Below the pieces are notes generated by a model. It searched no databases. It was given only the letters and a program-made list of their open reading frames with translations, and was not told the DNA's origin. Source: Acidobacteriaceae bacterium (lineage in GTDB: Bacteria > Acidobacteriota > Terriglobia > Terriglobales > Acidobacteriaceae). Taken from it: a stretch of 64,000 bases of DNA. The stretch is from assembly GCA_035944135.1 (NCBI GenBank), contig DASZBM010000002.1, positions 930,001 to 994,000 on the forward strand, written 5' to 3'. A program made the translations under genes and the position numbers. Shown in pieces: positions 1 to 64,000 of the stretch. The stretch's first letter is position 1, and every line of letters begins with the position of its first letter.

Positions 1-486
1 CTCTTCTTCTTCTTCTTTTGAATGCGGAAGAGCTGTCGATATAGGCACCAACAGGTCTTCCTTGCGCATGACCATGGTGGTTGCGTTCAGGCTGGCAAGT
101 TCGAATCCGTGACCATGAGTGATGGCGTCAGTCGGGCACGCTTCCACGCAATAGCCGCAGAAGATGCACCGGTTGTAGTCGATGTTGTATACCTTCGCGT
201 AGCGTTCCGCGGAGCTGATGCGCTTCTCGGCTGTGTTTTCCGCGGCCTCAATATAAATGCAGTTGGATGGGCAGGCCGCCGCGCACAGGAAGCAGGCCAC
301 GCATTTCTCGAGACCGTTCTCGTCGCGTTGCAGTTGATGCTTGCCGCGGAAGCGTTCCTGGAAGACGGCACCCCGCAGCGGGCCTTTGCCATCCGGATAG
401 TTCTCGACCTCGCTTGGGGCGAAACCCTCGCGAAGCGTGATGCTCATTCCTTTGGCGATAGCAGCGGCATTACGCAGAATCGACAT
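1..486 (-). CDS. nuoI: NADH-quinone oxidoreductase subunit I (partial, C-terminus beyond window)
   Basis: Subunit I of respiratory complex I; it carries two 4Fe-4S clusters in the peripheral arm that passes electrons to quinone. The reverse frame opens at ATG 486 and stays open to the window edge, so the C-terminus is missing. Two ferredoxin-type C-x2-C-x2-C-x3-C motifs are visible, at C62/C65/C68/C72 and C107/C110/C113/C117, the usual 8Fe pair for this subunit. The last visible residues are Lys followed by a run of Glu, encoded by a GAA-rich triplet tract. It lies 33 bp after prfB in the same direction. No other nuo gene is in view, so whether it begins or ends a nuo operon cannot be told. 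Confidence 0.93.
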   Translation of the reverse strand, partial: MSILRNAAAIAKGMSITLREGFAPSEVENYPDGKGPLRGAVFQERFRGKHQLQRDENGLEKCVACFLCAAACPSNCIYIEAAENTAEKRISSAERYAKVYNIDYNRCIFCGYCVEACPTDAITHGHGFELASLNATTMVMRKEDLLVPISTALPHSKEEEEE

Positions 487-519
487 AGTGCAAGTATACG
501 TCCTCTCGTGGCTCAGGAT

Positions 520-1657
520 TTAGACGTCGTCGTCCTCGCCGACAGCCACGGCGGTGACGCCGCCCTCCCGCCGTGCCTTGAGATAGCCGCGGATGAATGG
601 CTCCAGGTCACCGTCGAGCACGCGGTCGACGTCGCCAACCTCTACGCGCGTGCGCAGGTCCTTTGCCATCCGATAGGGCTGCAGAACGTAGCTGCGTATC
701 TGGGAGCCGAAGTTGATCTCAAGCTTCGAGTCCTCGAGCTTCTTGCTCGCCGCGCGCTTTTTTTCTAGCTCGAACTCGTACAGGCGCGAGCGAAGCATCT
801 TCATCGCCTTCTCTTTGTTCTTGTGCTGCGAGCGCTCGTTCTGGCAAGCCGCAACGATACCGGTCGGAATGTGCGTGATTCGCACGGCGGAGTCTGTGGT
901 ATTCACATGTTGACCACCTTTGCCGCCTGAGCGGTAGGTGTCGGTGCGGAGGTCGTCGGGCTTGATGTCGATCTGGATCGAGTCGTCGATCTCCGGCGAC
1001 ACGAAGACGCTGGCAAAGCTTGTGTGGCGGCGCTTGGCCTGATCGAAAGGTGAGATCCGCACGAGACGGTGCACGCCGGTTTCGCCAGAGAGTAAGCCGA
1101 AGGCGTACTCGCCTGTGACAGTGAACGTTGCCGATTTGATGCCCGCCTCGTCGCCGTCCTGCAGCTCGTTGATTTCGGTCTTGAAGCCCTGCCGCTCAGC
1201 CCAGCGCAGATACATCCGCATCAGCATCTCCGCCCAGTCCTGGCTTTCGGTGCCGCCGGCGCCAGGGTGCACAGTAACGATGGCATTGAGAGCGTCATTC
1301 TCTTCCGAGAGCATCGTGCGCGACTCAAGCTGTTCGACGTACTCACTGAGGGAGTCAATCTCGCGCTTGAGGTCTGGCTCGACAGATGCCTCGCCTTCAC
1401 GAAGGAGCTCGAAGTAGGCCTCGACATCCTCGCTGCGGCGCTGAAGTTCGGCATCGTAGCTGAGCTGCTCTTCGAGGCGTCGCCGCTCCCGCATCAGCGG
1501 CTGCGATTTCGCAGCATCGGCCCAGACGGAGGGGTCGGCTACTTTGGTTTCGACGGCAGCTAATTCTGTTTTCAGGCGGGAGGAGTCAAAGATACTCCCG
1601 CAGATCACGCACCTTCTCGCGGACCGGGGAGTAAGCAAATTCGAGATCGTTCAACAT
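520..1657 (-). CDS. prfB: Peptide chain release factor 2, expressed through a +1 programmed frameshift
   Basis: RF2 recognises UGA and UAA stop codons and triggers peptide release at the ribosome. The gene is in two frames. A 23-codon leader starts at ATG 1657 (MLNDLEFAYSPV...) and ends at an in-frame TGA at 1588-1586. Skipping one T continues the protein at Asp (1587-1585) in the long downstream frame, for a product of about 378 residues. The RF2 tripeptide SPF (in RISPFDQ) and the GGQ motif (GGKGGQHVNTTDSAV) that contacts the peptidyl-transferase centre are both present. It follows lnt with a 9-bp gap and precedes nuoI. Reading only the long frame would give a wrong N-terminus. Confidence 0.96.
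1585..1602 (-). promoter_or_regulatory. prfB programmed +1 frameshift site (CTT TGA C)
   Basis: On the reverse strand the sequence reads CGGGAGTATCTTTGAC. A Shine-Dalgarno-like GGGAG sits just upstream of the slippery codon CTT, followed by the in-frame stop TGA and then C. This is the conserved autoregulatory arrangement of bacterial prfB: scarce RF2 makes the ribosome pause on UGA and slip forward. The leader frame fits exactly: 22 codons separate the start at 1657 from CTT at 1591. Confidence 0.95.
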
Positions 1658-1666
1658 AGTCTTAGT

Positions 1667-3259
1667 TTACTGTGCGATGGCTTGCCGGCGCGAGCGGATC
1701 AGGCCGACGATCACGAGCAGCGTTGTGACTAAAGCGCAGATCCAGGCGATCCAGTCACCATAACGTGTGTAGAACGTGAGATCGCCGATGTAGTTGAAGT
1801 TCGCTAACAAAGCGCCGCGTACGTGCCGCGACATCTGATCCACGACACGCCCGTACGGGTCGATGGAGGCTGTCACACCGGTGTTTGTAGAGCGCAGGAC
1901 CCAGCGATGGTTTTCTATGGCGCGCATCCGCACCATGTCCAGGTGCTCCCACGGCGCGCTGGTGTCGCCGTACCATCCGTCGTCGCTCAGGTTCACCAAA
2001 ACCTGGGCGCCTTTGTCTACAAACTGTCGGATTTCGTCTCCAAATACCGACTCATAGCAGATAAACACGCCATACTTTCTGCCGTGGTCTTCAAAGATGA
2101 CGCGCTGTTGACCGGGGATAAAAGGAAGGCCATCCAAAAGGTGCCCTGTAAAGAAAAAGAGGGGTTTGTAAGGGACATACTCACCGAAGGGGACGAGGTG
2201 AATTTTGTCGTAGCGTCCGCCGTAGCTTCCGTCTTCCCTAAAGAAGCTGGCCGAGTTATAGAGGCTGTAAGTGCCGTCGTTATTTCTCGGCCCTAGACCC
2301 AGATCGTCCGACAGAACAGGAGCGGAGGAGGTTTGTGCAAGGTGCTCCATAAAATCCCGGTAGGCCATATCTGAATCAAGGAACGAAGCTGGCGATTCCG
2401 GCCATGCGATAAGTTGCGGAGACGAAGTTGCTCCGGACTTGACCGAAAAATCGGGATGCTGACTTAGCGAAGCGAAGGAAGACAGCATCCTGTCCTTGCT
2501 CTCCAGATGCTGCCCGGTGCCTGCACCGACGGCCAGATTTTCCTGAACCAGCACGGCAGTGGCGCCGGTCGGCGAGGTCGCGGGCTTTGGTCCATTGAAT
2601 TGCAGCCATACCGCAATAGCAGAAAGCAAGCAGGCCGCGACTAGCGCGGAAAACCTTATCCCCGCGCGCAACTTAGCCGCCGGGATTGCCCAAAGCATGT
2701 TGATTGTTGCAATGACCAGGGAGAGCCCAAATACTCCGGTCCATGGCGCCATTCTGATCAGCGTAAGGTTGTCGATCTGGGAGTATCCCAAGAGGTCCCA
2801 TGGAAATCCTGTCACTCGGTCCCGCGCAAGCTCGATAGCCACCCAGAGCAGAGGAGAAGTTACCAAAGCTGCAGTGACGTTCCAGGTTCTTCTGGTAACA
2901 GCGAAAAGCAGACCAAAGAGGCCGAGATATAAGCCTAGATAGAGCGCGAAAAGAACCAGAACTCCGGCCGATGCGGCCTGCGAAAGGTCGCCGTACAAGT
3001 GCATCGTCTGATAAATCCAATAACAATTTCCGAGATACCAGGCGACGCCGCAGATATATCCGAGCAGAGCGCTTTGCGCGAATCGGAGCGGCTGTCCATT
3101 GCGCTGCTTTCCAGACAGCGCTAGCAGGAGCGGAACAAGACATATCCAGCAAAAGATTCGCCGCCAGCCAGGAACGGGACCTGCCATCGGAAATGGAAGG
3201 ATCTGCAAACCCGCTGAGGCTAAAGAAAGCAAGTAAAGATGCAGCGGGATCCTTCGCAC
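1667..3259 (-). CDS. lnt: Apolipoprotein N-acyltransferase
   Basis: Lnt adds the third acyl chain to the N-terminal cysteine of lipoproteins in the inner membrane. The protein is 530 residues. Its N-terminal 220 residues are hydrophobic with about six or seven membrane helices, followed by a periplasmic nitrilase-fold domain and a last membrane helix. The catalytic triad can be placed: Glu288 in AWPESP, Lys352 in RYDKIHLVPFGEY and Cys401 in FICYESVFGDE. It is the first gene of a leftward unit lnt-prfB-nuoI, with 9 bp to the prfB start. Its presence implies an outer-membrane lipoprotein pathway, consistent with the many secreted proteins in this window. Confidence 0.95.
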   Translation of the reverse strand: MRRIPLHLYLLSLASAGLQILPFPMAGPVPGWRRIFCWICLVPLLLALSGKQRNGQPLRFAQSALLGYICGVAWYLGNCYWIYQTMHLYGDLSQAASAGVLVLFALYLGLYLGLFGLLFAVTRRTWNVTAALVTSPLLWVAIELARDRVTGFPWDLLGYSQIDNLTLIRMAPWTGVFGLSLVIATINMLWAIPAAKLRAGIRFSALVAACLLSAIAVWLQFNGPKPATSPTGATAVLVQENLAVGAGTGQHLESKDRMLSSFASLSQHPDFSVKSGATSSPQLIAWPESPASFLDSDMAYRDFMEHLAQTSSAPVLSDDLGLGPRNNDGTYSLYNSASFFREDGSYGGRYDKIHLVPFGEYVPYKPLFFFTGHLLDGLPFIPGQQRVIFEDHGRKYGVFICYESVFGDEIRQFVDKGAQVLVNLSDDGWYGDTSAPWEHLDMVRMRAIENHRWVLRSTNTGVTASIDPYGRVVDQMSRHVRGALLANFNYIGDLTFYTRYGDWIAWICALVTTLLVIVGLIRSRRQAIAQ

Positions 3260-3346
3260 GCCCAGAGTCTATCACCTGACACCGGAGTTTCTATTCGAGC
3301 ACCCAGCGACAGAATGCGTGCATCACAATTAGCAATAGTTTTGAAA

Positions 3347-3365
3347 ATCTTGTAAGTTACAAGAT
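3347..3365. promoter_or_regulatory. Perfect 19-bp inverted repeat, operator-like
   Basis: The sequence ATCTTGTAA-G-TTACAAGAT is a perfect inverted repeat with 9-bp arms around one central base. It lies in the AT-richer spacer between the divergent genes lnt (starts 3259) and the small basic protein gene at 3493. Size, symmetry and position suit a binding site for a dimeric helix-turn-helix repressor of MarR or ArsR type. Which of the two genes it controls, and by what regulator, cannot be seen. Confidence 0.5.
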
Positions 3366-3492
3366 GCACGCGGCCTAAATTGTTTCATTGCTATATACGT
3401 TCCATTTGTAGAGACGTGACACTTATCACACTAAATCGCGTGATCGTAGCGGCTTCAGCGCTCCTATCACCATCCAAAAAGAGGACAACTTC

Positions 3493-3777
3493 ATGGATGT
3501 AAGTCGCATACTTTCCGAGATTGATGCCGAGATTAACCGCCTTCAGCAGGCCCGCAGCGCTTTAACTGCAATCGCCGGTAGCGGGACGGTCGCCGTTCCA
3601 AAACGCGGACGGCCGAAGGGGAGCGTAAATAAGAAGACCACGACGACGACAGGCGCCCGTCGGAAGCGGAACCTTTCTCCCGAAGGCCGTAAGCGCATCG
3701 CGGAAGCGATGAAGCGTCGCTGGGCAGAGCGTCGCGCGGCATCCCCGAAGGGTGGAAAGAAAGAATCTTCGAAGTAA
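3493..3777 (+). CDS. Small basic AT-hook-like protein
   Basis: A 94-residue, strongly basic protein. Residues 1-25 form an amphipathic helix (MDVSRILSEIDAEINRLQQA) likely to pair or oligomerise. Residues 37-48 contain KRGRPKGSVNKK, an AT-hook-type RGRP core that binds the DNA minor groove. Residues 60-82 (LSPEGRKRIAEAMKRRWAE) resemble the short helix found in NUMOD3-like and related DNA-binding modules. The start ATG at 3493 has a GAGGA ribosome site. It looks like a nucleoid-associated or regulatory DNA-binding protein; similar small proteins are common in Acidobacteriota, but no specific function is known to me. Confidence 0.8.
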   Translation: MDVSRILSEIDAEINRLQQARSALTAIAGSGTVAVPKRGRPKGSVNKKTTTTTGARRKRNLSPEGRKRIAEAMKRRWAERRAASPKGGKKESSK

Positions 3778-3792
3778 ATACAGCGTAAAGTC

Positions 3793-3819
3793 TGCGGGGA
3801 GCCTGACCGGCTTCCCGCA
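3793..3819. terminator. Hairpin between convergent genes (bidirectional terminator candidate)
   Basis: TGCGGGGAGCC and GGCTTCCCGCA form an 11-bp stem (one G-T pair) around a 5-base loop, 16 bases after the stop of the small basic protein gene and 19 bases before the end of the leftward methyltransferase gene. There is no long T run on either side, only CTTT on the reverse strand, so termination efficiency is uncertain. Confidence 0.5.
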
Positions 3820-3837
3820 TCACTTAATGATCGGATT

Positions 3838-4470
3838 TCAGCGGATCGCAATAACTTCGCGCGTGTTGTCCTTCCCGAGAAAAAATCGGCTACTGCTGAA
3901 TTTTTCTATCAGTTTTTCAATGTCACGGGGCTGATAGATCTGGCGCACGGGATAATCGCCGGCAGAGGTGACGTGCAATTGGTCGCTGTCCGTTAGCTGA
4001 TACCGTGAGAACGTCGTGTCCGGGCCCTCGGCTTTTCCATGAAAGAGCGCCAGTAGTCTCCCCTGCGGCCGCAGCACCTTGTGCAGACGTTCAAACATCG
4101 CCGGCACCAGCGGCCCTGGCAGATAGTTCGCCGTATCCCATAACAGGATGACGTCAAAGTCCCGTCCGGAAAAGTCGAAGCTGGATTTCACGAACCCTGC
4201 GACATCATATACATCCGCACCATCGTCAGACGGCAACTTCCATTCCGGTTTATTGGCGTCCTGAACGACATTGGCCATATAGACGCTGTGACCCAGCGAG
4301 GTCAGAAAATTAATGTTTGCGGGAGAAGTTGTTCCGAAGTCCAGCACGCGCAGACTCTCGCTTGCCTTCAAGAAGGCCAGTACGTCCGCCCACCCGCGTG
4401 ATGGTCGCACCCGATCTGCGCTATGCCCGCCAGATCCCGACGTGCGGTCCTTGCCAAATCTGCTGAACAT
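3838..4470 (-). CDS. Class I SAM-dependent methyltransferase-like protein
   Basis: A 210-residue protein with the Rossmann methyltransferase pattern. Motif I is degenerate (LRVLDFGTTSPANINFL, about residues 40-56), followed by a helix-strand (GHSVYMANVV) and motif IV-like FDVILLWDTANYL near residue 108, a position typical of catalytic or substrate-side residues. A post-motif strand, GRLLALFHG, follows. The usual E/DxGxGxG glycines are partly replaced by DFGTTSP, as in several methyltransferases of unknown substrate. It is a single gene facing the small basic protein gene. Substrate unknown. Confidence 0.7.
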   Translation of the reverse strand: MFSRFGKDRTSGSGGHSADRVRPSRGWADVLAFLKASESLRVLDFGTTSPANINFLTSLGHSVYMANVVQDANKPEWKLPSDDGADVYDVAGFVKSSFDFSGRDFDVILLWDTANYLPGPLVPAMFERLHKVLRPQGRLLALFHGKAEGPDTTFSRYQLTDSDQLHVTSAGDYPVRQIYQPRDIEKLIEKFSSSRFFLGKDNTREVIAIR

Positions 4471-4598
4471 CGTTCGAGCCTCATTTTGAACGGCCTGGCT
4501 TCCACCGCACTATACCTCAAGAGTATCAATGGATTGGGGCGTTGTGGTCCTTTGACTCGTATAGTACGTCTAAACGCAGAGTGACCTACGCACGTCAA

Positions 4599-5504
4599 AT
4601 GAAAGCCAGTCTCACGCGGGCCAGCATCCTCACCATGATGTTCGCGATGCTGATGTGGAGTGGGGGGCTTTCTCAATCTGCCCGCGCTCAAGCAGGACCG
4701 TCGACAGCCGATCCCGGAGAAGCATTTCCGGCGGGCACACCCAAGTCATGGGCCGAATCCGCCGTCCGGCACCAGCTTGCGATCATCAAGGATGACACTC
4801 ATCCGATGCGCTACCTCATCCGCAAAGTCGACCGCAAGGGAGACATCACGCGGGAGGTCATCGAGAGCGCCCAGGGAAATGTTGCGCGTCTCGTTCAGCG
4901 GGACGGGAAGCCGATCAGCGCAGCGGAAGACACAGCCGAGCGCTCACGCCTGAACAGCATTCTCGACTCACCCGGCGAGTTCCTGAAGCATCAGCAGCGC
5001 GAGGGTGCCGGGAAAAATTACGCTCTGCAGGTCATCCAGCTGATGCCCTCCGCGACGCTCTACTCCTATACGCCCGGCCAGCCGCAGCCGCCGGGTGCTA
5101 CATCGCGGCAGGTTGTCATCGACTTTCGTCCGGACCCCGCGTTTCATCCGCCAACGATGGCGTCAGAGCTGCTCACCGGCCTTCAGGGCCGCGTCTGGAT
5201 CGATGCCCGGACAGGAACGATGACACACATCCAGGCAAATATTACCCGTCCCGTCAACTTTGGCTGGGGAATCGTCGGTCGAGTTTATCCTGGCGGCCGC
5301 CTCGAATTCGAACAGACCTTCGTGGATGGAAAGCGCTGGGCCTATTCCCACCTGGATGAAAACGTGACGGTGCGCGAGGTGATGGTCCGGACCGTCAATG
5401 ACAAGTCCAGGATGAGCGCCTGGAACTTCCAGCTGCTGCCCGCGCCGATGTCCTATCAGGACGCCGTGCATGCTCTACTCGCCGAGAAGATTCCACTTCA
5501 ATGA
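4599..5504 (+). CDS. Secreted protein of unknown function
   Basis: About 301 residues. The chosen ATG at 4599 gives a clean signal peptide: basic MKASLTR, a hydrophobic stretch, then an ARAQA cleavage site near residue 30; an upstream in-frame extension would bury it. The mature part has alternating strands, with stretches such as GRVWIDARTGTMTHIQANITRP and an FEQTFVDGKRW segment. This pattern resembles periplasmic beta-rich proteins of the outer-membrane lipoprotein-sorting type seen in Acidobacteriota, but I cannot assign a family. It is followed after 3 bp by the convergent NSAR/OSBS gene. Confidence 0.75.
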   Translation: MKASLTRASILTMMFAMLMWSGGLSQSARAQAGPSTADPGEAFPAGTPKSWAESAVRHQLAIIKDDTHPMRYLIRKVDRKGDITREVIESAQGNVARLVQRDGKPISAAEDTAERSRLNSILDSPGEFLKHQQREGAGKNYALQVIQLMPSATLYSYTPGQPQPPGATSRQVVIDFRPDPAFHPPTMASELLTGLQGRVWIDARTGTMTHIQANITRPVNFGWGIVGRVYPGGRLEFEQTFVDGKRWAYSHLDENVTVREVMVRTVNDKSRMSAWNFQLLPAPMSYQDAVHALLAEKIPLQ

Positions 5505-5507
5505 CAT

Positions 5508-6620
5508 TTACGCCTGCAGCCGTAGCCGGCGAACCGTCACTCGCTCAATCCGCTCGCGATCGATCTCGTATCCTCGTCCTGGTTTGTTCCATGGGACATC
5601 GATCTCGCCCTTGGGCGACACTGTGACGGCGGGTTCAATGATGTCCTCGCTCCAGTAACGGCTCGATGCGGAGACATCTCCTGGAAGCGAGAAGTTAGGC
5701 AGTGACGATAGCGCGATGTTCTGCGCGCGTCCTATGCCAGTCTCGAGCATGCCACCACACCAGACCGGGACTCCGTGCTGCTGCGCGACGTCGTGGATCG
5801 CAAGCGCTTCGGTGAAGCCGCCCACCCGCCCTACCTTGATATTGATGATCCGTCCGCTGCCGAGCTCCAGTGCTGCCTGCGCATCGCGCCTGTTGCGAAT
5901 ACACTCGTCCAAACAGATTGCGGTCTTCAGTTTCTTCTGAAGCTCGCGGTGGAAGTAAAAGTCGTCGTACCAGAGAGGCTGCTCGATCATCAGCAGGTTG
6001 AAACGATCCCACGTTGCGATGCGATCGGCATCATCAAGCCTATAGGCCGAATTCGCATCACAGCTCAGCATTATTTTTGGCCAGCGTTCACGAACGCGCT
6101 CGAAGACTTTTTCATCCCAGCCCGGCTTGCATTTGAGCTTGATCCGCTGATAGCCGGCGGCGAGCTCGGTCTCGATCTTTTCCATCTGTTGCTCGATGGT
6201 CGGCTGGATTCCGATGGAAACGCCGCAAGGAATCGTCTTGCGCGTTCCGCCCAGCAGCTTTGCGAGCGGCACGCCCTGCCGCATCGCGTCGAGCTCCCAC
6301 ACGGCGTTTTCAAGGGCGGCTTTCGCCATCCGATGCCCGCGCACCTGCTCGAAGATGGCAGGGCAGTCGCGACCGCTCTCGAGCTCAGATTTCAACAGGC
6401 GCGGCGCAAGTTCTGTTTCCGCGATGTGCCAGGCGGTATCGATCATCTCGTCGGAGAAGTAGGGATGCTCACCCGCGACGCACTCACCCCAGGCGGATAA
6501 CTCCTCTGCTTCAATCTCCACCAGCAGAATTCGCCGCCCCGTAGTTACGCCGAAGCTGGTCTCAAACGGATGCGCGAGCGGCATATTAATCTCACGCAAC
6601 GTCAATGCCTCAATCTTCAT
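5508..6620 (-). CDS. menC: N-succinylamino acid racemase / o-succinylbenzoate synthase (enolase superfamily)
   Basis: A 370-residue enzyme of the muconate-lactonizing subgroup of the enolase superfamily. All active-site residues are visible: Lys161-x-Lys163 (RIKLKC), metal ligands Asp188 (SCDAN), Glu213 (MIEQPL) and Asp238 (CLDEC), and Lys262 (IKVGRVGG), with spacing as in the Amycolatopsis NSAR/OSBS enzyme. ATG 6620 is preceded by GAAGG. OSBS activity serves menaquinone synthesis; NSAR activity racemises N-succinylamino acids. The gene lies 43 bp after a GNAT acetyltransferase gene, with no other men gene nearby, so the racemase role is the better guess. The symbol menC is the conventional one for the family. 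Confidence 0.88.
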   Translation of the reverse strand: MKIEALTLREINMPLAHPFETSFGVTTGRRILLVEIEAEELSAWGECVAGEHPYFSDEMIDTAWHIAETELAPRLLKSELESGRDCPAIFEQVRGHRMAKAALENAVWELDAMRQGVPLAKLLGGTRKTIPCGVSIGIQPTIEQQMEKIETELAAGYQRIKLKCKPGWDEKVFERVRERWPKIMLSCDANSAYRLDDADRIATWDRFNLLMIEQPLWYDDFYFHRELQKKLKTAICLDECIRNRRDAQAALELGSGRIINIKVGRVGGFTEALAIHDVAQQHGVPVWCGGMLETGIGRAQNIALSSLPNFSLPGDVSASSRYWSEDIIEPAVTVSPKGEIDVPWNKPGRGYEIDRERIERVTVRRLRLQA

Positions 6621-6663
6621 GGATATCCCTTCTCTGCCCTTCTCACTTTTTGCTGGCGGCCTT

Positions 6664-7449
6664 TCAGAACCCGCACGGTTCATCCCATTTGCCCAGCAAG
6701 AAAGTACCATCTCCGTCTGTATTCCTTCGATAGCCAAGAACTGAATGCCCGCGCGCGAATGCATCTTCCAGCGCGGCCGCGTTGTTGGCCTGGACCCGGC
6801 GCGCCTCTTCACGGTGTGCAGGCGAAGCCTTCCAGTCGTAGATCTCCGCCGGCACACTCACCTGTTCCAGGACCTCAAACTGTGGCTGCTCACCCGCGAG
6901 CACGCTGCAGACGCGCTTCGAGCGCAACCACCACTCCGCGTAGACGCGGTCCGTCGGCAATCCACCCTGCAGCGGCGAACTGGACGGCCCATAGAAGTTT
7001 CGTTTGTAGCGCCGCACGATCGCGCCCAGCCGCACAATGTTCAGGTGCGCATTCTTTATCTCCAGGGGGTCGAACGTCCACTCCATCAGCTCGAAGCCTC
7101 GACTTAGCGCGTCCTCACGCTGCGCCAGCTTGAGCTTTCGTCCGAGGCCCAGATTGCGAAATCCTGGCAGCACACCCACCATGTGCGAGTGCAAATAAGG
7201 ACGGCCGTGCCGATAGCCCGGAAGCGCCATCGCGAATCCAGCCATAGTGCCGCCCGCGAATGCGCCCATCACCTGACCACCGATGCGCGAGGCCAGCAAA
7301 AACATCCGCCGCGGAATGATATCCCCGGGATCGTAGCCCCACACTGCAGTCTCGATTTCAACGCAGGCGTCGAATTCCGCAAGCTCCGTCAGACACCGTA
7401 TTTCAACAGCGGTGGTGGCCTGCAACGCGTGTTCGTCCGTACCGGTCAA
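6664..7449 (-). CDS. GNAT-superfamily acyltransferase (COG3375 type), partner of NSAR
   Basis: A GNAT-fold protein of about 261 residues. The acyl-CoA-binding stretch HSHMVGVLPGFRNLGLGRKL carries the R/Q-x-x-G-x-G/A-like loop after beta 4. The family is the uncharacterised COG3375 group. The preferred start is TTG 7449: it overlaps the mazG stop (TTGA) and has a strong GGAGGAG site five bases upstream. A start at ATG 7494 is possible but would overlap mazG by 49 bases. Order mazG-GNAT-NSAR suggests co-expression. In Geobacillus kaustophilus a GNAT N-succinyltransferase next to NSAR takes part in D- to L-amino acid conversion; a similar role here is inference. Confidence 0.8.
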   Translation of the reverse strand: MTGTDEHALQATTAVEIRCLTELAEFDACVEIETAVWGYDPGDIIPRRMFLLASRIGGQVMGAFAGGTMAGFAMALPGYRHGRPYLHSHMVGVLPGFRNLGLGRKLKLAQREDALSRGFELMEWTFDPLEIKNAHLNIVRLGAIVRRYKRNFYGPSSSPLQGGLPTDRVYAEWWLRSKRVCSVLAGEQPQFEVLEQVSVPAEIYDWKASPAHREEARRVQANNAAALEDAFARGHSVLGYRRNTDGDGTFLLGKWDEPCGF

Positions 7450-8336
7450 CGCTTCTCCTCCAAATCTTTTTGTGTGTTCTTTGCTCTGTCCCACAAAGCC
7501 TCAAGCTGTTCTGCAGACATCGCCTCCATCCGCGCGCGCCCGCCCGCCTCCTGCTCCATTGCGGCAAACCGCTGCCGAAACTTCGCATTCGTTCCCCGAA
7601 GTGCAAACTCCGGATCGACCCGCAGATGCCTCGACAGGTTTACTGCTGTGAACAGCAGGTCGCCAAGCTCCTCCTCGACGCGGCCAGTCCGCGCACCCGC
7701 TGCAAGCTCCTCGCGCAACTCATCGGTTTCTTCGGCCAGCTTGTCGAACAGCCCGTCAACATTCGGCCAATCGAACCCAACCTTCGCCGCCTTGGAGCCC
7801 AGCTTGGAAGCCTCGAGCATCGCCGGCATCGACCGCGGCACGTCGGCCATCATCGAGTGCGGGCGTTCCGCTTCATCTCTCGCACGCTTCTCCTCTACCT
7901 TGATCTGTTCCCAGTTGCGCAGTACCGCATTCGCGTCCGTCGCCTCGACCTCACCGAACACATGCGGATGCCGCCGAATCAGCTTAGCGCTCAGATTCTC
8001 CGCTACATCCTCGAGCGTGAAATAGCCGGCTTCGCTCGCCATCTCGGCGTAGAAGAGCACCTGCAGCAGCAGATCGCCGAGCTCATCCTTCAGCCCCGGC
8101 CAGTCCCTCCGCTCGATCGCGTCAAAGACCTCGTAGGTCTCTTCAAGTGTATGGCGCTTGATCGTGTCGAAGGTCTGCTCGCGATCCCACGGACACCCAC
8201 CAGGCGCACGCAGCTTCGCCATAATCGCCGCAGCCTTGCCCAGCGCAGCCGCCGTTTGAGCTTGTCCCTTAATGTCAATGGCTTGAGTCACATCCTTCAG
8301 CTTACTTGACTTGGCCGGTCCGCATCCGTCCTGCAT
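7446..8336 (-). CDS. mazG: Nucleoside triphosphate pyrophosphohydrolase
   Basis: MazG hydrolyses (d)NTPs to monophosphate and pyrophosphate, clearing unusual nucleotides and lowering ppGpp stress signals. The 296-residue protein has both MazG domains. The N-terminal one carries GGCPWDREQTFDTI, an EETYEVFDAIE metal-binding helix and DELGDLLLQV. The C-terminal one carries KVGFDWPNVDGLFDKL, EETDELREEL and EEELGDLLFTAVN. The metal-binding Glu/Asp residues are intact in each. The first 30 residues are an extension beyond the E. coli length (263). It starts a leftward unit with the GNAT and NSAR genes, its stop overlapping the proposed GNAT start. Confidence 0.95.
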   Translation of the reverse strand: MQDGCGPAKSSKLKDVTQAIDIKGQAQTAAALGKAAAIMAKLRAPGGCPWDREQTFDTIKRHTLEETYEVFDAIERRDWPGLKDELGDLLLQVLFYAEMASEAGYFTLEDVAENLSAKLIRRHPHVFGEVEATDANAVLRNWEQIKVEEKRARDEAERPHSMMADVPRSMPAMLEASKLGSKAAKVGFDWPNVDGLFDKLAEETDELREELAAGARTGRVEEELGDLLFTAVNLSRHLRVDPEFALRGTNAKFRQRFAAMEQEAGGRARMEAMSAEQLEALWDRAKNTQKDLEEKR

Positions 8337-8422
8337 GTCTCGCGTCTAATCTTCAGAGCCCTCCTTCCAGGCAGCCGCAGGCTCGCCGCTCTACACTTGA
8401 TCTTTGGACCTGAACCTCTGCA

Positions 8423-10546
8423 ATGGATCTCCAGCAGAAAATTCGCACCCTGCCCACCGGCCCCGGCTGCTACCTCTACAAGAACGCCGAGGGCGAGGTC
8501 ATCTACGTCGGCAAGGCGAAGAACCTTCGCGCCCGCGTGCGCAGCTACTTCCTCGCCGCCTCGCAGGCCAACGCAAAGACCGGATCGCTGATGCGCGAGG
8601 CCGTCGATCTTGAATACATCACTGTCGCCAACGAGCACGAAGCGCTGGCGCTCGAAAACAACCTCATCAAGCAGCGCAAGCCGCGCTTCAACATCCTGCT
8701 GCGCGACGACAAGACCTACCCTTACATCAAGCTCACGCTCGCCGATCGCCATCCTAAGGTCTTCGTCACACGCCGCCTGCGCAAAGATGGCTCCGCCTAC
8801 TTCGGCCCGTACTTTCCCGGCAATCTCGCGCATCGCCTGGTCGACGTCATCCACCGCAGCTTCCTCATCCCAAGCTGCAAGGTCGACCTCAACCGCTACC
8901 ACCCGCGCCCATGCCTGCAGTACTACATCAAGCGCTGCCTCGGACCGTGTGTGGACGGACTCATCTCGACCGATGACTACCGCCAGGTCATCCGCGACGT
9001 GCAGCTTTTCCTCGACGGCAAATCCGACGAACTCGAGCGCCGCCTTACCAAACGCATGGAATCAGCTGCCGAGAACATGCAGTTCGAGCTCGCCGCGCGT
9101 CTACGCGACCAGCTCGTCACCGTGCACCAGGCTGGCGAGCGCCAGCGCATCGCCTCCGCTGACTCCTCCGACGACGCCGACGTCTTCGGCTTCCACTTCG
9201 AAAGCGACATGCTCGCCGTGAATCTCTTCCACATGCGCGGCGGCAAGATCGTCGACCGCCGCGACATGTTCTGGGAGGACCTGCCGGAGTTCGAGTACGA
9301 CACGGTCGCATCAATCAGCGAAGAAGACGCGGACGCAACGGATCTCGTCAACGAGCCGCACCTCGAACCCAACCCGAACTACCCCGCACCCGAAGTCTTC
9401 GCGGACTCCGAAGAGTCCGATCAGCACTCCATCCTCGCGTCGCCATTCGAGTCGGATATCCCCTCCGGCGAAGTTGTCTCCGCCAGCTGCGCAATCCCCG
9501 AACTCGCGTCTCGAACCGCAACCCCGGCCGCCACCAGTTTCTCACCGTCCGCATTCTTCTCCGCGCTTCTGAAACAGATCTACCTCGATCAGGCTTACAT
9601 TCCGCGCCACATTTACGTGCCCGTCGATTTCCCCGACCGCCAGCTGCTCGCCGACGCTCTACGCGAGCGCTCCGGACACAAGATCGAGATCGGCGTCCCG
9701 CAGCGCGGCGACAAACGCTCCCTCGTGGACCTCGTCTGCCAGAACGCGAAGCAGTCCTTCGACCAGCGCTTCCGCGTCCTGCAACCCTCCATCAAGGCCA
9801 TGCAGGAATCCCTGCAGGACGCGCTGACGCTCGCCGAGCCGCCCGCGCGCATCGAGTGCTTCGACATCTCCCACATTCAGGGCGCCGAGACCGTTGCCTC
9901 GCTCGTGGTGTGGGAAAAGGGCGCGATGAAGAAATCCGACTACCGCAAATTCAAGGTGAACAGCGTCGCGGGCGTCGATGACTTCGCCTCCATGCGCGAG
10001 GTCGTTCTCCGTCGCTATTCGAAGTTCGCGAACGGCGCAACGCCGACCGGCAAAGACTCTACCCTTCCCTCGCTGGTGCTCATCGACGGTGGCCTCGGCC
10101 AGCTCCACGCAGCCGCATCCGCGCTCGAAGAACTCGGTCTAACCACTCAACCACTAGCGTCAATCGCCAAGCGCGAAGAGATCATCTATGTCCACGGCCA
10201 GGAAGATGAGCCCGTTGTCCTTGATCGCCGCTCGCCTGTCCTGCACGTCATTCAAAAGATTCGCGATGAATCCCACCGCTTCGCCATTACCTACCACCGC
10301 AAGCGCCGCGAGATGCGCGACCGCGTCAGCGAGCTCGACGAGATCCCGGGCGTAGGTCCCACCACACGCCAACGCCTCCTCACCCACTTCGGCTCCGTCC
10401 GCGCCCTCCGCCAGGCCGCGGAGAAGAACCCCGACGCCCTTCTCGCTGTCACCAACAAAGCCACGGCCGAGAAGATCAAGCGCTTCTTCGCTGGCGAATC
10501 GGAAGCTCCCGCCGGCAACAGCGCGCTGGTCCAGATCGAACCCTAA
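8423..10546 (+). CDS. uvrC: Excinuclease ABC subunit C
   Basis: UvrC makes both incisions in nucleotide excision repair with UvrB. Domains in order: GIY-YIG nuclease (GCYLYKNAEGEVIYVGKAKN, residues 15-34), UVR helical hairpin for UvrB binding (around 205-240), RNase H-like endonuclease domain (IECFDISHIQG ... LVLIDGGLGQL) and a C-terminal helix-hairpin-helix (LDEIPGVGPTTRQRLL). At 707 residues it is about 100 longer than the E. coli protein. The excess is an acidic, Pro/Ser-rich insertion of roughly 90 residues (about 285-375) between the UVR and catalytic halves. Its stop codon overlaps by 4 bases the stop of the convergent peptidase gene. Confidence 0.96.
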   Translation: MDLQQKIRTLPTGPGCYLYKNAEGEVIYVGKAKNLRARVRSYFLAASQANAKTGSLMREAVDLEYITVANEHEALALENNLIKQRKPRFNILLRDDKTYPYIKLTLADRHPKVFVTRRLRKDGSAYFGPYFPGNLAHRLVDVIHRSFLIPSCKVDLNRYHPRPCLQYYIKRCLGPCVDGLISTDDYRQVIRDVQLFLDGKSDELERRLTKRMESAAENMQFELAARLRDQLVTVHQAGERQRIASADSSDDADVFGFHFESDMLAVNLFHMRGGKIVDRRDMFWEDLPEFEYDTVASISEEDADATDLVNEPHLEPNPNYPAPEVFADSEESDQHSILASPFESDIPSGEVVSASCAIPELASRTATPAATSFSPSAFFSALLKQIYLDQAYIPRHIYVPVDFPDRQLLADALRERSGHKIEIGVPQRGDKRSLVDLVCQNAKQSFDQRFRVLQPSIKAMQESLQDALTLAEPPARIECFDISHIQGAETVASLVVWEKGAMKKSDYRKFKVNSVAGVDDFASMREVVLRRYSKFANGATPTGKDSTLPSLVLIDGGLGQLHAAASALEELGLTTQPLASIAKREEIIYVHGQEDEPVVLDRRSPVLHVIQKIRDESHRFAITYHRKRREMRDRVSELDEIPGVGPTTRQRLLTHFGSVRALRQAAEKNPDALLAVTNKATAEKIKRFFAGESEAPAGNSALVQIEP

Positions 10547-11424
10547 TCCGGCTGGCTGCCTCCGAAGGTATTGCAGGCGCTGGGATCGCCGCTGTCGAAT
10601 CCACGCTTGAACCACATGTCTCGTTGCTGGCTTGATCCGTGGGTCCACGTCTCAGGACTCACCGCGCGTCCAGCCATCTTCTGCAGATGATCGTCGCCCA
10701 CGGCCGCAGCCGCACTCAGCGCCGCATCCTCATCGCCCGCCTGCACAATCCCGCGCTCCTGCGCCGAGTGCCCCCACACGCCCGCATAGCAATCCGCCTG
10801 CAGCTCGGTGTCTACAGAAAGGTGCAGCCGCTGCGAAGGCTCCTGCTGATCCAGCTGCTGGACCTTCTGCTCCGTACCGATCAGGTTCTGGACATGGTGC
10901 CCCAGCTCATGCGCGATCACGTACGCCTGCGCGAAGTCGGCGGTACTTCCGCCGAACTTCCTTAGCTCATCCCAAAAGTCCAGATCGATATAGACCTTCT
11001 GATCGTTGGGACAGTAGAAAGGCCCTGTCGCGGCCTGCGCCGTCCCGCACCCGGAGTAGGTTGCTCCGCGGAACAGCACCAGCTTGGCGTGTCTGTACGG
11101 CGGCCAGCCCTTCTGCTGGAAGATTTGTGTCCATGTCTTCTGCACGTCGTCCAGCGTGAACGAGATTAGGTGCGCGTCGCGGTCCTCGGCAGCACTCTGC
11201 TGCACCGGCTCGCCAGGCGTCTGTTGCTGAACTTGTTGTGTCGGGGCTCCGCTTCCGAAGAACGCGCCCAGGAAGTTGTGCCCGGTAATCAGGCTGATGA
11301 CAAGCAGCACAAGGAAGCCAACGATCCCGAGCCCACCACCGCCGCCGATGCCAAAGCCGCCACCGCCAGAATCGCCTCTGCGATCCTCGATGTCGCTGCT
11401 CATTCCGCCTGATTGCCAATCCAT
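10543..11424 (-). CDS. YpfJ/KPN_02809-family neutral zinc metallopeptidase
   Basis: A 293-residue predicted membrane-anchored metallopeptidase. The N-terminus (MDWQSGGMSSDIEDRRG) matches the family start, followed by a Gly-rich stretch and one membrane helix (LGIVGFLVLLVISLITG). The zinc motif HELGHHVQ is present in AYVIAHELGHHVQNLIG, and a downstream region (LQADCYAGVWGH) provides the third ligand pattern ExxAD-like. Four conserved Cys (YSGCGTAQA, FYCPND, ADCYAG, SACNTFGG) may form disulfides. ATG 11424 has GGAGG nine bases upstream; an in-frame start ten codons earlier lacks family support. Physiological substrate unknown. Confidence 0.9.
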   Translation of the reverse strand: MDWQSGGMSSDIEDRRGDSGGGGFGIGGGGGLGIVGFLVLLVISLITGHNFLGAFFGSGAPTQQVQQQTPGEPVQQSAAEDRDAHLISFTLDDVQKTWTQIFQQKGWPPYRHAKLVLFRGATYSGCGTAQAATGPFYCPNDQKVYIDLDFWDELRKFGGSTADFAQAYVIAHELGHHVQNLIGTEQKVQQLDQQEPSQRLHLSVDTELQADCYAGVWGHSAQERGIVQAGDEDAALSAAAAVGDDHLQKMAGRAVSPETWTHGSSQQRDMWFKRGFDSGDPSACNTFGGSQPD

Positions 11425-11506
11425 ACGTACACGCCTCCCTGTCCTAGGATGCACGACAGGTATGGGGCCTCACAGCGTCGAAAAAGCGTCGGGCTACCTG
11501 GGCTTT

Positions 11507-11593
11507 TTAGGTCAGGGCGATGCTTCCGACGGCGGCAACAATGATGGCAACGACCATCAGCACGAACCAACCGATTTTGCTACGCGAAATCAC
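11507..11593 (-). CDS. Possible small single-helix membrane protein
   Basis: A short reverse-strand frame between lepB and the zinc peptidase gene encodes about 28 residues from GTG 11593, or 39 from TTG 11626. It starts with ISRSKIGWF followed by a hydrophobic helix VLMVVAIIVAAVGSIALT and a stop. GGAG lies seven bases before GTG. The composition is that of a single-pass micropeptide and the gene would be in the lepB direction, but there is no homology evidence. Confidence 0.3.
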   Translation of the reverse strand: MISRSKIGWFVLMVVAIIVAAVGSIALT

Positions 11594-11718
11594 GAAGAGA
11601 CTCCAGTGGAAAACTTGCCTTCTCAACTGCCTCTTCGTTGTATTCCCTACACCAAGGTCACGGTACTCCCCATTGGCGACATCCCGTTCCCTACCCGTGT
11701 CATGCCCTTTGGGTGTTA

Positions 11719-12369
11719 CTAATGGACCACGCCCGCCTGATCCATCGGCCAGTACACAAATGCAGCACGGCCATAGATTAAATCGCGTGAAACCGGCCCA
11801 AAGTCGCGGCTGTCGCTCGAAATCGACCTGTGGTCCCCCATCACAAAGTACTCACCTTCGGGTAATACCATTTCCGGCTGAGAGCGGTCGTCCCTGTACC
11901 ACACGGGCACATAGCGCTCCTTCAGCTGCTTGCCGTTCACATACACCACGCCGTGATCAATCCGGAGATCATCGCCCGGAAGCGCGATAACGCGCTTGAT
12001 ATAGCTCTTCGTCTGGTCATGCGGATACCGGAAGACCACCACATCGCCCCGGTGGATCTCACCAATCCGGTACGCAAATTTGTTGATGAACAACCGGTCC
12101 TGGTCTTCAAGCTGCGGAAGCATGCTCGTGCCTTCCACTCGCACCGGCTGGTACAGGAACAGGATGATAAACACCGAAACCAGGACGGAGATGATCAGGT
12201 CTCTCGTCCACGGCCGCCATCCATTCTCCGGGCGACGACGCCGTCCACGCACACTCTGGGTCGGCAGCGACACCTCCTCCGGAGTCACACGCCTCTCATT
12301 GAGATCAGTGATCTCGTCTTGCATCTTCCTGTCAATCTCCAGCCGCCGCTGATGGCGCTGCGCAGCCAC
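11719..12369 (-). CDS. lepB: Signal peptidase I
   Basis: Removes signal peptides from secreted proteins at the outer face of the inner membrane. The 216-residue protein has a basic N-terminus, one membrane helix (DLIISVLVSVFIILFLY) and the Ser/Lys dyad: Ser82 in VEGTSMLPQL and Lys125 in SYIKRVIALPGD. The C-terminal box GDHRSISSDSRDFGPVSRDLIYGRA is also present. The start is GTG 12369; an ATG at 12324 is an alternative. It is shorter than the E. coli enzyme, as in many bacteria with a single N-terminal anchor. The many secreted proteins in this window are its likely clients. Confidence 0.95.
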   Translation of the reverse strand: MAAQRHQRRLEIDRKMQDEITDLNERRVTPEEVSLPTQSVRGRRRRPENGWRPWTRDLIISVLVSVFIILFLYQPVRVEGTSMLPQLEDQDRLFINKFAYRIGEIHRGDVVVFRYPHDQTKSYIKRVIALPGDDLRIDHGVVYVNGKQLKERYVPVWYRDDRSQPEMVLPEGEYFVMGDHRSISSDSRDFGPVSRDLIYGRAAFVYWPMDQAGVVH

Positions 12370-12428
12370 ACTCTAGTTTAGACGTACTTTTCCCGCTTTC
12401 GCCTCAAATCGGCCCTGTCGCACACTCG

Positions 12429-13451
12429 CTAGTGCCCTTCCGGCAGCCCCAGGCCCGGAACCATCCCCTTCGCATCCAGCCCATCCGGCGACCACGCATC
12501 CACAATCGTCTTCGCCAGCTTCGCAATCAGCATCTCCGCTGAGTTATCCACCGTCCAGCTGTGGTCCTCGTTGTCCCACGTAAAGATCGAGATCACCATC
12601 GGCCCGCTCTTTCCCGCCACCAGAGCCACATCGTTCCGCACCGCATTCAGCGACCCGGTCTTGCTCGCCACCGTCTGGTCTCCGCCGTTTGGCAGATATC
12701 GCGGGATGGTCTCGCGGTAGAACTGGTCCTTCAGCATCGTTAGCGCGACGTCGCACACCGCCTTGTCCTTGTCGTCCATCGGAGCCCAATTCGCCAATCC
12801 AGTCGTCTGTCCGCTAGCCGACGCATCGGTCCTCCTCAGATGACACTCCCCAATCTGCTCCAGCAGCTCCGCCATCTCCCGCGCCGTCGTCTTCCCCAGC
12901 CCGAACTTCGCATAGTCCGCCGGCAGCGGTCCCGTCGCCGGCTTCATCACCTTCTTGTACAGGTGCGTGTTCTTCAGCCCCAGCGACTCCACCCGCGCAT
13001 TTACCGCATCCACGCCAAATCGGTCGATCGCCAGATTTGTCGCCGTGTTGTCACTCACAATCACCATCATCGTCAGCACATCCTTCAGCGTGACAGTCAG
13101 CGGCGTATCGAAGAAGTGCAACATCCCCGAACCGTCCACCGCCTCGCCGGGCTTCAGCGTGAGCTTCTCGTCCCAGCTGGCCTTGCCTTCGCGCACATCC
13201 ACCATCGCGTTGTAGAGAATCGCCAGCTTGATCACGCTGGCCGTCTGCACGGGCTCGTCCGCGTCAATCGCGATCTCACGGCTCGTGTTCAGCTGCCGCG
13301 CATAGACCGCGACCTTGCCATGATGCGCCTTGATCAAATCTCCCAGCGCGCTGTTCAGGCCGTCATCGCCGCTCTGCTGCGTCCACGCCGAGCCCACGCC
13401 CACCAAAATCATCGCCACCAAACCTGCCAGACAGCCCCGCCGTCTCTTCAT
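12429..13451 (-). CDS. Secreted serine hydrolase with class A beta-lactamase fold, lacking the usual omega-loop Glu
   Basis: A 340-residue exported protein with signal peptide (MKRRRGCLAGLVAMILVGVGSAWTQ). It has the three serine-hydrolase motifs in order: SVIK with Ser72 and Lys75, SDN at 133-135, and KTG at 264-266. The stretch GKTTAREMAELLEQI corresponds to the DTTTP..MA..L region after the omega loop. The omega loop itself (about 170-185, KPATGPLPADYAKFG) has no ExxLN motif. By ungapped count the position of the deacylating Glu166 is a Gly. It may be a slow-turnover penicillin-binding protein or D,D-peptidase rather than an efficient beta-lactamase. Single gene, divergent from murQ. Confidence 0.85.
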   Translation of the reverse strand: MKRRRGCLAGLVAMILVGVGSAWTQQSGDDGLNSALGDLIKAHHGKVAVYARQLNTSREIAIDADEPVQTASVIKLAILYNAMVDVREGKASWDEKLTLKPGEAVDGSGMLHFFDTPLTVTLKDVLTMMVIVSDNTATNLAIDRFGVDAVNARVESLGLKNTHLYKKVMKPATGPLPADYAKFGLGKTTAREMAELLEQIGECHLRRTDASASGQTTGLANWAPMDDKDKAVCDVALTMLKDQFYRETIPRYLPNGGDQTVASKTGSLNAVRNDVALVAGKSGPMVISIFTWDNEDHSWTVDNSAEMLIAKLAKTIVDAWSPDGLDAKGMVPGLGLPEGH

Positions 13452-13577
13452 CCCTGTGTGCGCCTCCGCTACATAACATCTCCCGAGCAGAGTACATCGA
13501 ACCTTGCCGTATCCCGTCCAAAGTGTTTGCGTTCACCCTATGCGGTTTTGATTTAGAATGAGCAGTAACGGAATCCT

Positions 13578-14546
13578 ATGGCAACGTTAACCATGCCGTC
13601 CCCGACTTCCACTGAGAAGTCGTTTTCATACCCCCTGAGCGACCTGCAAAGCCTTACCACTGAGCTCCCGAATGAAGCTTCCGTTGGCCTGGATACCAAG
13701 TCAGCCATCGAGATCGCCCGCATCATCGCTCACGAGGACGCAAAGGTCGCCGCAGCCGTCAAGAAGGCGCTCCCCGAGATCGCCATGGTCATCGACACCG
13801 TCGCCCGTTCCCTCCGCGACGGCGGCCGCCTGATCTACGTCGGTGCCGGCTCCTCAGGCCGCATCGCTGCCCTGGACGCCTCCGAGTGCCCGCCCACCTT
13901 CTCCACCGCCCCGCAGCAGGTGCAGTACATCATGGCTGGCGGACCCAAAGCCCTCGCCTCCGCCTCCGACGTCAACGAAGATTCCCCCGAACTCGGCCAG
14001 CGTGACATCGCCCGCCGCCGCCCCACACGCAAAGACATCGTGATTGGCGTCTCGGCCTCGGGCCGCACGCCCTACGTGATCGGCGCCGTCGACTACGCCC
14101 GCGCGCGCGGAGCCAAGACCGCCGCCGTCACCTGCAATCCCAACTCCGAGCTCGCCCAGGTCGCCGATATCACCATCTGCGCCGAGGTCGGCCCCGAGGT
14201 CATCTCCGGCTCCACGCGCATGAAGGCTTCCACCGCGCAGAAGATGATCCTCAACATGATCACCACAGGCGCCATGACGCGGCTCGGCTACGTCTACGAC
14301 AACCTGATGGTGAACGTGCACATGAAGAACGCCAAGCTTGTCGAGCGCGGCATCGGCGTCCTCATGAAGCTCTGCAACATCGACCGCGAGACCGCCATCC
14401 GCACCATCAAGGCCGCCGGCAAATCCATCCCTATCGCGGTCGTCATGCTGAAGGCCAACGTCGACAAGATGGAAGCCGTCCGCCGCCTCCAGAAATCCGA
14501 CGGCAACGTCCGCCTCGCCATCGACGACTCCCGCCTCGAACTCTAG
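13578..14546 (+). CDS. murQ: N-acetylmuramic acid 6-phosphate etherase
   Basis: MurQ cleaves the lactyl ether of MurNAc-6-phosphate to GlcNAc-6-phosphate and D-lactate in cell-wall recycling. The 322-residue protein (E. coli 298) has the double sugar-isomerase (SIS) signature: YVGAGSSGRIAALDASECPPTF, IGVSASGRTPYV and VISGSTRMKASTAQKMILN, the last being diagnostic for this family. The first 20 residues are a non-conserved extension, and a later start is possible. Monocistronic, facing away from the beta-lactamase-fold gene; both act on peptidoglycan or its fragments. It is followed by tandem repeats and strong hairpins. Confidence 0.95.
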   Translation: MATLTMPSPTSTEKSFSYPLSDLQSLTTELPNEASVGLDTKSAIEIARIIAHEDAKVAAAVKKALPEIAMVIDTVARSLRDGGRLIYVGAGSSGRIAALDASECPPTFSTAPQQVQYIMAGGPKALASASDVNEDSPELGQRDIARRRPTRKDIVIGVSASGRTPYVIGAVDYARARGAKTAAVTCNPNSELAQVADITICAEVGPEVISGSTRMKASTAQKMILNMITTGAMTRLGYVYDNLMVNVHMKNAKLVERGIGVLMKLCNIDRETAIRTIKAAGKSIPIAVVMLKANVDKMEAVRRLQKSDGNVRLAIDDSRLEL

Positions 14547-14555
14547 TACCCCAAC

Positions 14556-14632
14556 GAAATCCGCGTGCCACCCGCAAATCCTGCGGCCTACCCGGAAATC
14601 CGTGCCCACCCGTCAATCCGGGTGGCCTACCC
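14556..14632. repeat. Four degenerate tandem repeats of 18-21 bp
   Basis: Directly after the murQ stop, four units follow head to tail: 14556-14573, 14574-14593, 14594-14611 and 14612-14632. Each has the form (g)NNaatcc-(g/t)-cg(t)gcc-(t)-accc. The phrase GGGTGGCCTACCC at the end resembles the GGGTGGCC repeats near 51.85 kb, suggesting one family of intergenic elements. Confidence 0.6.
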
Positions 14633-14677
14633 TTTCGCCGCGCGAAAGGGTGGGGTGTCGCGCGTTAAGACGCGCGA
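14629..14677. terminator. Two adjacent strong hairpins after murQ
   Basis: First hairpin: ACCCTTTCGC (14629-14638) pairs perfectly with GCGAAAGGGT (14642-14651) over a 3-base loop. Second hairpin: TCGCGCGT (14658-14665) pairs with ACGCGCGA (14670-14677) over TAAG. They sit between murQ and the next rightward gene and probably act in termination or mRNA stabilisation. A modest T-rich stretch (TGTCTTTTG) follows. Confidence 0.5.
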
Positions 14678-14735
14678 TGTCTTTTGTACCGGGTAATACT
14701 GCCGAGCGACGGCTAAGATAGACACGCCCACAAAC

Positions 14736-15269
14736 ATGCCTGTTCCTACAAGCCATCGCGACAATCTATCCCCGCGAACCGGCCACTCTCTCCTGCGCTC
14801 CATCCGCATCTGGCTCGCCGTCGTTATCCTCGGCCTCTTCCTCAGCGGCATCACAGCCTTCCCTCTCCAGCACGAGCTCGACGTCGTCGTCCGCATCGCC
14901 ACACACTTCCAGCTCGCCGACCACGCGCCTCCACTCAACGCCTGGTTCCTCCGCGTCGACCACGCCCTGGCCGACACCAACGCCCGCTACCCATTTCTCG
15001 CCTACGGCACCGACTGGCTCGCCTTCGCCCACATCGTCATCGCGATCGTCTTCGTCGGTCCCTATCTCGACCCGGTCCGCAATAAATGGATCGTCACCTG
15101 GGGCCTCATCAACAGCGTCGGCGTCTTCTTCCTCGCACTAATTGCCGGTCCGATCCGCGGCATCCCGCCCTACTGGCGGCTCATCGACTGCAGCTTCGGC
15201 GTGGTCTGCGGAGCCATCCTGCTCAAGGTTCACTCGGACATCCGGCGGCTCGAAGCATCTCGAGCCTGA
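14736..15269 (+). CDS. Integral membrane protein of unknown function
   Basis: A 177-residue protein with four predicted membrane helices: roughly 25-45 (IWLAVVILGLFLSGITAF), 92-112 (WLAFAHIVIAIVFVGPYL), 121-140 (WGLINSVGVFFLALIAG) and 150-167 (CSFGVVCGAILLKV). Polar segments include LQHELDVVVRIATHFQLADHAP and a PIRGIPPYWRLIDCSFG motif. Conserved-looking His and Trp at helix ends could hint at a redox or heme context, but nothing specific is recognised. It ends 3 bp before the convergent META-domain gene. Confidence 0.7.
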   Translation: MPVPTSHRDNLSPRTGHSLLRSIRIWLAVVILGLFLSGITAFPLQHELDVVVRIATHFQLADHAPPLNAWFLRVDHALADTNARYPFLAYGTDWLAFAHIVIAIVFVGPYLDPVRNKWIVTWGLINSVGVFFLALIAGPIRGIPPYWRLIDCSFGVVCGAILLKVHSDIRRLEASRA

Positions 15270-15272
15270 CCT

Positions 15273-15710
15273 CTACTGAGCCGCTGCCGCCGTAAACCTC
15301 GCCAGGTCGTGTCCGCTGTCGTCCTGCAACTCCAGTTCCCCGTCCGAGATCTTCCACTGCCGCACCTTCTCCAGCGCGTCAACCAGCTTGTCCTCCGTGT
15401 CTGATCCACCCGCACACGCCATCATTGTGCGCGCCGCCCCCTTGAATCGCAGGTGCACTCCGTCCAGTTCATACGGTCCGAGCAGGTTGTTGCACCCGCC
15501 CGATCCCGACATTCTGTGGGTGACCGGATTCAGCATGATGAAGGCCGTCCGCGGCGACGTGTGCTCAACGCTGCTACCTTCCACCCAGGTCAGCTTCCAC
15601 TGCGTTCGCTCGAGCGGCGCAGCCTGCTTTAGCTCCTGTGCATGAACGACGCCCGCCAGCGCCAATGCGAGCCCCGCCTGCACCGCCAGACCCGGAATTT
15701 TTGTCCGCAT
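15273..15710 (-). CDS. Secreted META-domain (HslJ-like) protein
   Basis: A 145-residue exported protein. ATG 15710 has GGAGG five bases upstream and gives a signal peptide ending VVHAQE. The mature part is one META domain: LERTQWKLTWVEG, SGSGGCNNLLGPYELDGVHLRF and TMMACAGGSDTEDKLVDAL are the typical strand and Cys motifs. META proteins such as E. coli HslJ are linked to heat and novobiocin tolerance; the role here is unknown. It diverges from the coiled-coil protein gene at 15830. Confidence 0.85.
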   Translation of the reverse strand: MRTKIPGLAVQAGLALALAGVVHAQELKQAAPLERTQWKLTWVEGSSVEHTSPRTAFIMLNPVTHRMSGSGGCNNLLGPYELDGVHLRFKGAARTMMACAGGSDTEDKLVDALEKVRQWKISDGELELQDDSGHDLARFTAAAAQ

Positions 15711-15829
15711 ATCAGCCTCCCCACGGCGTAATCTCAATGTCTACTCCGGGCACATGGGCTCCTCGTGATCGGCCAGAACCTGCAGCAGGTTCGCCATCCT
15801 TCACACCTTCGTCTGAGGAGGTTCGCTCG

Positions 15830-16909
15830 ATGCAGTCCACCAAAACCACGCTCACTCTTTCGACGGCTGGACTCCTCTTCTGTCTCGCCTGCAACTCTCC
15901 CGTCGTGTCCACGTTCGCCTCGGACGGCCCGGCCATGACGACCGATGCTCCCGCGGCCCAGGCATGGACACAGTTCACCGACCCCAACGAGCACGCCTTC
16001 ACCGTGGACGTGCCTAGCGGCTGGACCGTGCGCGGCGGCCTCTTCCGCTTCGGCTACTCCGACGAACGGGTCATGGTCGACATGCGCTCGCCGGACGGCC
16101 ATATCAACATCCGTCTCGGCGACGTCTCCCTTCCCAACTACGCCCTGCCGACGCCTCCCTACCATACCCGTGAAGGTGAGGTGTACGATCTCGGCGCCCA
16201 GGCCCACCTGGTCGTCGCCCGCTATCGCACCGGGCCCGAGTTCGCCGTCCTCTACGCTCCGTCACGCTTCAGTGCGGTCTGCCACAACCCGCAGTCGGAC
16301 ACATCTTTCCCAGAACTGTCCATCCCGGATGCGGTGCCCATCCCCGCGAGCGCGCAAGCCTCCAGCGGCCAGATCGTCTATCGCTGCCAGGGCGCGGACG
16401 GCCCGCTCGTTGCTTTCGCGTATACCAAAACCGTCCTAACCGGCTCCATCTGGCAGGCCAGCAGCGTCGCCAGCTTCTCCGCCCCACCGGACAAAGCAGC
16501 CGAGGCCCGCAACCTGCTGGTCCATTCCGCGCAATCCTTCCGGCTGAGCCCTCAGTGGATCGACTATCAAAAGCACATGGACGAAGAAGGCATGCAGTAC
16601 CAGCGGCAGCGCCAGCAAGGCCGGATGGTCGCGCTGCAACAGCAGGTCCAGCAGTTCGAAGCCAAAATGCGCGCCATGCAGGACCAGGTGAACTCCTTCG
16701 AAGCCCACCAGGCCGCCCAGGCAAAACAAGTCGAGGGCTTTACTGACGTCCTGAACGGCGTCACACCCACCACCAACCCGCTCACCGGCGAAACCCGCAA
16801 GGTCTGGACCGGAACGCAGGACAACTACTGGGTCAACGGCGTCGGCCAGGTCGTCAACTCACACGATGCCCCCGCGCCCGGGTACACCCACCTCGATACC
16901 CCGCATTAG
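15830..16909 (+). CDS. Exported protein with C-terminal coiled coil, unknown function
   Basis: About 359 residues. The start at ATG 15830 has GAGGAGG upstream, and the N-terminus MQSTKTTLTLSTAGLLFCLACNSP is a signal sequence. A lipobox-like CLAC could make it a lipoprotein, but the -3 residue is unusual. Residues 35-230 form a beta-rich globular domain (WTQFTDPNEHAFTVDVPSGW ... VDMRSPDGHINIRLGD), similar in style to PsbP/MOG1-like secreted folds. Residues 240-305 are a Gln-rich coiled coil (QRQQGRMVALQQQVQQFEAK...). The C-terminus carries GETRKVWTGTQDNYWVNGVG. I recognise no named family. Confidence 0.7.
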   Translation: MQSTKTTLTLSTAGLLFCLACNSPVVSTFASDGPAMTTDAPAAQAWTQFTDPNEHAFTVDVPSGWTVRGGLFRFGYSDERVMVDMRSPDGHINIRLGDVSLPNYALPTPPYHTREGEVYDLGAQAHLVVARYRTGPEFAVLYAPSRFSAVCHNPQSDTSFPELSIPDAVPIPASAQASSGQIVYRCQGADGPLVAFAYTKTVLTGSIWQASSVASFSAPPDKAAEARNLLVHSAQSFRLSPQWIDYQKHMDEEGMQYQRQRQQGRMVALQQQVQQFEAKMRAMQDQVNSFEAHQAAQAKQVEGFTDVLNGVTPTTNPLTGETRKVWTGTQDNYWVNGVGQVVNSHDAPAPGYTHLDTPH

Positions 16910-16989
16910 CCCGCCCGTCACTTGACAGAACGGCCCTCCAGGGACCGGCCCAAATCGGCCCTGTCCAGCGCTGCGCCAGCGGTCCATCG

Positions 16990-19869
16990 CTATTGGCAGA
17001 ACACCGCAACAACGGTTCCAGTGCCGGCGTGCCCAGGCGAAGGTCCATATCCGGGGCTCGTCTTCACCACAATAATAGCCGGCACATTGCCTGTAATCGC
17101 GCTGCCGGACTGGCCGACGGAACTCGACACGATCACTCCCATATACGAAGGAACGCTCGACGGCGGACCAGAGCTATTCCCCGTGCCACTACTCCACCCG
17201 CCGCCGCAACTCTGCGGAGCCGTGCTGGCAAAGCCCTTGAACGCATTCGGTGCAGGTCCACCACTCAGCGAGTTGTCCTTCGCCCATTGCGCGCTCCAGA
17301 ACTCCACCTGCGTGCCTGTCGCCGCATTCAGATTCCCGACAATCATCGACCCCTCCGCCAGGAACGCGAACAGAATTACAGGCTCGGAAACCGTCGACGG
17401 CAGATAGTACGCATCGCCGGCGAAGTTAGCCGCCACAGTATCCGGTCCCAGCGGCTGATTCACAAGAATCATGCAGCTCGCCGTTCCGGTCCCATCCGTG
17501 GTGCCCGAGCACGTCTGTGCGCTTCCTCCGGTCCCCAGCGTAATCGAGACAGTACGTCCCGCAATTGGCGTTACGCCATCCTCCTTCAACACAGCGGCAA
17601 ACGTAGTCGAGTGACCATTCGCAATCACGGTCGGACTGGTCGCCGTGAACGCCACAGTGTCTTCCTCTTTGGTCACCGTAAACGGAGTCGCCGCCGAAGC
17701 CGGCACATAGAATCCGTCTCCCGCAAAGCTCGCAGTCAACGTATATGGACCCGCCGCCTGGTTCGGCGTCAACGAACAAGTTGCGTTTCCGGAGCCATCT
17801 GTCATCGCCGAGCAAGTCTCAGTGCCACCGCCCGAACCCAGCACAAACGTCACTGTCTTATTCGCGAGCGGGTTTCCATCGGTCGTCAGTTGCGCCTGAA
17901 CCGTCGCCGCATCGTCATAGTCTGAAGTCGTGGCGTTCGCAGCCGTGAATGCAATGGCAGCCTCTTCATGCGTCACCGTGAAGGTGGTGGACACGCTGCT
18001 TCCCGCATACGATGAGTCCGCAGCGAACGTCGCCGTCAGCGTGTACATTCCCGCTGGTTGATTTGGTGTCACCGAGCACGACGCGATCCCCGAGCCATTC
18101 GTCATCGCCGAGCATGTCTCCGTGCCGCCGCCTGTACCAAGCACAAACGTTACTGTCTTCCCGGAAAGCGGACCCCCGCCGGTAGCAGTCAGCACGGCCT
18201 GCATCGTCGCCGTGTCGCTGTAGTCCGAGGTCGTCGCGCTCGCACCGGTGAACGCAATCGCGGACGCAGGCTCAATGTTCACGTCAAAGTTCGCCGAAGG
18301 GATTCCGTTCGTTACTACAACCAACTCACTCGCGCCCTGCTCAATACCTGCCGGTACGTCGAAGCTGGTCGAGATGACCGTCGAAGTATCCCCTACTGCC
18401 TCAACCCCCATCCGGCTGTGGCCATGCGTGCGCGCATAGACAACATCTCCAGTTCCGTTATTCGTGATCCGCACCAGCGGGTAGTTCGTCGACTCCTGGA
18501 CATCGTCGCCATAAGAGCCACCCATCGACAGACCGTTGAACAGGTTTCCCGAGATCGCATACGTATTGCCCAGCCCAAGAACGTTCGGCGGCGGCGACGT
18601 AATCACCGGCCTCCATGCGTTCTGATAGGTGCCGATGTTCTCGTAAAGATAAACATCGCTCCCGCCATGCGTATACAAAATCTCCCCCGTCGGCAACACT
18701 AGCATTCGGCCGTGATACGCGGCCTCGCCGCTGACATTGGGGCCTCCGCTCGTGCTCACCGGGTTCAGCGCCCCTCCCGACAGGGTGAACTCGAAGAATT
18801 GCGCTCCCGCAGGGAACGACGTTCCCGACACTCCCGGCGACGCCTCGACCAGCACATTGCCATCCGGCAAAATGGACGCCGGTCCATCAGGAACCGTCAA
18901 CTGTATCCCCGAGTTCTGTGAAATCGAGCCCAGCGGAAACGATGTAGCCGTCGCCCATGTCTTCGCATTGGTGTCATACGTTGCATTTTGCCCGGATACA
19001 TTGCCCCCGAAGTAAACCACCACGCCGTCAGGCCGCAACACCGCCGGCCCAACCTCGCGCGAGCCCGTGCCCGTCGACGTAATATCCGCCAGATTCACCG
19101 GCGTGTATCCGGGACTGCTCCACGTTAGCGTCGCAGGATCGTAAAGCTCGTAGGCGCTTCCGCCCCCGGTACTAAGGTTCGCCGTGTTATTCGCATCCAC
19201 CGTCAAGACCGTCCCGTCCGGCAGGATTGTCCATCCCTCCTCGTCGTTGCTGTCCAGCTTGCCACTCGCGGCAACCAGCGTCAGTGTCAAAGCGTTAGGG
19301 TCCAGCTTGTAGATCGTGCCCGAGGAATCAATATCGGCGATCAAGGTTGTTCCATCCTGAAGAGTGATCGACTGATTGTCGCTCCCCACATAAGCCGCCG
19401 GAACCGAAATGGGCCCCGACCACTGCCCCGTTCCACCGTTGGCTGTGGGATCGAACACATAGCCCAGCGTGGTGGGGCAGTTCGTTACCGGTGGCGGCGG
19501 GGTCCTGCACCCCAGATAGCCGTTGTTATATTCGCCGCCAATGACGAACACCCGGCCGTCCGGCAGCACCCCGGAAGCGTAATAAAGAGGACCATATCCC
19601 GGCGGATTAGGACTGGGCTGCGGAAGACTCTGCAACGCAGTCCACACGCCGTTCGCGTAGCTGCCGTTCTTCGGCGTCAGACGATTCCACGCGGTGCCCT
19701 GTTCCCCCGCCTGGCACATCACCGAGCCATCGGTCAGCAAGAGACACGTACTCGCATTCGGCGCCCCGCTCAGCGCCGTCCACTGTGCATGCGCAAAGCT
19801 GCGCCCAGCCGTCAGAACGAACAGAAGAAATGCAAGCTTGGAAATCAGCCGCACACAATCTCGTTTCAT
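16990..19869 (-). CDS. Large secreted kelch beta-propeller protein with E-set and Ig-like repeats
   Basis: About 959 residues, exported (signal peptide MKRDCVRLISKLAFLLFVLTAG...). ATG 19869 has AGAGGTGA five bases upstream. Residues 30-420 form a kelch-type propeller with repeated LPDGRVFVIGG / LPDGTVLTVD / LRPDGVVVYFGG / LPDGNVLVEA / LPTGEILYTHGG blades. Then comes a galactose-oxidase-type early-set domain (VVYARTHGHSRMGVE). Three bacterial Ig-like repeats of about 90 residues each carry KTVTFVLGTGGGTETCSA, KTVTFVLGSGGGTETCSA and RTVSITLGTGGSAQTCSG. Repeat 2 and 1 are nearly identical over long stretches, indicating recent duplication. Whether the propeller keeps copper ligands is not evident. 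Likely a cell-surface or extracellular carbohydrate-active or adhesive protein. Confidence 0.8.
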   Translation of the reverse strand: MKRDCVRLISKLAFLLFVLTAGRSFAHAQWTALSGAPNASTCLLLTDGSVMCQAGEQGTAWNRLTPKNGSYANGVWTALQSLPQPSPNPPGYGPLYYASGVLPDGRVFVIGGEYNNGYLGCRTPPPPVTNCPTTLGYVFDPTANGGTGQWSGPISVPAAYVGSDNQSITLQDGTTLIADIDSSGTIYKLDPNALTLTLVAASGKLDSNDEEGWTILPDGTVLTVDANNTANLSTGGGSAYELYDPATLTWSSPGYTPVNLADITSTGTGSREVGPAVLRPDGVVVYFGGNVSGQNATYDTNAKTWATATSFPLGSISQNSGIQLTVPDGPASILPDGNVLVEASPGVSGTSFPAGAQFFEFTLSGGALNPVSTSGGPNVSGEAAYHGRMLVLPTGEILYTHGGSDVYLYENIGTYQNAWRPVITSPPPNVLGLGNTYAISGNLFNGLSMGGSYGDDVQESTNYPLVRITNNGTGDVVYARTHGHSRMGVEAVGDTSTVISTSFDVPAGIEQGASELVVVTNGIPSANFDVNIEPASAIAFTGASATTSDYSDTATMQAVLTATGGGPLSGKTVTFVLGTGGGTETCSAMTNGSGIASCSVTPNQPAGMYTLTATFAADSSYAGSSVSTTFTVTHEEAAIAFTAANATTSDYDDAATVQAQLTTDGNPLANKTVTFVLGSGGGTETCSAMTDGSGNATCSLTPNQAAGPYTLTASFAGDGFYVPASAATPFTVTKEEDTVAFTATSPTVIANGHSTTFAAVLKEDGVTPIAGRTVSITLGTGGSAQTCSGTTDGTGTASCMILVNQPLGPDTVAANFAGDAYYLPSTVSEPVILFAFLAEGSMIVGNLNAATGTQVEFWSAQWAKDNSLSGGPAPNAFKGFASTAPQSCGGGWSSGTGNSSGPPSSVPSYMGVIVSSSVGQSGSAITGNVPAIIVVKTSPGYGPSPGHAGTGTVVAVFCQ

Positions 19870-20125
19870 CGCATCACCTCTGCGTTGAAGAAACAAGCTG
19901 TGGCCCGTTGGGAGTGTGCAGACTTGAACACATTTTCACTGAAGTGTCAAATCTAAACGGAGGGTCGTCTCACGAAAACATCAGGCTGCGTTCGGCATGG
20001 CTACAACGCCTTAATGTGCCACGCGGTCGGCGCCAGCAATGATGAACTGCGATCGGGGGTCGCCGGCATTTTCCCCGAATCGGACCTGGCATCCGAACCT
20101 ATCCGCCGTAACTAATTGGAAAGAA

Positions 20126-20200
<75 letters not shown>

Positions 20201-20297
20201 TCAGGTGGCAACAGCAGTCTTACAGTGTGAGGAACACGTCGACTGCTCTTGTTTGTTATAACAAATGCCCTTACCGATGGTCAAAGCTTGAAACGCA

Positions 20298-21074
20298 CTA
20301 CGGAAACAGCATCACTGCAATCGAATAGGGCGTAAACGGACCTGAATCCTTCGCGTCGCAGGCCCCAACCACAGCCGAATGGTACTTCCCGGTCGCCAGC
20401 CGCTGGCGAAGCGTCTCCGGCAGCCGGTCCAGCGAGGCAGTCGTAAACCGCATCACAAACCACGGCTTCCGCGCACCCGCGTAGCCCGTTTCCATCTCGC
20501 ATGTCCGCCGCGCATCGTCGACGTTAGCAAGCAGGTACAGCCTTGACTCTGTCCGTAGAAGCGAAGCAACGGCGGTCTCCTGCTCCTGAAAGCTCAGGCT
20601 CTCCACGCTGCGATCGAAATCCTCCACCGCATAAAGCTGCTCGCCCCGCCGCACCACACTGATTCCAACCGAATTCACACGAGGGTCGAGCAGATTCGCC
20701 CGGTGATCCGGCGAGTGCATCCACGCGTCATGAATCGTCGGCGCATTCCACGCCTCGGCGACGTTCTCCGCAATGACGGTGAACTTTGCACCTGCGATGT
20801 GTCCGCGGCCAGCCAGATCAAGCTCCCCCGGATACTGGTGCGAGATCGATTCCCTCGCCGCCATCTCGCCTGCGTGCCTCTGGGCTGCGCGATACAGCGT
20901 CTCATCCCACTTCAGCGGCGGCAATCCACGCTGCTCGCGCTCCGCATTCGCCGCGCTGAACAGATACTGTTCAGCTACCGTCCCCCTGGCTTTGGGTGAA
21001 GAGGGCATCGCTGCCACAGCAGGCAGGAGAGTGACTGCCAGAATTGATAGAGCGCGGAGAGCCATTGCTCGCAT
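20298..21074 (-). CDS. Secreted CAP (SCP/PR-1) domain protein
   Basis: A 258-residue exported protein with signal peptide (MRAMALRALSILAVTLLPAVAAMP). Residues 35-160 are a CAP domain: LFSAANAEREQRGLPPLKWDETLYRAAQRHAGEMA, then SHQYPGE, IAENVA and a HDAWMHSPDHRANLLDP motif with the conserved HRxNLL block. The remaining C-terminal 100 residues are specific to this protein and contain two Cys. Bacterial CAP proteins are mostly uncharacterised; some bind lipids or act on the cell envelope. Single gene, leftward, ending 97 bp from the tRNA. Confidence 0.88.
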   Translation of the reverse strand: MRAMALRALSILAVTLLPAVAAMPSSPKARGTVAEQYLFSAANAEREQRGLPPLKWDETLYRAAQRHAGEMAARESISHQYPGELDLAGRGHIAGAKFTVIAENVAEAWNAPTIHDAWMHSPDHRANLLDPRVNSVGISVVRRGEQLYAVEDFDRSVESLSFQEQETAVASLLRTESRLYLLANVDDARRTCEMETGYAGARKPWFVMRFTTASLDRLPETLRQRLATGKYHSAVVGACDAKDSGPFTPYSIAVMLFP

Positions 21075-21157
21075 TAACCCCCAGTGGTCGAGAAAAGTAG
21101 CGCCTTTTCATCTCACCACGCAAGAGTTCGTCGGAAAACTCCCCGAAGGTAGTACCG

Positions 21158-21925
21158 TTACCTTCCGTCCTGAACCAGGTCCGGCAAGCGCTCGCGATAT
21201 CGAACCATGAGGTTCAACAGCTTACGTGCCTCCCAATACCTCGGCCCGAAACGCTTCGGATCGGCGAGCGTCCGAAACAGCCAGCCCAGATACAGCTTGT
21301 CGGCCCACACCGGAATCCCCACCTGGTCACCGCTGAGGAATGCAATGGCTGCTCCGATGCAATGAATCGCAGGCCGATAGGACAGTCGCTGTTTCAAGTA
21401 GAGGCCGAGCCGCTCCTGTGTTCCGCCACCTACGGTCACCAAGACGTGCTCCGGTCGCAGACGTTCCAAAAGTTCCAGCAGCCTTGGATCCTCAATCTCC
21501 TTGCCGTACATCGGGGCGAGATAAACGCACTCCTCCGGCACCTCGATGCCCTGCATCTTCAGCCACTCGATGTTTCGAGCCGCGCTTACGGGACTAGCCA
21601 TGATCCACACAACATTCCCCGGCCGGTGCATTTCCGATCTTTGCAGCAGCTCTCGCAGATACAGCAGACCGGATAGCCTTTGAATCTTCTCCCGCGATAT
21701 CCGGTTCCAGATCATCACCATGAACGCCGAGTCTGGGATGCACACGTCGGCATTCAGCAATGCTTCACGGTAGCCGGCGTTGCGGTCGATGTCCTTGAGG
21801 GCGGGCGCGGCAGGGACGACCAGCAGCCCGCCGCGTTCCATTTCTGTCACGGCATCCGAAACCGATCCGCCAAAGAAATCGACGCCCAGAATCGTCACCT
21901 TCCGGTGCGCAACGAACTCCGCCAT
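21158..21925 (-). CDS. WecG/TagA/CpsF-family glycosyltransferase
   Basis: A 255-residue member of the GT26 family that transfers a (N-acetyl)mannosaminyl-type sugar to a lipid-linked precursor in exopolysaccharide, teichoic acid or ECA synthesis. Family features: KVTILGVDFFGG at the N-terminus, LLNADVCIPDSAFMVMIWN (the NxAD / P-D-G-like catalytic region), LRPEHVLVTVGGGTQE and CIGAAIAFLSGDQV near the C-terminus. The start at ATG 21925 lies 2 bp after the epimerase stop, so the two are probably translated together. The proline/asparagine environment differs from canonical D-x-NADG, so the donor sugar is uncertain. Confidence 0.82.
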   Translation of the reverse strand: MAEFVAHRKVTILGVDFFGGSVSDAVTEMERGGLLVVPAAPALKDIDRNAGYREALLNADVCIPDSAFMVMIWNRISREKIQRLSGLLYLRELLQRSEMHRPGNVVWIMASPVSAARNIEWLKMQGIEVPEECVYLAPMYGKEIEDPRLLELLERLRPEHVLVTVGGGTQERLGLYLKQRLSYRPAIHCIGAAIAFLSGDQVGIPVWADKLYLGWLFRTLADPKRFGPRYWEARKLLNLMVRYRERLPDLVQDGR

Positions 21926-21927
21926 TC

Positions 21928-22920
21928 CTATTTGCCCGAAGCCCCGCGTTCGATCTCGCCTTCGATCCAGCGGTAGGTCTTCTCCATGCCATCGCGCAGT
22001 TTCGTCGAAGGCTCCCATCCGAGGCGTTCCAGGATGAGCGTGTTATCGCTGTTGCGCCCGTTCACGCCCTTGGGCGCGCTCAGGTTGTAATTCCGCTTCA
22101 GCTTGATCCCTGCAATGTCCTCGACGATGTCCACGAGCTGATTGATCGTTACAAGCTCGCTCGAGCCGAGGTTGATTGGCTCATCGATGTCGCTCTCCAT
22201 GATCATCTGCGTGCCTTCCACGCAATCGTCGATGTACATAAAGCTTCGCGTCTGGTGTCCATCTCCCCAGATCTCGATATCGTGTTTACCCGAACGCTTC
22301 GCTTCGATCACCTTTCGGCAGATCGCCGCCGGCGCCTTTTCGCGCCCACCGTCCCAGGTGCCGTGCGGCCCATAGACATTGTGATACCGCGCGACGCGCG
22401 CCACCAGGCCGAAGTCTTCCTCAAAGTGCCGGCACATGCGCTCGCTGAAAAGCTTCTCCCAACCGTAGCCGTCTTCTGGCAGCGCCGGGTACGCATCGCT
22501 CTCCTTCAACGCCACCACATCCGGATTCGTCTGCTTCTCACCGTTGTACACGCATGCTGAAGACGAGTAGAAGAATCGCTTCACACCTGCATCCTTCGCC
22601 GCAATCAGCATGTGCGTGTTCGTCAGCACGCTCAGCATGCACAGTGCCTTGTTGTTCTCAATGAAGCCCATCCCGCCCATATCAGCGGCGAGTTGATACA
22701 CGAGTGACGCACCCTTAGCCGCGACATGACAGCTCGCCTGGTCCTTCAGGTCCAGCGAGAGATTCTCCACACCCTCCGTCACCTGGTACCACTCATCCAA
22801 CGGTTTCACATCAACGGCGCGCACCACCTCCACGCCGTTTTCCAGTAGGCTCTTAACCAAGTGGCCGCCGATGAACCCACCCGCACCACAGACGACCGCC
22901 TTCTCGCCCTTCAAACTCAT
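21928..22920 (-). CDS. GDP-mannose 3,5-epimerase-like NAD-dependent epimerase
   Basis: A 330-residue extended SDR enzyme. The NAD-binding motif GAGGFIG is at 12-18 and the catalytic Y152-x3-K156 at 152-156. The segments ADMGGMGFI (80-87), YGPHGTWDGGREKAPAA (183-199) and EIWGDGHQTRSFMYIDDC are close to those of plant GDP-mannose 3,5-epimerase, which makes GDP-L-galactose and GDP-L-gulose. It is directly followed by a WecG-type glycosyltransferase, so a role in supplying a sugar nucleotide for an envelope polysaccharide is likely. The exact substrate is inferred from motif similarity only. Confidence 0.85.
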   Translation of the reverse strand: MSLKGEKAVVCGAGGFIGGHLVKSLLENGVEVVRAVDVKPLDEWYQVTEGVENLSLDLKDQASCHVAAKGASLVYQLAADMGGMGFIENNKALCMLSVLTNTHMLIAAKDAGVKRFFYSSSACVYNGEKQTNPDVVALKESDAYPALPEDGYGWEKLFSERMCRHFEEDFGLVARVARYHNVYGPHGTWDGGREKAPAAICRKVIEAKRSGKHDIEIWGDGHQTRSFMYIDDCVEGTQMIMESDIDEPINLGSSELVTINQLVDIVEDIAGIKLKRNYNLSAPKGVNGRNSDNTLILERLGWEPSTKLRDGMEKTYRWIEGEIERGASGK

Positions 22921-23025
22921 TCACTCTCCGCGCCTGCGATTTCTGGCTGCTCCGCGTTTCTCATCATTCTATCGCGGCCGTTTGGGCTCGCGTCGGTTCC
23001 CGCTCTGTGGGATGCTCCCTCGCCA

Positions 23026-23943
23026 ATGACTTCAATAATGACCGCAACGTCACCGCCACCCAGACATACTGCGAGTCCGCCGGCGCATCGAAGCAGGGCC
23101 GCCTCGCTGCGCCGAAAGCTTCGCGCGAACCCGATGGTTGCCGCGGGTGTCATCCTGCTGACACTCTTTACGCTGTGCGCAATCTTTGCTCCGCTGCTGG
23201 CACCGCACGATCCCGCACAGCTCGACCTTGCACAACGCCTTCTTCCGCCTACACACGCACACTGGTTCGGCACAGACGAACTCGGCCGTGACGTGTTCTC
23301 GCGCACGCTCTATGGCGCTCGCGTTTCGCTGCTTGTGGCGATCTCGGTTGTCGGCTCCTCGCTTTTTGTCGGCGGCATCCTCGGCTGCATCGCGGGCTTC
23401 TACGAAGGATGGGCCGACACCCTCATCAATCTCTACCTGACCAACGCGTTTCTCGCGCTTCCTGGCATTCTTCTCGCCGTTGCGATCGTTGCCTTCCTCG
23501 GCCCGAGCCTGATCAACCTGATTGTGGCGCTCGCGCTTGCCGGGTGGGTCAACTACGCACGGCTTGTCCGCGGCCAGGTCATGGCGATGAAGCAGCGCGA
23601 GTTCGTGCAGGCCGCGCGCTCGCTCGGCGCCAGTGATGTGCGCCTCATGCTTCATCACATCCTGCCGAACATCATTCAGCCGGTGCTCGTACAAGCCGCG
23701 ATCGGAATGGCTGGCGCGGTGCTGGCCGAAGCCACGCTCAGCTTCCTCGGCCTCGGCGTTCAGCCGCCCACGGCCACCTGGGGCGCCATGCTCAACGACG
23801 CCCGCTCTCATCTCTTCGAGTCGCCTTACCTCGTCTTCTTCCCTGCCGCCGCCGTCGCTCTCTGCGTGCTCGCCTTCAACCTCGTCGGTGACGGCCTCCG
23901 CGATCTCCTCGATCCTCGCACTCGTATTCGCGAAGGGCTATGA
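23026..23943 (+). CDS. Peptide/nickel-type ABC transporter permease (DppC/OppC family)
   Basis: About 305 residues from ATG 23026 (or ATG 23038). A leading helix (PMVAAGVILLTLFTLCAIFAPLLAP) is followed by the DppC-type signature HWFGTDELGRDVFSRTLYGARVSL and five more membrane helices. The EAA loop that contacts the ATPase reads REFVQAARSLGASDVRLMLHHILPN. The C-terminal helix ends VGDGLRDLLDPRTR, typical of the family. No substrate-binding protein or ATPase gene is adjacent. The cognate B-type permease gene lies 1.2 kb away on the opposite strand, which is unusual. A phosphodiesterase gene follows after 4 bp. Confidence 0.92.
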   Translation: MTSIMTATSPPPRHTASPPAHRSRAASLRRKLRANPMVAAGVILLTLFTLCAIFAPLLAPHDPAQLDLAQRLLPPTHAHWFGTDELGRDVFSRTLYGARVSLLVAISVVGSSLFVGGILGCIAGFYEGWADTLINLYLTNAFLALPGILLAVAIVAFLGPSLINLIVALALAGWVNYARLVRGQVMAMKQREFVQAARSLGASDVRLMLHHILPNIIQPVLVQAAIGMAGAVLAEATLSFLGLGVQPPTATWGAMLNDARSHLFESPYLVFFPAAAVALCVLAFNLVGDGLRDLLDPRTRIREGL

Positions 23944-23947
23944 GTGC

Positions 23948-24406
23948 ATGATCGGTGTGATCTCTGACACTCACGGCCTTCTGCGACCCGAAGCCCTTGA
24001 CGCGCTCCGCGGCGCAGAGCACATCCTCCACGCCGGCGACGTAGGAGACATCACGATCCTCGACCGCTTGCGATCCATTGCTCCCGTGACCGCCATCCGC
24101 GGCAACATCGACACCAGCGGCCCAACCGCGCAGCTCCCCGCCACCGAAGCCATCGAGCTCCACGGCCACCTGATCTACATGCTGCACGCAATCGCCGATC
24201 TCGACCTGAAGCCCGAGGCCGCCGGCATCTCCGTCGTGATCTTCGGCCACTCGCACAAGCCGTCAACCGACATCCACAAGGGCGTGCTCTATCTCAACCC
24301 CGGAAGCGCCGGCCCGCGGCGTTTCAAACTTCCGATCACCGTCGCGCACCTGCACCTCGACGCGAAACCGCGCGCGGAGATCATCCCACTCTCAATTTCG
24401 GGTTGA
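23948..24406 (+). CDS. YfcE/MJ0936-type metallophosphoesterase
   Basis: A 152-residue calcineurin-like phosphoesterase. Metal ligands are visible in order: ISDTHG (Asp, His), HAGDVGD (Asp), RGNIDT (Asn), MLHA (His) and FGHSHKP (His, His), with LNPGSAGPRR at the end, diagnostic for the YfcE/YmdB-like small phosphodiesterases. ATG 23948 lies 4 bp after the permease stop, so translation is probably coupled. Substrate unknown; family members hydrolyse phosphodiesters in vitro. Confidence 0.92.
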   Translation: MIGVISDTHGLLRPEALDALRGAEHILHAGDVGDITILDRLRSIAPVTAIRGNIDTSGPTAQLPATEAIELHGHLIYMLHAIADLDLKPEAAGISVVIFGHSHKPSTDIHKGVLYLNPGSAGPRRFKLPITVAHLHLDAKPRAEIIPLSISG

Positions 24407-24407
24407 A

Positions 24408-25154
24408 TTACATCTTTGCGATCGCTGCCTTGGGATCCGCCACCGGCTTGGGCTGCTCCTTGGGAACCGGCCGCTGTCCCACAACCGGCGCCTCAGGTGC
24501 CGGTACCGGATGCGCTGCAGTTTTCGTCCACGTCAGGGTCACGGTGGAAAGAATGTCCGCCATCCGCTGGTTCAGGGTTTCCAACTGATGTTCGGTAATC
24601 TCCTCCGCTCCGCTTGAAATCGCACAGAACGTATTGATCTCCATGTCGAACCGGTAGCAGGCTCCCTTGCGATAGGCGGTGTAAACCTCGTCGCGGGCCT
24701 CCACGCAGATATCCCCATGCTCATCATGGCCATGTGTAAACCGCATCCCGCCGATGTCCTGCACGTCCGTGGGAAGGTTCGCCGGCGCCGCCTCCCGGGC
24801 ACACTCTTCATCGTTCGTATGCGGGGTCACGCTGTAATAGAACACCGCCCCGCTCAGCGTGGAGTACGGATACGGATTGAAGTCCAGGCTCGCGACACCC
24901 CGCACCCTCGCATCCGGCGCAGCAGACCGCGCATCGTTATGGAACGTGCTCACAAGCCCGTCCTTGCGCGTCAAACTCCATCCGGGTGGAACCTGAAACT
25001 TGACCCCAAAGTGTCCGTCCTTGAAGTCGCGAGGAGCCGCGGTAGCAGGCGGCGCGGTGGGAATCGTTATCTGCTGCCCCACACACGGAAGCGCAGCCAC
25101 ACACGGAATTGCAGCGAGGGCGAGGCCCAGGGAGAGTGTCGCAGAAAGACGCAT
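24408..25154 (-). CDS. Exported protein of unknown function
   Basis: A 248-residue protein with an N-terminal signal sequence (MRLSATLSLGLALAAIPCVAALPCVGQQ). The chosen ATG 25154 gives this signal directly; longer in-frame extensions do not. The mature part contains HFGVKFQVPPGWSLTRKDG, as in proteins with a PsbP-like or DUF1795-like fold, four Cys (EECAREAAP, DICVEARD, GACYRFD, NTFCAIS) and a Pro-rich C-terminus. It shares the VPPGW / VPSGW opening with the protein at 15830, so the two may be distant relatives. It lies 6 bp from the B-type permease gene, in the same direction. Confidence 0.72.
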   Translation of the reverse strand: MRLSATLSLGLALAAIPCVAALPCVGQQITIPTAPPATAAPRDFKDGHFGVKFQVPPGWSLTRKDGLVSTFHNDARSAAPDARVRGVASLDFNPYPYSTLSGAVFYYSVTPHTNDEECAREAAPANLPTDVQDIGGMRFTHGHDEHGDICVEARDEVYTAYRKGACYRFDMEINTFCAISSGAEEITEHQLETLNQRMADILSTVTLTWTKTAAHPVPAPEAPVVGQRPVPKEQPKPVADPKAAIAKM

Positions 25155-25159
25155 CGCTC

Positions 25160-26146
25160 TTATCGTCGCATTCGGGGATCGGTGAACCAATACATCCAAT
25201 CGGTCAGCAAATTTACTGCGACGTAGGTCAGCCCGACCGCCAGAATGCACCCTTGTACGAGAGCATAGTCCCGATTCGAGATCGCCGAAAGTGTAAGTCG
25301 TCCCAGGCCTGGCCATCCGAAGATCGTCTCCGTGACAATTGCTCCTGCAAGCAACGAGCCAAACTGCAGACCCAACACCGTCAAAACCGGGTTCAGCGCA
25401 TTCCTCAGTGCGTGACGGTACACCACAGTTTGCTCCGAAAGTCCCTTGGCGCGCGCGGTACGAACGTAATCCTGACCTAACTCTTCCAGCATCGATGTCC
25501 GCACCATCCGGGTAAGAATTGCCGCCACTCCCAGCCCCAGCGTGATCGCCGGCAGCACGAGATGTTTCAGGAAGTCGACTCCACCGACGCCCGCGCCCGA
25601 GACGGGCAACCACCCCAGGCCGATCGAAAATATGACGATCAGAATCGGTCCGAGCGCAAAATTCGGAAAGCTCAACCCAAACAGGCTCCCCACCCCTATC
25701 GTTCGGTCCTGCCACGCATCCCGCTTCCTCGCGGAATACACGCCTGCTGGAATCGCAATGCCCGCGCCCAATAGCATCGCCGCGGCGGTCAGCGCGATCG
25801 TGTAGGGATACCGCTGCAAAATGAGGTGAAGCACCGAATCATGCAGCCGCAGCGACTGCCCCAGGTTGCCATGCACGATCCCCCGCCAATAGTGCATGTA
25901 CTGCTCGCCCAGCGGCGCGTCGAGCCCGTATGAGTGCCGCAGCGCTGAAATGTCCGCCGCCGTCGCTCCCTCGCCTAGCATCTGCACAATCGGATCGCCG
26001 GGCACGAGATGAATCAGCAGAAACACGACAGTCACGACCAGCCACAGCACCGGCAGGGTCGTCAGCGCACGCTTCAACAAACCGCGTCCCACGCGTCGCA
26101 CGGCTCGCGTCTTTTTATCCTGAGCGGTCCCGTTCGCCACCGTCAT
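25160..26146 (-). CDS. Peptide/nickel-type ABC transporter permease (DppB/OppB family)
   Basis: A 328-residue permease with six membrane helices. The N-terminal helix is followed by the family motif HLVPGDPIVQMLGEGA, a large periplasmic loop (LRHSYGLDAPLGEQYMHY) and the EAA loop QDYVRTARAKGLSEQTVVYRHALRNALNP. The C-terminus has IFGWPGLGRL. It overlaps by 4 bases (ATGA) the end of the CNNM/CorC gene upstream, so it is in the same transcript as that gene and not with its C-type partner, which lies on the other strand. No ATPase or binding-protein gene is in the window. Confidence 0.92.
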   Translation of the reverse strand: MTVANGTAQDKKTRAVRRVGRGLLKRALTTLPVLWLVVTVVFLLIHLVPGDPIVQMLGEGATAADISALRHSYGLDAPLGEQYMHYWRGIVHGNLGQSLRLHDSVLHLILQRYPYTIALTAAAMLLGAGIAIPAGVYSARKRDAWQDRTIGVGSLFGLSFPNFALGPILIVIFSIGLGWLPVSGAGVGGVDFLKHLVLPAITLGLGVAAILTRMVRTSMLEELGQDYVRTARAKGLSEQTVVYRHALRNALNPVLTVLGLQFGSLLAGAIVTETIFGWPGLGRLTLSAISNRDYALVQGCILAVGLTYVAVNLLTDWMYWFTDPRMRR

Positions 26147-27546
26147 GCCTTCGTTCCCACCGTCCGCGACTCTTCCCTCAATGCGTTCTCCGCCGCAGGA
26201 TCCAACTCCTGCACGCGAACCTTGGCGATCCTGCGCCGGTCCACTTCGACCACGGTAAACCGGCGTCCGCCAATCTCTACGCTCTCGCCCGGCGCCGGAA
26301 TATGCCCCAGCCGCGTCAACAGCAACCCTGCCAGTGTTTCGACACCCGCCGCCCGCGGCAGGCGCCAGTGAAGCTGCGTCACCAGGTCCCGCAGGCTCGC
26401 ATTGCCATCCAGCAGGAGCCCTCCACCCGGCGCCGCCAGCGGAAGCACCTTCGCCGTGTCGAACTCATCTTCCAGTTCGCCGACGATCTGCTCCAGCACG
26501 TCCTCCGCCGTTACCATCCCCAGCGTTGAGCCGAACTCATCCACGACAATCGCAAGCTGCCTCCTGCGCTCCTGAAATTCCTTCAGCAGCTCCACTGCAA
26601 GCTTCGTCTCCGGAACAACTTGAACATCGCGCATCACCTGCCGGAGCGTCAAGCCGGACTCCGCGGTGTTCCCCATCGACTGGGCCACGCTCCTGAAGTG
26701 CATCAGCCTCGCCACGTCCATCGCGTGCACCAGGCCGATGATATGGTCGCGCCCGCGCTCGGGGTCATACACCGGCACACGCGTATGCTGCTCTTCGACA
26801 ATCCGTCCGCTCGCCTGCTCCAGCGACATATCGGCAGGAAGCGAGAAGATCTTCCCGCGCGGCGTCATGATCTCGCTTACCATCACGTCCTTCAGCTCGA
26901 TCGCCCGGTGAATCATCTCCTCCTGAAACTTCGGCAGCAGGCCCACGCGACGCGTCGCCGTCGCCATCAGCTTCAGCTCTTCGGGCGAATGCGCAGCCGT
27001 TTCTCCCCGCAGCGGCGCACGGAACACTCGCAGCACGATCCCCGCCGATGCGTTCATCACCGTCACCGCCGGTCGCGTCATCCGCAGGAAGACATCCACC
27101 GGGCCGGCTACCGCCAACGCAATCCGCTCCGCACGCTGCAGCGCCAGCGCCTTCGGAACCAGCTCGCCCAGCACCACCTCGAAGTACGTGATCAGCACAA
27201 ACGCGAAGACGATCGCCAGGCCGTGCACAACAACTGGCGACTTCAACTGCGGAATCGACTGTAGCCGCGCGAACACATGCGCCAATCCTTCCGCGATCAC
27301 CGGTTCGCCCAATGCGCCCAGTGCCAGCGCGGCCAGCGTCACACCCAGCTGCACGGCAGACAAAAACTCGTCGAGGTGATGCTTCAGGTGCAGTACCGTG
27401 CGGGCACCGGGCTTGTTTGCAGCGATAAGCTGCTCCACCCGCGTTTCGCGCAGGCCCACCAACGCGAACTCCGCAGCCACAAAGAAACTGTTCGCCAGAA
27501 TGAAGAAGGCGATCAGACTCCCGTGCACCAGCAGCCACTCAAGCAT
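26143..27546 (-). CDS. CNNM/CorC (hemolysin-C-like) transporter-associated protein
   Basis: A 467-residue protein with an N-terminal DUF21/CNNM membrane domain (helices at about 8-28, 60-80, 92-115 and 125-145), a paired CBS domain (VMVSEIMTPRGKIFSLP ... LRQVMRDVQVVPETK) and a C-terminal CorC_HlyC domain (RRRQLAIVVDEFGSTLGMVTAEDVLEQIVGELEDE). Family members are linked to Mg2+/Co2+ efflux or resistance. The signature TPR and DEFGSTxG motifs are intact. The gene starts a leftward unit with the B-type permease gene (4-base overlap). Confidence 0.92.
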   Translation of the reverse strand: MLEWLLVHGSLIAFFILANSFFVAAEFALVGLRETRVEQLIAANKPGARTVLHLKHHLDEFLSAVQLGVTLAALALGALGEPVIAEGLAHVFARLQSIPQLKSPVVVHGLAIVFAFVLITYFEVVLGELVPKALALQRAERIALAVAGPVDVFLRMTRPAVTVMNASAGIVLRVFRAPLRGETAAHSPEELKLMATATRRVGLLPKFQEEMIHRAIELKDVMVSEIMTPRGKIFSLPADMSLEQASGRIVEEQHTRVPVYDPERGRDHIIGLVHAMDVARLMHFRSVAQSMGNTAESGLTLRQVMRDVQVVPETKLAVELLKEFQERRRQLAIVVDEFGSTLGMVTAEDVLEQIVGELEDEFDTAKVLPLAAPGGGLLLDGNASLRDLVTQLHWRLPRAAGVETLAGLLLTRLGHIPAPGESVEIGGRRFTVVEVDRRRIAKVRVQELDPAAENALREESRTVGTKA

Positions 27547-27567
27547 CTGCCTTAAGCCTAGACGCAG

Positions 27568-27594
27568 AAAAGCCCGTGAGCAATGCCCACGGGC
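27568..27594 (-). terminator. Rho-independent terminator after trxA
   Basis: On the reverse strand GCCCGTG and CACGGGC form a 7-bp GC-rich stem (extended by a G-T pair) around a 9-base loop, immediately followed by TTTT. It lies 15 bp after the trxA stop and just before the CNNM gene start at 27546, so it separates the two leftward units. Confidence 0.8.
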
Positions 27595-27609
27595 CTGAAC
27601 AATTTATTA

Positions 27610-27981
27610 CTAGCTTGCCGACTCGCTAACTGGCTGACCCGCTGTCTTGACATCCAGCACGCGCTTCAGCGTCTGGTCGATGTGCTCCTTGGGCACATAA
27701 CCGACAATCTGCTCGGACACCTTTCCGCCCTTGAACAGCAGCAGTGCCGGAATACCGCGGATGCCATATCGTCCCGGCGTCATATTGTTCCGGTCGACGT
27801 CCATCTTCATCACCTTCAGCTTGCCGTTGTATTCCTCGGCGACCGCATCAACAACTGGGGCCAGCGCCCGGCAGGGGCCACACCACGCCGCCCAGAAATC
27901 CACCAATACCGGTGTCTCCGACTGAAGCACCTGCTTCTCAAAATCGGCGTCGTTTACCTCGGTTACAAACTGTCCTGCCAT
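27610..27981 (-). CDS. trxA: Thioredoxin
   Basis: Cytoplasmic dithiol reductant for ribonucleotide reductase, methionine sulfoxide reductases and others. The protein is 123 residues from ATG 27981, which has GAAGGAG upstream. The active site WCGPC is at residues 33-37, preceded by VLVDFWAAW, and the cis-proline region reads YGIRGIPALLLFKGGK. The last 12 residues (KTAGQPVSESAS) extend past the usual thioredoxin end. It follows thrB by 108 bp in the same direction and has its own terminator. Confidence 0.96.
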   Translation of the reverse strand: MAGQFVTEVNDADFEKQVLQSETPVLVDFWAAWCGPCRALAPVVDAVAEEYNGKLKVMKMDVDRNNMTPGRYGIRGIPALLLFKGGKVSEQIVGYVPKEHIDQTLKRVLDVKTAGQPVSESAS

Positions 27982-28089
27982 CGCACTCTCCTTCAAAATC
28001 TCGGCTCTGCCCTCGCAGAGCCGCTCATCAACCCACTCATAATAGATGCCCACCCGTGGAAAACGATGCAGGATGTGCAAACAAAGGGG

Positions 28090-29010
28090 TTAGAGCACCT
28101 CGCGCTCGACCCCGCCAGCAATCCTCACGGGCACCAGTTCCACCGCCTCGCCGACCACCTGCCGCAGACGCGTCTCTGCCTCCAGCAGCGTCGTCTCAGC
28201 CGCCAAAACCACCAGCACCGACGGCCCCGCTCCGCTGAGCGCCACACCTGCAATCTCGCGTTCTTGCGCCAAGGGTAAAAGCTTCTCCAGCAGGCCACAT
28301 GCCTTCATCCGGTACGGCTGATGGATTCTGTCCTCCATCGCCACGCGGAGGAGGTCCAGCCTCCCCTGCGCAAAGGCTGCCGTCAGCAGCGCCGACCGCT
28401 GCACATTAAAAACCGCGTCCTCCCGCGAATAGGTGTCGGGCAACATTGCGCGGGCCTTCTTCGTCGCCAAGCCTTCGCCGGGCATTGCGAGAATCATCTG
28501 CCATGCCGGATCGCCGGAAAACGTGGCCGCGGTCAGCCCGTTTTTCTCCGTTATGGCCGACGCCGTAAATCCGCCGTACCAGCACGCCGCTACATTATCC
28601 GGATGCCCCTCGCGCTCCGCCGCCTCGCGCAAAATCTCGGCGTCGGTCCACCCAAGCGCACCGAAGTGCGCAGCCAGCGCCACCCCCGCACAGATCGCGG
28701 CCGCGCTCGATCCACAGCCCATCCCCAGCGGAATCTCGTTATGAATTCTCAGCCGCAGACAAGGCGCTTCGACCCCGGTCTCATCCATCACGCTGCGAAA
28801 TACATCCAACATCAAGTTATCGGCAACCACGCCAACAACATCCGCATTTCTCCCTGTAGCCTCAAGCTGCCACGTGGGCGCGATATGCGCTTCCACCGTC
28901 AGCCACATCGATAGCGCCAGCCCCACCGCATCGAACCCCGGTCCCAAATTCGCCGAAGTCGCCGGCAGCCGCAGCAGCATCCCACGCTTCTCCAACTCGC
29001 GTCCACTCAA
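28090..29010 (-). CDS. thrB: Homoserine kinase
   Basis: A GHMP-family kinase that phosphorylates homoserine in threonine synthesis. The 306-residue protein has the substrate-side motif PATSANLGPGFDAVGLAL near the N-terminus, the ATP-binding loop NEIPLGMGCGSSAAAICAG and the C-terminal GHMP motif VALSGAGPSVLVVL. Its start overlaps the thrC stop by 4 bases (ATGA), so thrC and thrB form a translationally coupled pair; no homoserine dehydrogenase gene is adjacent. Confidence 0.96.
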   Translation of the reverse strand: MSGRELEKRGMLLRLPATSANLGPGFDAVGLALSMWLTVEAHIAPTWQLEATGRNADVVGVVADNLMLDVFRSVMDETGVEAPCLRLRIHNEIPLGMGCGSSAAAICAGVALAAHFGALGWTDAEILREAAEREGHPDNVAACWYGGFTASAITEKNGLTAATFSGDPAWQMILAMPGEGLATKKARAMLPDTYSREDAVFNVQRSALLTAAFAQGRLDLLRVAMEDRIHQPYRMKACGLLEKLLPLAQEREIAGVALSGAGPSVLVVLAAETTLLEAETRLRQVVGEAVELVPVRIAGGVEREVL

Positions 29011-30392
29011 GCCAACTGCCCCGCTTCTTTCTCAAGTGCCCGCAGCACAGCATCCGGGTCGGCATCCAGCACCAGCGGCTCCCGCTGCAGCTTCGCAAAG
29101 CCAGCTCGCTCCGCCGCCGACGCTCCCGCCATCTCCTCATCCGTCAGCAGATCGCCGCGATGGAACTTGATCGTGTACTCCGAATCCTTCAACGTGTGTC
29201 CCGTCAGCAGCAACACAGCAGTCTCTTCCTGCCCCACTCTCCCATCGGCCACCAGCTTCTTCAAGCCGGCCAGCGTAACCGCTGAGGCCGGCTCGCAGCC
29301 AATGCCCTCGGCCCCGATTTCCGCCTTCGCCAGCGCAATCTCGCGCTCGCTCACTTGCTCCACCCATCCACCGGTCGCGGCAATCACCTTTGCCGCCTTC
29401 TTCCAGCTCGCCGGGTTGCCAATGCGAATCGCACTCGCCCGCGTGTCTGCCTGCACCGGCTCAAGCTGTCCCTCTCCGCCGCGCTGCATCCAGCGGTACA
29501 ACGGATTCGCGCCCTCCGCTTGGACAACACTGATCTTCGGCACCCGCTTGATGAAGCCCAGGTGCTTCATCTCCAGAAATCCCTTGCCCAGCGCCGAGCT
29601 GTTCGCCAGGTTCCCGCCCGGCACAATCAGATGCTGAGGCACCTGCCACTCCAACTGCTCCAGAATCTCGAACGCCGGCGTCTTCTGCCCCTCCAGCCTG
29701 TACGGATTCACCGAGTTCAGCAGATAGATCGGCGCGCGCTTCACAATCTCCGCCAGCACCTTCACGCAGCCATCAAAATCCGTCTTCAACTGCACGGTCG
29801 TCGCGCCATAATCCATCGACTGCGACAGCTTCCCCCAGGCAATCTTGCCCTCAGGAATCAGCACCAGGCTCTTGAGACCCGCGCGCGCCGCATAAGCCGC
29901 CATCGCCGCGCTGGTGTTTCCCGTCGACGCGCACGCCACCCACGTGAACCCGCGCGACACAGCCACACTCAGCGCCGCCGTCATCCCGGTGTCCTTGAAG
30001 CTGCCCGTGGGGTTCATTCCCTGATGCTTGGCCAGCAGCCAGTTCAGTCCCAGCGAGCTCGCCACACGAGGCATCTCATACAACGGCGTATCGCCCTCGC
30101 GAAGCGTCACCACCCGATCCTCGGCGACAATCGGCAGCAGCTCCCGGAAGCGCCACACGCCGCTCTGGTCCACGGCCATCGTCGAGCTCTTCCGCTCCTG
30201 CCACAAATGCTTCAGCGCCAGCGGGTTCGGCCGGTACACCGGCTTATCCGCCTCCGGCGCCCCCACGCTCCACGCGTACTCCACCTCAAACAAGTCGCCG
30301 CAATCCACGCAGCGAAAGTTGCTCTGTGCCTGCGCCCCGTCGATGCGCACGCCACATCCCGTGCACAGCAGCCTGTGAACCGATAAACTCAT
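29007..30392 (-). CDS. thrC: Threonine synthase
   Basis: PLP enzyme that converts O-phosphohomoserine to threonine. The 461-residue protein has a zinc-ribbon-like N-terminus (CTGCGVRIDGAQAQSNFRCVDCG) often found in bacterial ThrC, the PLP lysine in NPTGSFKDTGMTAALS, and the phosphate-binding region ASTGNTSAAMAAYAARAG. Its start at ATG 30392 is 26 bp from the divergent modA start, so the two promoters must share a very short region. It leads the thrC-thrB unit. Confidence 0.95.
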   Translation of the reverse strand: MSLSVHRLLCTGCGVRIDGAQAQSNFRCVDCGDLFEVEYAWSVGAPEADKPVYRPNPLALKHLWQERKSSTMAVDQSGVWRFRELLPIVAEDRVVTLREGDTPLYEMPRVASSLGLNWLLAKHQGMNPTGSFKDTGMTAALSVAVSRGFTWVACASTGNTSAAMAAYAARAGLKSLVLIPEGKIAWGKLSQSMDYGATTVQLKTDFDGCVKVLAEIVKRAPIYLLNSVNPYRLEGQKTPAFEILEQLEWQVPQHLIVPGGNLANSSALGKGFLEMKHLGFIKRVPKISVVQAEGANPLYRWMQRGGEGQLEPVQADTRASAIRIGNPASWKKAAKVIAATGGWVEQVSEREIALAKAEIGAEGIGCEPASAVTLAGLKKLVADGRVGQEETAVLLLTGHTLKDSEYTIKFHRGDLLTDEEMAGASAAERAGFAKLQREPLVLDADPDAVLRALEKEAGQLA

Positions 30393-30418
30393 GTGTCTCT
30401 CTAGAGTACCGTAGCTAC

Positions 30419-31174
30419 ATGCTTCGGGCTCTCTTCGCCGTTATCGCTTTCGCCGTTTTTGGCCCAACGCTCTACGCACAAAAGCAGCTCCAGCTCGCAT
30501 GCGCCGCTGACCTCCAGCCGGTTATGCCCGCACTCGCCGCGCGCTACGAACACGCCACCGGCGTCCACCTCGTGACGGCCTTTGGCTCCTCCGCCACACT
30601 CGCCCAGCAGCTTGCCAACGGCGCGCCGCAGGACGTCTTCCTCTCCGCCGACACCGCCCACGCGCAGCAACTCGTCGACTCCGGCATCGCCCTCGGGCCG
30701 CCAACACCTTACGCGCACGGCGTCCTCGTCCTCTGGGCGCGGACCGACTCTCCCCTTCAACCCATCTCGCTGAACACACTCAAAGACCACCGCCTCACCC
30801 GCTTGGCTATCGCCAACCCCACACACGCACCCTACGGTCTCGCCGCGCAGCAAGCCCTTCAGCACCTCGGCCTCTACGCGCAACTTCAACCCAAACTCGC
30901 CATCGCCGAAAACATCGCCCAGACCGCGCAGTTCGCCGAATCCGGCAACGCCCAGGCCGCCCTCATCTCGCTCACCATCGGATCGAGCGATCACTTCCAC
31001 CGGCTCGGCACCTTCGTTCGCGTTCCCCCGGACGCCTACGCGCCCATCCAGCAATCCGGCGTCATCCTCAAATCCAGCAAGCAGCAGGAACTCGCGCGCC
31101 AATTTCTCGACTGGCTCACCAGCTCGGCCACCCAGCAGCAACTCAAATCCTTCGGCCTCGATCCCGTGAGGTAG
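30419..31174 (+). CDS. modA: Molybdate ABC transporter substrate-binding protein
   Basis: A 251-residue periplasmic protein that binds molybdate or tungstate. The signal peptide MLRALFAVIAFAVFGPTLYAQ is followed by the ModA pattern: LQLACAADLQPVMPALAARYE, TAFGSSATLAQQLANGAPQDVFLSAD and a hinge VLVLWAR. Oxyanion contacts come from the early Ala-Asp and GSSATL residues. The permease and ATPase genes modB and modC follow in the same direction but only after an intervening 140-residue gene, so modA is split from modBC by about 630 bp. Confidence 0.92.
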   Translation: MLRALFAVIAFAVFGPTLYAQKQLQLACAADLQPVMPALAARYEHATGVHLVTAFGSSATLAQQLANGAPQDVFLSADTAHAQQLVDSGIALGPPTPYAHGVLVLWARTDSPLQPISLNTLKDHRLTRLAIANPTHAPYGLAAQQALQHLGLYAQLQPKLAIAENIAQTAQFAESGNAQAALISLTIGSSDHFHRLGTFVRVPPDAYAPIQQSGVILKSSKQQELARQFLDWLTSSATQQQLKSFGLDPVR

Positions 31175-31304
31175 TTATCGCTCGCACAACGCAGCGTGTA
31201 CGATGGCCCGCATGACCGGCAGCCGCATCCTCATGGACACCTTCGGCATGATGATGCAGCTCGGCGAGATTCCTCCACCAGCCTAAGGGCCACAGCCATT
31301 ACCA

Positions 31305-31727
31305 ATGATCAGTAACTGGACGAAGCGCAAGAAAATCATCGTTGGATTTCTAGCCGTTACCACCATTCCGATGGCGGTCATCTTGCCCAGACTCCTTCTC
31401 GAGCTCCATAGCGCGAATAGCGCATTTCGTAACTTTAGCGGCGCACTAATCGCGAAAAACTATGGTGAGGCATACGCCCTGACTTCACCGGAGCTTCGAT
31501 CCACCACAGACTACAAATCATTCGTGGAGATACATCATGGCTTGAACTCACGGCTAGGAGATCTGACTGAAATTGCGATCGACCGGTCCGAGGTCAAAGA
31601 TAAAGGGGATGGATGGTACGCGATTTTAGACGCTCAAATGATCTTCGCTCGTGGGCGCCTCCCGTTTACCTTCATCCTTAAGAAAGAACACCGCGAGTGG
31701 AAGGTTTACAGCTACCACGAACAGTAA
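31305..31727 (+). CDS. Membrane-anchored protein of unknown function inserted between modA and modB
   Basis: A 140-residue protein with an N-terminal membrane helix (KIIVGFLAVTTIPMAVILPRLLL, about 10-32) and a soluble domain of the cystatin-like / DUF4864 style: NFSGALIAKNYGEAYALTSPELRSTTDYKSFVEIH, then LTEIAIDRSE and ILDAQMIFARGRLPFTFILKKEHREWKVYSYHE. This resembles small secreted folds of the NTF2-like superfamily. Its DNA is visibly more AT-rich and uses more A/T-ending codons than the flanking mod genes, which hints at later acquisition. Function unknown. Confidence 0.7.
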   Translation: MISNWTKRKKIIVGFLAVTTIPMAVILPRLLLELHSANSAFRNFSGALIAKNYGEAYALTSPELRSTTDYKSFVEIHHGLNSRLGDLTEIAIDRSEVKDKGDGWYAILDAQMIFARGRLPFTFILKKEHREWKVYSYHEQ

Positions 31728-31803
31728 ACGGGTCAGCACCAAAAGGTGTTCTTAGCTCGATACAAGGTTCGGGTCCAAACCGCGACCCGCTACACTTCCC
31801 CTT

Positions 31804-32472
31804 ATGGACCTCGCCGCGCTCGGCCTCACCCTCCGTCTCGCGACCGTCACCACGCTTTGTCTCCTGATCCTCGGCACGCCCCTCGCACTTTGGATCTCGT
31901 CATGCCGCACGATTTCCCGCCGCATCGTTCAAGCCGCCGTCGCGCTCCCGCTCGTCCTCCCGCCCACTGTCCTTGGCTTCTATCTTCTCGTCTGGCTTGG
32001 CCCCGCCAGAGCCCCCGGCCGAGCACTCATTCACCTGCTCGGCCACCCGCTCGCCTTCACCTTCAGCGGACTCGTCGTCGGCTCCGTCCTCTATAGCCTT
32101 CCTTTCGCCGTACAGCCGCTCGTCCTCGCCTTCTCGCACGTCGACCGCAACCTCACCGACGTCGCCTCCACGCTTGGCGCCTCGCCCCTCACCGTCTTTC
32201 GCCGCGTGATCCTCCCTCTTTCGCGCACCGGCTTCCTCACCGCCGCCGTCCTCACCTTCGCCCACACCGTCGGCGAGTTCGGCGTCGTCCTCATGCTCGG
32301 CGGCGACATCCCCGGCCTCACCCGCACGCTCTCCATCTCCATCTTCGACCAGGTCCAGGAGCTCAACTACGCCGCCGCCGATCGCACCGCTCTAGCGCTC
32401 GTCGCAATCTCATTCCTCGCCCTCCTGCTCGTCTACGTGCGCAGCTCCAACCCGCAGGCCATCGAAGCATGA
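31804..32472 (+). CDS. modB: Molybdate ABC transporter permease
   Basis: A 222-residue permease with five to six membrane helices. Signature stretches: LPLVLPPTVLGFYLLVWLG, VGSVLYSLPFAVQPLVLAF, the EAA loop LTDVASTLGASPLTVFRRVILPLSRTG and FAHTVGEFGVVLMLGGDIPGLTRTLSISIFDQVQ, which are typical of ModB. Its stop overlaps the modC start (ATGA). It pairs with modA upstream and modC downstream to make the molybdate importer feeding molybdenum-cofactor enzymes. Confidence 0.95.
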   Translation: MDLAALGLTLRLATVTTLCLLILGTPLALWISSCRTISRRIVQAAVALPLVLPPTVLGFYLLVWLGPARAPGRALIHLLGHPLAFTFSGLVVGSVLYSLPFAVQPLVLAFSHVDRNLTDVASTLGASPLTVFRRVILPLSRTGFLTAAVLTFAHTVGEFGVVLMLGGDIPGLTRTLSISIFDQVQELNYAAADRTALALVAISFLALLLVYVRSSNPQAIEA

Positions 32473-33209
32473 CCACTCGCAGCTGCATGAGCATCGCTCC
32501 ACCACGCGCGTGGCACCACAGGCTCGACCTCGATTGCACGCTGGGCAGCTTGCACCTCGACCTCGCGCCGCTCGAATTCGCGGCTCCGTGGAGCATCCTC
32601 TTCGGCCCTTCCGGCAGCGGCAAGAGCTCCGTTCTCCGAGCGATCTGCGGTCTGCTTCCGCACGCGCATCCGACCCTTCTCCGTTCCAGCGAAGACCACG
32701 AAAACAACCTCACTCACCTCCCGCCGCACGGTCGCTCCATCGCCTACGCCCCGCAACAACCCGCGCTCTTTCCGCACCTCACCGTGCGCGACAACATCGC
32801 CTTCAGCTCCTCGCTCCATCCACCCGCAAATCCGCAACTCGCCGAAGACGCACTCGCGCTGTTCGAGCTCCACCCCATCGCCCACCGCACCCCCGCGCGT
32901 CTCTCCGGCGGCGAGCGCCAGCGCGTCAATCTGGCCCGCGCCTTCGCCCGCCCCAACACCCGCCTCATGCTGCTCGACGAACCCTTCACCGGCCTCGACA
33001 TCAAGCTGCGCGACCAGCTCATCCCGCGCATGAAGCAGTTCCTCGCCGCACGTTCGATCCCCTGCATCTCCGTCACACACGATGTGGACGAAGCCCTGCT
33101 GCTCGACGCCGAGGTCTTCCGCATCGACGCCGGCCGCATCCTTGCCTTCGGGCCGGCCCGCATAATCCTCGCCGACGAGCGCGCCCGCCTGCTCAACGCC
33201 CTTCGCTAG
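32469..33209 (+). CDS. modC: Molybdate ABC transporter ATP-binding protein
   Basis: A 246-residue ABC ATPase with Walker A (FGPSGSGKSSVLRAI), Q loop (YAPQQPALFPHLTV), signature LSGGERQRVNLARAFA, Walker B (LMLLDEPFTG) and H loop (ISVTHDVDEALLL). It is shorter than E. coli ModC (352) because it lacks the C-terminal MOP (molybdate-binding) domains, so it cannot sense molybdate through that domain. The start overlaps modB by 4 bases. The seven-gene paralogue array begins 123 bp downstream in the same direction. Confidence 0.93.
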   Translation: MTTRSCMSIAPPRAWHHRLDLDCTLGSLHLDLAPLEFAAPWSILFGPSGSGKSSVLRAICGLLPHAHPTLLRSSEDHENNLTHLPPHGRSIAYAPQQPALFPHLTVRDNIAFSSSLHPPANPQLAEDALALFELHPIAHRTPARLSGGERQRVNLARAFARPNTRLMLLDEPFTGLDIKLRDQLIPRMKQFLAARSIPCISVTHDVDEALLLDAEVFRIDAGRILAFGPARIILADERARLLNALR

Positions 33210-33332
33210 CTCCTCTCTCCCCGGCACCAAACCACGTTCGCTCCGCTGGATTTCCCCCAGCGACCGTGTATCTTGTCCTCAATCTCCAATCGGGCCCTGT
33301 TGTTCACTCAAAATTCAGCCACAGGCCCACCC

Positions 33333-34028
33333 ATGCTCGATGTTCACGCGCCCCACGACTCCGCCCACACCTGGACTGACTTCTTCATCCACATAGCCAC
33401 CATCGTGGTCGGCCTGATCATCGCCATCGGTCTCGAGCAGACAGTCGAGATGATCCACCGTCATCGTAAGAGCGTTGCAGCTCAGCAGTCCCTCCACGAT
33501 CAGAGCATCGCAAATCGCGCGCTGACGCAGCATGACCTGAACGTCATTGCGGAATGCCGAAGCCTTATTCGCAAGAACATGGACGCTCTCGACACCGCTC
33601 GAGGCCAATCGACCCTCTCAGTCGCATCCTTTACACCGTTCCTCGCCTCAACTTACACACCGTCGCCCGAAAATAACGCGTGGCTTGCTCTACGCGACAC
33701 GGGCGGACTGGAGTTGCTACCGCCGAAGCTCGCCCAAGCTTACGGCAAGGTCGATTACATGCGCTCCATCGCGGCATCCTCCAATGAGCTCATCATCACG
33801 CGGAGACAGGATGTCCAGGCTATTCTCCATCTCCACAACAGCCCCGCACAGCTCACCTCTGAAGAGCGCGAGCAACTCCTCATCGCCTTCAGCAAACTCG
33901 ACCAGGCAATGGTGGAGATGCGCAATGCCCTCCTGATATTCAGCGGAGGCAATGAGCTGGCTCTCGCCGGAGCTGAAATTTCGCCCGCATCTGAAGCCCC
34001 CATCTTCCGGCAACTGCCGCAGCAGTAA
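33333..34028 (+). CDS. Array paralogue 1: membrane-anchored protein of unknown function
   Basis: 231 residues, first of seven tandem paralogues. The N-terminal module (1-47) contains MLDVHAPH, HTWTDFFIH and the membrane helix IATIVVGLIIAIGLEQTVE, followed by an Arg/His-rich flank (IHRHRKS). The start ATG 33333 is fixed by the module, which opens all seven proteins at the same position. The soluble part is helical, with the shared motif NNAWLALRDTGGLELLPPKL (about 113-132) and a C-terminal helix after LTSEEREQLL. No catalytic motif is seen. The topology is uncertain: the basic residues flank the C-terminal side of the helix. It is 123 bp after modC. Confidence 0.75.
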   Translation: MLDVHAPHDSAHTWTDFFIHIATIVVGLIIAIGLEQTVEMIHRHRKSVAAQQSLHDQSIANRALTQHDLNVIAECRSLIRKNMDALDTARGQSTLSVASFTPFLASTYTPSPENNAWLALRDTGGLELLPPKLAQAYGKVDYMRSIAASSNELIITRRQDVQAILHLHNSPAQLTSEEREQLLIAFSKLDQAMVEMRNALLIFSGGNELALAGAEISPASEAPIFRQLPQQ

Positions 34029-34044
34029 TCCGTCAGGAACACCC

Positions 34045-34833
34045 ATGATTGATATCCACACGCCCGACCAACGCACCCACACCTGGACCGACTTCTTCAT
34101 CCACATCGCCACCATCGCCGTTGGTCTTCTTCTCGCCATCGGTCTCGAACAAGGCGTCGAGTACATCCATCACCGCCGCCAGGTCTCCGAAACCCGCCAA
34201 GCTCTCCGCATCGAGCGCGAGACCAATCGCCAGGCCTATGCGCAGGTCGTCAAGGAATTCCGTCGTCAGAACGCGGCTCTGCTCAACAACCTTCTTGTCC
34301 TGCACCTTCTCCAGCAGCATCCTGGAGCCCCGGCGGAGCAGCTTCCCGGAATCCTCGTCTGGCACGCGATCAGGGTTACCTTCGCAGAATCCGCATGGAA
34401 GACCGCCGAGCAGAGCAGCGTCACCGCGCTCATGCCGCAGGACGAGGTTCGCCGCTACGCCTTACTCTACGAGCGAATCGAGAACGCGAACCGGAACTTC
34501 GATGCTGTATGGCCGGCCATCATCAGGGCCCGGCTTTACGGCCTGGAGGACCCCGATCCGTCCCATCTCAGCCCGGCTCAAATCGCCCAGGAGCTCGACG
34601 ACACACGGGCTGCGCTCGTTCAGCTCTACACCCAGGCCGCCGCCCTCGTGCAGCTCGTCACCGCCGAGAACGACTTCGGGCCGGGCCTCACGAAGGAAGA
34701 GCTCAACTCCGATATGCGCGTAACCGAGATCGAACAGGATCCACGTTTCGCCGCCGCCATCGCCCGCACGAACAGCCGTCTGCCGGCAGACAATCGCATT
34801 CCCATTCCTCAGTCCGCCTCCGGCTCAAAGTAA
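34045..34833 (+). CDS. Array paralogue 2: membrane-anchored protein of unknown function
   Basis: 262 residues, starting 17 bp after the stop of paralogue 1. The module reads MIDIHTPDQRTHTWTDFFIH, then a helix IATIAVGLLLAIGLEQGVE and IHHRRQV; with paralogues 1 and 7 it belongs to the HTWTDFFIHI subgroup. The soluble helical region shows ESAWKTAEQSSVTALMPQDE, equivalent to the W-x2-A-x3-S-x3-L-x-P motif of the others, and a second shared block LSPAQIAQELDD. It is the longest member, with extra residues in the C-terminal third. Function unknown. Confidence 0.75.
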   Translation: MIDIHTPDQRTHTWTDFFIHIATIAVGLLLAIGLEQGVEYIHHRRQVSETRQALRIERETNRQAYAQVVKEFRRQNAALLNNLLVLHLLQQHPGAPAEQLPGILVWHAIRVTFAESAWKTAEQSSVTALMPQDEVRRYALLYERIENANRNFDAVWPAIIRARLYGLEDPDPSHLSPAQIAQELDDTRAALVQLYTQAAALVQLVTAENDFGPGLTKEELNSDMRVTEIEQDPRFAAAIARTNSRLPADNRIPIPQSASGSK

Positions 34834-34865
34834 AGACCTCCAGCCACTCACGGAGTCACACCCGC

Positions 34866-35627
34866 ATGATCGACGTCCACGCCCCACACGAACGCACTAA
34901 CACCTGGCGCGACATCTTCGTCCATCTCGCCATCGTCATCGTTGGCATCCTCATCGCCATCGGTCTTGAGCAGACGATCGAATTCATTCACCGCAGCCAC
35001 CAGCGCCACCAACTCGAAGCCGACCTTCACACGGAAGCCGAGAATAACCGCGCTATCATCGCGCGCGATCTCCGCCTGCAGGATCTCGAGCCCTGGTTCG
35101 AGCAGGTCATCAACGCAGTCGACTCCGCGATGCCGCAGCAGGGAAAAATTCACATCACTCTTCCCCTCGCACCCTGCATCCCCGGCTCCGTCGGTACATC
35201 CACCGAGCGCTATTTCGCTCCGTCGGAAGCCGTCTGGACAACCGCCAAGGAGAGCAGTCTCGTTGATCTCCTTCCCGTCGAGCAGGCCCGCATGTTCACC
35301 CGACTTTCGCACAATTACGATCTCCTCGGCGACAGCCGCAACGAGTTCTATCACCACTGCAGCACTATCGGCGCCATGCAGCACCGCTTCGCTCGGCTCT
35401 CCCCAGCTCCCCCAGCCACCGCCGTCTGGACGCTCTCGCCCGACCAGGCCGAGCGTCTGGCACAGGTCGCCTCCGATGCTCGCACTGCCATCAAGGGTCT
35501 CTGCTTCCGGCTTCGCTGGTCCGATGTTTACGAGCAAGGCATCCTCTCCGGCGAAACCCGCGCCGACCAGCGAATGATGTCCATGAACCAGGAACGCTTC
35601 GAGGATAATCAGGACGCCATCCAGTAG
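34866..35627 (+). CDS. Array paralogue 3: membrane-anchored protein of unknown function
   Basis: 253 residues. The module is MIDVHAPHERTNTWRDIFVH with helix LAIVIVGILIAIGLEQTIE and IHRSHQR; it groups with paralogue 6 by the TWRD and HLAIVIVGI signature. Soluble part: SEAVWTTAKESSLVDLLPVEQ is the shared motif, and LSPDQAERLAQVASDARTAI the second shared block. It has two Cys (APCIPG and HHCSTIG, with another in GLCFRLRW). A frame running in from upstream overlaps paralogue 2, but the module fixes the start at ATG 34866, 33 bp after that gene. Confidence 0.75.
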   Translation: MIDVHAPHERTNTWRDIFVHLAIVIVGILIAIGLEQTIEFIHRSHQRHQLEADLHTEAENNRAIIARDLRLQDLEPWFEQVINAVDSAMPQQGKIHITLPLAPCIPGSVGTSTERYFAPSEAVWTTAKESSLVDLLPVEQARMFTRLSHNYDLLGDSRNEFYHHCSTIGAMQHRFARLSPAPPATAVWTLSPDQAERLAQVASDARTAIKGLCFRLRWSDVYEQGILSGETRADQRMMSMNQERFEDNQDAIQ

Positions 35628-35656
35628 CCGCTCACAGCCACACGCAACGAGGACCG

Positions 35657-36376
35657 ATGATCGACATCCATCCGCCCCAACACGCGCCCATGACACGCCG
35701 CGACTTCTTCGTCCATCTCCTCATCGTCGTCCTCGGCATCCTCATCGCCATCGGTCTCGAGCAGGCCGCCGAAGTCATCCACCATCACCACCAGCGTCGG
35801 CAATTGGAAGAGGACCTCCGCACGGAGGCGCAGCGCAACGTCGGCACAATCGACGCTAACGAGAAAAACTTTGCAGTCTACATGGCCTGGTATCGCGACG
35901 TTCTGAAGGCCGGGAGAGAGGCGAAACCTATGGGTGAATTCGTTAGCTTTGTCATTCCGCCTAGAGTCGACCCCAGGGTCGCCCAGCGACCGATGGACAA
36001 CGTTTGGCCTGCCGCAACGGCTTCAGGCGCCGTGGCTGTGCTGCCCCGTGAGGAAGTCGAGACCTTCGGAAGAATCAACACCTATGCCGAATTTGCCGAT
36101 CAAATCGCGGGAGCTCGTCAGGCAGCACTCCTCACCGAGAACGCAGTCCTCAGCCGTCTTGGTCTCAGCCTCGCTCCAGGTACAACCTTGCGAATGACCG
36201 CGCAGGACCGGGATGAACTGATGCGCGCCGTCGCAACTCACCTTGAAGGCTATCGCGAGCTAGCCGTCGCAGATGCCACGTGGCAAGGCTGTTCCGAGGC
36301 AGTCCTTCACGGCGTCAACTCTATCGATGGTTTTTACCCCTACATCGCGCGGGCCCAGGCCAGCCAACCAAAATGA
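35657..36376 (+). CDS. Array paralogue 4: membrane-anchored protein of unknown function
   Basis: 239 residues, 29 bp after paralogue 3. The module is MIDIHPPQHAPMTRRDFFVH with helix LLIVVLGILIAIGLEQAAE and a VIHHHHQRRQ His run; it pairs with paralogue 5 (T-R-R in place of T-W). Shared motif: DNVWPAATASGAVAVLPREE. The C-terminal block LRMTAQDRDELMRAVATHLE aligns with the equivalent region of paralogue 5 over its whole length, so the two are recent duplicates relative to the rest. Function unknown. Confidence 0.75.
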   Translation: MIDIHPPQHAPMTRRDFFVHLLIVVLGILIAIGLEQAAEVIHHHHQRRQLEEDLRTEAQRNVGTIDANEKNFAVYMAWYRDVLKAGREAKPMGEFVSFVIPPRVDPRVAQRPMDNVWPAATASGAVAVLPREEVETFGRINTYAEFADQIAGARQAALLTENAVLSRLGLSLAPGTTLRMTAQDRDELMRAVATHLEGYRELAVADATWQGCSEAVLHGVNSIDGFYPYIARAQASQPK

Positions 36377-36440
36377 CCGCTCATCATCCGCCCGTCCCCG
36401 TCTCATCAGCTCCCACACGCCGCCTTGGAGTTCTCCAGCA

Positions 36441-37163
36441 ATGATCGACATCCACCCACCGCATCACGCCGCCATCACAAGACGCGAGTTCTTCATTCAC
36501 CTCTTCATCGTCATCCTCGGCATCCTCATCGCCATCGGCCTGGAGCAGGCCGTCGAGGTCTTCCATCACCATCAAGAGCGCCAGGCCCTGATCGATGACT
36601 TCCATCGCGAGTGTGCCGACAACCTCAAAGTCTTCGATTTCGATCTCGACGTCATTCACCACGAGTTTGCCTGGGAGCACGCCTCGCTCGCAGCGCTGCG
36701 CAATGCCCAGCCGCACGGCGGATACGTCACCGTCACCATGCCTCAACCACCTGCGCAGAACAATCTCCAGTCGCCATCCCGCTCCGTCTGGTCCGTCGCA
36801 AAGACCAGCGGCAAGGTCGACCTCCTGCCGGAAAACCTCGCCGAAATCTTCGATCGCGTCGATACCGAGGGCGCGCATTGGAACGATGTGGTCCAGCCCG
36901 CCACCACCGCTTTCCAGCGCTTGAAGAGCTTCGGCGATCGCACCGGTTCCCCCCTCAACACCGGAGCGACCATTCACCTCACCCTCGCCCAGCGAGACGA
37001 CGCCGAATCCATCTTCGACGATCACCTCGTGCAGTTCGAACAGGAGAGGATCTGGATCGCCTGGTGGAAGGGCGCTTCCATTAGTGTCCTTCGCGGCGTC
37101 CAGTCCCGCGCTGACATGGCAGAAGACATCAAGCGCGCCAACATCGCTTCCCGTCAACAGTAA
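36441..37163 (+). CDS. Array paralogue 5: membrane-anchored protein of unknown function
   Basis: 240 residues, 64 bp after paralogue 4, the widest gap in the array. The module is MIDIHPPHHAAITRREFFIH, helix LFIVILGILIAIGLEQAVE and VFHHHQERQ. Shared motif: RSVWSVAKTSGKVDLLPENL. The C-terminal helix region IHLTLAQRDDAESIFDDHL matches paralogue 4. A frame extending upstream of ATG 36441 into paralogue 4 is rejected because the module defines the start. Function unknown. Confidence 0.75.
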   Translation: MIDIHPPHHAAITRREFFIHLFIVILGILIAIGLEQAVEVFHHHQERQALIDDFHRECADNLKVFDFDLDVIHHEFAWEHASLAALRNAQPHGGYVTVTMPQPPAQNNLQSPSRSVWSVAKTSGKVDLLPENLAEIFDRVDTEGAHWNDVVQPATTAFQRLKSFGDRTGSPLNTGATIHLTLAQRDDAESIFDDHLVQFEQERIWIAWWKGASISVLRGVQSRADMAEDIKRANIASRQQ

Positions 37164-37187
37164 CGTTCCAGTCATTCGGAGAGCTGC

Positions 37188-37970
37188 ATGATCGACATCC
37201 ATGCCCCGCACGAATCCGTCCACACCTGGCGCGACATCCTCATCCACCTCGCAATCGTCATCGTCGGCATCTTCGTCGCTATCGGCCTCGAGCAAACCGT
37301 CGAATACTTCCACCACCTCCACCAGCGCCACCAGCTCGAGGACAATTTGCGCGACGAGCTCCGCGTCGACCTCCGTCACGACGCCAATGACTTCCGGATT
37401 CTCGCCGACATTCGCGCCTATACCGTCGAGCTGAAGTCCGCCGTTACCGCTCGGCGCACTGGCAAATCTTCACCCCAGCCGCCCGCAGCAAATGATCCCC
37501 GCCGCCACCGGATTCCACTCGCTCCCTCCATTGCCATCTGGGATGCCGCTAAGCTCGACGCCACCATCACCCTCCTTCCCTCACGGGACATCAACATCTT
37601 CAACGGCGTCGTTCTCCAGCACGACCTCACCTTCGCGGCGCTCGACGACTTCCAGCACGCTGCCTTCGCGCTCGAAAGCTTCGAAGAGCGCTTCATCGAC
37701 GCTCCCGGCGCCTTCGACATGGGCTACCCCGCACCTCCGCCCAACCTTGACGCCATGTCTCCCGCCGACCTCACGCAGTACGAGACCCTCCTCGCCGCCT
37801 ACATCAAGGCCGTAGACCGCATCAACGTGCGCGTGCACTTCTTCGATAGCGTTATCCGCGCCGTCTTGGACGGTGCCACTGACCGCGACGACCTGACTCG
37901 CCGCGCCTTCCCCGACGGCAAGCCGCCGTCCCTCGACATCCCGCCAACTACAGAGAGCGCCCAACCATGA
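37188..37970 (+). CDS. Array paralogue 6: membrane-anchored protein of unknown function
   Basis: 260 residues, 24 bp after paralogue 5. The module is MIDIHAPHESVHTWRDILIH, helix LAIVIVGIFVAIGLEQTVE and YFHHLHQRHQ. The shared motif is weaker here: IAIWDAAKLDATITLLPSRD. The second block is MSPADLTQYETLLAAYIKAV. The C-terminus is Pro-rich (GKPPSLDIPPTTESAQP). Its stop overlaps the start of paralogue 7 by 4 bases (ATGA), so translation of those two is coupled. Function unknown. Confidence 0.75.
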   Translation: MIDIHAPHESVHTWRDILIHLAIVIVGIFVAIGLEQTVEYFHHLHQRHQLEDNLRDELRVDLRHDANDFRILADIRAYTVELKSAVTARRTGKSSPQPPAANDPRRHRIPLAPSIAIWDAAKLDATITLLPSRDINIFNGVVLQHDLTFAALDDFQHAAFALESFEERFIDAPGAFDMGYPAPPPNLDAMSPADLTQYETLLAAYIKAVDRINVRVHFFDSVIRAVLDGATDRDDLTRRAFPDGKPPSLDIPPTTESAQP

Positions 37971-38674
37971 TCGACGTCCACGTCCCGCACAAATCCGAAC
38001 ACACCTGGACCGACTTCTTCATCCACATCGGCACCATCGCTGTGGGCATTCTCCTCGCAATCGGGCTGGAGCAGGCCGTTGAACTCATCCACGAGCGCCA
38101 TCAGGTTCACGAGCTGCGCGAGGGAGCCATCGCCGACGCCCGCATCTACCTCCACGACGTGGACCAGAATCTTGCTGCCGACACTCGGCAGGTCGAAGAT
38201 CTCACCCGACGGATCCAGGAGGTTCGGTCCGCACTCGACGAGCATCAGCCGTTGCCGCCACCCGCCTATCGTCCGGCGCTCACCATCAGCACCATTCGGC
38301 TCGGCAATCTCGCGGCTGCCAAAGCAAGCGGTCTCTTCCATCTGCTCTCGCAGGATGAGATCAACAGTGCTGGAGACGCCGAAGTCGGTGTGGTCAAGGC
38401 CGAAGCACTCAAGGAGCGTGCCTTGGAAGCTGCCACAAGGCGCATAGCCTTCGAGCAGCGCTTCCAGTCCAACTTTCCCTCCGGTCCGTCCGATTTCTCG
38501 CACATTACGCCGTCACAGCTCGACGAATATCTCGGCCTCCTGCTCGACGAACGTGTCCGGCGCACTGAGACGATCACTTACCTCGAGCTGATGCACCGCG
38601 GCACGCTGGCGTACCTGAACGGCCAACGCAGCCTCGAAAAACTCCGCGAAGCTCAAGAGCCAACTTCGCACTGA
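37967..38674 (+). CDS. Array paralogue 7: membrane-anchored protein of unknown function
   Basis: 235 residues, last of the array. The module is MIDVHVPHKSEHTWTDFFIH, helix IGTIAVGILLAIGLEQAVE and LIHERHQVHE, closest to paralogues 1 and 2. The shared motif is modified: LGNLAAAKASGLFHLLSQDE, with the Trp lost. The second block is ITPSQLDEYLGLLLDE. The region between, ALEAATRRIAFEQRF, is clearly coiled-coil-like. After its stop come 88 bp and the convergent queE gene, so the array ends here. Function unknown. Confidence 0.75.
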   Translation: MIDVHVPHKSEHTWTDFFIHIGTIAVGILLAIGLEQAVELIHERHQVHELREGAIADARIYLHDVDQNLAADTRQVEDLTRRIQEVRSALDEHQPLPPPAYRPALTISTIRLGNLAAAKASGLFHLLSQDEINSAGDAEVGVVKAEALKERALEAATRRIAFEQRFQSNFPSGPSDFSHITPSQLDEYLGLLLDERVRRTETITYLELMHRGTLAYLNGQRSLEKLREAQEPTSH

Positions 38675-38762
38675 GCCGCGACACCATCACCAACCTCGAT
38701 CCACCTCATCGCGCCGCGATGCAAACCTGCGAAGCGCCGCGACGTTAACGGCTCCCAAATAG

Positions 38763-39395
38763 CTACCGAATTCCGATCATCTTGTGCGTCTGCAGACTCA
38801 GCCGCCAGACTGGATTCTGCTGGCAGAAATCAATCGCCGCCGCGAGCGATGCCTTGCTGTCCGGCCCATCCATCGGCTGAATAAAGAAGTGCTTGAACCC
38901 GAGCTTCAAATACTCATTCGGATCCGTCTCCTGCGGATACACGACCTTCAGCTCATCCCCACGCGTCACCACCAGCCTTGCATTTGCCTTCGGACTCACA
39001 CACACCCAGTCCACACCCTCCGGCACAGCAATCGTCCCATTCGTCTCTACCGCAATCCAGAACCCGCGCTCATGCAGCGCCGCAATCAGCGCCGCATCCA
39101 GCTGCAGCAGCGGCTCGCCGCCGGTGCACACTACGAATCTCTGCCCACCGGCATTCTTCGGCCACTTCTCCGCAACTGCATTCGCCAGCTCTTCCGCTGA
39201 CGCGAACTTCCCTCCGCCATCGCCATCCGTGCCGAAAAAATCCGTATCGCAAAACTGACACACTGCCTGCTCACGATCCTGCTCGCGTCCGCTCCATAAA
39301 TTGCATCCGCTGAATCGGCAAAAAACCGCTGCGCGCCCGGCATTCATGCCCTCGCCCTGCAACGTGTAAAAAATCTCTTTCACCGCGTATGCCAT
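38763..39395 (-). CDS. queE: 7-carboxy-7-deazaguanine synthase
   Basis: Radical SAM enzyme that contracts 6-carboxytetrahydropterin to 7-carboxy-7-deazaguanine on the way to preQ0 and queuosine. The 210-residue protein has an unusual cluster motif with a long insert, CNLWSGREQDREQAVCQFCDTD (cysteines in the C-x14-C-x2-C arrangement of the QueE family), then CTGGEPLLQ for SAM and WIAVETNGTI. The C-terminal FKHFFIQPMDGP is family typical. Its start overlaps the queC stop by one base; queC and queE form one leftward unit. Confidence 0.93.
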   Translation of the reverse strand: MAYAVKEIFYTLQGEGMNAGRAAVFCRFSGCNLWSGREQDREQAVCQFCDTDFFGTDGDGGGKFASAEELANAVAEKWPKNAGGQRFVVCTGGEPLLQLDAALIAALHERGFWIAVETNGTIAVPEGVDWVCVSPKANARLVVTRGDELKVVYPQETDPNEYLKLGFKHFFIQPMDGPDSKASLAAAIDFCQQNPVWRLSLQTHKMIGIR

Positions 39396-40096
39396 CAGCT
39401 CTTCCGATACCTAACCGGGTCACTCGCGGCATTCTCCGCAAACCCCTTCAGCCGCAGCAGACATGCATCGCACGCGCCGCACGCTTCCCCTTCATCTGAC
39501 GCGTCATAGCACGTCACCGTCATCGCATAGTCCACGCCGAGCTCCAACCCCTTGTGCACAATCTCCGCCTTCGTCATCGCAATCAGCGGCGTATGAATCT
39601 CAACCCGCTTCCCCTCGCTGCCAATCTTCGTCCCCAGGTTCGCCATCGCCTCAAACGCCCGAATAAACTCCGGCCGGCAGTCCGGATACCCGCTGTAATC
39701 CAGCGCATTCACGCCGATAAAAATATCCGTCGCCGCCAGGCTCTCCGCCCACGCCAGCGCCAGCGAAAGAAACACCGTGTTCCTCGCCGGCACATACGTC
39801 ACCGGAATCCCCTGGCCCATCTCCTCCACCGACCGATGCTTCGGAATCTCCGCATCGCCCGTCAGCGCCGACCCGTCAAACGCACTCAGATCCACCTTCA
39901 GCACAATGTGCCGCGCCACCCCGGCCGCCGCGGCCACCCGCGCCGCCGCCCGCAGCTCCGCCTTATGCGTCTGTCCGTAATCAAAGCTCAGCGCATAAAC
40001 ACTGAACCCCTCCGCCTTCGCAATCGCCACAACCGTCGTCGAGTCCAGTCCTCCGCTCAACAACACAACTGCTTTCTGTTGGCCGCTTCTGCCCAT
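39395..40096 (-). CDS. queC: 7-cyano-7-deazaguanine (preQ0) synthase
   Basis: ATP-dependent enzyme that turns 7-carboxy-7-deazaguanine into preQ0. The 233-residue protein starts with the PP-loop [20 protein letters not shown] and has the family segment [21 protein letters not shown]. It ends in four zinc-binding Cys: [20 protein letters not shown]. It is the upstream gene of the queC-queE pair. The divergent queD start is 74 bp away, so all three preQ0 genes are together here; queF, tgt and queA are not in view. Confidence 0.95.
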
Positions 40097-40170
40097 CCAA
40101 TCAGTTTACCGTCCTCAACACGAGCGCCTAAACTTATAAGAAGACGAGCCGAAGTGGCTCCTGATACAAG

Positions 40171-40533
40171 ATGGAAATTTTCAAAGAATTTCGCTTCGAA
40201 GCCGCGCACCGCCTGCCGAACGTCCCCGCCGGCCACAAATGCGCGCGCCTGCACGGCCATTCCTTTCACGTCGAGATCCACGTCCGCGGCGACCTCGACG
40301 AAACCCTCGGCTGGATTTGCGACTTCGCCGACCTTAACAGCGCCTTTCGTCCTCTCTACGACCAGCTCGATCACAACTATCTCAACGACATCCCCGGCCT
40401 CGAAAATCCCACCAGCGAAGTCCTCGCACGCTGGATCTGGCAGCGCCTCGAACCCACCCTCCCCAACCTCAGCCGCATCGTCGTCCGGGAAACCTGCACC
40501 AGCGGCGCTATCTACAACGGCCCAAACCGCTGA
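40171..40533 (+). CDS. queD: 6-carboxy-5,6,7,8-tetrahydropterin synthase
   Basis: Converts dihydroneopterin triphosphate to 6-carboxytetrahydropterin, the substrate of QueE. The 120-residue protein has the zinc-binding His: one in FEAAHRLPN and two in [11 protein letters not shown]. The catalytic Cys is in KCARLHG, and the C-terminal Glu in [17 protein letters not shown]. It matches the short QueD form. It is transcribed away from queC-queE; a small gene follows 19 bp downstream. Confidence 0.95.
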
Positions 40534-40552
40534 CCCCCTGAAACAAGAGAAT

Positions 40553-40738
40553 TTGCCCTCACGCATCTTCTCCTTGAATCGCGCGCCATTAGGACGCCAG
40601 GAGGACTGGGAGGATTCCCCCGAAGGCTATCCGAAGACCGAACGCTACAAGTGGTGGCGCTGGCACGATGCCTACAGCGTTGAAGATCCCGGTTTAGTCA
40701 GCACCATCGACAAAGGCATGGAGATACTGAACCTGTAA
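40553..40738 (+). CDS. Small acidic protein of unknown function after queD
   Basis: A possible 61-residue product from TTG 40553, in a frame with normal coding composition: MPSRIFSLNRAPLGRQEDWE, then PEGYPKTERYKWWRWHDAYS and a closing IDKGMEILNL. The Trp-rich middle and clean stop make it look real, but the start has only a weak AAGAG site and no homologue is recognised. It follows queD by 19 bp on the same strand and could be co-transcribed. Confidence 0.4.
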   Translation: MPSRIFSLNRAPLGRQEDWEDSPEGYPKTERYKWWRWHDAYSVEDPGLVSTIDKGMEILNL

Positions 40739-40755
40739 CGCTTACGCAACCCGAC

Positions 40756-43413
40756 TTACGGGCTTTGCTTGCACGAGAGCACTTCCTTGTTCTTCACATA
40801 CGTCTCGCAAAGCCCCACCATTCCCTTATTCGGGCAACTGTAGTTCCCTCCACTGCCTGTGCAATGCCCATTCCTTAAAATGTGGTCGACGACCGCGGGC
40901 ACCAAGGCGCCGCAGCTTGCCACCGCCCCATTCTTGAGCATCGTCTCGCACAACCCGTACATCCCGTTCAGTGGACACAGAAAATCGCTTTGCTGCTCGC
41001 TGTCGGCCGTACACCCGCCTTGGGTCAAGGTGTTGTAGGCCACCTGCCTCTCCCTGGTCACATTCTGTCCCTGCCCGCTCACCTGGCCGGTTCCTGGGTT
41101 ATACGTTGTCTGGAAATCCAGCACGCACGTCGTCCCATCATGGCAGCCGAAATCAATGCCGTTAGGCGGAAGACTGAGTGAGAGTTGAGGAAACCATATC
41201 TGCCAATTCCACTGGTCCGACCAGACATCAATGTCCACGAACACCTGCGGATTGATTCCCGGTGTCACTGTAAACCCGAGGTTGTAGACAGGATTCCCCA
41301 CACTGAAATGGCTGTTATCCGTTCCCCCTGCCGCGCTCACTCCCACCGATATTGTCTGCGGGCTGTGTGTTAGCACCGTCTGCCGGTTTTGCGTCTCATC
41401 ATGAAACGTAAACTGCAGCTTGTCAGAGTGCAGATTCAGCTTTGCCGCCGGCAGCAGCTGGCCGCCAGCTACGCCATAATTCAGTAGTCCGCCCAGCAGA
41501 TCTAACCCATTCAGTATGAGCACCGAGTTGATTCCGCCACTTCCCGGAGCCGGCGGCTGAAACTTGCCTCCTGTGAAAGGCGCAGGCAGATAATCCGTGA
41601 AGTCCACACCTAGACTGAATCCGGGGTCGACGCTCAAGCCCGGCAGGTTCAAGTCAAAACCCGCGTCGAACCCAATCTGCGCCACGATCTCCTTCGCATC
41701 GAACATCTGGCCCTGCGAAAGTCCCGTCGCCGCAAAATCGTTGACATTGCCTTCGATCGGCACGAAATTTGCCGTCACCGTGCCCGTCGCGGAATTCTGC
41801 GCATTCACCGCGCCGTGGTATTTCAGATCCATTTGGATCGGGAAGCGCAACCCGAACCCATAATTGAATCCCGCATGAAGCTCTAGTCCGTACGTCGACG
41901 AGCACCCGACAATGCACCAGTTGATCGTCACCTGTTCGCCCCAGCTCCACTCATAGTCATTGCCTATCGTGAATCCGGTAAGAAAGTAATCCGTCCCCAG
42001 ATCGGCATCGCCCGCCTTATCCGCACCCGCGCCGGCACTCACCGAGTGCGCCGGAACCACCCTCAGCAGCTTCGGAAAATTCGGCACACTGCCATTCGCC
42101 GGCACGCCGTTACGCAATAATTGCTGCGTCGCGTTCATCTCCCCGGCAGTCCCCGTCGCCAGCACCGTCTCCTTCGGATGCGCATACTTCGACGACGCAG
42201 CGTTCGGCACAAACATCACCTCTTCAAACTGCTGCACCCCCGAGTTGATCAGCTCCCCCTTCAGGTCGTCATCGGTCAGCGTCGCCATCCGCGCCGCCTC
42301 AGCCTCTCCAACCTGCGCCACAATCGCCGCACGCTGCGTCGGGTTTGCCAGGGCACTCTTTAGTTGCGCAATCCCTTTATTCGCATCCGCCTGTTCCAAC
42401 GCAATGTTGCGCTGATAGGCCGCCGCCGCCGCCTGCCGCTTTCCCGGATCAGCCACATAACGCGGACTTCCCCGCGTGCCGAACTCCGTCAGTCGCTCGT
42501 TCGTCGTGCTCCGCGTGAAACACGCCACACCCGCGCGCGCCAGCTGCGCCTTCGCGCTCGCGTCCGCGCATTTGCCCGGAAGAATCCGATACGTCAGCAC
42601 ATGATGAATCACCAATCCCTGGTCGACCTCGCTGATCTCCGACGTGTTCTCGCGCACCTCCACGTGCTGGGGCATCGCACGCAAACGGTCCGCCACATTG
42701 AACAGCGCCTGCGGATTACTCAACATCGGTTGGAAGTCGACCTTTGCTTCACCCAACGTCACCTGTGAGTTCGAGCGCAGACTCTCCAGCGCATACGTCC
42801 GTACCACGTGCAAACGCTGCATCGTCTGCGCATGAGTGCCGCCGGTGAGAACGACAGAGTTCGGAACCCTCCCCACATTCATCGCGCGCGCCGGCGCTTG
42901 CCGCACATTCGGCTGCGGCGTCGCGCCTGCCTCTGGCGGCGTTCCTGGGTTCGGCCGCACGATCGGCGCCGGATTCGGCGTCCTCGCCTGTGGCGCGGGA
43001 CTCACATTCCCCGGCGCAGGTTCCGTTGCATTCGCTGCCGGCTCTCGGTTCATGCCCGGCCCTCGCGGCGGTCCCGCAACAAAAATCCTCGCCGCGTCAA
43101 TCTCCATCCCATGCAGCGCGCCGTAAACCGTCGCGCTGGCGCCCCGTACCAGAGCACTCACTGACGCAGGCTGTCCTCCCTGGCACACAGTCACAGAGTT
43201 GCTGTACCGCACCGTGACGGTCTGCGTCCCGTAGCTGATCTGCAGCGTGCTGCCGTCCGGCACACTCGATATCTGCCCAGTAAACTTGCCTTCCCCCGGC
43301 CCGCGGTTCATGTTGCTGCACGCGGTCTGCGCGAAGCCCGCTGTACTGATGAGTGTGGGAGTCAGGAGCGCGCAAAACAATGACCTCACCAATGCTGAGG
43401 ACAGTTTTCTCAT
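40756..43413 (-). CDS. Large secreted protein with N-terminal DUF5666-like domain and C-terminal Cys-rich repeats
   Basis: An 885-residue exported protein (signal peptide MRKLSSALVRSLFCALL..., ending GFAQTA). Residues 40-105 form a small beta domain, GKFTGQISSVPDGSTLQISY...VSALVRGASATVYG, of the DUF5666 (OB-like) type. A Pro/Asn-rich linker (about 115-170) follows, then a long helical/beta region. About 470-770 is a beta-strand-rich region of unknown fold (GLELHAGFNYGFGLRFPIQM). Two C-terminal cysteine repeats align: CPLNGMYGLCETMLKNGAVASC and CPNKGMVGLCETYVKNKEVLSC. Likely surface or extracellular. Single gene between the que genes and a divergent membrane gene. Confidence 0.72.
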   Translation of the reverse strand: MRKLSSALVRSLFCALLTPTLISTAGFAQTACSNMNRGPGEGKFTGQISSVPDGSTLQISYGTQTVTVRYSNSVTVCQGGQPASVSALVRGASATVYGALHGMEIDAARIFVAGPPRGPGMNREPAANATEPAPGNVSPAPQARTPNPAPIVRPNPGTPPEAGATPQPNVRQAPARAMNVGRVPNSVVLTGGTHAQTMQRLHVVRTYALESLRSNSQVTLGEAKVDFQPMLSNPQALFNVADRLRAMPQHVEVRENTSEISEVDQGLVIHHVLTYRILPGKCADASAKAQLARAGVACFTRSTTNERLTEFGTRGSPRYVADPGKRQAAAAAYQRNIALEQADANKGIAQLKSALANPTQRAAIVAQVGEAEAARMATLTDDDLKGELINSGVQQFEEVMFVPNAASSKYAHPKETVLATGTAGEMNATQQLLRNGVPANGSVPNFPKLLRVVPAHSVSAGAGADKAGDADLGTDYFLTGFTIGNDYEWSWGEQVTINWCIVGCSSTYGLELHAGFNYGFGLRFPIQMDLKYHGAVNAQNSATGTVTANFVPIEGNVNDFAATGLSQGQMFDAKEIVAQIGFDAGFDLNLPGLSVDPGFSLGVDFTDYLPAPFTGGKFQPPAPGSGGINSVLILNGLDLLGGLLNYGVAGGQLLPAAKLNLHSDKLQFTFHDETQNRQTVLTHSPQTISVGVSAAGGTDNSHFSVGNPVYNLGFTVTPGINPQVFVDIDVWSDQWNWQIWFPQLSLSLPPNGIDFGCHDGTTCVLDFQTTYNPGTGQVSGQGQNVTRERQVAYNTLTQGGCTADSEQQSDFLCPLNGMYGLCETMLKNGAVASCGALVPAVVDHILRNGHCTGSGGNYSCPNKGMVGLCETYVKNKEVLSCKQSP

Positions 43414-43604
43414 GTTGCCTCCTCTAGTTCTTCGTCAGCAGAACGCAGCGTATTCGCTCGCGCCAAGACTCAGGAGGGCCCATCGAACGCAGCGACTTTA
43501 CACCTAAACCCGCCGAATCGCCTTAGAAAAAATAGAGGGGCGCATAGAACGGCAAACCGCCGCATCGCCTCGTATCATGAGGGCAAGCTCCCGGAGGATC
43601 CTTG

Positions 43605-44819
43605 ATGTCCGCCGATTTGGCTCACCCGCCTGCGTTTGTCGCCGCCGCCGCCACCCCAGACACCCGCGAAGTCGCGCGCACGTCCTCTGTGCCTTGGTAC
43701 ATCTGGGCCGGAGCGCTTGCCGTTACCTCAGCCTCCATCGGCGGCCAGTGGGACGTCGCCTGGCATCGCTCCATTGGTCGCGACAGCTTCTGGACACCCG
43801 CGCACATGGCCATCTACGCCTGCGGCGTCATCGCAGGAATCGTCGGCCTCTACCTCGTGCTCACCGCAACCTTCGGCAGGTCCGCCTATGCGGCGCGCCT
43901 GCGCGAGTTCTCCGTGAACGTCTTCGGTCTGCGCGCTCCGCTCGGTGTCTTCCTCGCCGGCTGGGGCGGCGTGGCCATGCTTACCTCCGCGCCGTTCGAC
44001 AACTGGTGGCACAACGCCTACGGCCTCGACGTCAAGATCGTCTCTCCGCCGCACACGCTCTTGATTCTCGGCATCCGCGCCATCGACGTCGGCATGATGT
44101 TCCTCATGCTCGCGGCCATGAATCGCGCCTCCGATGCCGGCGACGCGAACTTCAAAACGCTGCGTGCGCTCTTTCTTTATCTTGGCGGCTTGCTGCTCGG
44201 CGGACAGATGTTCTTCATCACCGAGTACACGCTGGACTTCATGCTGCATCGCGTCCTCGCGTACCTCTGTCTTGCTGTCGCCGTGCCGTTCGTGCTCGCG
44301 ATGATCTCCCAGGCCTCGCGATTCCGCTGGGCCGCAACAACCATCGCAGCCATCTACGCCGCATCCATCATCGCGTTCATCCTCATCTTTCCGCTCTTCC
44401 CCGCGCAGCCGAAGCTCGGCCCGGTCTACTTCCCCGTCACGCACCTCGTTCCGCCCAAGTTCCCCATCCTGCTCATCGCACCGGCGCTCGCGCTCGATCT
44501 CTTCTGGCAGCGCACAAGGAATTGGAAGCTCTGGCAGATTGCGCTGCTCTCCGGTGTCATCTTCGTTGCGGTGCTCGTCGCAGTCGAATGGCCCTTCGCA
44601 AAATTCCTCATGTCCCACGCCAGCCAGAACCGATTCTTCGGCACCATGTACTTCGACTACGGCACGCCTCCCAACAGCTACGAGCGCCTGCGCCGCTTCT
44701 TCCATCCGGATTCCGGCATGACGCTTTATCTCGGCCTGCTGCGCGCTTCCCTCTTCGCCGCCATCTCCACCTGGCTCGGCCTCCTCTTCGGCCGCTGGAT
44801 GCGTGGAGTGCAGCGATGA
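43605..44819 (+). CDS. Polytopic membrane protein of unknown function
   Basis: 404 residues, with about nine or ten membrane helices spread over the whole length. ATG 43605 has GGAGG seven bases upstream; a TTG one codon earlier is less likely. Conserved-looking polar residues in or near helices include QWDVAWHRSIGRDSFWTPAHMAIY, FDNWWHNAYG, SPPHTLLILGIRAIDVGMM and TEYTLDFMLHR. The clustered His/Asp/Trp could bind metal or heme, but I recognise no family. Its stop overlaps the start of the next gene (ATGA), so the two are translated together. Confidence 0.7.
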   Translation: MSADLAHPPAFVAAAATPDTREVARTSSVPWYIWAGALAVTSASIGGQWDVAWHRSIGRDSFWTPAHMAIYACGVIAGIVGLYLVLTATFGRSAYAARLREFSVNVFGLRAPLGVFLAGWGGVAMLTSAPFDNWWHNAYGLDVKIVSPPHTLLILGIRAIDVGMMFLMLAAMNRASDAGDANFKTLRALFLYLGGLLLGGQMFFITEYTLDFMLHRVLAYLCLAVAVPFVLAMISQASRFRWAATTIAAIYAASIIAFILIFPLFPAQPKLGPVYFPVTHLVPPKFPILLIAPALALDLFWQRTRNWKLWQIALLSGVIFVAVLVAVEWPFAKFLMSHASQNRFFGTMYFDYGTPPNSYERLRRFFHPDSGMTLYLGLLRASLFAAISTWLGLLFGRWMRGVQR

Positions 44820-46294
44820 TCCTCGCCAACTACAAGCGACTGCTCTTTGCATTCATCGCCGCGCTGCTCTTCGCCAGCAGCGCCTACGCGCACGTCGGCA
44901 ACAAAGACATCTACCAGACCGTCACCGTTGGCCCTTACAACCTCTTCATCACCATCCGCACACCGCTCGTCATCCCCGGCGTAGCCATCATCGAAGTCCG
45001 CTCCAGCGGAGCTCCGGTTAGCACCCTGACCATCACCCCACTCCCGCTCACCGGTGAAGCATCGAAGCACCCACCCACTCCGGACGCAATGAAAGTTTCG
45101 TCCAGCGATCGCCAGTTCTTCACCGGTTCGCTTTGGATCATGGAGTCCGGCTCGTGGCAGATCCGCTTCGGTATCGATGGCGCCGCCGGAAACGCAACCG
45201 CCAGCGTGCCCGTCCCGGCCGTTGCCCGGGGTGTGCTCCGCATGCAGCGCCCGCTCGGCCTCATGCTCGGCCTGCTCGGCTGCATTCTCGTACTCGGAAT
45301 CGTCGGGATCGTCATGGCAGCCGCGCGCGAAGCACGCCTAGTTCCCGGTGCCACTCCGAATTCCGCGCGACGCCGCCTCGCTCTCATCGCCGGTGCAGCC
45401 GCCTTCATCATCTGCGTCGCGATTATCTACCTTGGCGGCAAGTGGTGGAACGTCGAAGCTGCAGATTACGCCGCGGACATACATCACAACTCCGAGCTGC
45501 GCGCCACGCTGACCGGCAATCAACTCGCCCTCCTGATTGGAGATCCCGACCCCCAACCTGACGGCCCATGGAAGCCCGTCAAGAACTCCAATCTCCTCAC
45601 CGATCACGGGCACCTCATGCACCTCTACGCAATCCGCTGGCCGCAGATGGACGCAGTCTTCCACCTCCATCCCGTACCCACCGGCAAGAGCGGCTTCACG
45701 GACCCTCTCCCTGCGATGCCGCCAGGCACCTATCACCTCTATGCAGACGTCGTCTTCCCCAACGGCTTCCCCGAAACGGAAACCGCAAACCTCACCGTCC
45801 CAGCCGGCATGCCCGCATCGCCACTCGGCAGCGAGGATGCAAGCGCCACGCCGCCGCCACTCTCCTCTGGTGAACTCGGACCCGCCTGCAAACTCCCCGA
45901 CGGCTACACGATGGCCTGGGACAAACCCGCAACCCTGTCCGCAAACACTCCCTACGATCTCGTCTTCCACCTGCTCGACCCGCAGGGCCGCCCGGCAACC
46001 GACATGCAGCCATATCTCGGCATGGCTGGACACGCTGCCTTCGTCAAGACCGACGGCACCGCCTTCGCCCACACCCATCCAGAAGGCTCCGCCGCGATGC
46101 CGGCCGTCATGCTCGCCAATGAGTCCGACTCGATGGCCGGCATGCCCGACACGATGAACATGGCCGCCGAGGCAATCTCCTCCACCGTCGCCTTCCCCTA
46201 CGGCTTCCCCTCCGCCGGCCCTTATCGCATTTTCATCCAGATGAAGCACGGAAACACCGTCGAGACCGGTGTCTTCGACGCATCCGTTCACTAA
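44816..46294 (+). CDS. Exported protein with two membrane helices and a His/Met-rich periplasmic part
   Basis: 492 residues. The signal peptide MILANYKRLLFAFIAALLFASSAYAHVG is followed by a soluble N-terminal domain (to about 140), membrane helices near 150-175 and 190-212, and a C-terminal periplasmic domain. Two motifs stand out: DHGHLMHLYAIRWPQMDAVFHLHPVP, His-rich, and a Met-rich stretch ESDSMAGMPDTMNMAAE with HAAFVKTDGTAFAHTHPEG nearby. The HLHP pattern with a following beta sandwich occurs in putative periplasmic heavy-metal (copper) proteins. Metal binding is plausible but inferred. Coupled to the polytopic protein by a 4-base overlap. Confidence 0.7.
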   Translation: MILANYKRLLFAFIAALLFASSAYAHVGNKDIYQTVTVGPYNLFITIRTPLVIPGVAIIEVRSSGAPVSTLTITPLPLTGEASKHPPTPDAMKVSSSDRQFFTGSLWIMESGSWQIRFGIDGAAGNATASVPVPAVARGVLRMQRPLGLMLGLLGCILVLGIVGIVMAAAREARLVPGATPNSARRRLALIAGAAAFIICVAIIYLGGKWWNVEAADYAADIHHNSELRATLTGNQLALLIGDPDPQPDGPWKPVKNSNLLTDHGHLMHLYAIRWPQMDAVFHLHPVPTGKSGFTDPLPAMPPGTYHLYADVVFPNGFPETETANLTVPAGMPASPLGSEDASATPPPLSSGELGPACKLPDGYTMAWDKPATLSANTPYDLVFHLLDPQGRPATDMQPYLGMAGHAAFVKTDGTAFAHTHPEGSAAMPAVMLANESDSMAGMPDTMNMAAEAISSTVAFPYGFPSAGPYRIFIQMKHGNTVETGVFDASVH

Positions 46295-46321
46295 CTCAAT
46301 CCCGTCCGCATCCAACACACA

Positions 46322-47404
46322 GTGCCGCTCCCACTTCCATCACCCATCCTGCCCATGCTCGCCAAGCGCGTGGACGAAATCCCCTCCAACGCCGACGCCT
46401 GGGTCTTCGAACCCAAGTGGGACGGCTTCCGCACCGTCATCTTTCGCAGCGGCGACGAGCTGCTCATCCAAAGCCGCGACGGCAAGCCCCTCGATCGCTA
46501 CTTCCCCGAGCTCCGCGATCCCCTCCTCAAGCAACTCCCGCAGCAATGCGTCCTCGACGGCGAAATCGTCATCGCCAGCGACGGCGGTCTCGACTTCGAT
46601 GCCCTCACGCTCCGCATTCACCCGGCCGCCTCGCGCGTAAAGACACTCGCCGCGCAGCTTCCCGCCTCCGTCGTCTTCTTCGACCTGTTGCAGCTCGACG
46701 ACCGCGACCTCCGCAACGAGCCCTTCACTACACGCCGCGCCGAGCTCGAACGCATCCTCAAAAACCTCCGCGCTCCCCTGCACCTCACACCCGCAACCCG
46801 CGACCGCGACACCGCGCAGGACTGGTTCACGCGCTTCGAAGGCGCCGGTCTCGACGGCGTAATCGCCAAGCCCATCGCCGGCCCTTACACGCCCGACAAG
46901 CGCACCATGCTCAAGATCAAGCACGAGCGCGACTGCGATTGCGTCGTCGCCGGCTTCCGCTGGCACAAGGACGGCCAGGGCACCGCCGTCGGCTCACTTC
47001 TGCTCGGCCTCTATGACGCCGCCGGCAAGCTCCAGCATGTCGGCGTCTGCGCCAGCTTCACCGCCGCCAAACGCAAAGAGCTCGTCAAGTTCCTCGAGCC
47101 CTATCGCAAAGACGCCTTGCGCAACCACCCATGGGCAGACTGGCAAAGCGGAGTCGCACAGGCCAGCGGCCGCATGCCCGGCGGCCAATCGCGCTGGAGC
47201 GCAGGCAAAGACCTCAGCTGGGAGCCGCTCCGCATCGAGCTCGTTGTCGAGGTCGCCTACGAGCACATGCAGGGCACTCGCTTCCGTCACCTCGCCCACT
47301 TCCGCCGCTGGCGCCCCGACAAGCCCACCGCCACCTGCACCTACGAGCAGCTCGAAGTCGTCCCACCCCTCGAACTCATGACCATCTTCCCCGAGCGCTC
47401 CTAA
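46322..47404 (+). CDS. ATP-dependent DNA ligase, LigC-type
   Basis: A 360-residue ligase. Motif I FEPKWDGFRTVIF contains the adenylated Lys (K-W-D-G); motif III VLDGEIVIAS, motif IV DGVIAKPI and motif V KRTMLKIKHERDCDCVV follow, and an OB domain fills the C-terminal 140 residues (VGSLLLGLYDAAGKL). The layout is that of LigC-type ligases involved in stationary-phase or end-joining repair. The start is GTG 46322 or possibly ATG 46355 (MLAKRVDE). It is convergent with a LigD-type polymerase gene 31 bp away. Confidence 0.9.
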   Translation: MPLPLPSPILPMLAKRVDEIPSNADAWVFEPKWDGFRTVIFRSGDELLIQSRDGKPLDRYFPELRDPLLKQLPQQCVLDGEIVIASDGGLDFDALTLRIHPAASRVKTLAAQLPASVVFFDLLQLDDRDLRNEPFTTRRAELERILKNLRAPLHLTPATRDRDTAQDWFTRFEGAGLDGVIAKPIAGPYTPDKRTMLKIKHERDCDCVVAGFRWHKDGQGTAVGSLLLGLYDAAGKLQHVGVCASFTAAKRKELVKFLEPYRKDALRNHPWADWQSGVAQASGRMPGGQSRWSAGKDLSWEPLRIELVVEVAYEHMQGTRFRHLAHFRRWRPDKPTATCTYEQLEVVPPLELMTIFPERS

Positions 47405-47435
47405 CCCGCTCTTCCTAACTCCTCACCCCTAACTC

Positions 47436-48866
47436 CTAACTCTCTTTGCGCCACTCCCGCGTCGGATCATCATCCGGATCAGGCACACCCTGCGTCGGCC
47501 GCAACGCCTCCGGCACATGCCGCAGGTTCACGCGAATCCGATACCACACATACGAAGCCCCGCGCATACGGTCCACCAGCACATCATCCACCGCCAGCAA
47601 CGCCGCAGCCTCGGCGTGCTGTTGTTTCCAACGCTCCAGTCCCGCCTCCGCCGCAGCTTTGTCCGGACTCTGCGCCACCACGATCAGCGGCATCTTCGGC
47701 ACCCGCCCCGCCCGCTTCGCCTTCGGCTTACTCTCAGTCCCCTCCTGAGCCGCCGCGGGATCGCCGGTCACACCCTCGGCCGCACCCGCCGCAGCTTTCT
47801 TCCGCTTCGACTGCCCGCGAAACCGATGCGCTCCAAAGCCCTCCTCCATCTGATCCGAAAACTTCTTTGCCTTCGACGGAGCCACACGCCTGCCTTCGCC
47901 TTCCTGCTTCACAAAGTGCGGCGGCCACGGCGCATCGCCAATCCCCTCCGCCTCATCGCGCGCAGCCATCTCCAGCAGCGCATCCAGCACACCCGCATGC
48001 TCATCCATCGCCGCGTGCGGATCACCCACCTTCGCAAACCGCTCCGGCACCGTCAGCACCGTAAACTCCGCCGGATCGCACACCATCACCTCATCCCAGC
48101 GCAGCGGCGTACTCACCCGCGCATCCGGCAGCGGGCGCACTGAAAACGCAGAGCACGTCGTCCTGTCCTTCGCATTCTGGTTGTAATCCAGAAACACACC
48201 GTGCCGCTCTTCCTTCCACCACTTGCTGCTCGCCAGCGAACACCGTTTCTCCACCGCCCGAGCCAGCGCCAGCGCAGCCCGCCGCACCTCCGTAAAGCTC
48301 CAACTCGGCTCAATCCGTATGTTGATGTGCATTCCACGCGATCCGCTCGTCTTCGGCCACGCCACCAGGCTCAGCTCATCCAGTAGCGCCTTCACCTCCA
48401 TCGCCACCGTGCGCACATCCGCCCACTCCACCCCAGGCTGCGGATCAAGATCCACGCGCAACTCATCCGGATGATCCAGATCCGCCGTGCGCACCGGGTG
48501 CGGATGCAGCTCCATGCAGCCCAGGTTCACAATCCACGCCAGCCCCGCGGCATCATCCACCACCACCTCGTCCGCCGTCCGTCCTGACGGAAACGACAGC
48601 GTCACCGTCCGCATCCACTCCGGCAAATCGCTCGGCGCACGCTTCTGATAAAACGGCTCCGCCTCCGCGCCATTCACAAACCGCTTCAGGACAATCGGCC
48701 GATCCACAATGCCACGCAGCGCACCCGGAGCCACTGCCAGGAAGTAGCGCACGATGTCCAGCTTCGTCAGCTTCACGCCCTTGCTGAAGTAAGGCTTCGA
48801 CGGGCTGCTGATCCGCACCGTATGCCCCGCAACCTCCAGCAACTCGGAATCATCCGCCTTCGCCAT
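47436..48866 (-). CDS. LigD-type DNA repair polymerase (primase-polymerase) with extra C-terminal region
   Basis: A 476-residue protein. Residues 1-300 are the AEP-type polymerase domain found in LigD: TKLDIVRYFLAVAPGAL, PIVLKRFVNG, the catalytic RVDLDPQPG (two Asp), SGSRGMHINIRI and DYNQNAKDRTTCSAFSVR. Downstream is about 170 residues unlike the usual LigD: a Lys-rich linker (KAKKFSDQMEEGFGAHRFRGQ) and a terminal globular segment (WKQQHAEAAALLAVDDVLVD ... VWYRIRVNLRHVPEAL). No nuclease or ligase domain is fused. ATG 48866 has AAGGGGAG upstream. Its likely partner is the convergent LigC-type ligase; no Ku gene is seen. Confidence 0.88.
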   Translation of the reverse strand: MAKADDSELLEVAGHTVRISSPSKPYFSKGVKLTKLDIVRYFLAVAPGALRGIVDRPIVLKRFVNGAEAEPFYQKRAPSDLPEWMRTVTLSFPSGRTADEVVVDDAAGLAWIVNLGCMELHPHPVRTADLDHPDELRVDLDPQPGVEWADVRTVAMEVKALLDELSLVAWPKTSGSRGMHINIRIEPSWSFTEVRRAALALARAVEKRCSLASSKWWKEERHGVFLDYNQNAKDRTTCSAFSVRPLPDARVSTPLRWDEVMVCDPAEFTVLTVPERFAKVGDPHAAMDEHAGVLDALLEMAARDEAEGIGDAPWPPHFVKQEGEGRRVAPSKAKKFSDQMEEGFGAHRFRGQSKRKKAAAGAAEGVTGDPAAAQEGTESKPKAKRAGRVPKMPLIVVAQSPDKAAAEAGLERWKQQHAEAAALLAVDDVLVDRMRGASYVWYRIRVNLRHVPEALRPTQGVPDPDDDPTREWRKES

Positions 48867-48947
48867 CTCTCCCCTTCCTATCAGCAATCTCGCTTACCGT
48901 ACCGCCTGGTGTCCTAGGGTACCGGGAAATTTCAACGCTGCGATTCG

Positions 48948-48977
48948 TTGACTTATTTCTATCCACGGGCCTACAGT
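48948..48977 (+). promoter_or_regulatory. Sigma-70-like promoter for the gene at 49018
   Basis: TTGACT (48948-48953) and TACAGT (48972-48977) are separated by 18 bases, in the intergenic space after the polymerase gene start and 40 bases before the ATG of the next rightward gene, which has a strong TAGGAGGA ribosome site. The match is good for the -35 and moderate for the -10 box. Confidence 0.45.
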
Positions 48978-49017
48978 GCCACTCATTTCCCAACCCATCC
49001 ATAGGAGGAGCTGCATC

Positions 49018-50049
49018 ATGAGCGCTACCACCCGCTTCAGCAGACCGGGATTTCCGGGCCCAATCTTCTCCGGTCACGTTTACAAGATCACTGATCCCAC
49101 GAGCTTCTTCCTGCCCATTCTCGGTGGGCAACAAGGCCCGCCCCAGCAGGGCTTCCAGCCCTGGTCCGGCTTGGAAGTCAGGACGTGGTCGGTCAACGAC
49201 CTGATTCCGATCCCCTTGCCCGGTGGCTCAGCCCTGACCCAGGCCGACGGCAGCTTTGGCATCACCCAGCCCCCGCCAAACGCCACCGTGCCCGGCGGCA
49301 CACCCTCGGACGTCCGGTTCATGCTCGTCGTCACAGAAGGTTCGTTCCCCTTCCGCCCGCTGTACCGTTCGGACCTCAGCCTGAGCGTCGGGACTGCCGA
49401 GACCACCGAGCTCAACATGTACCTCCTGCCTGAAACAATCGACGTGAAGAACGGCATCACCGCCGGCAACGTCAGCACTGTGCTGAAGGGCTCAGCGCTA
49501 CCGGGCAACACTCAGATCACGGCCAATCCGAGCGGACTCTCCTTCTCGGGATCGCAATCCGGCGCGGACGTAAAGTTTGGCATCTCCATCGTCCCCGACA
49601 GGTCGTTCAACCTCAGCACGTTTCTTGACCTTGCGCTGAGTTCGTGGAATATCCATGTCGGCTGGCCGGCCGACTGGTGCACCAACGCCGACGACATTCT
49701 CGTTGAAATCGTGAACGGTCTGCAGGGAGCCGCGACCTCAATGAATTCAGCCGTGCTCACCGACATGGAGAAGTTCTTCGCCGCTGAAGAAGGCATCCCC
49801 CTCGGTACCGGCGGCTCCATCCCCTCCATCGTCAAAACGTTCTTCAACTCCGACGTGTCCGTGACCTTCATGGACATCACGTTTCCCACGCAGCACACCT
49901 GGTCCATATCCAACACCACCGACTCGACCGTCGTGGTTACAGGCGATCTCTGCGTCGGCTACCCCCGCCACCTGTCATCGGATCCGTCGACCATCCCGGT
50001 GTTCGAGGCGATGCGGTTGTCCCGGGCACTGCGCCCTGTGCTCGTCTAG
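49018..50049 (+). CDS. Protein of unknown function with Pro-rich N-terminus
   Basis: A 343-residue protein starting at ATG 49018 with a strong GGAGGA site. No signal peptide or membrane helix is seen (MSATTRFSRPGFPGPIFSGH). The first third is Pro/Gly-rich, with QQGPPQQGFQPWSG and FGITQPPPNATVPGGTPSDV. The middle has carboxypeptidase-like strand patterns (VRFMLVVTEGSFPFRPLYRSDL, EITELNMYLLPETIDV-like), and the rest an alpha-beta region including FLDLALSSWNIHVGWPADWC. No family is recognised. It ends 25 bp before an intergenic repeat. Confidence 0.7.
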   Translation: MSATTRFSRPGFPGPIFSGHVYKITDPTSFFLPILGGQQGPPQQGFQPWSGLEVRTWSVNDLIPIPLPGGSALTQADGSFGITQPPPNATVPGGTPSDVRFMLVVTEGSFPFRPLYRSDLSLSVGTAETTELNMYLLPETIDVKNGITAGNVSTVLKGSALPGNTQITANPSGLSFSGSQSGADVKFGISIVPDRSFNLSTFLDLALSSWNIHVGWPADWCTNADDILVEIVNGLQGAATSMNSAVLTDMEKFFAAEEGIPLGTGGSIPSIVKTFFNSDVSVTFMDITFPTQHTWSISNTTDSTVVVTGDLCVGYPRHLSSDPSTIPVFEAMRLSRALRPVLV

Positions 50050-50073
50050 GCTCTTGCCTCTGCTTTTGCTTCT

Positions 50074-50151
50074 TGCCCGGATCACCACAAAACCGGGTGC
50101 CCCATTCATGCGCGGTCTTTTCGCGCATGAGTGGGGTCGAAGTTTCACCCC
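50074..50151. repeat. Intergenic repeat with 15-bp hairpin, copy 1
   Basis: Shares GCCCGGATCAC-CACA-CCGGGTGCCCCATTCATGCGCG with a second copy at about 51916-52012. The core CCCCATTCATGCGCG (50100-50114) and CGCGCATGAGTGGGG (50122-50136) form a 15-bp stem with one G-T pair and a 7-base loop. It lies between the unknown protein gene and the APC permease gene; it may act as a REP-like element or terminator. Confidence 0.7.
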
Positions 50152-50264
50152 ACCTTCATCAACTCCCGCCGCATGCATTTCTATCTTGCACCGTCCCCAT
50201 TTCATCTGTACCTTCGCTTTCATCGATTTCCCATCCATCTCCAGACCACGCACGCAGAGGTCTC

Positions 50265-51713
50265 ATGCCCACCACCGCATTGCGGTCATCGTCCGCCGAA
50301 TCATCCGGCCTCGTCCAGGGTCTCGGCTTCATCCCGGCAACGGCCATCGTCGTCAGCACAATCGTTGGCAGCGGTGTCTTCCTCGTCGCCAGCGCCATGG
50401 CGCAGGCTACTGGCTCGCTCCGTATCATCCTTGCCGCGTGGGCTCTCGGCGCCGTCATTGCGCTGTGCGGAGCATTCTGTTTCGCCGAGCTTGGCGCTGC
50501 GCTGCCTGAGGCCGGCGGTCTCTACATTTACCTCACCCGCGCCCTCGGGCCCCTCTGGGGATTCCTCTTTGGCTGGATGAACTCGATAGTTGCACTTCCG
50601 GTCGCGGTCGCCGCGCTCGCCGCAGCCTTCGTGCGCTTCGCAGGCTTCATCTTCCCCGCCATGATCGCCCCCTGGCTCACCTTCCATTTCGCCAGCCATG
50701 TATTCACACTCTCCAAAGCGGAGCCTTCGGCAGCCGCGGTTGTCCTGCTTCTCACCGCGCTCAACTACCTCAGCGTTCGTGTCGGCGGTGCCGTTCAACT
50801 GATATGCAGCGTCATTAAGGTCGGGTCCGTCGTCGCCATCGTCATCGCAGGGATATTTTTCGCCAAACCGGCCGCCTATCTCGTAAGCCATCCAGCTGCA
50901 CTCGGCATAGGGGGCACTCTCACAACCCTGGTCTTAGCGCTCGTGCCTGTCATGTGGGCCTTTAACGGCATTCAAAACCTCGGCTACATGGGAGCCGAGA
51001 TACGCAACCCCGCCAAAAATATTCCCCGCGCTCTGCTCTGCGGAATTTTGATCGTAAGCATCCTGTATTTTCTAGCGAATTTCACGTACTTCCGCGTACT
51101 CTCCGTCAGCCAGGTCGCCTCCTCGCAGCACGTCGCATCGGACGTCATGCAGCTTGTCATCGGTTCGGGCAGCGCGATCTGGCTGACCGTTGCGATCGCA
51201 ATTTCAGTGCTCGCCACGCTGCATGCCGTCATCATGACGGAGGCACGCATCCCCTACGCCATGGCGCACCGAGGCTTGTTCTTCAAGCTCGCTGGACGGC
51301 TCCAGCCGCGCTTCCGCAGCCCCTCCGGTGCTCTGCTCCTCATCGGCACACTGGGCATGCTCATGGCTCTCACCGGCACCTTCGAGGAGCTGTTCTCGCT
51401 CTACATCTTCGTCATGTGGATCTTCTTCGCGCTCGGCGGCCTCGCCGTCATCCGCCTCCGCGCCACCGAACCCGACCTCCCGCGCCCCTACCGCGCCTGG
51501 GCCTATCCGCTAACGCCCATCATCTTCGCCGTGGCCGATCTCGCCGTCACCGTCAGCCTCTGGATCGCCCACCCCATCCGCTCTTCCCTTGGCCTCCTCC
51601 TCATCCTCGCCGGAATCCCCTTCTACGCCTACTGGCGACGCAATCAGGTTGCAACCCCTCCATCCCTCGAAAAACCCATGCCACCTCTCGAAGAACCCAC
51701 TCCCGCCCTCTAA
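50265..51713 (+). CDS. APC-superfamily amino acid permease
   Basis: 482 residues with about 12 membrane helices. The first helix contains the APC hallmark FIPATAIVVSTIVGSGVFLVASAMA, then ALPEAGGLYIYLTRALGP, a typical substrate-site region, and FNGIQNLGYMGAEIRNPAKNIPRAL. The start ATG 50265 places the conserved SGLVQGLGFIPATAIVV near residue 15; a much longer open frame upstream has no family support. The C-terminus is Pro-rich and short. The substrate, an amino acid or related compound, cannot be told. Confidence 0.88.
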   Translation: MPTTALRSSSAESSGLVQGLGFIPATAIVVSTIVGSGVFLVASAMAQATGSLRIILAAWALGAVIALCGAFCFAELGAALPEAGGLYIYLTRALGPLWGFLFGWMNSIVALPVAVAALAAAFVRFAGFIFPAMIAPWLTFHFASHVFTLSKAEPSAAAVVLLLTALNYLSVRVGGAVQLICSVIKVGSVVAIVIAGIFFAKPAAYLVSHPAALGIGGTLTTLVLALVPVMWAFNGIQNLGYMGAEIRNPAKNIPRALLCGILIVSILYFLANFTYFRVLSVSQVASSQHVASDVMQLVIGSGSAIWLTVAIAISVLATLHAVIMTEARIPYAMAHRGLFFKLAGRLQPRFRSPSGALLLIGTLGMLMALTGTFEELFSLYIFVMWIFFALGGLAVIRLRATEPDLPRPYRAWAYPLTPIIFAVADLAVTVSLWIAHPIRSSLGLLLILAGIPFYAYWRRNQVATPPSLEKPMPPLEEPTPAL

Positions 51714-52018
51714 CCTTTCGCGAACGCCCTAAGAAGCGTCATCCTGAGCGCAGCCATTCACGCTCGCGGGAATGGCGAAGTCGAAGGACCCCGACACCGT
51801 CAGCGCTACCGATACAGCCAACCCTTTCAACCACGAAATCCACAAACCCGGGTGGCCCAGGTTCCCGACGAGCGTTCTTTCCTCGTTGGGGTGGCTAGGC
51901 AAGGAACTTGTTTCTCGCCCGGATCACAACATACCCGGGTGCCCCATTCATGCGCGGCGTCGGGGTCGCCGGCGAGTTTGCTCGCTGGGGTGACAGAGCG
52001 CATGAGTGGGCCCGCAAA
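51714..52018. repeat. Intergenic block of three different repeat elements
   Basis: The 305-bp space between the APC permease and murB holds no gene but three recognisable repeat units. First, 51738-51794 starts GTCATCCTGAGCG and ends GTCGAAGGACCCC. Second, 51846-51905 starts CCCGGGTGGCCCAGGTTCCC and includes TCGTTGGGGTGGC. Third, 51916-52012 is a copy of the hairpin element at 50074, with CCCGGGTGCCCCATTCATGCGCG and CGCATGAGTGGGC separated by an insertion of about 35 bases. The GTCATCCTGAGCG unit resembles a widespread intergenic repeat in Acidobacteriota. Confidence 0.65.
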
Positions 52019-53053
52019 TCACCCCAGCTTCACTGGCTCCCGCTCCAGCCCCACACCAAACCTCTCCTCCACCCCCCGCCGAATCCTGTCCTGCAGCCGC
52101 TCAATATCCGCCGCCGTCGCCCCGCCCCGGTTGATCAGCGCCAGCGTGTGCCGCGACGAGATCCCGGCCGCTCCATCCGCAAACCCTTTCTCAAAACCAG
52201 CCCGCTCGATCAGCCACGCCGCCGACAGCTTCACCACCCCATCCCCAGCCGGCCAGTGCGGGACCGCCTCGGTTCCAACCCCCGCCGCCACCGCCACCTG
52301 ACTCAACCGCCCGGCCTCGACCACCGGGTTCTTGAAGAACGATCCCGCACTCCTGCAGTCCGGATCCTTTTCCACAAGCAACATTCCCTTGCTTTTACGA
52401 ATCTGCCGCACAGCGGATAAAACAGCTTCTAAATCAATAGTTTGTGTCGATTGAGCAAAGTATCGCTTGACGTCCCCGTAAGTAACTTGAGGCGTACCCG
52501 AAGGATGTAACCGAAAGTCCACCCGGGTCACTACATACCGTTCCGGCTCGTCCTTATTGAATAAGCTCTTGCGATAGCGGAACTTGCAGGCCTCCCGGTC
52601 CAGCTCCACAAACTCGCCAGTCTTCCGGTCAAAAGCCCGCACCAGAACGATGGTCTCCGCGACCTCCTGCCCATACGCCCCGACGTTCTGCACCGGCGTC
52701 CCGCCCACGCTTCCCGGAATCCCCGCTAGGCACTCCACCCCCTGCATCCCGGCCTTCACCATGCCGTCGACGAACTCATCCCAGACCTCACCGGCCCCCA
52801 CTTGGAACAGCCCCTCGCCGCAATCCCGGATGCCCCGGATGCCGATCTGCACCACCAGCCCCGGAAACCCCGCGTCGCTCACAAGCAAATTGCTTCCGCC
52901 GCCCAACACGAAAAGCGGCAGCCTCCGCTCCTCAGCCCGCCGGACGGCCTCCGCCACATCCGCTTCAGTCTCCGCCACCGCAAAGAACCTCGCCGGCCCA
53001 CCCACTCCCAGCGTCGTCAACGGACCCAGCGCCACATTCTCCTGAATCTTCAC
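52019..53053 (-). CDS. murB: UDP-N-acetylenolpyruvoylglucosamine reductase
   Basis: FAD enzyme that makes UDP-MurNAc in peptidoglycan synthesis. The 344-residue protein is the class I (E. coli) form. FAD motif: LFVLGGGSNLLVSDAGFPGL. The middle has LAGIPGSVGGTPVQNVGAYGQEV with the conserved Ser/Arg region, and the catalytic region reads CRSAGSFFKNPVV. The start at ATG 53053 begins MKIQENVALGPLTTLGVGG, standard for the family. Single gene, not in a mur cluster here. Confidence 0.95.
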   Translation of the reverse strand: MKIQENVALGPLTTLGVGGPARFFAVAETEADVAEAVRRAEERRLPLFVLGGGSNLLVSDAGFPGLVVQIGIRGIRDCGEGLFQVGAGEVWDEFVDGMVKAGMQGVECLAGIPGSVGGTPVQNVGAYGQEVAETIVLVRAFDRKTGEFVELDREACKFRYRKSLFNKDEPERYVVTRVDFRLHPSGTPQVTYGDVKRYFAQSTQTIDLEAVLSAVRQIRKSKGMLLVEKDPDCRSAGSFFKNPVVEAGRLSQVAVAAGVGTEAVPHWPAGDGVVKLSAAWLIERAGFEKGFADGAAGISSRHTLALINRGGATAADIERLQDRIRRGVEERFGVGLEREPVKLG

Positions 53054-53270
53054 GGTTCGAGACTAAATGACAGGCTGTCACTCTCACCCCGCAACTCACC
53101 TCCAGAAACTCAAAGCTAAACCTCCAATTCCGTCTGCTCGCGCCCAATCCCTTGACGCAACCGGTAGAATAGAAATAGAGAACAAGCGGTCGGGCTGACC
53201 GGCAACCGCGCATGGCATCGCGCAACAGAAGTCCAGACCCAACTCACGTGTTCTGAAGACTTTGCGCAAA

Positions 53271-53290
53271 AAGTACGGGGGGGACCCCCT
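53271..53290. repeat. G7/C5 palindromic tract upstream of the bacilliredoxin gene
   Basis: After GCGCAAAAAGTACGGGG the sequence continues GGGACCCCCTC: seven G, one A and five C form a short self-complementary tract about 40 bases before the bacilliredoxin start. The surrounding 53054-53327 spacer (274 bp) contains no gene; upstream a TTGACG at about 53152 might be part of a promoter. The AAAAAGTACGGGGGGG phrase looks like a recurring intergenic motif. Confidence 0.4.
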
Positions 53291-53327
53291 CTCCCGCAAC
53301 CAGAATTTCCGAAGGAGTCACCGACAA

Positions 53328-53753
53328 ATGTACCCAGAGCTGATGGTCATCCCCATGCGCGAGGAACTCACCCGCGCCGGTATCGAAGAGGCCCGCACCG
53401 CCGAAGACGTCGACAACGCCCTCAAGCAGCCCGGAACCACCCTGCTCGTGGTCAACTCCATCTGCGGCTGCGCCGCCGGCAAGATGCGTCCCGGCGTCCG
53501 CCTGGCGCTCCAGCACGCCACCAAGCCCGACCACGCGATTACCGTCTTCGCCGGCCAAGACCGTGACGCCACGGAGCGCGCCCGCAGCTACTTCCAGGGC
53601 CAGCCGCCCACCTCCCCCGCCATTGCCATCCTCCGCGACGGCCAACTCGTCTACCTGATGCAGCGCTCCGCCATCGAGACCTCCACCGCCCCTGCCATCG
53701 CGCAGGAGCTCACCCGCGCCTTCGACGCGTACTGCGCTAAGTCAGCTGTCTAA
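53328..53753 (+). CDS. BrxA/BrxB-family bacilliredoxin
   Basis: A 141-residue thioredoxin-fold protein of the YphP/YqiW family. The active site is SICGCAAGKMRPG with the CGC motif, followed by QHATKPDHAITVFAGQD and family segments PPTSPAIAILRDGQLVYLMQR. In Firmicutes these proteins remove bacillithiol mixed disulfides from target proteins. ATG 53328 has GAAGGAG upstream. Its presence suggests that this organism makes bacillithiol or a similar thiol, which is known for some Acidobacteriota, but no bsh gene is in the window. Confidence 0.92.
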   Translation: MYPELMVIPMREELTRAGIEEARTAEDVDNALKQPGTTLLVVNSICGCAAGKMRPGVRLALQHATKPDHAITVFAGQDRDATERARSYFQGQPPTSPAIAILRDGQLVYLMQRSAIETSTAPAIAQELTRAFDAYCAKSAV

Positions 53754-53857
53754 GCTCACGGAACAACCCAGCCAGGGGGTGGACGCTAGTCCATCCCCTG
53801 ACTTTTTCCACAAGCGTTACTCAAGCTCTCGCCCGTGTCCGCCGATGGAGCAGATGT

Positions 53858-54829
53858 ATGACTCCATTGATTCAGGTGATGCCCGTAACGTCATTCCGGC
53901 CCGGCAATGTCGCTCCTCAGCCCAAGTCTCCTGAAACCAGGCCTGACGCTCAATTGCTTGTCGGCCCGAGCCCAGCGATGGCTCGACTGTGGGCTCAACT
54001 CCGCATCCTCGCTCCCCACTTCCGCGTCGCGCTGCTGACCGGTGAGGCAGGCTGCGGCGCGGATGCGGTCGCACAGGCCCTGCACGACCTATCGTCCTTT
54101 GCCGGCACGCCCCTCATCCCTCTCCGTACTGCCGAAGCCGAACGCCAACTCCGCCGCCCCACTGCGCTCCTCGGCAGCGCAAACCGAGGCGCCCTTTTTC
54201 TTCCCGATATCGATCGCCTCTCGGCGGCGGGACAGCAGATGCTGTTGCGGTTGTTGAGATTGCGAAGGCATCGCAGGATTGCGATCATCGCCTCGACGAG
54301 TGCGGATCTTCGTTCCTTGATGAGCGCAGGCACATTTGATGCCGAGCTGTTCAGCCACCTGAGTGCGCTTCGTCTGCAGATTCCCTCGGTGCGCGAGCGC
54401 GTGGAGGACATTCCGCTGCTTACGCATCAGCTCTGTCAGGCGGAGGCCACGCGCCAGGGACGGCGCACTCCCTCCTTTGAGCCGGGCTTTCTCGCAGCGG
54501 TCACGGAGTACGGATGGCCGGGCAACTTCCAGCAGCTGCGACCGGCTATGGCATGGATGGTTGAGCATAGCGAGGGATCAATCGGTCCTGCGGACCTGGC
54601 TGCTGCGATCGCGGAAGTGCGTACCGAACCCGTGCCGGAGGCTCCGGTCCGCATGGTGCCACTGGATGAGATCGTCCACGAGCACGTTCGCGCTGTTCTG
54701 ATCGGATGCAATGGCAACAAGTTGCGGGCGGCGGAGGTGCTCGGGATCAGCCGCTCGACTCTATACCGAATGCTCGAAGCTACCTCTATCTCCGGCGCGT
54801 CGAATTCCCTGGCGCTGCTGGCGAGCTAA
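53858..54829 (+). CDS. NtrC/sigma54-type regulator relic: degenerate AAA+ domain plus Fis-type HTH
   Basis: A 323-residue protein with the outline of a sigma54 enhancer-binding protein. A Walker A position reads GEAGCGAD (62-69) instead of GESGTGKE, so the catalytic Lys is Ala. The Walker B position reads LFLPDID (113-119) instead of LFLDEI. The GAFTGA loop that contacts sigma54 is deleted (about 90-110). The later motifs remain: FSHLSALRLQIPSVRERVEDIPLL and EYGWPGNFQQLR. A Fis-type HTH ends the protein (NKLRAAEVLGISRSTLYRML). ATPase activity and sigma54 activation are unlikely; DNA binding probably persists. ATG 53858 is preceded by GGAG. Confidence 0.8.
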   Translation: MTPLIQVMPVTSFRPGNVAPQPKSPETRPDAQLLVGPSPAMARLWAQLRILAPHFRVALLTGEAGCGADAVAQALHDLSSFAGTPLIPLRTAEAERQLRRPTALLGSANRGALFLPDIDRLSAAGQQMLLRLLRLRRHRRIAIIASTSADLRSLMSAGTFDAELFSHLSALRLQIPSVRERVEDIPLLTHQLCQAEATRQGRRTPSFEPGFLAAVTEYGWPGNFQQLRPAMAWMVEHSEGSIGPADLAAAIAEVRTEPVPEAPVRMVPLDEIVHEHVRAVLIGCNGNKLRAAEVLGISRSTLYRMLEATSISGASNSLALLAS

Positions 54830-54866
54830 TGGCGTGATGCACGAAGGCCTCTGATAGCCTTCGAGC

Positions 54867-55709
54867 ATGAGCTCGAAAGATTCGGAGCAGAATATGGCCG
54901 CCGGGCTACGGATTGCGGTGCTCGGCGCGGGCAAGATGGGCGGCATTCTGTTGCAGGCGTTCGTCCGCACGGGCCTGTTCCCTGCACAGCAGATTGCGGC
55001 TACGGTGGCGCACGAGCTGCGTGCCGAGGCGCTTACGAAGCAGTTTGGCCTGGCAGTGACGACAGATAACCGTCGAGCGGTTGAAGGCGCAGACATTGTC
55101 CTGCTCGCAGTGAAGCCGACGCAGGTGGTTCAGCTTGTGCGCGAGGTGAGCGGTTCGCTCAAGTCCGGCGCGTTGATCATCTCCATTGCGGCGTCAGTAA
55201 AGACCGGCGCGATCGAAGATGCGTTAGGAGGATCGCCGGCGGTGATTCGCGCGATGCCCAATACGCCTGCAATGCTGGGCGCGGGAATTACCGCGTTGTG
55301 CCGCGGCCGTTTTGTTACGGACGAGCAGCTTGATCTTGCACAGCGAATCTTTTCGACGGTGGGCCGGACGGTAATTGTTGATGAGCGGCACATGGACGCC
55401 GTGACTGGGTTGTCAGGCTCCGGGCCAGCGTTTCTTTACATCATCCTGGAATCGCTGGCTGAGGCTGGCGTGAATGTCGGCCTGCCGCGTGAGATTGCAA
55501 CGCAGCTTGCGGCGCAGACGGCTTATGGCGCGGCGAAGATGGTGCTCGAGACGGGATCGCATCCCGCGCTGCTGAAGGACGAAGTCACGACGCCCGCCGG
55601 TTGCACGGTCGATGGCATTCTGGAGTTGGAGGAGGGTGGGCTGCGCGTGACGCTGATCAAGGCTGTAAAGCGAGCCACGGAACGCGCACGGGAGCTTGCA
55701 GGCAACTGA
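54867..55709 (+). CDS. proC: Pyrroline-5-carboxylate reductase
   Basis: Last step of proline synthesis: NAD(P)H reduction of pyrroline-5-carboxylate. The 280-residue protein has the nucleotide motif AVLGAGKMGGILL, the central GADIVLLAVKPTQVVQLV, the AIRAMPNTPAMLGAG-like stretch and the C-terminal signature HPALLKDEVTTPAGCTVDGILELEEGG. ATG 54867 begins a short non-conserved N-terminal extension (MSSKDSEQN). It is 37 bp after the regulator gene, in the same direction. Confidence 0.96.
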   Translation: MSSKDSEQNMAAGLRIAVLGAGKMGGILLQAFVRTGLFPAQQIAATVAHELRAEALTKQFGLAVTTDNRRAVEGADIVLLAVKPTQVVQLVREVSGSLKSGALIISIAASVKTGAIEDALGGSPAVIRAMPNTPAMLGAGITALCRGRFVTDEQLDLAQRIFSTVGRTVIVDERHMDAVTGLSGSGPAFLYIILESLAEAGVNVGLPREIATQLAAQTAYGAAKMVLETGSHPALLKDEVTTPAGCTVDGILELEEGGLRVTLIKAVKRATERARELAGN

Positions 55710-55720
55710 AGCGTACGCCC

Positions 55721-56167
55721 TCAGCGAAGAACTGCGAGCAGGAAGCAGACCATCGATGCGGCAAGAACGACGACGCGTCCGCGGTGAAGCGTATCCCAAG
55801 TGTTGTGCTCGCGCAGTGAGGCTTCGGCGGAGCAACTGCCGTGCAGCCGCATCATCCGGTTATTGATCGGCACAAGAAACATGAGTGTCAGGACGATTAC
55901 TGCAAGCCAAAGTGTGCTGGCTGCGATCAACAGATGTTCGCCGACGCTATGGCGGCGAAGTACCGCTTCCGCGAGGAGCAGCACGAAGCTAAGCGCATAC
56001 CAGAACGGCATTGCAGCACCGAGCCTTTTCGCAAAGAGGCTGATGGTCTTCATCCTGAGACCGCTATCAAGTCTTTCAAGGATCGGATTTATGAATGCGG
56101 AAACCGTGAACTCGGCTCCGATAAGAAGACCGACGCTCAGCGTCGTCACAAGATCCAGGTAGATCAT
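55721..56167 (-). CDS. DUF1772-family membrane protein
   Basis: A 148-residue protein of the DUF1772 (anthrone-oxygenase-like) family with four membrane helices: MIYLDLVTTLSVGLLIGAEFTV, MPFWYALSFVLLLAEAVL, LLIAASTLWLAVIVLTLMFLVPINNRM and VVVLAASMVCFLLAVL. The PINNRMMRL stretch and the WDTLHRGRV end are family hallmarks. ATG 56167 has GGAG seven bases upstream; a longer frame is rejected. It diverges from an HxlR regulator gene with a palindrome between them, a common arrangement for this family. Confidence 0.85.
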   Translation of the reverse strand: MIYLDLVTTLSVGLLIGAEFTVSAFINPILERLDSGLRMKTISLFAKRLGAAMPFWYALSFVLLLAEAVLRRHSVGEHLLIAASTLWLAVIVLTLMFLVPINNRMMRLHGSCSAEASLREHNTWDTLHRGRVVVLAASMVCFLLAVLR

Positions 56168-56222
56168 TCCATTTCTCCTGCACTGTGAGACGCGCGCGAC
56201 TTTATACTGACTCATATGTTTG

Positions 56223-56242
56223 TACTGACAAATTTGTCAGTA
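56223..56242. promoter_or_regulatory. Perfect 20-bp palindrome, probable HxlR operator
   Basis: TACTGACAAATTTGTCAGTA is a perfect 20-bp palindrome located between the divergent DUF1772 and HxlR genes. A further half-site-like ATACTGAC lies about 20 bases before it (56204-56211). It is the obvious candidate binding site for the HxlR protein encoded at 56275, controlling both genes. Confidence 0.75.
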
Positions 56243-56274
56243 TGACCGTTGTTGCATGCAGGAGAAGATGAAGA

Positions 56275-56631
56275 ATGGCCGTTTCCAAGAAGGAGATGTC
56301 TCAATGCCCTATTGACGCGATGCTTTCGGTGATCGACGGGCGTTGGAAGGGCACGATCCTGTGGAGATTGTCAGACGGACCGATGCGCACCAGCGAGCTG
56401 CGTCGCAGTATCCCGGAGATCACCGAACGGATGCTGATCCGACATTTGCAGGAGCTGGTGCAGGACGGCATCCTGATTCGCCGTCAGGAGACGACGGTGC
56501 CCCCGTGCGTGCGCTACTCCATCTCGAAGTATGGGATTACGCTACTGCCGGTGCTGGAGACGATCTGCAGTTGGGGGGGTAAGCATCTGCAACGGGTCAA
56601 TCGAGCGACGGGGGTGCGCTCGCGCAACTAA
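56275..56631 (+). CDS. HxlR-family transcriptional regulator
   Basis: A 118-residue winged-helix regulator. The family core is complete: CPIDAMLSVIDGRWKGTILWRLSDGPMR with the near-N-terminal Cys, TSELRRSIPEITERMLIRHLQELVQDGILIRR (recognition helix and wing), and YSISKYGITLLPVLETICSWG. HxlR proteins often sense aldehydes, quinones or redox stress through the Cys. It is divergent from the DUF1772 gene and shares a 20-bp palindrome with it. Confidence 0.93.
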   Translation: MAVSKKEMSQCPIDAMLSVIDGRWKGTILWRLSDGPMRTSELRRSIPEITERMLIRHLQELVQDGILIRRQETTVPPCVRYSISKYGITLLPVLETICSWGGKHLQRVNRATGVRSRN

Positions 56632-56639
56632 CAACTGCT

Positions 56640-58022
56640 TTAGGCGGCGACCTCTTCCGGCGGCGCGCTTTCTTCAATTTCGATCTGTTCCAGACTCTTG
56701 CCTTTGGTTTCCGGCAACATTCGGGCTGTCACGAAGAAGCCGATGAGGCTGGCAACGGCCGCCGCGGCTTCAGCTCCCGACAACCCCTTCCAGTGCATCA
56801 GGAACGGAAAGAGAAAAACGCCGAGAAAGCCGCCGAGTTTGCCCATTGCGGCGGAGATTCCATGGCCTGTTGTGCGTACGCGCACTGGGAAGATCTCGGA
56901 CGGATAGACAAAGGTTGTGGCGTTTGGCCCAAACTCCGTGAAGAAGAAGCTGAGACCGTAGATGAGAAGGAATGGGATGGTCATCGCCTCGATGTTCGGA
57001 ATGAAGGCGAGCAACGCGAACGTAATGGTCATGACGGCGAAACCGAGCAGTTGGATGACCTTGCGGCCCAGCCGATCCATAGTGAAGACAGCGACCGCGT
57101 ACCCTGGAGCGGCAAACACGACGAAGATTACGAGCTGTGTCAGCGTCTTGCGCAATAAGGAATGGTCTCCGTGCAGCGCGGCAAGCACGAGCGGACTGGA
57201 AACGGTATTTCCGTAGTAGGCGGCATCCATCAGAAACCACGCAGCGCTCGCACCGATCAGGCGCCGGAGTAGGCGTTTCTCGCTAATGAGCCGATGGAAG
57301 CCCTCCCAGAATGAAAATACTTTGGCAGGGCGGCTGAAGCGAGTGGAATCCACAAGACGCCGGTTACCTGCTTCAAACCTGCCGGTTGCCGCCAGGAAAC
57401 GGGGAGTCTCTTTGAGGTTGCGCCGGGACCAGTAGACTCCGAGCGCGGGGATCGCGCCAAATCCGAGGAGAAGTCGCCAGATGAGCGCATGGGAGAGATG
57501 CGTAGTGAGGAGTGCCGATGCCAAGAGCGGGCCGAGGATCAAGCCGACGGCCTGCATGGTGAACACGAGCGTGACAAGCAGGCCACGCGAGTCCTTTCCG
57601 GCATATTCGGCCATAATCGTCGCGGAAACCGGATAGTCACCCCCGATGCCGACACCAAGGAGGAACCGAAGTCCGATGAGCCACCAGATATCTGGCGCAA
57701 ACGCACAGCCGAGAGCGCCCGCGGCAAGCATCAGAACTTCGAGGCCGTAGATTCGCTTTCGGCCCAACATGTCCGCGAGCCGTCCGAAGAGAATGGCCCC
57801 GAAAGCAGAGGCTAAGAGTGCGCTGGATTCCACCAGCCCCTCTTCGAGCCGGGTGACGTGCCAGATGGGCCGGATGAGGGCCATGACAACGCCGATGATG
57901 AAGAGGTCATAGGCGTCCGTGAAGAAACCCATCCCTGAAATGAACAATATCTTCCAGTGCTGCCGGGAGATGCGTGCGTTATCCAGATCGCTGAAGTCTG
58001 CCGTCGAACGCAGGTGCTCCAT
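56640..58022 (-). CDS. MFS transporter, phosphate:H+ symporter (PHS)-type
   Basis: A 460-residue MFS carrier with 12 helices. Motifs match the phosphate:H+ symporter family (plant/fungal PHT1): MGFFTDAYDLFIIGVV, LLGVGIGGDYPVSATIMAEYA and FFFTEFGPNATTFVYPSEIFPVRVR. The LADMLGRKR loop between helices 2 and 3 is typical of MFS proteins. ATG 58022 has GAGGAA upstream; an in-frame ATG five codons earlier is less likely. The substrate is uncertain, since close relatives also carry sugars or organic acids. It ends 8 bp from the convergent HxlR gene. Confidence 0.87.
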   Translation of the reverse strand: MEHLRSTADFSDLDNARISRQHWKILFISGMGFFTDAYDLFIIGVVMALIRPIWHVTRLEEGLVESSALLASAFGAILFGRLADMLGRKRIYGLEVLMLAAGALGCAFAPDIWWLIGLRFLLGVGIGGDYPVSATIMAEYAGKDSRGLLVTLVFTMQAVGLILGPLLASALLTTHLSHALIWRLLLGFGAIPALGVYWSRRNLKETPRFLAATGRFEAGNRRLVDSTRFSRPAKVFSFWEGFHRLISEKRLLRRLIGASAAWFLMDAAYYGNTVSSPLVLAALHGDHSLLRKTLTQLVIFVVFAAPGYAVAVFTMDRLGRKVIQLLGFAVMTITFALLAFIPNIEAMTIPFLLIYGLSFFFTEFGPNATTFVYPSEIFPVRVRTTGHGISAAMGKLGGFLGVFLFPFLMHWKGLSGAEAAAAVASLIGFFVTARMLPETKGKSLEQIEIEESAPPEEVAA

Positions 58023-58206
58023 GCAGTCGTTCCTCAATTCCTGGAGTTATAGGATGCCCCGCGACGCGGCCGCGGCCAAACCTGAGCCGGTTTGACCTCG
58101 ATCGAATCAGGTTATGGGCAGCCAGTACATAATGCCATCAATTGGCAGGTCGTGGCGCAGCCAACTAGAACGAGAGTCAGTAGAACTATCGAACCGATCC
58201 AGGCGT

Positions 58207-59982
58207 TCACTTCGTTGCGTCTGGCATGAGATTTGATGCAGTCTTCTTCTCGAGCTCAGGGTGCGGGAAGGGGTTGCGCGGAAGCATCTGATCGCGCATA
58301 GCTGCGTTGTAGAGAAAGATCGCTTCGACAACGGCCGCTTGCTTGAGATCATCCGGTGAGAGGCGCTCGTAGGTGTCCTGATTGGTGTGAACGCTGCGCG
58401 TCTCGTAATCGCGTGGATCCTGAATGAACTGGAAGCCGGGCAGACCGACGTTGTCGAAGCTGTCCTGATCTGATGAGCCGCTGGGGCGCATAGTGACGGT
58501 GGTAACGCCGAGGTCTTTGAGGGGCGCAATCCACTGCTGAAAGATGGGGACTGCGGCAGCGTTGCCGTCCGCGTAGATGCCCTGCAGCTTGCCACCGCCG
58601 TTGTCGAGGTTGAAGTAGGCAGAGAATAGCGAGAACTCTGGTTTCGGCGTGATAGGACCGGTGATCTGGCGAAGGAAGACGGGCACGGCTTCCTGCTCGG
58701 GCGTGGTTGCGTAGCCGATGGTGGCGAGGTGTTTATCGACATAGCCGAGCGAGCCGAACTCGCCCTGCTCTTCACCTGACCATAGGGCGACGCGAATGGT
58801 GCGACGCGGCTGCACATGCAGAGCGGTGAGAATACGCATTGCTTCTATCGCAATAATTGCGCCTGCGCCGTCGTCGGTCGCGCCGGTGCCGGCGATCCAG
58901 CTATCGAGGTGACCGCCTGCCATCACGATCTGATCTCTGAGCTGTGGATCCGTTCCGGGAATGTCGGCGATGGTGTTGTAGCCCTGCTCGTGGTCGCCGG
59001 TGAACTGCGTCTGCACGTTGAGAGCGAGGCTGACGGGGACCTTGTGCTCGAGCAGGCGCGAGATGCGACCGAAGGCTTCGTCGGCCAGAACGACGGAGGG
59101 GATGGGCTGCTTGTGGTCGGGCATGTAAACGCGCTGGCCCATTGCCTCGTTGTTGTCGTCTTTCATGATGCCGCCGTCGCCGCCGTAGCTGGAGACGAGG
59201 ATGGCAGCTGCGTGCTGGTCGGCAAAGAACTTAGAGATCTTTTCCTTGAAGTTGACTTGTCTGAAGACGTCGGACCAGAAGTCCGGAGTGCTGGGAGAGA
59301 CGTGCTGCTCCTGGAAATCACCGTTGAGCGGATAGTCGAAGATCTGCTGAAGCTTGGTGTCGTCGTAGTGTTCGAGCAGTGGCTTAGGACTGGGGTTAAT
59401 CTTCGGTGCCCGGCCATAGAGAATGATCTTTCCGGCGAGCTTTCCTTTCCATGTGTCGAAGTCCTTCTCGTCCCGGAGATACGGAACCGCGATGACGTCG
59501 GCTGTGACGAGACCGGGGGTCGCGGGCGACCAGGGCGTCGCCTGCGCGATGAAGACGGCCGTGTCGGGCTTCGTCATGTCGGCGGAGGTTGCGATCTGGC
59601 GCCATCCCATGCCGAAGTCGCCCCAGCTTTCGAGGCGAGCGTTGGAGCAGCCCATCGCCGCAAGCTGGTCGCGGGTCCATGCATTCGCCTTGGCCATGTT
59701 CGGCGAGCCGGTGAGACGCGGACCGATGTCGTCGAAGAGGGCGGTCGCGTAGTCCATCACACGCGAGTGGTTGAGACCTTCGTCGCGAATACGCGCGTAC
59801 ATTGCGAGGTCGAGAGTCTCTTTATCCGGCTGAAGCTCGGGATGAGTGTAGTCGTAACCGCGAGGCGCGGGTCTTGGAGCGGGTGCAGTCTTGTGGTGTT
59901 CACCTTCGGACGCCTGACAAATGCAGAAGGTCAACAGAGCTGCGATGGCGCGAGTCGCCCAAAAGGTTTTACTCAAAATCAT
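58207..59982 (-). CDS. Secreted M28-family zinc aminopeptidase/carboxypeptidase
   Basis: A 591-residue exported peptidase. ATG 59982 has GGAGA six bases upstream and begins a signal sequence (MILSKTFWATRAIAALLTFCICQA). A PA-like insert precedes the catalytic domain. Zinc ligands of M28 peptidases are visible: MAGGHLDSW (His, Asp), GTGATDDGAGA (Asp), WSGEEQGEFGS (catalytic Glu-Glu) and SVHTNQDTYERL (last His). The Asp/Glu/His set is intact, so it should be active. Probably periplasmic or secreted, scavenging peptides. Single leftward gene. Confidence 0.9.
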   Translation of the reverse strand: MILSKTFWATRAIAALLTFCICQASEGEHHKTAPAPRPAPRGYDYTHPELQPDKETLDLAMYARIRDEGLNHSRVMDYATALFDDIGPRLTGSPNMAKANAWTRDQLAAMGCSNARLESWGDFGMGWRQIATSADMTKPDTAVFIAQATPWSPATPGLVTADVIAVPYLRDEKDFDTWKGKLAGKIILYGRAPKINPSPKPLLEHYDDTKLQQIFDYPLNGDFQEQHVSPSTPDFWSDVFRQVNFKEKISKFFADQHAAAILVSSYGGDGGIMKDDNNEAMGQRVYMPDHKQPIPSVVLADEAFGRISRLLEHKVPVSLALNVQTQFTGDHEQGYNTIADIPGTDPQLRDQIVMAGGHLDSWIAGTGATDDGAGAIIAIEAMRILTALHVQPRRTIRVALWSGEEQGEFGSLGYVDKHLATIGYATTPEQEAVPVFLRQITGPITPKPEFSLFSAYFNLDNGGGKLQGIYADGNAAAVPIFQQWIAPLKDLGVTTVTMRPSGSSDQDSFDNVGLPGFQFIQDPRDYETRSVHTNQDTYERLSPDDLKQAAVVEAIFLYNAAMRDQMLPRNPFPHPELEKKTASNLMPDATK

Positions 59983-60087
59983 CTTTCGTCTCCAGCGAAG
60001 TGATACGCGCGTCCTTGCGTTGCAGTTCACATGACAGGGACGATCATCGCCCGCAGGTAGTCGCCGACACACTCGTACAATCAAATC

Positions 60088-61044
60088 ATGGGCACCGCGC
60101 ATTCCGAGCGCAATCGGCGATCACTCTCCATGTATGCGGCAGGTGTGCTCGGATTCATGATCCTGGTGATTTTGTGGGGAGCGGTGGTGCGCGCGACGGG
60201 GTCGGGCGCGGGCTGCGGCGACCGTTGGCCGCTTTGTAATGGTGATTTCTTTCCACATCATCCGCGGATCACGACTGTGATCGAGTACACGCATCGCTCG
60301 ATGAGCGGGATTTGTACGGCACTGGTTGCGGTGTTGATTGCCTGGACGTTTCTGGGGAGGCCGAAGGGCGATCGCGCGCGGAAGGCGGCAGTGTGGTCGG
60401 GAGTGCTGCTGATCACGGAGGCTCTGCTGGGCGCGGTGCTGGTGCTGGGTGGGTACGTGCAGAGCAACGCGTCAGACATGCGAGTGCTGGTGCAATGCAT
60501 TCACTTCACGAACACGATGCTGCTGCTCGCGGCCCTGACACTGACGTGGTGGTGGTTGCGGAGGGACTCGGCGGGCGGAATTGCGAATCTGGACGGAACG
60601 CGTACGGCGGCGTGGCTGGCGATCGCGCTGACGATTATCACGGGGGCGACGGGCTCAGTCGCGGCGCTTGCGGATACGCTGTTCCCTTCACCGTCATTGC
60701 GGGAGGGTTTCGCGCAGGATTTCGCGGCAAATGCACCGCTGCTGGTGCGCATGCGGTGGCTGCATCCAGCAGCGGCGGTTCTGGCGCTGGTCGCGGCGAT
60801 TGTTCTTTGCCGGTATGTCTCTCGAACAGGCGCGCGATGGATTGCCGGGTTGCTGTTGCTGCAGGTTGTGGTTGGGGCGGGTGACCTGCTGGCGCTTGCG
60901 CCGGTGACTCTGCAGGTGTTGCACCTGCTCGGCGCGGATCTTTTCTGGATCGCGCTGGTCGCGGTTGCGTCGGAGTTAATCTTCGCGGTCAGGCCGGTCC
61001 GCGCGACGGCGGAGCCGGCCATGATCTCAGCGCAGCGTTTGTAA
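60088..61044 (+). CDS. ctaA: Heme A synthase (COX15/CtaA family)
   Basis: Converts heme O to heme A for aa3-type cytochrome oxidases. The 318-residue protein has eight membrane helices and the family motifs: ILWGAVVRATGSGAGCGDRWPLC with the conserved Cys pair, EYTHRSMSG (His ligand), VQCIHFTNTMLLLAAL (His) and MRWLHPAAAVLALVAAIV (His) plus LQVLHLLGADLFWI (His). These four His coordinate the two hemes. The protein starts at ATG 60088. No ctaB or cytochrome oxidase genes are in view. Confidence 0.92.
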   Translation: MGTAHSERNRRSLSMYAAGVLGFMILVILWGAVVRATGSGAGCGDRWPLCNGDFFPHHPRITTVIEYTHRSMSGICTALVAVLIAWTFLGRPKGDRARKAAVWSGVLLITEALLGAVLVLGGYVQSNASDMRVLVQCIHFTNTMLLLAALTLTWWWLRRDSAGGIANLDGTRTAAWLAIALTIITGATGSVAALADTLFPSPSLREGFAQDFAANAPLLVRMRWLHPAAAVLALVAAIVLCRYVSRTGARWIAGLLLLQVVVGAGDLLALAPVTLQVLHLLGADLFWIALVAVASELIFAVRPVRATAEPAMISAQRL

Positions 61045-61052
61045 AAGGCCGG

Positions 61053-61499
61053 CTAGCGCGGGGGGTTGGACTCACTTTCAGGCTTGCCGTCGATCTCGTG
61101 GGTCGCCTTTTTCGTGCCGTGCACAGTGTCATTGCCTACGGTCCGGCCGGCGTCTTCCGTCTTGTGGGTCGCGACGACCGTGCCGTGTGCGGTTTCATGC
61201 CCGGCAGTACGGGTGCCTTCGGCAGTCTTGTGAGCGGCGACCTTTGTGCCATGTTCGGTATCGCGCGTCGCTGTCCTGGCGCCTTCGGCGGTTTTGTGAG
61301 CAGCAACCTTCGTGCCGTGCTCGGTGTCGCGAGCGGCAATCTTGGTGCCCTTCGCGGTGTCGTGGCCCACCGTCTTACCGGCGTCCGCGGTGTCATGACC
61401 GGCGTTCTTCATGTCCTGTCCTACGGTTTGAGCGTGGACAACCGGGCCAAAAGCGAAGACGCCAAGCGCGGACGCCAACAACAAGCTCTTCAATTTCAT
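61053..61499 (-). CDS. Exported LEA-like protein with nine 11-residue repeats
   Basis: A 148-residue protein. ATG 61499 has GGAGGAG upstream and begins a signal peptide ending VVHAQT. The mature part, from about residue 35, is nine tandem 11-residue repeats of the form (H/R)-(D/K)-T-x2-G-T-K-x-A-A, e.g. HDTAKGTKIAA, RDTEHGTKVAA, HKTAEGARTAT. This is the periodicity of group 3 LEA (late embryogenesis abundant) proteins, which are intrinsically disordered and fold on drying. A role in desiccation or osmotic tolerance in the periplasm is plausible but not shown. It is convergent with ctaA. Confidence 0.82.
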   Translation of the reverse strand: MKLKSLLLASALGVFAFGPVVHAQTVGQDMKNAGHDTADAGKTVGHDTAKGTKIAARDTEHGTKVAAHKTAEGARTATRDTEHGTKVAAHKTAEGTRTAGHETAHGTVVATHKTEDAGRTVGNDTVHGTKKATHEIDGKPESESNPPR

Positions 61500-61712
61500 C
61501 GTGCTTCTCCTCCGTGTTTCGTTTCTTAGACGCAGGATGGGGTGACGGCGGCAGTGGGACATGTAGACTGCACGGGTTTCACTCTACCAAGAAAGCGCTT
61601 ACATTGGGCTGGTGAAGCAAGGGGACGTTCCTGTATAGTTGCTCCGTTCCCGAAGCCGAGCATCTCGCGCAGATTTCAGATGAGATTCTTCGCGGGCACA
61701 AACAAATGCGCC

Positions 61713-61728
61713 ACGGGCCTTGGCCCGT
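61713..61728. promoter_or_regulatory. GC-rich hairpin before the SSS symporter gene
   Basis: ACGGGCC (61713-61719) and GGCCCGT (61722-61728) form a perfect 7-bp stem with a 2-base spacer, which would be a palindrome-like site in DNA or a tight hairpin in RNA. It lies just upstream of the ribosome site of the symporter gene at 61747, in a 247-bp intergenic region that otherwise shows no gene. It may be an operator for the sugar locus. Confidence 0.4.
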
Positions 61729-61746
61729 AGGCTCCCAAGGTGATTC

Positions 61747-63495
61747 ATGCAGCCATTGGCAGCGATGCTGCTCTTTCAGAACCGGCAACTTACGCATCTT
61801 TCGCCGGTCGACATCATCATCCTCCTCCTGTACTTCGCGGTGGTCGTATTCATCGGCTTCTACGTAAAGGGGTCGACGAATACCAGCGAAGAGTTCTTTC
61901 TGGCCGGCCGCGAGATGACGGCGTGGATCGCTGGATTGAGCTTCGTGTCGGCGAATCTTGGCTCGCTGGAACTGATGGGATGGGCGGGCTCGGCGTACCA
62001 GTACGGCATCCTGGCGACGCACTGGTACTGGATTGGCGCGATACCGGCGATGCTCTTTTTGGGCATCGTGATGATGCCCTTCTATTACATATCGAAGACG
62101 CACTCGGTACCCGGCTACCTCCAATTGCGGTTCGGCGAGGGAGCGCGGGGACTCGCGGCGATCTCGTTCGGTTTCATGACGATCCTGATGTCCGGCGTGA
62201 ACATGTACGCGATGGCGCTGGTGATGAAGGTCATCCTTGGATGGGACATCAACTTCTCCATCTGGGTGGGGGCGGCGACAGTCGCGCTGTATGTGATGTT
62301 GGGCGGATTGCGGTCCGCGATCATCAATGAGGTGCTGCAGTTCATCCTGATCTGGGCGGGCGCGGCGCTGATTCCGATCCTGGGGTTGATCGAGGCCGGC
62401 GGCTGGACGAACCTGAAGGCACAGATCGCAGTCAACGTGGGAAATACCACCTACACGCATATGTGGTCGACGCTCGGGCACTTCAAAGACAACCCCATGG
62501 GAATTAACTGGGTCGGCATCGTCTTCGGGCTCGGCGCGATCATCTCGTTCGGCTATTGGACGACGGACTTTCTTGTCGTGCAGCGCGTGCTGAGTGCCCA
62601 CAACCTGCGTGCGGCCAAGATGGCTCCGGTTCTCGGTGCGGCGTTCAAGATGGCCGTGCCACTTATCGTTATTGTTCCGGGCCTGCTAGCGCTCGGCGTG
62701 CTACGTGACCCGAACACGCATCAGATTATTCATCTCGTTGGTCAGGACCAGGTGAGCGCGGCGCACCCGTACAGCTACAACGAGGTGCTTCCGCTGATGC
62801 TGATCCGGTACTGCGGACCCGGTCTGCTGGGCCTTGGCATTACGGCTCTCGTTGCGGGCTTTATGAGTGGTATGGCTGGCAATGTTTCGGCGTTTTCGAC
62901 CGTGTGGACCTACGACATCTACGGCGCGTATATGAACAAGAAGGCGCCGGATAAGCACTACGTGCTGATGGGCCGCTGGTCGACGATTGTCGGCATGCTG
63001 ATCTCGATCGGAACCGCGTACCTGGTGATGAATGCGGCGTCGATCATGGATTACGTGCAGGCACTGTTCAGCTTCTTTATCGCGCCTTTGTTCGGCACGG
63101 TCATTCTGGGCATGCTGTGGAAGCGGGCCACGAACTGGGGCGGCTTCCTGGGATTGCTCGCGGGTACGGCCTCATCGATTGGGATGTGGGTCTACACGAA
63201 CTTCGGCACTGCGGCACACAAGGCAGACGCGCTGGCACATATCGCACTTTCGCGCGATGCGCAGCCGATGGCCAACGACATGTTCCGGGCGTTGTGGAGC
63301 TGGATCATCTGCGTTCTGGTTACGATCATCGTCAGCTACATGACCACACCCAGGCCCGAAGCCGAACTGAATGGGCTTGTGTACGGCGCAACGGTGATTC
63401 CGGACGATGGCGCCACCACAATCTGGCAAAAGCCGATATTCTGGGCCTGCGTCGTCGCGGCGGTGTTCGTCGTGCTAAACATTATTTTCTGGTAG
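61747..63495 (+). CDS. Sodium:solute symporter (SSS/SGLT family)
   Basis: A 582-residue carrier with about 13-15 membrane helices. Family motifs: GREMTAWIAGLSFVSANLGSLELMGWAG (substrate and Na+ site region), GYLQLRFGEGARG, AALYVMLGGLRSAIINEVLQFILI-type SSS signature and GLGITALVAGFMSGMAGNVSAFSTVWTYDIY. ATG 61747 is preceded by AAGGTGA. The next two genes, a small membrane protein and an L-fucose isomerase-like protein, point to a monosaccharide or sugar-alcohol as the substrate. Confidence 0.93.
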   Translation: MQPLAAMLLFQNRQLTHLSPVDIIILLLYFAVVVFIGFYVKGSTNTSEEFFLAGREMTAWIAGLSFVSANLGSLELMGWAGSAYQYGILATHWYWIGAIPAMLFLGIVMMPFYYISKTHSVPGYLQLRFGEGARGLAAISFGFMTILMSGVNMYAMALVMKVILGWDINFSIWVGAATVALYVMLGGLRSAIINEVLQFILIWAGAALIPILGLIEAGGWTNLKAQIAVNVGNTTYTHMWSTLGHFKDNPMGINWVGIVFGLGAIISFGYWTTDFLVVQRVLSAHNLRAAKMAPVLGAAFKMAVPLIVIVPGLLALGVLRDPNTHQIIHLVGQDQVSAAHPYSYNEVLPLMLIRYCGPGLLGLGITALVAGFMSGMAGNVSAFSTVWTYDIYGAYMNKKAPDKHYVLMGRWSTIVGMLISIGTAYLVMNAASIMDYVQALFSFFIAPLFGTVILGMLWKRATNWGGFLGLLAGTASSIGMWVYTNFGTAAHKADALAHIALSRDAQPMANDMFRALWSWIICVLVTIIVSYMTTPRPEAELNGLVYGATVIPDDGATTIWQKPIFWACVVAAVFVVLNIIFW

Positions 63496-63589
63496 AAAAG
63501 CGACAGATTTGGGACCGTTCCGGGGATAATATTTCTGGACAACAAACAAGCTGGCGATTGGTAGATTTCGCACGGAACGGAGGGACGCG

Positions 63590-63832
63590 ATGGCACTGGG
63601 TACAGGACGCGGAGAACGGCTCTCGATTTGGTTCTTTGTAGGGATCATGACGCTGTCCTACGGCATTGTGCTGTTTCCGTATGGGGCGTGGGAGTGGTTC
63701 GGGAACCATGAACCGGGAACGGTGTTGAATAACCTGCACCCGACGTTCTGGTGGGGCCTGCTGCTTCTGCTGTTCGGTGGCTTCTATACATTTCGCTATC
63801 GTCCGCGGCCCGGTGACAAGGACGTCGCCTGA
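63590..63832 (+). CDS. Small two-helix membrane protein linked to the symporter
   Basis: An 80-residue protein with two membrane helices, LSIWFFVGIMTLSYGIVLFPYG (10-31) and NLHPTFWWGLLLLLFGGFYTF (48-68), and a basic C-terminus (RYRPRPGDKDVA). ATG 63590 is preceded by an ACGGAGGGACG ribosome site. It lies between an SSS symporter and an L-fucose isomerase-like gene, 95 bp after the first. It could be a small accessory subunit of the symporter; no family is recognised. Confidence 0.72.
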   Translation: MALGTGRGERLSIWFFVGIMTLSYGIVLFPYGAWEWFGNHEPGTVLNNLHPTFWWGLLLLLFGGFYTFRYRPRPGDKDVA

Positions 63833-63889
63833 GCGCATCAAGGGGTCTGAGCGCGGCCAATTGCCGCATTACGAGGAGTTCACAGCAGT

Positions 63890-64000
63890 ATGGGTAGAGA
63901 GATGACAATGGGAGTCGTGGTCGGCAACCGCGGCTTTTTCCCGAGCCACCTGGCCACGAGCGGACGGCTGGAGATTGTCGCTGCGCTGGAGGCTGCCGGC
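63890..64000 (+). CDS. L-fucose/L-arabinose isomerase-like protein (partial, 5' end only)
   Basis: Frame open from ATG 63890 to the window end, giving 37 residues: MGREMTMGVVVGNRGFFPSH, then LATSGRLEIVAALEAAG. The GNRGFFPxHL-x-GR pattern matches the N-terminus of the COG2407-type fucose isomerase-like proteins. A second ATG at 63902 is an alternative start. It is downstream of the SSS symporter gene and the small membrane protein gene in the same direction, completing a putative sugar-uptake and isomerisation unit. Most of the protein lies outside. Confidence 0.75.
   Translation, partial: MGREMTMGVVVGNRGFFPSHLATSGRLEIVAALEAAG

Follow-up and report, generated by a model that had tools for sequence, protein, structure and literature searches.

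Seven tandem paralogues

The window, by which we mean the whole 64,000-nucleotide stretch of soil-acidobacterium DNA analysed here, carries seven tandem open reading frames on the + strand between positions 33333 and 38674, here named g1 to g7. They encode proteins of 231 aa (g1, 33333..34028), 262 aa with a C-terminal extension (g2, 34045..34833), 253 aa (g3, 34866..35627), 239 aa (g4, 35657..36376), 240 aa (g5, 36441..37163), 260 aa (g6, 37188..37970) and 235 aa (g7, 37967..38674). Successive genes are separated by 16, 32, 29, 64 and 24 bp, and g6 and g7 overlap by 4 bases. A sequence-only reading had described seven tandem genes for proteins of 231-262 aa, with 15 invariant positions and a gapless first 47 residues, and we reproduced these values and every gene start exactly. 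Base composition is of the coding type, with GC of 0.67-0.80 at third vs. 0.39-0.44 at second codon positions, and the overall GC of the genes (0.58-0.63) equals that of the window (0.61). Searches with g3 as query recovered the other six proteins at E = 4e-31 to 2e-16, so their kinship is not due to chance. A simple scan found no sigma-70 promoter upstream of g1, and no structural RNA was found in the array region. Two further family copies lie about 4 kb apart on opposite strands of contig C10 (L090:7031-7645, −; L090:11370-11978, +), which brings the genome to nine family genes. The C10 copies are near a Macro-domain gene and, as judged by eye, esterase-like and amidohydrolase-like genes.

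All 15 invariant positions of the seven-protein alignment fall within residues 1-42. In g1, the conserved tail and transmembrane (TM) module spans residues 1-47, of which residues 14-42 (33372..33458, +), covering the predicted TM helix and the start of helix 1, hold H20, G27, A31, L34, E35, V38, E39 and H42. Across 67 family sequences, G27, A31 and E35 were invariant (67/67), while H5, P7, H20, I30, L34, E39, H42, E57, W124 and A127 were kept in at least 90%. A further motif, AAWxTAxxSGxLxLMPxxExxxYxxxY, lies in mid-protein. Overall pairwise identity among g1-g7 is just 24-37% and the alignment is weak past residue ~60; the claim that the seven are homologous over their whole length nevertheless holds, because they have a fold and the W/A/SG motif in common.

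The window proteins gave only chance-level matches to Pfam, NCBIfam, PHROG, PADLOC and PDB sequences, as did the 67 family members to Pfam, NCBIfam and PDB, in line with the view that no characterised family is represented. No known immunity family matched the window proteins above cut-off, PADLOC likewise yielding none, and a literature search returned no relevant published description of such arrays in Acidobacteria. Outlying members, which come from acidobacterial families beyond this one, from Pseudomonadota and from two viral contigs, retain the TM segment, an E(x)3N pair and the W motif, and their profile matched that of the core family at E = 1.8e-39. g1-g7 belong to an undescribed, widespread, multicopy protein family. 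Nothing that we found places them in a well-characterised single-copy family or indicates that they go untranslated, the two outcomes that the sequence-only reading had named as counting against it.

Predicted anatomy and membrane anchor

AlphaFold models were obtained for g3 (33-row alignment; pLDDT 88.6, pTM 0.80) and g7 (41-row alignment; pLDDT 88.4, pTM 0.78), and both show one architecture with the same order of helices. A 13-residue coil tail leads into a helix of ~75 residues that includes the TM segment and runs from residue 14 to residue 88-92. A short helical motif around the region of the conserved W follows, then two helices that are each 36-38 residues long, and the chain closes at the C-terminus with a helix of 20 residues in g3 and 7 in g7. 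Neither model had a match at E ≤ 0.001 in the PDB with Foldseek, nor did the g3 model in BFVD, and function from fold likeness in these two databases was accordingly rejected. Each of the 94 members examined had one TM segment, with a second hydrophobic segment in none. Sequence and model together show g1-g7 as single-pass membrane proteins, predicted to consist of a conserved tail of ~14 residues, a TM segment running into a long helix, and an exposed helical bundle.

Conservation along residues 17-45 was periodic, peaking at 98 degrees per residue (0/5000 permutations as high), and the signal was also present in residues 20-40 (p = 0.0002; helical period range 98-100 degrees). The residues H20, G27, A31, L34 and V38 lie on one helix face, whose edge is formed by E35 and H42, and we take this conserved face of the anchor helix to be a putative packing interface within the membrane. 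The alignment, this face and the two models bear out the description of the proteins as membrane-anchored paralogues with a fixed membrane module and divergent soluble domains. Mean K+R was 1.3 in the tail vs. 1.6 in the 15 residues past the TM segment, and the net charge of the tail was slightly less negative. These charge statistics lean weakly towards an N-in/C-out topology, which would place the helical bundle in the periplasm.

Probable relation to DUF6090

DUF6090 (PF19578) is an uncharacterised family that, like ours, appears to have an N-terminal TM segment of 'VVxGILIAL' type followed by a long helix, and a conserved (A/T)(W/Y)xxAxxSGxLxLhxxxE motif at matching spacing. For comparison we used a DUF6090-like sequence written for the purpose, the sole check of which was its match to PF19578 (E = 1.3e-13). 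Aligned to it with hhalign, the outlying members scored a probability of 91.8 (E 7.5e-7) and the core family 79 (E 1.5e-5), in register over the TM segment and the W/SG motif. The real score exceeded all 60 shuffles in which the TM segment was kept (maxima 36.9 and 27.5 vs. observed 46.6 and 38.0), whereas with the TM segment removed it fell within the shuffled range. The shuffle controls and the in-register profile match make distant homology to DUF6090 likely rather than proven, and on sequence comparison our family is probably a distant relative. The two also differ, in that our family has a D/H/P-rich tail where the comparison sequence has a basic one, has GLEQxVExxHH where that sequence has ALQINNWNE, and scores below the Pfam cut-off.

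A stronger version would make these proteins orthodox DUF6090 members missed by a Pfam model that is too narrow. The in-register hhalign matches of both profiles, with a full score above every TM-kept shuffle, speak for it; the loss of the signal with the TM segment, a comparison sequence checked by its Pfam match alone, and the PF19578 scores speak against it. No family member was seen to reach the gathering cut-off of 23.5 bits: PF19578 was absent at E ≤ 10 from scans of the window proteins and nine outlying members, absent among the 25 families listed for 67 members, and never over cut-off in 11 or 297 genomes, although control genomes also gave none over cut-off. We regard orthodox membership as quite possible, while placing it short of even odds. 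A literature search found no mention of DUF6090, which is not a known immunity family.

Origin of the array

The head-to-tail order, the short gaps and the great similarity of the first 47 residues are what recent local tandem amplification of a single gene would leave, and the sequence-only reading had called the family seven-fold locally amplified. The identities of 24-37%, high synonymous divergence and a tree of 99 family proteins contradict this. Window labels changed 6 times over the tree vs. a shuffled mean of 5.7, with at least 5 changes forced by starred branches, and 0% of 200 bootstrap trees united g1-g7. At the depth sampled, the seven are no closer to each other than to outsiders; local amplification is refuted there, and we consider it very improbable as the origin of the array.

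The seven instead scatter over the family, several pairing with genes of other genomes, g2, g5 and g7 having their nearest relatives there. g1 groups with L041_202 (98/80), apart from its array neighbours, and the sister of g2, at 61% identity, is L050, which comes from the metagenome-assembled genome of a gammaproteobacterium; L011_2274 is also close to g2 (62%). g4 groups with g5 and L010_1501 (97/87), g4 and g5 being the only two of the seven that are near each other, while a single array in G001 (the contig of Granulicella sp. L46) contains the two genes that pair with g5 and with g7. g5 and its G001 C11 counterpart (L010_1501/L051) share 88% identity (dN 0.06, dS 0.29), g7 and L010_2248 share 74% (dN 0.17, dS 1.17), and g2 and g3 share 61-62% with their relatives (dN 0.29-0.30, dS 0.95-1.71), while no close relative of g6 was found, the best having 39% identity. 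Because dN is well below dS for g2, g3, g5 and g7, at least these are constrained as proteins, with relatives elsewhere under purifying selection as estimated from the sequences. In G001, a close relative of g3 (61% identity; L025, G001:C15:157679-158401) is broken by two stops and represents a decaying copy.

Their spread over the whole family tree indicates that the array is a collection of old subtypes, and g1-g7 appear to be old versions brought together rather than copied on site. We also considered gene conversion homogenising the 5' module. In a first count, codon identity at shared residues of same-array pairs was 0.64 in this module vs. 0.50 expected, but most of the excess disappeared when codons were shuffled within the module (0.648 vs. 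0.622 pooled; 0.63 vs. 0.63 in the window). The signal is thus largely module-specific codon usage, and gene conversion is unsupported. Recombination of the gene-conversion kind has reportedly been seen in esaG strings.

Distribution and genomic context

The family was present in 15 of 41 close relatives (E ≤ 0.01) and in 24 of 297 genomes across the phylum, 17 of the 24, the array's own genome included, belonging to the same family-level group. Copy number varied from 0 to 16 within the genus, and the family is multicopy over this range in Acidobacteriaceae and Rhodanobacteraceae. Within Pseudomonadota it occurs in Rhodanobacter and in several other genomes, and among 276 sampled genomes of the class to which Rhodanobacter belongs it was found in Rhodanobacter itself only. 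Further arrays occur at L040, L042, L045, L052 and L094. There was no match in the phages searched, one weak match in the plasmids and two distant matches in viral contigs; a phage or plasmid origin was rejected on this near absence.

The idea that mobile or conjugative elements carry the family as cargo draws on different observations. Mobilisation genes lie about 0.8 kb beyond the end of a four-gene array in G006 (L094:10602-14627), a TraD-like fragment follows the G001 C11 array (by eye), and members occur in Pseudomonadota. Against this, we saw no integrase, relaxase or transposase around the window array (by eye), g1-g7 do not depart from the GC of the window, and the family is almost absent from plasmids and phages, all of which makes the cargo explanation improbable. 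The genes beside the L094 array are NikA-like and TrwC relaxase genes, a possible tie of some arrays to mobilisable elements.

The window array is flanked on one side by an ABC-transport cluster (SBP_bac_11, BPD_transp_1, ABC_tran) and on the other by a cluster with Radical_SAM and PTPS, which we read as molybdate-type transport and a queuosine-type pathway. We fetched 24 modC loci from further genomes of the genus and three queE loci from other genomes; none of them had a family gene within 1.5 kb, and a functional tie to the molybdate or queuosine genes was rejected on these counts. Within the molybdate-type cluster, the solute-binding and permease genes are separated by a small membrane-anchored gene resembling DUF3887 (31305-31727; below the Pfam cut-off). 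The window array is without a conserved partner gene at its site, and we recognised no gene for a toxin, an effector or secretion beside it or the other arrays. The sequence-only reading had put the family forward as the best candidate for an undescribed system; a stand-alone system is not supported, the array being one instance of a widespread multicopy family, probable kin of DUF6090. The earlier observation was correct and precise, and its amplification claim was wrong.

A recurrent location was found elsewhere. About a dozen other Acidobacteriaceae genomes have between one and four family genes immediately upstream of serA, in most cases bordered on their far side by a GSP_synth gene (L047:4746-8369; also L016-L019, L021, L039, L042, L043, L048, L060 and L092), and in the tree these serA-linked members look like stable orthologues across Acidobacteriaceae genera. 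In the array's genome, the GSP_synth gene and serA adjoin, 130 bp apart with nothing between them (G000 C4:159935-162929). Filled in relatives and empty here, this is a recurrent family site that can be vacant, the family residing elsewhere in this strain. Genes of the beta-lactamase family (PF00144) stand amid the serA-site family genes in two genera (L043:4024-5202 and L048:4472-5743; Pfam match run on the L043 copy).

Possible functions

Our results support a docking surface within the membrane that all members share, together with exposed domains that have diversified. In our preferred explanation, the conserved tail and TM face of every member would bind the same partner, either each other in hetero-oligomers or one conserved membrane protein, and the divergent, putatively periplasmic bundles would serve as interchangeable binding modules for variable ligands. 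Arrays would be built by collecting existing subtypes rather than by recent duplication. The anatomical and evolutionary parts of this explanation are very probable, while as a whole, with the family as inner-membrane docking proteins that display variable binding bundles, we give it a probability of roughly 0.3.

The array is perhaps like orphan immunity, the nearest working analogue being orphan immunity strings such as those of TsaI. TsaI (DUF443) of Staphylococcus aureus has five predicted TM segments and is encoded downstream of a toxin gene (PMC9484751). The sole conserved block of TsaI strings is N-terminal and membrane-spanning, and its authors suggest that this block binds a receptor and the rest the toxin (PMC9484751). 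In both systems, membrane paralogues that differ from one another stand in tandem and combine a conserved N-terminal membrane block with a variable remainder, a likeness that is anatomical alone; our proteins have one predicted TM segment rather than five, and the array has no recognised toxin gene where TsaI lies by its own. In Bacteroidales, rAID and orphan immunity arrays consist of divergent immunity genes without an adjacent cognate effector (PMC12247911); rAID is recombinase-associated, and its factors include SUKH-domain proteins. The window array resembles these in being a divergent gene array with no cognate effector beside it, and differs in that neither a recombinase nor a SUKH domain was found there. 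Of the traits expected of orphan immunity, the array shows the string of differing paralogues that share a conserved N-terminal membrane block, while a nearby toxin, effector or recombinase gene or a known immunity domain was not found at the array.

The lack of a recognised toxin, effector or secretion gene by any array counts against the preferred explanation, as do the serA-linked members that look like stable orthologues, which suggests a housekeeping role for at least those. These apparent orthologues make a structural or sensory role in the envelope about as likely. The members would then form periplasmic homo- or hetero-oligomeric bundles that stabilise the envelope or sense stress, with copy variation as tolerated redundancy. 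Conservation of the orthologues between the GSP_synth gene and serA in several Acidobacteriaceae genera, purifying selection, a single TM segment joined to long helices, and likely distant kinship with a family not known for immunity are consistent with such a role. Sporadic presence argues against it, since genes with a core role in the envelope should be kept more steadily than in 15/41 close relatives and 24/297 genomes across the phylum, as does the empty serA site in the array's genome, and we hold the envelope role as possible but well below even odds.

Within the docking explanation, a binding or immunity role of the family is a minority bet. We think it unlikely, if worth stating, that a reassorting repertoire of old, horizontally collected periplasmic bundles, on a fixed tail and TM face that would dock every paralogue to one shared partner or to its fellows, endows each array with its own set of specificities and forms a modular recognition or immunity layer in soil Acidobacteriota and Rhodanobacteraceae. 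The family is missing from the curated libraries searched, yet many cultured soil Acidobacteriota have it, with up to 16 genes in one genome. That its TM face and tail are invariant points to a single conserved partner, which could be sought directly, and a function found for the family would probably bear on DUF6090 too.
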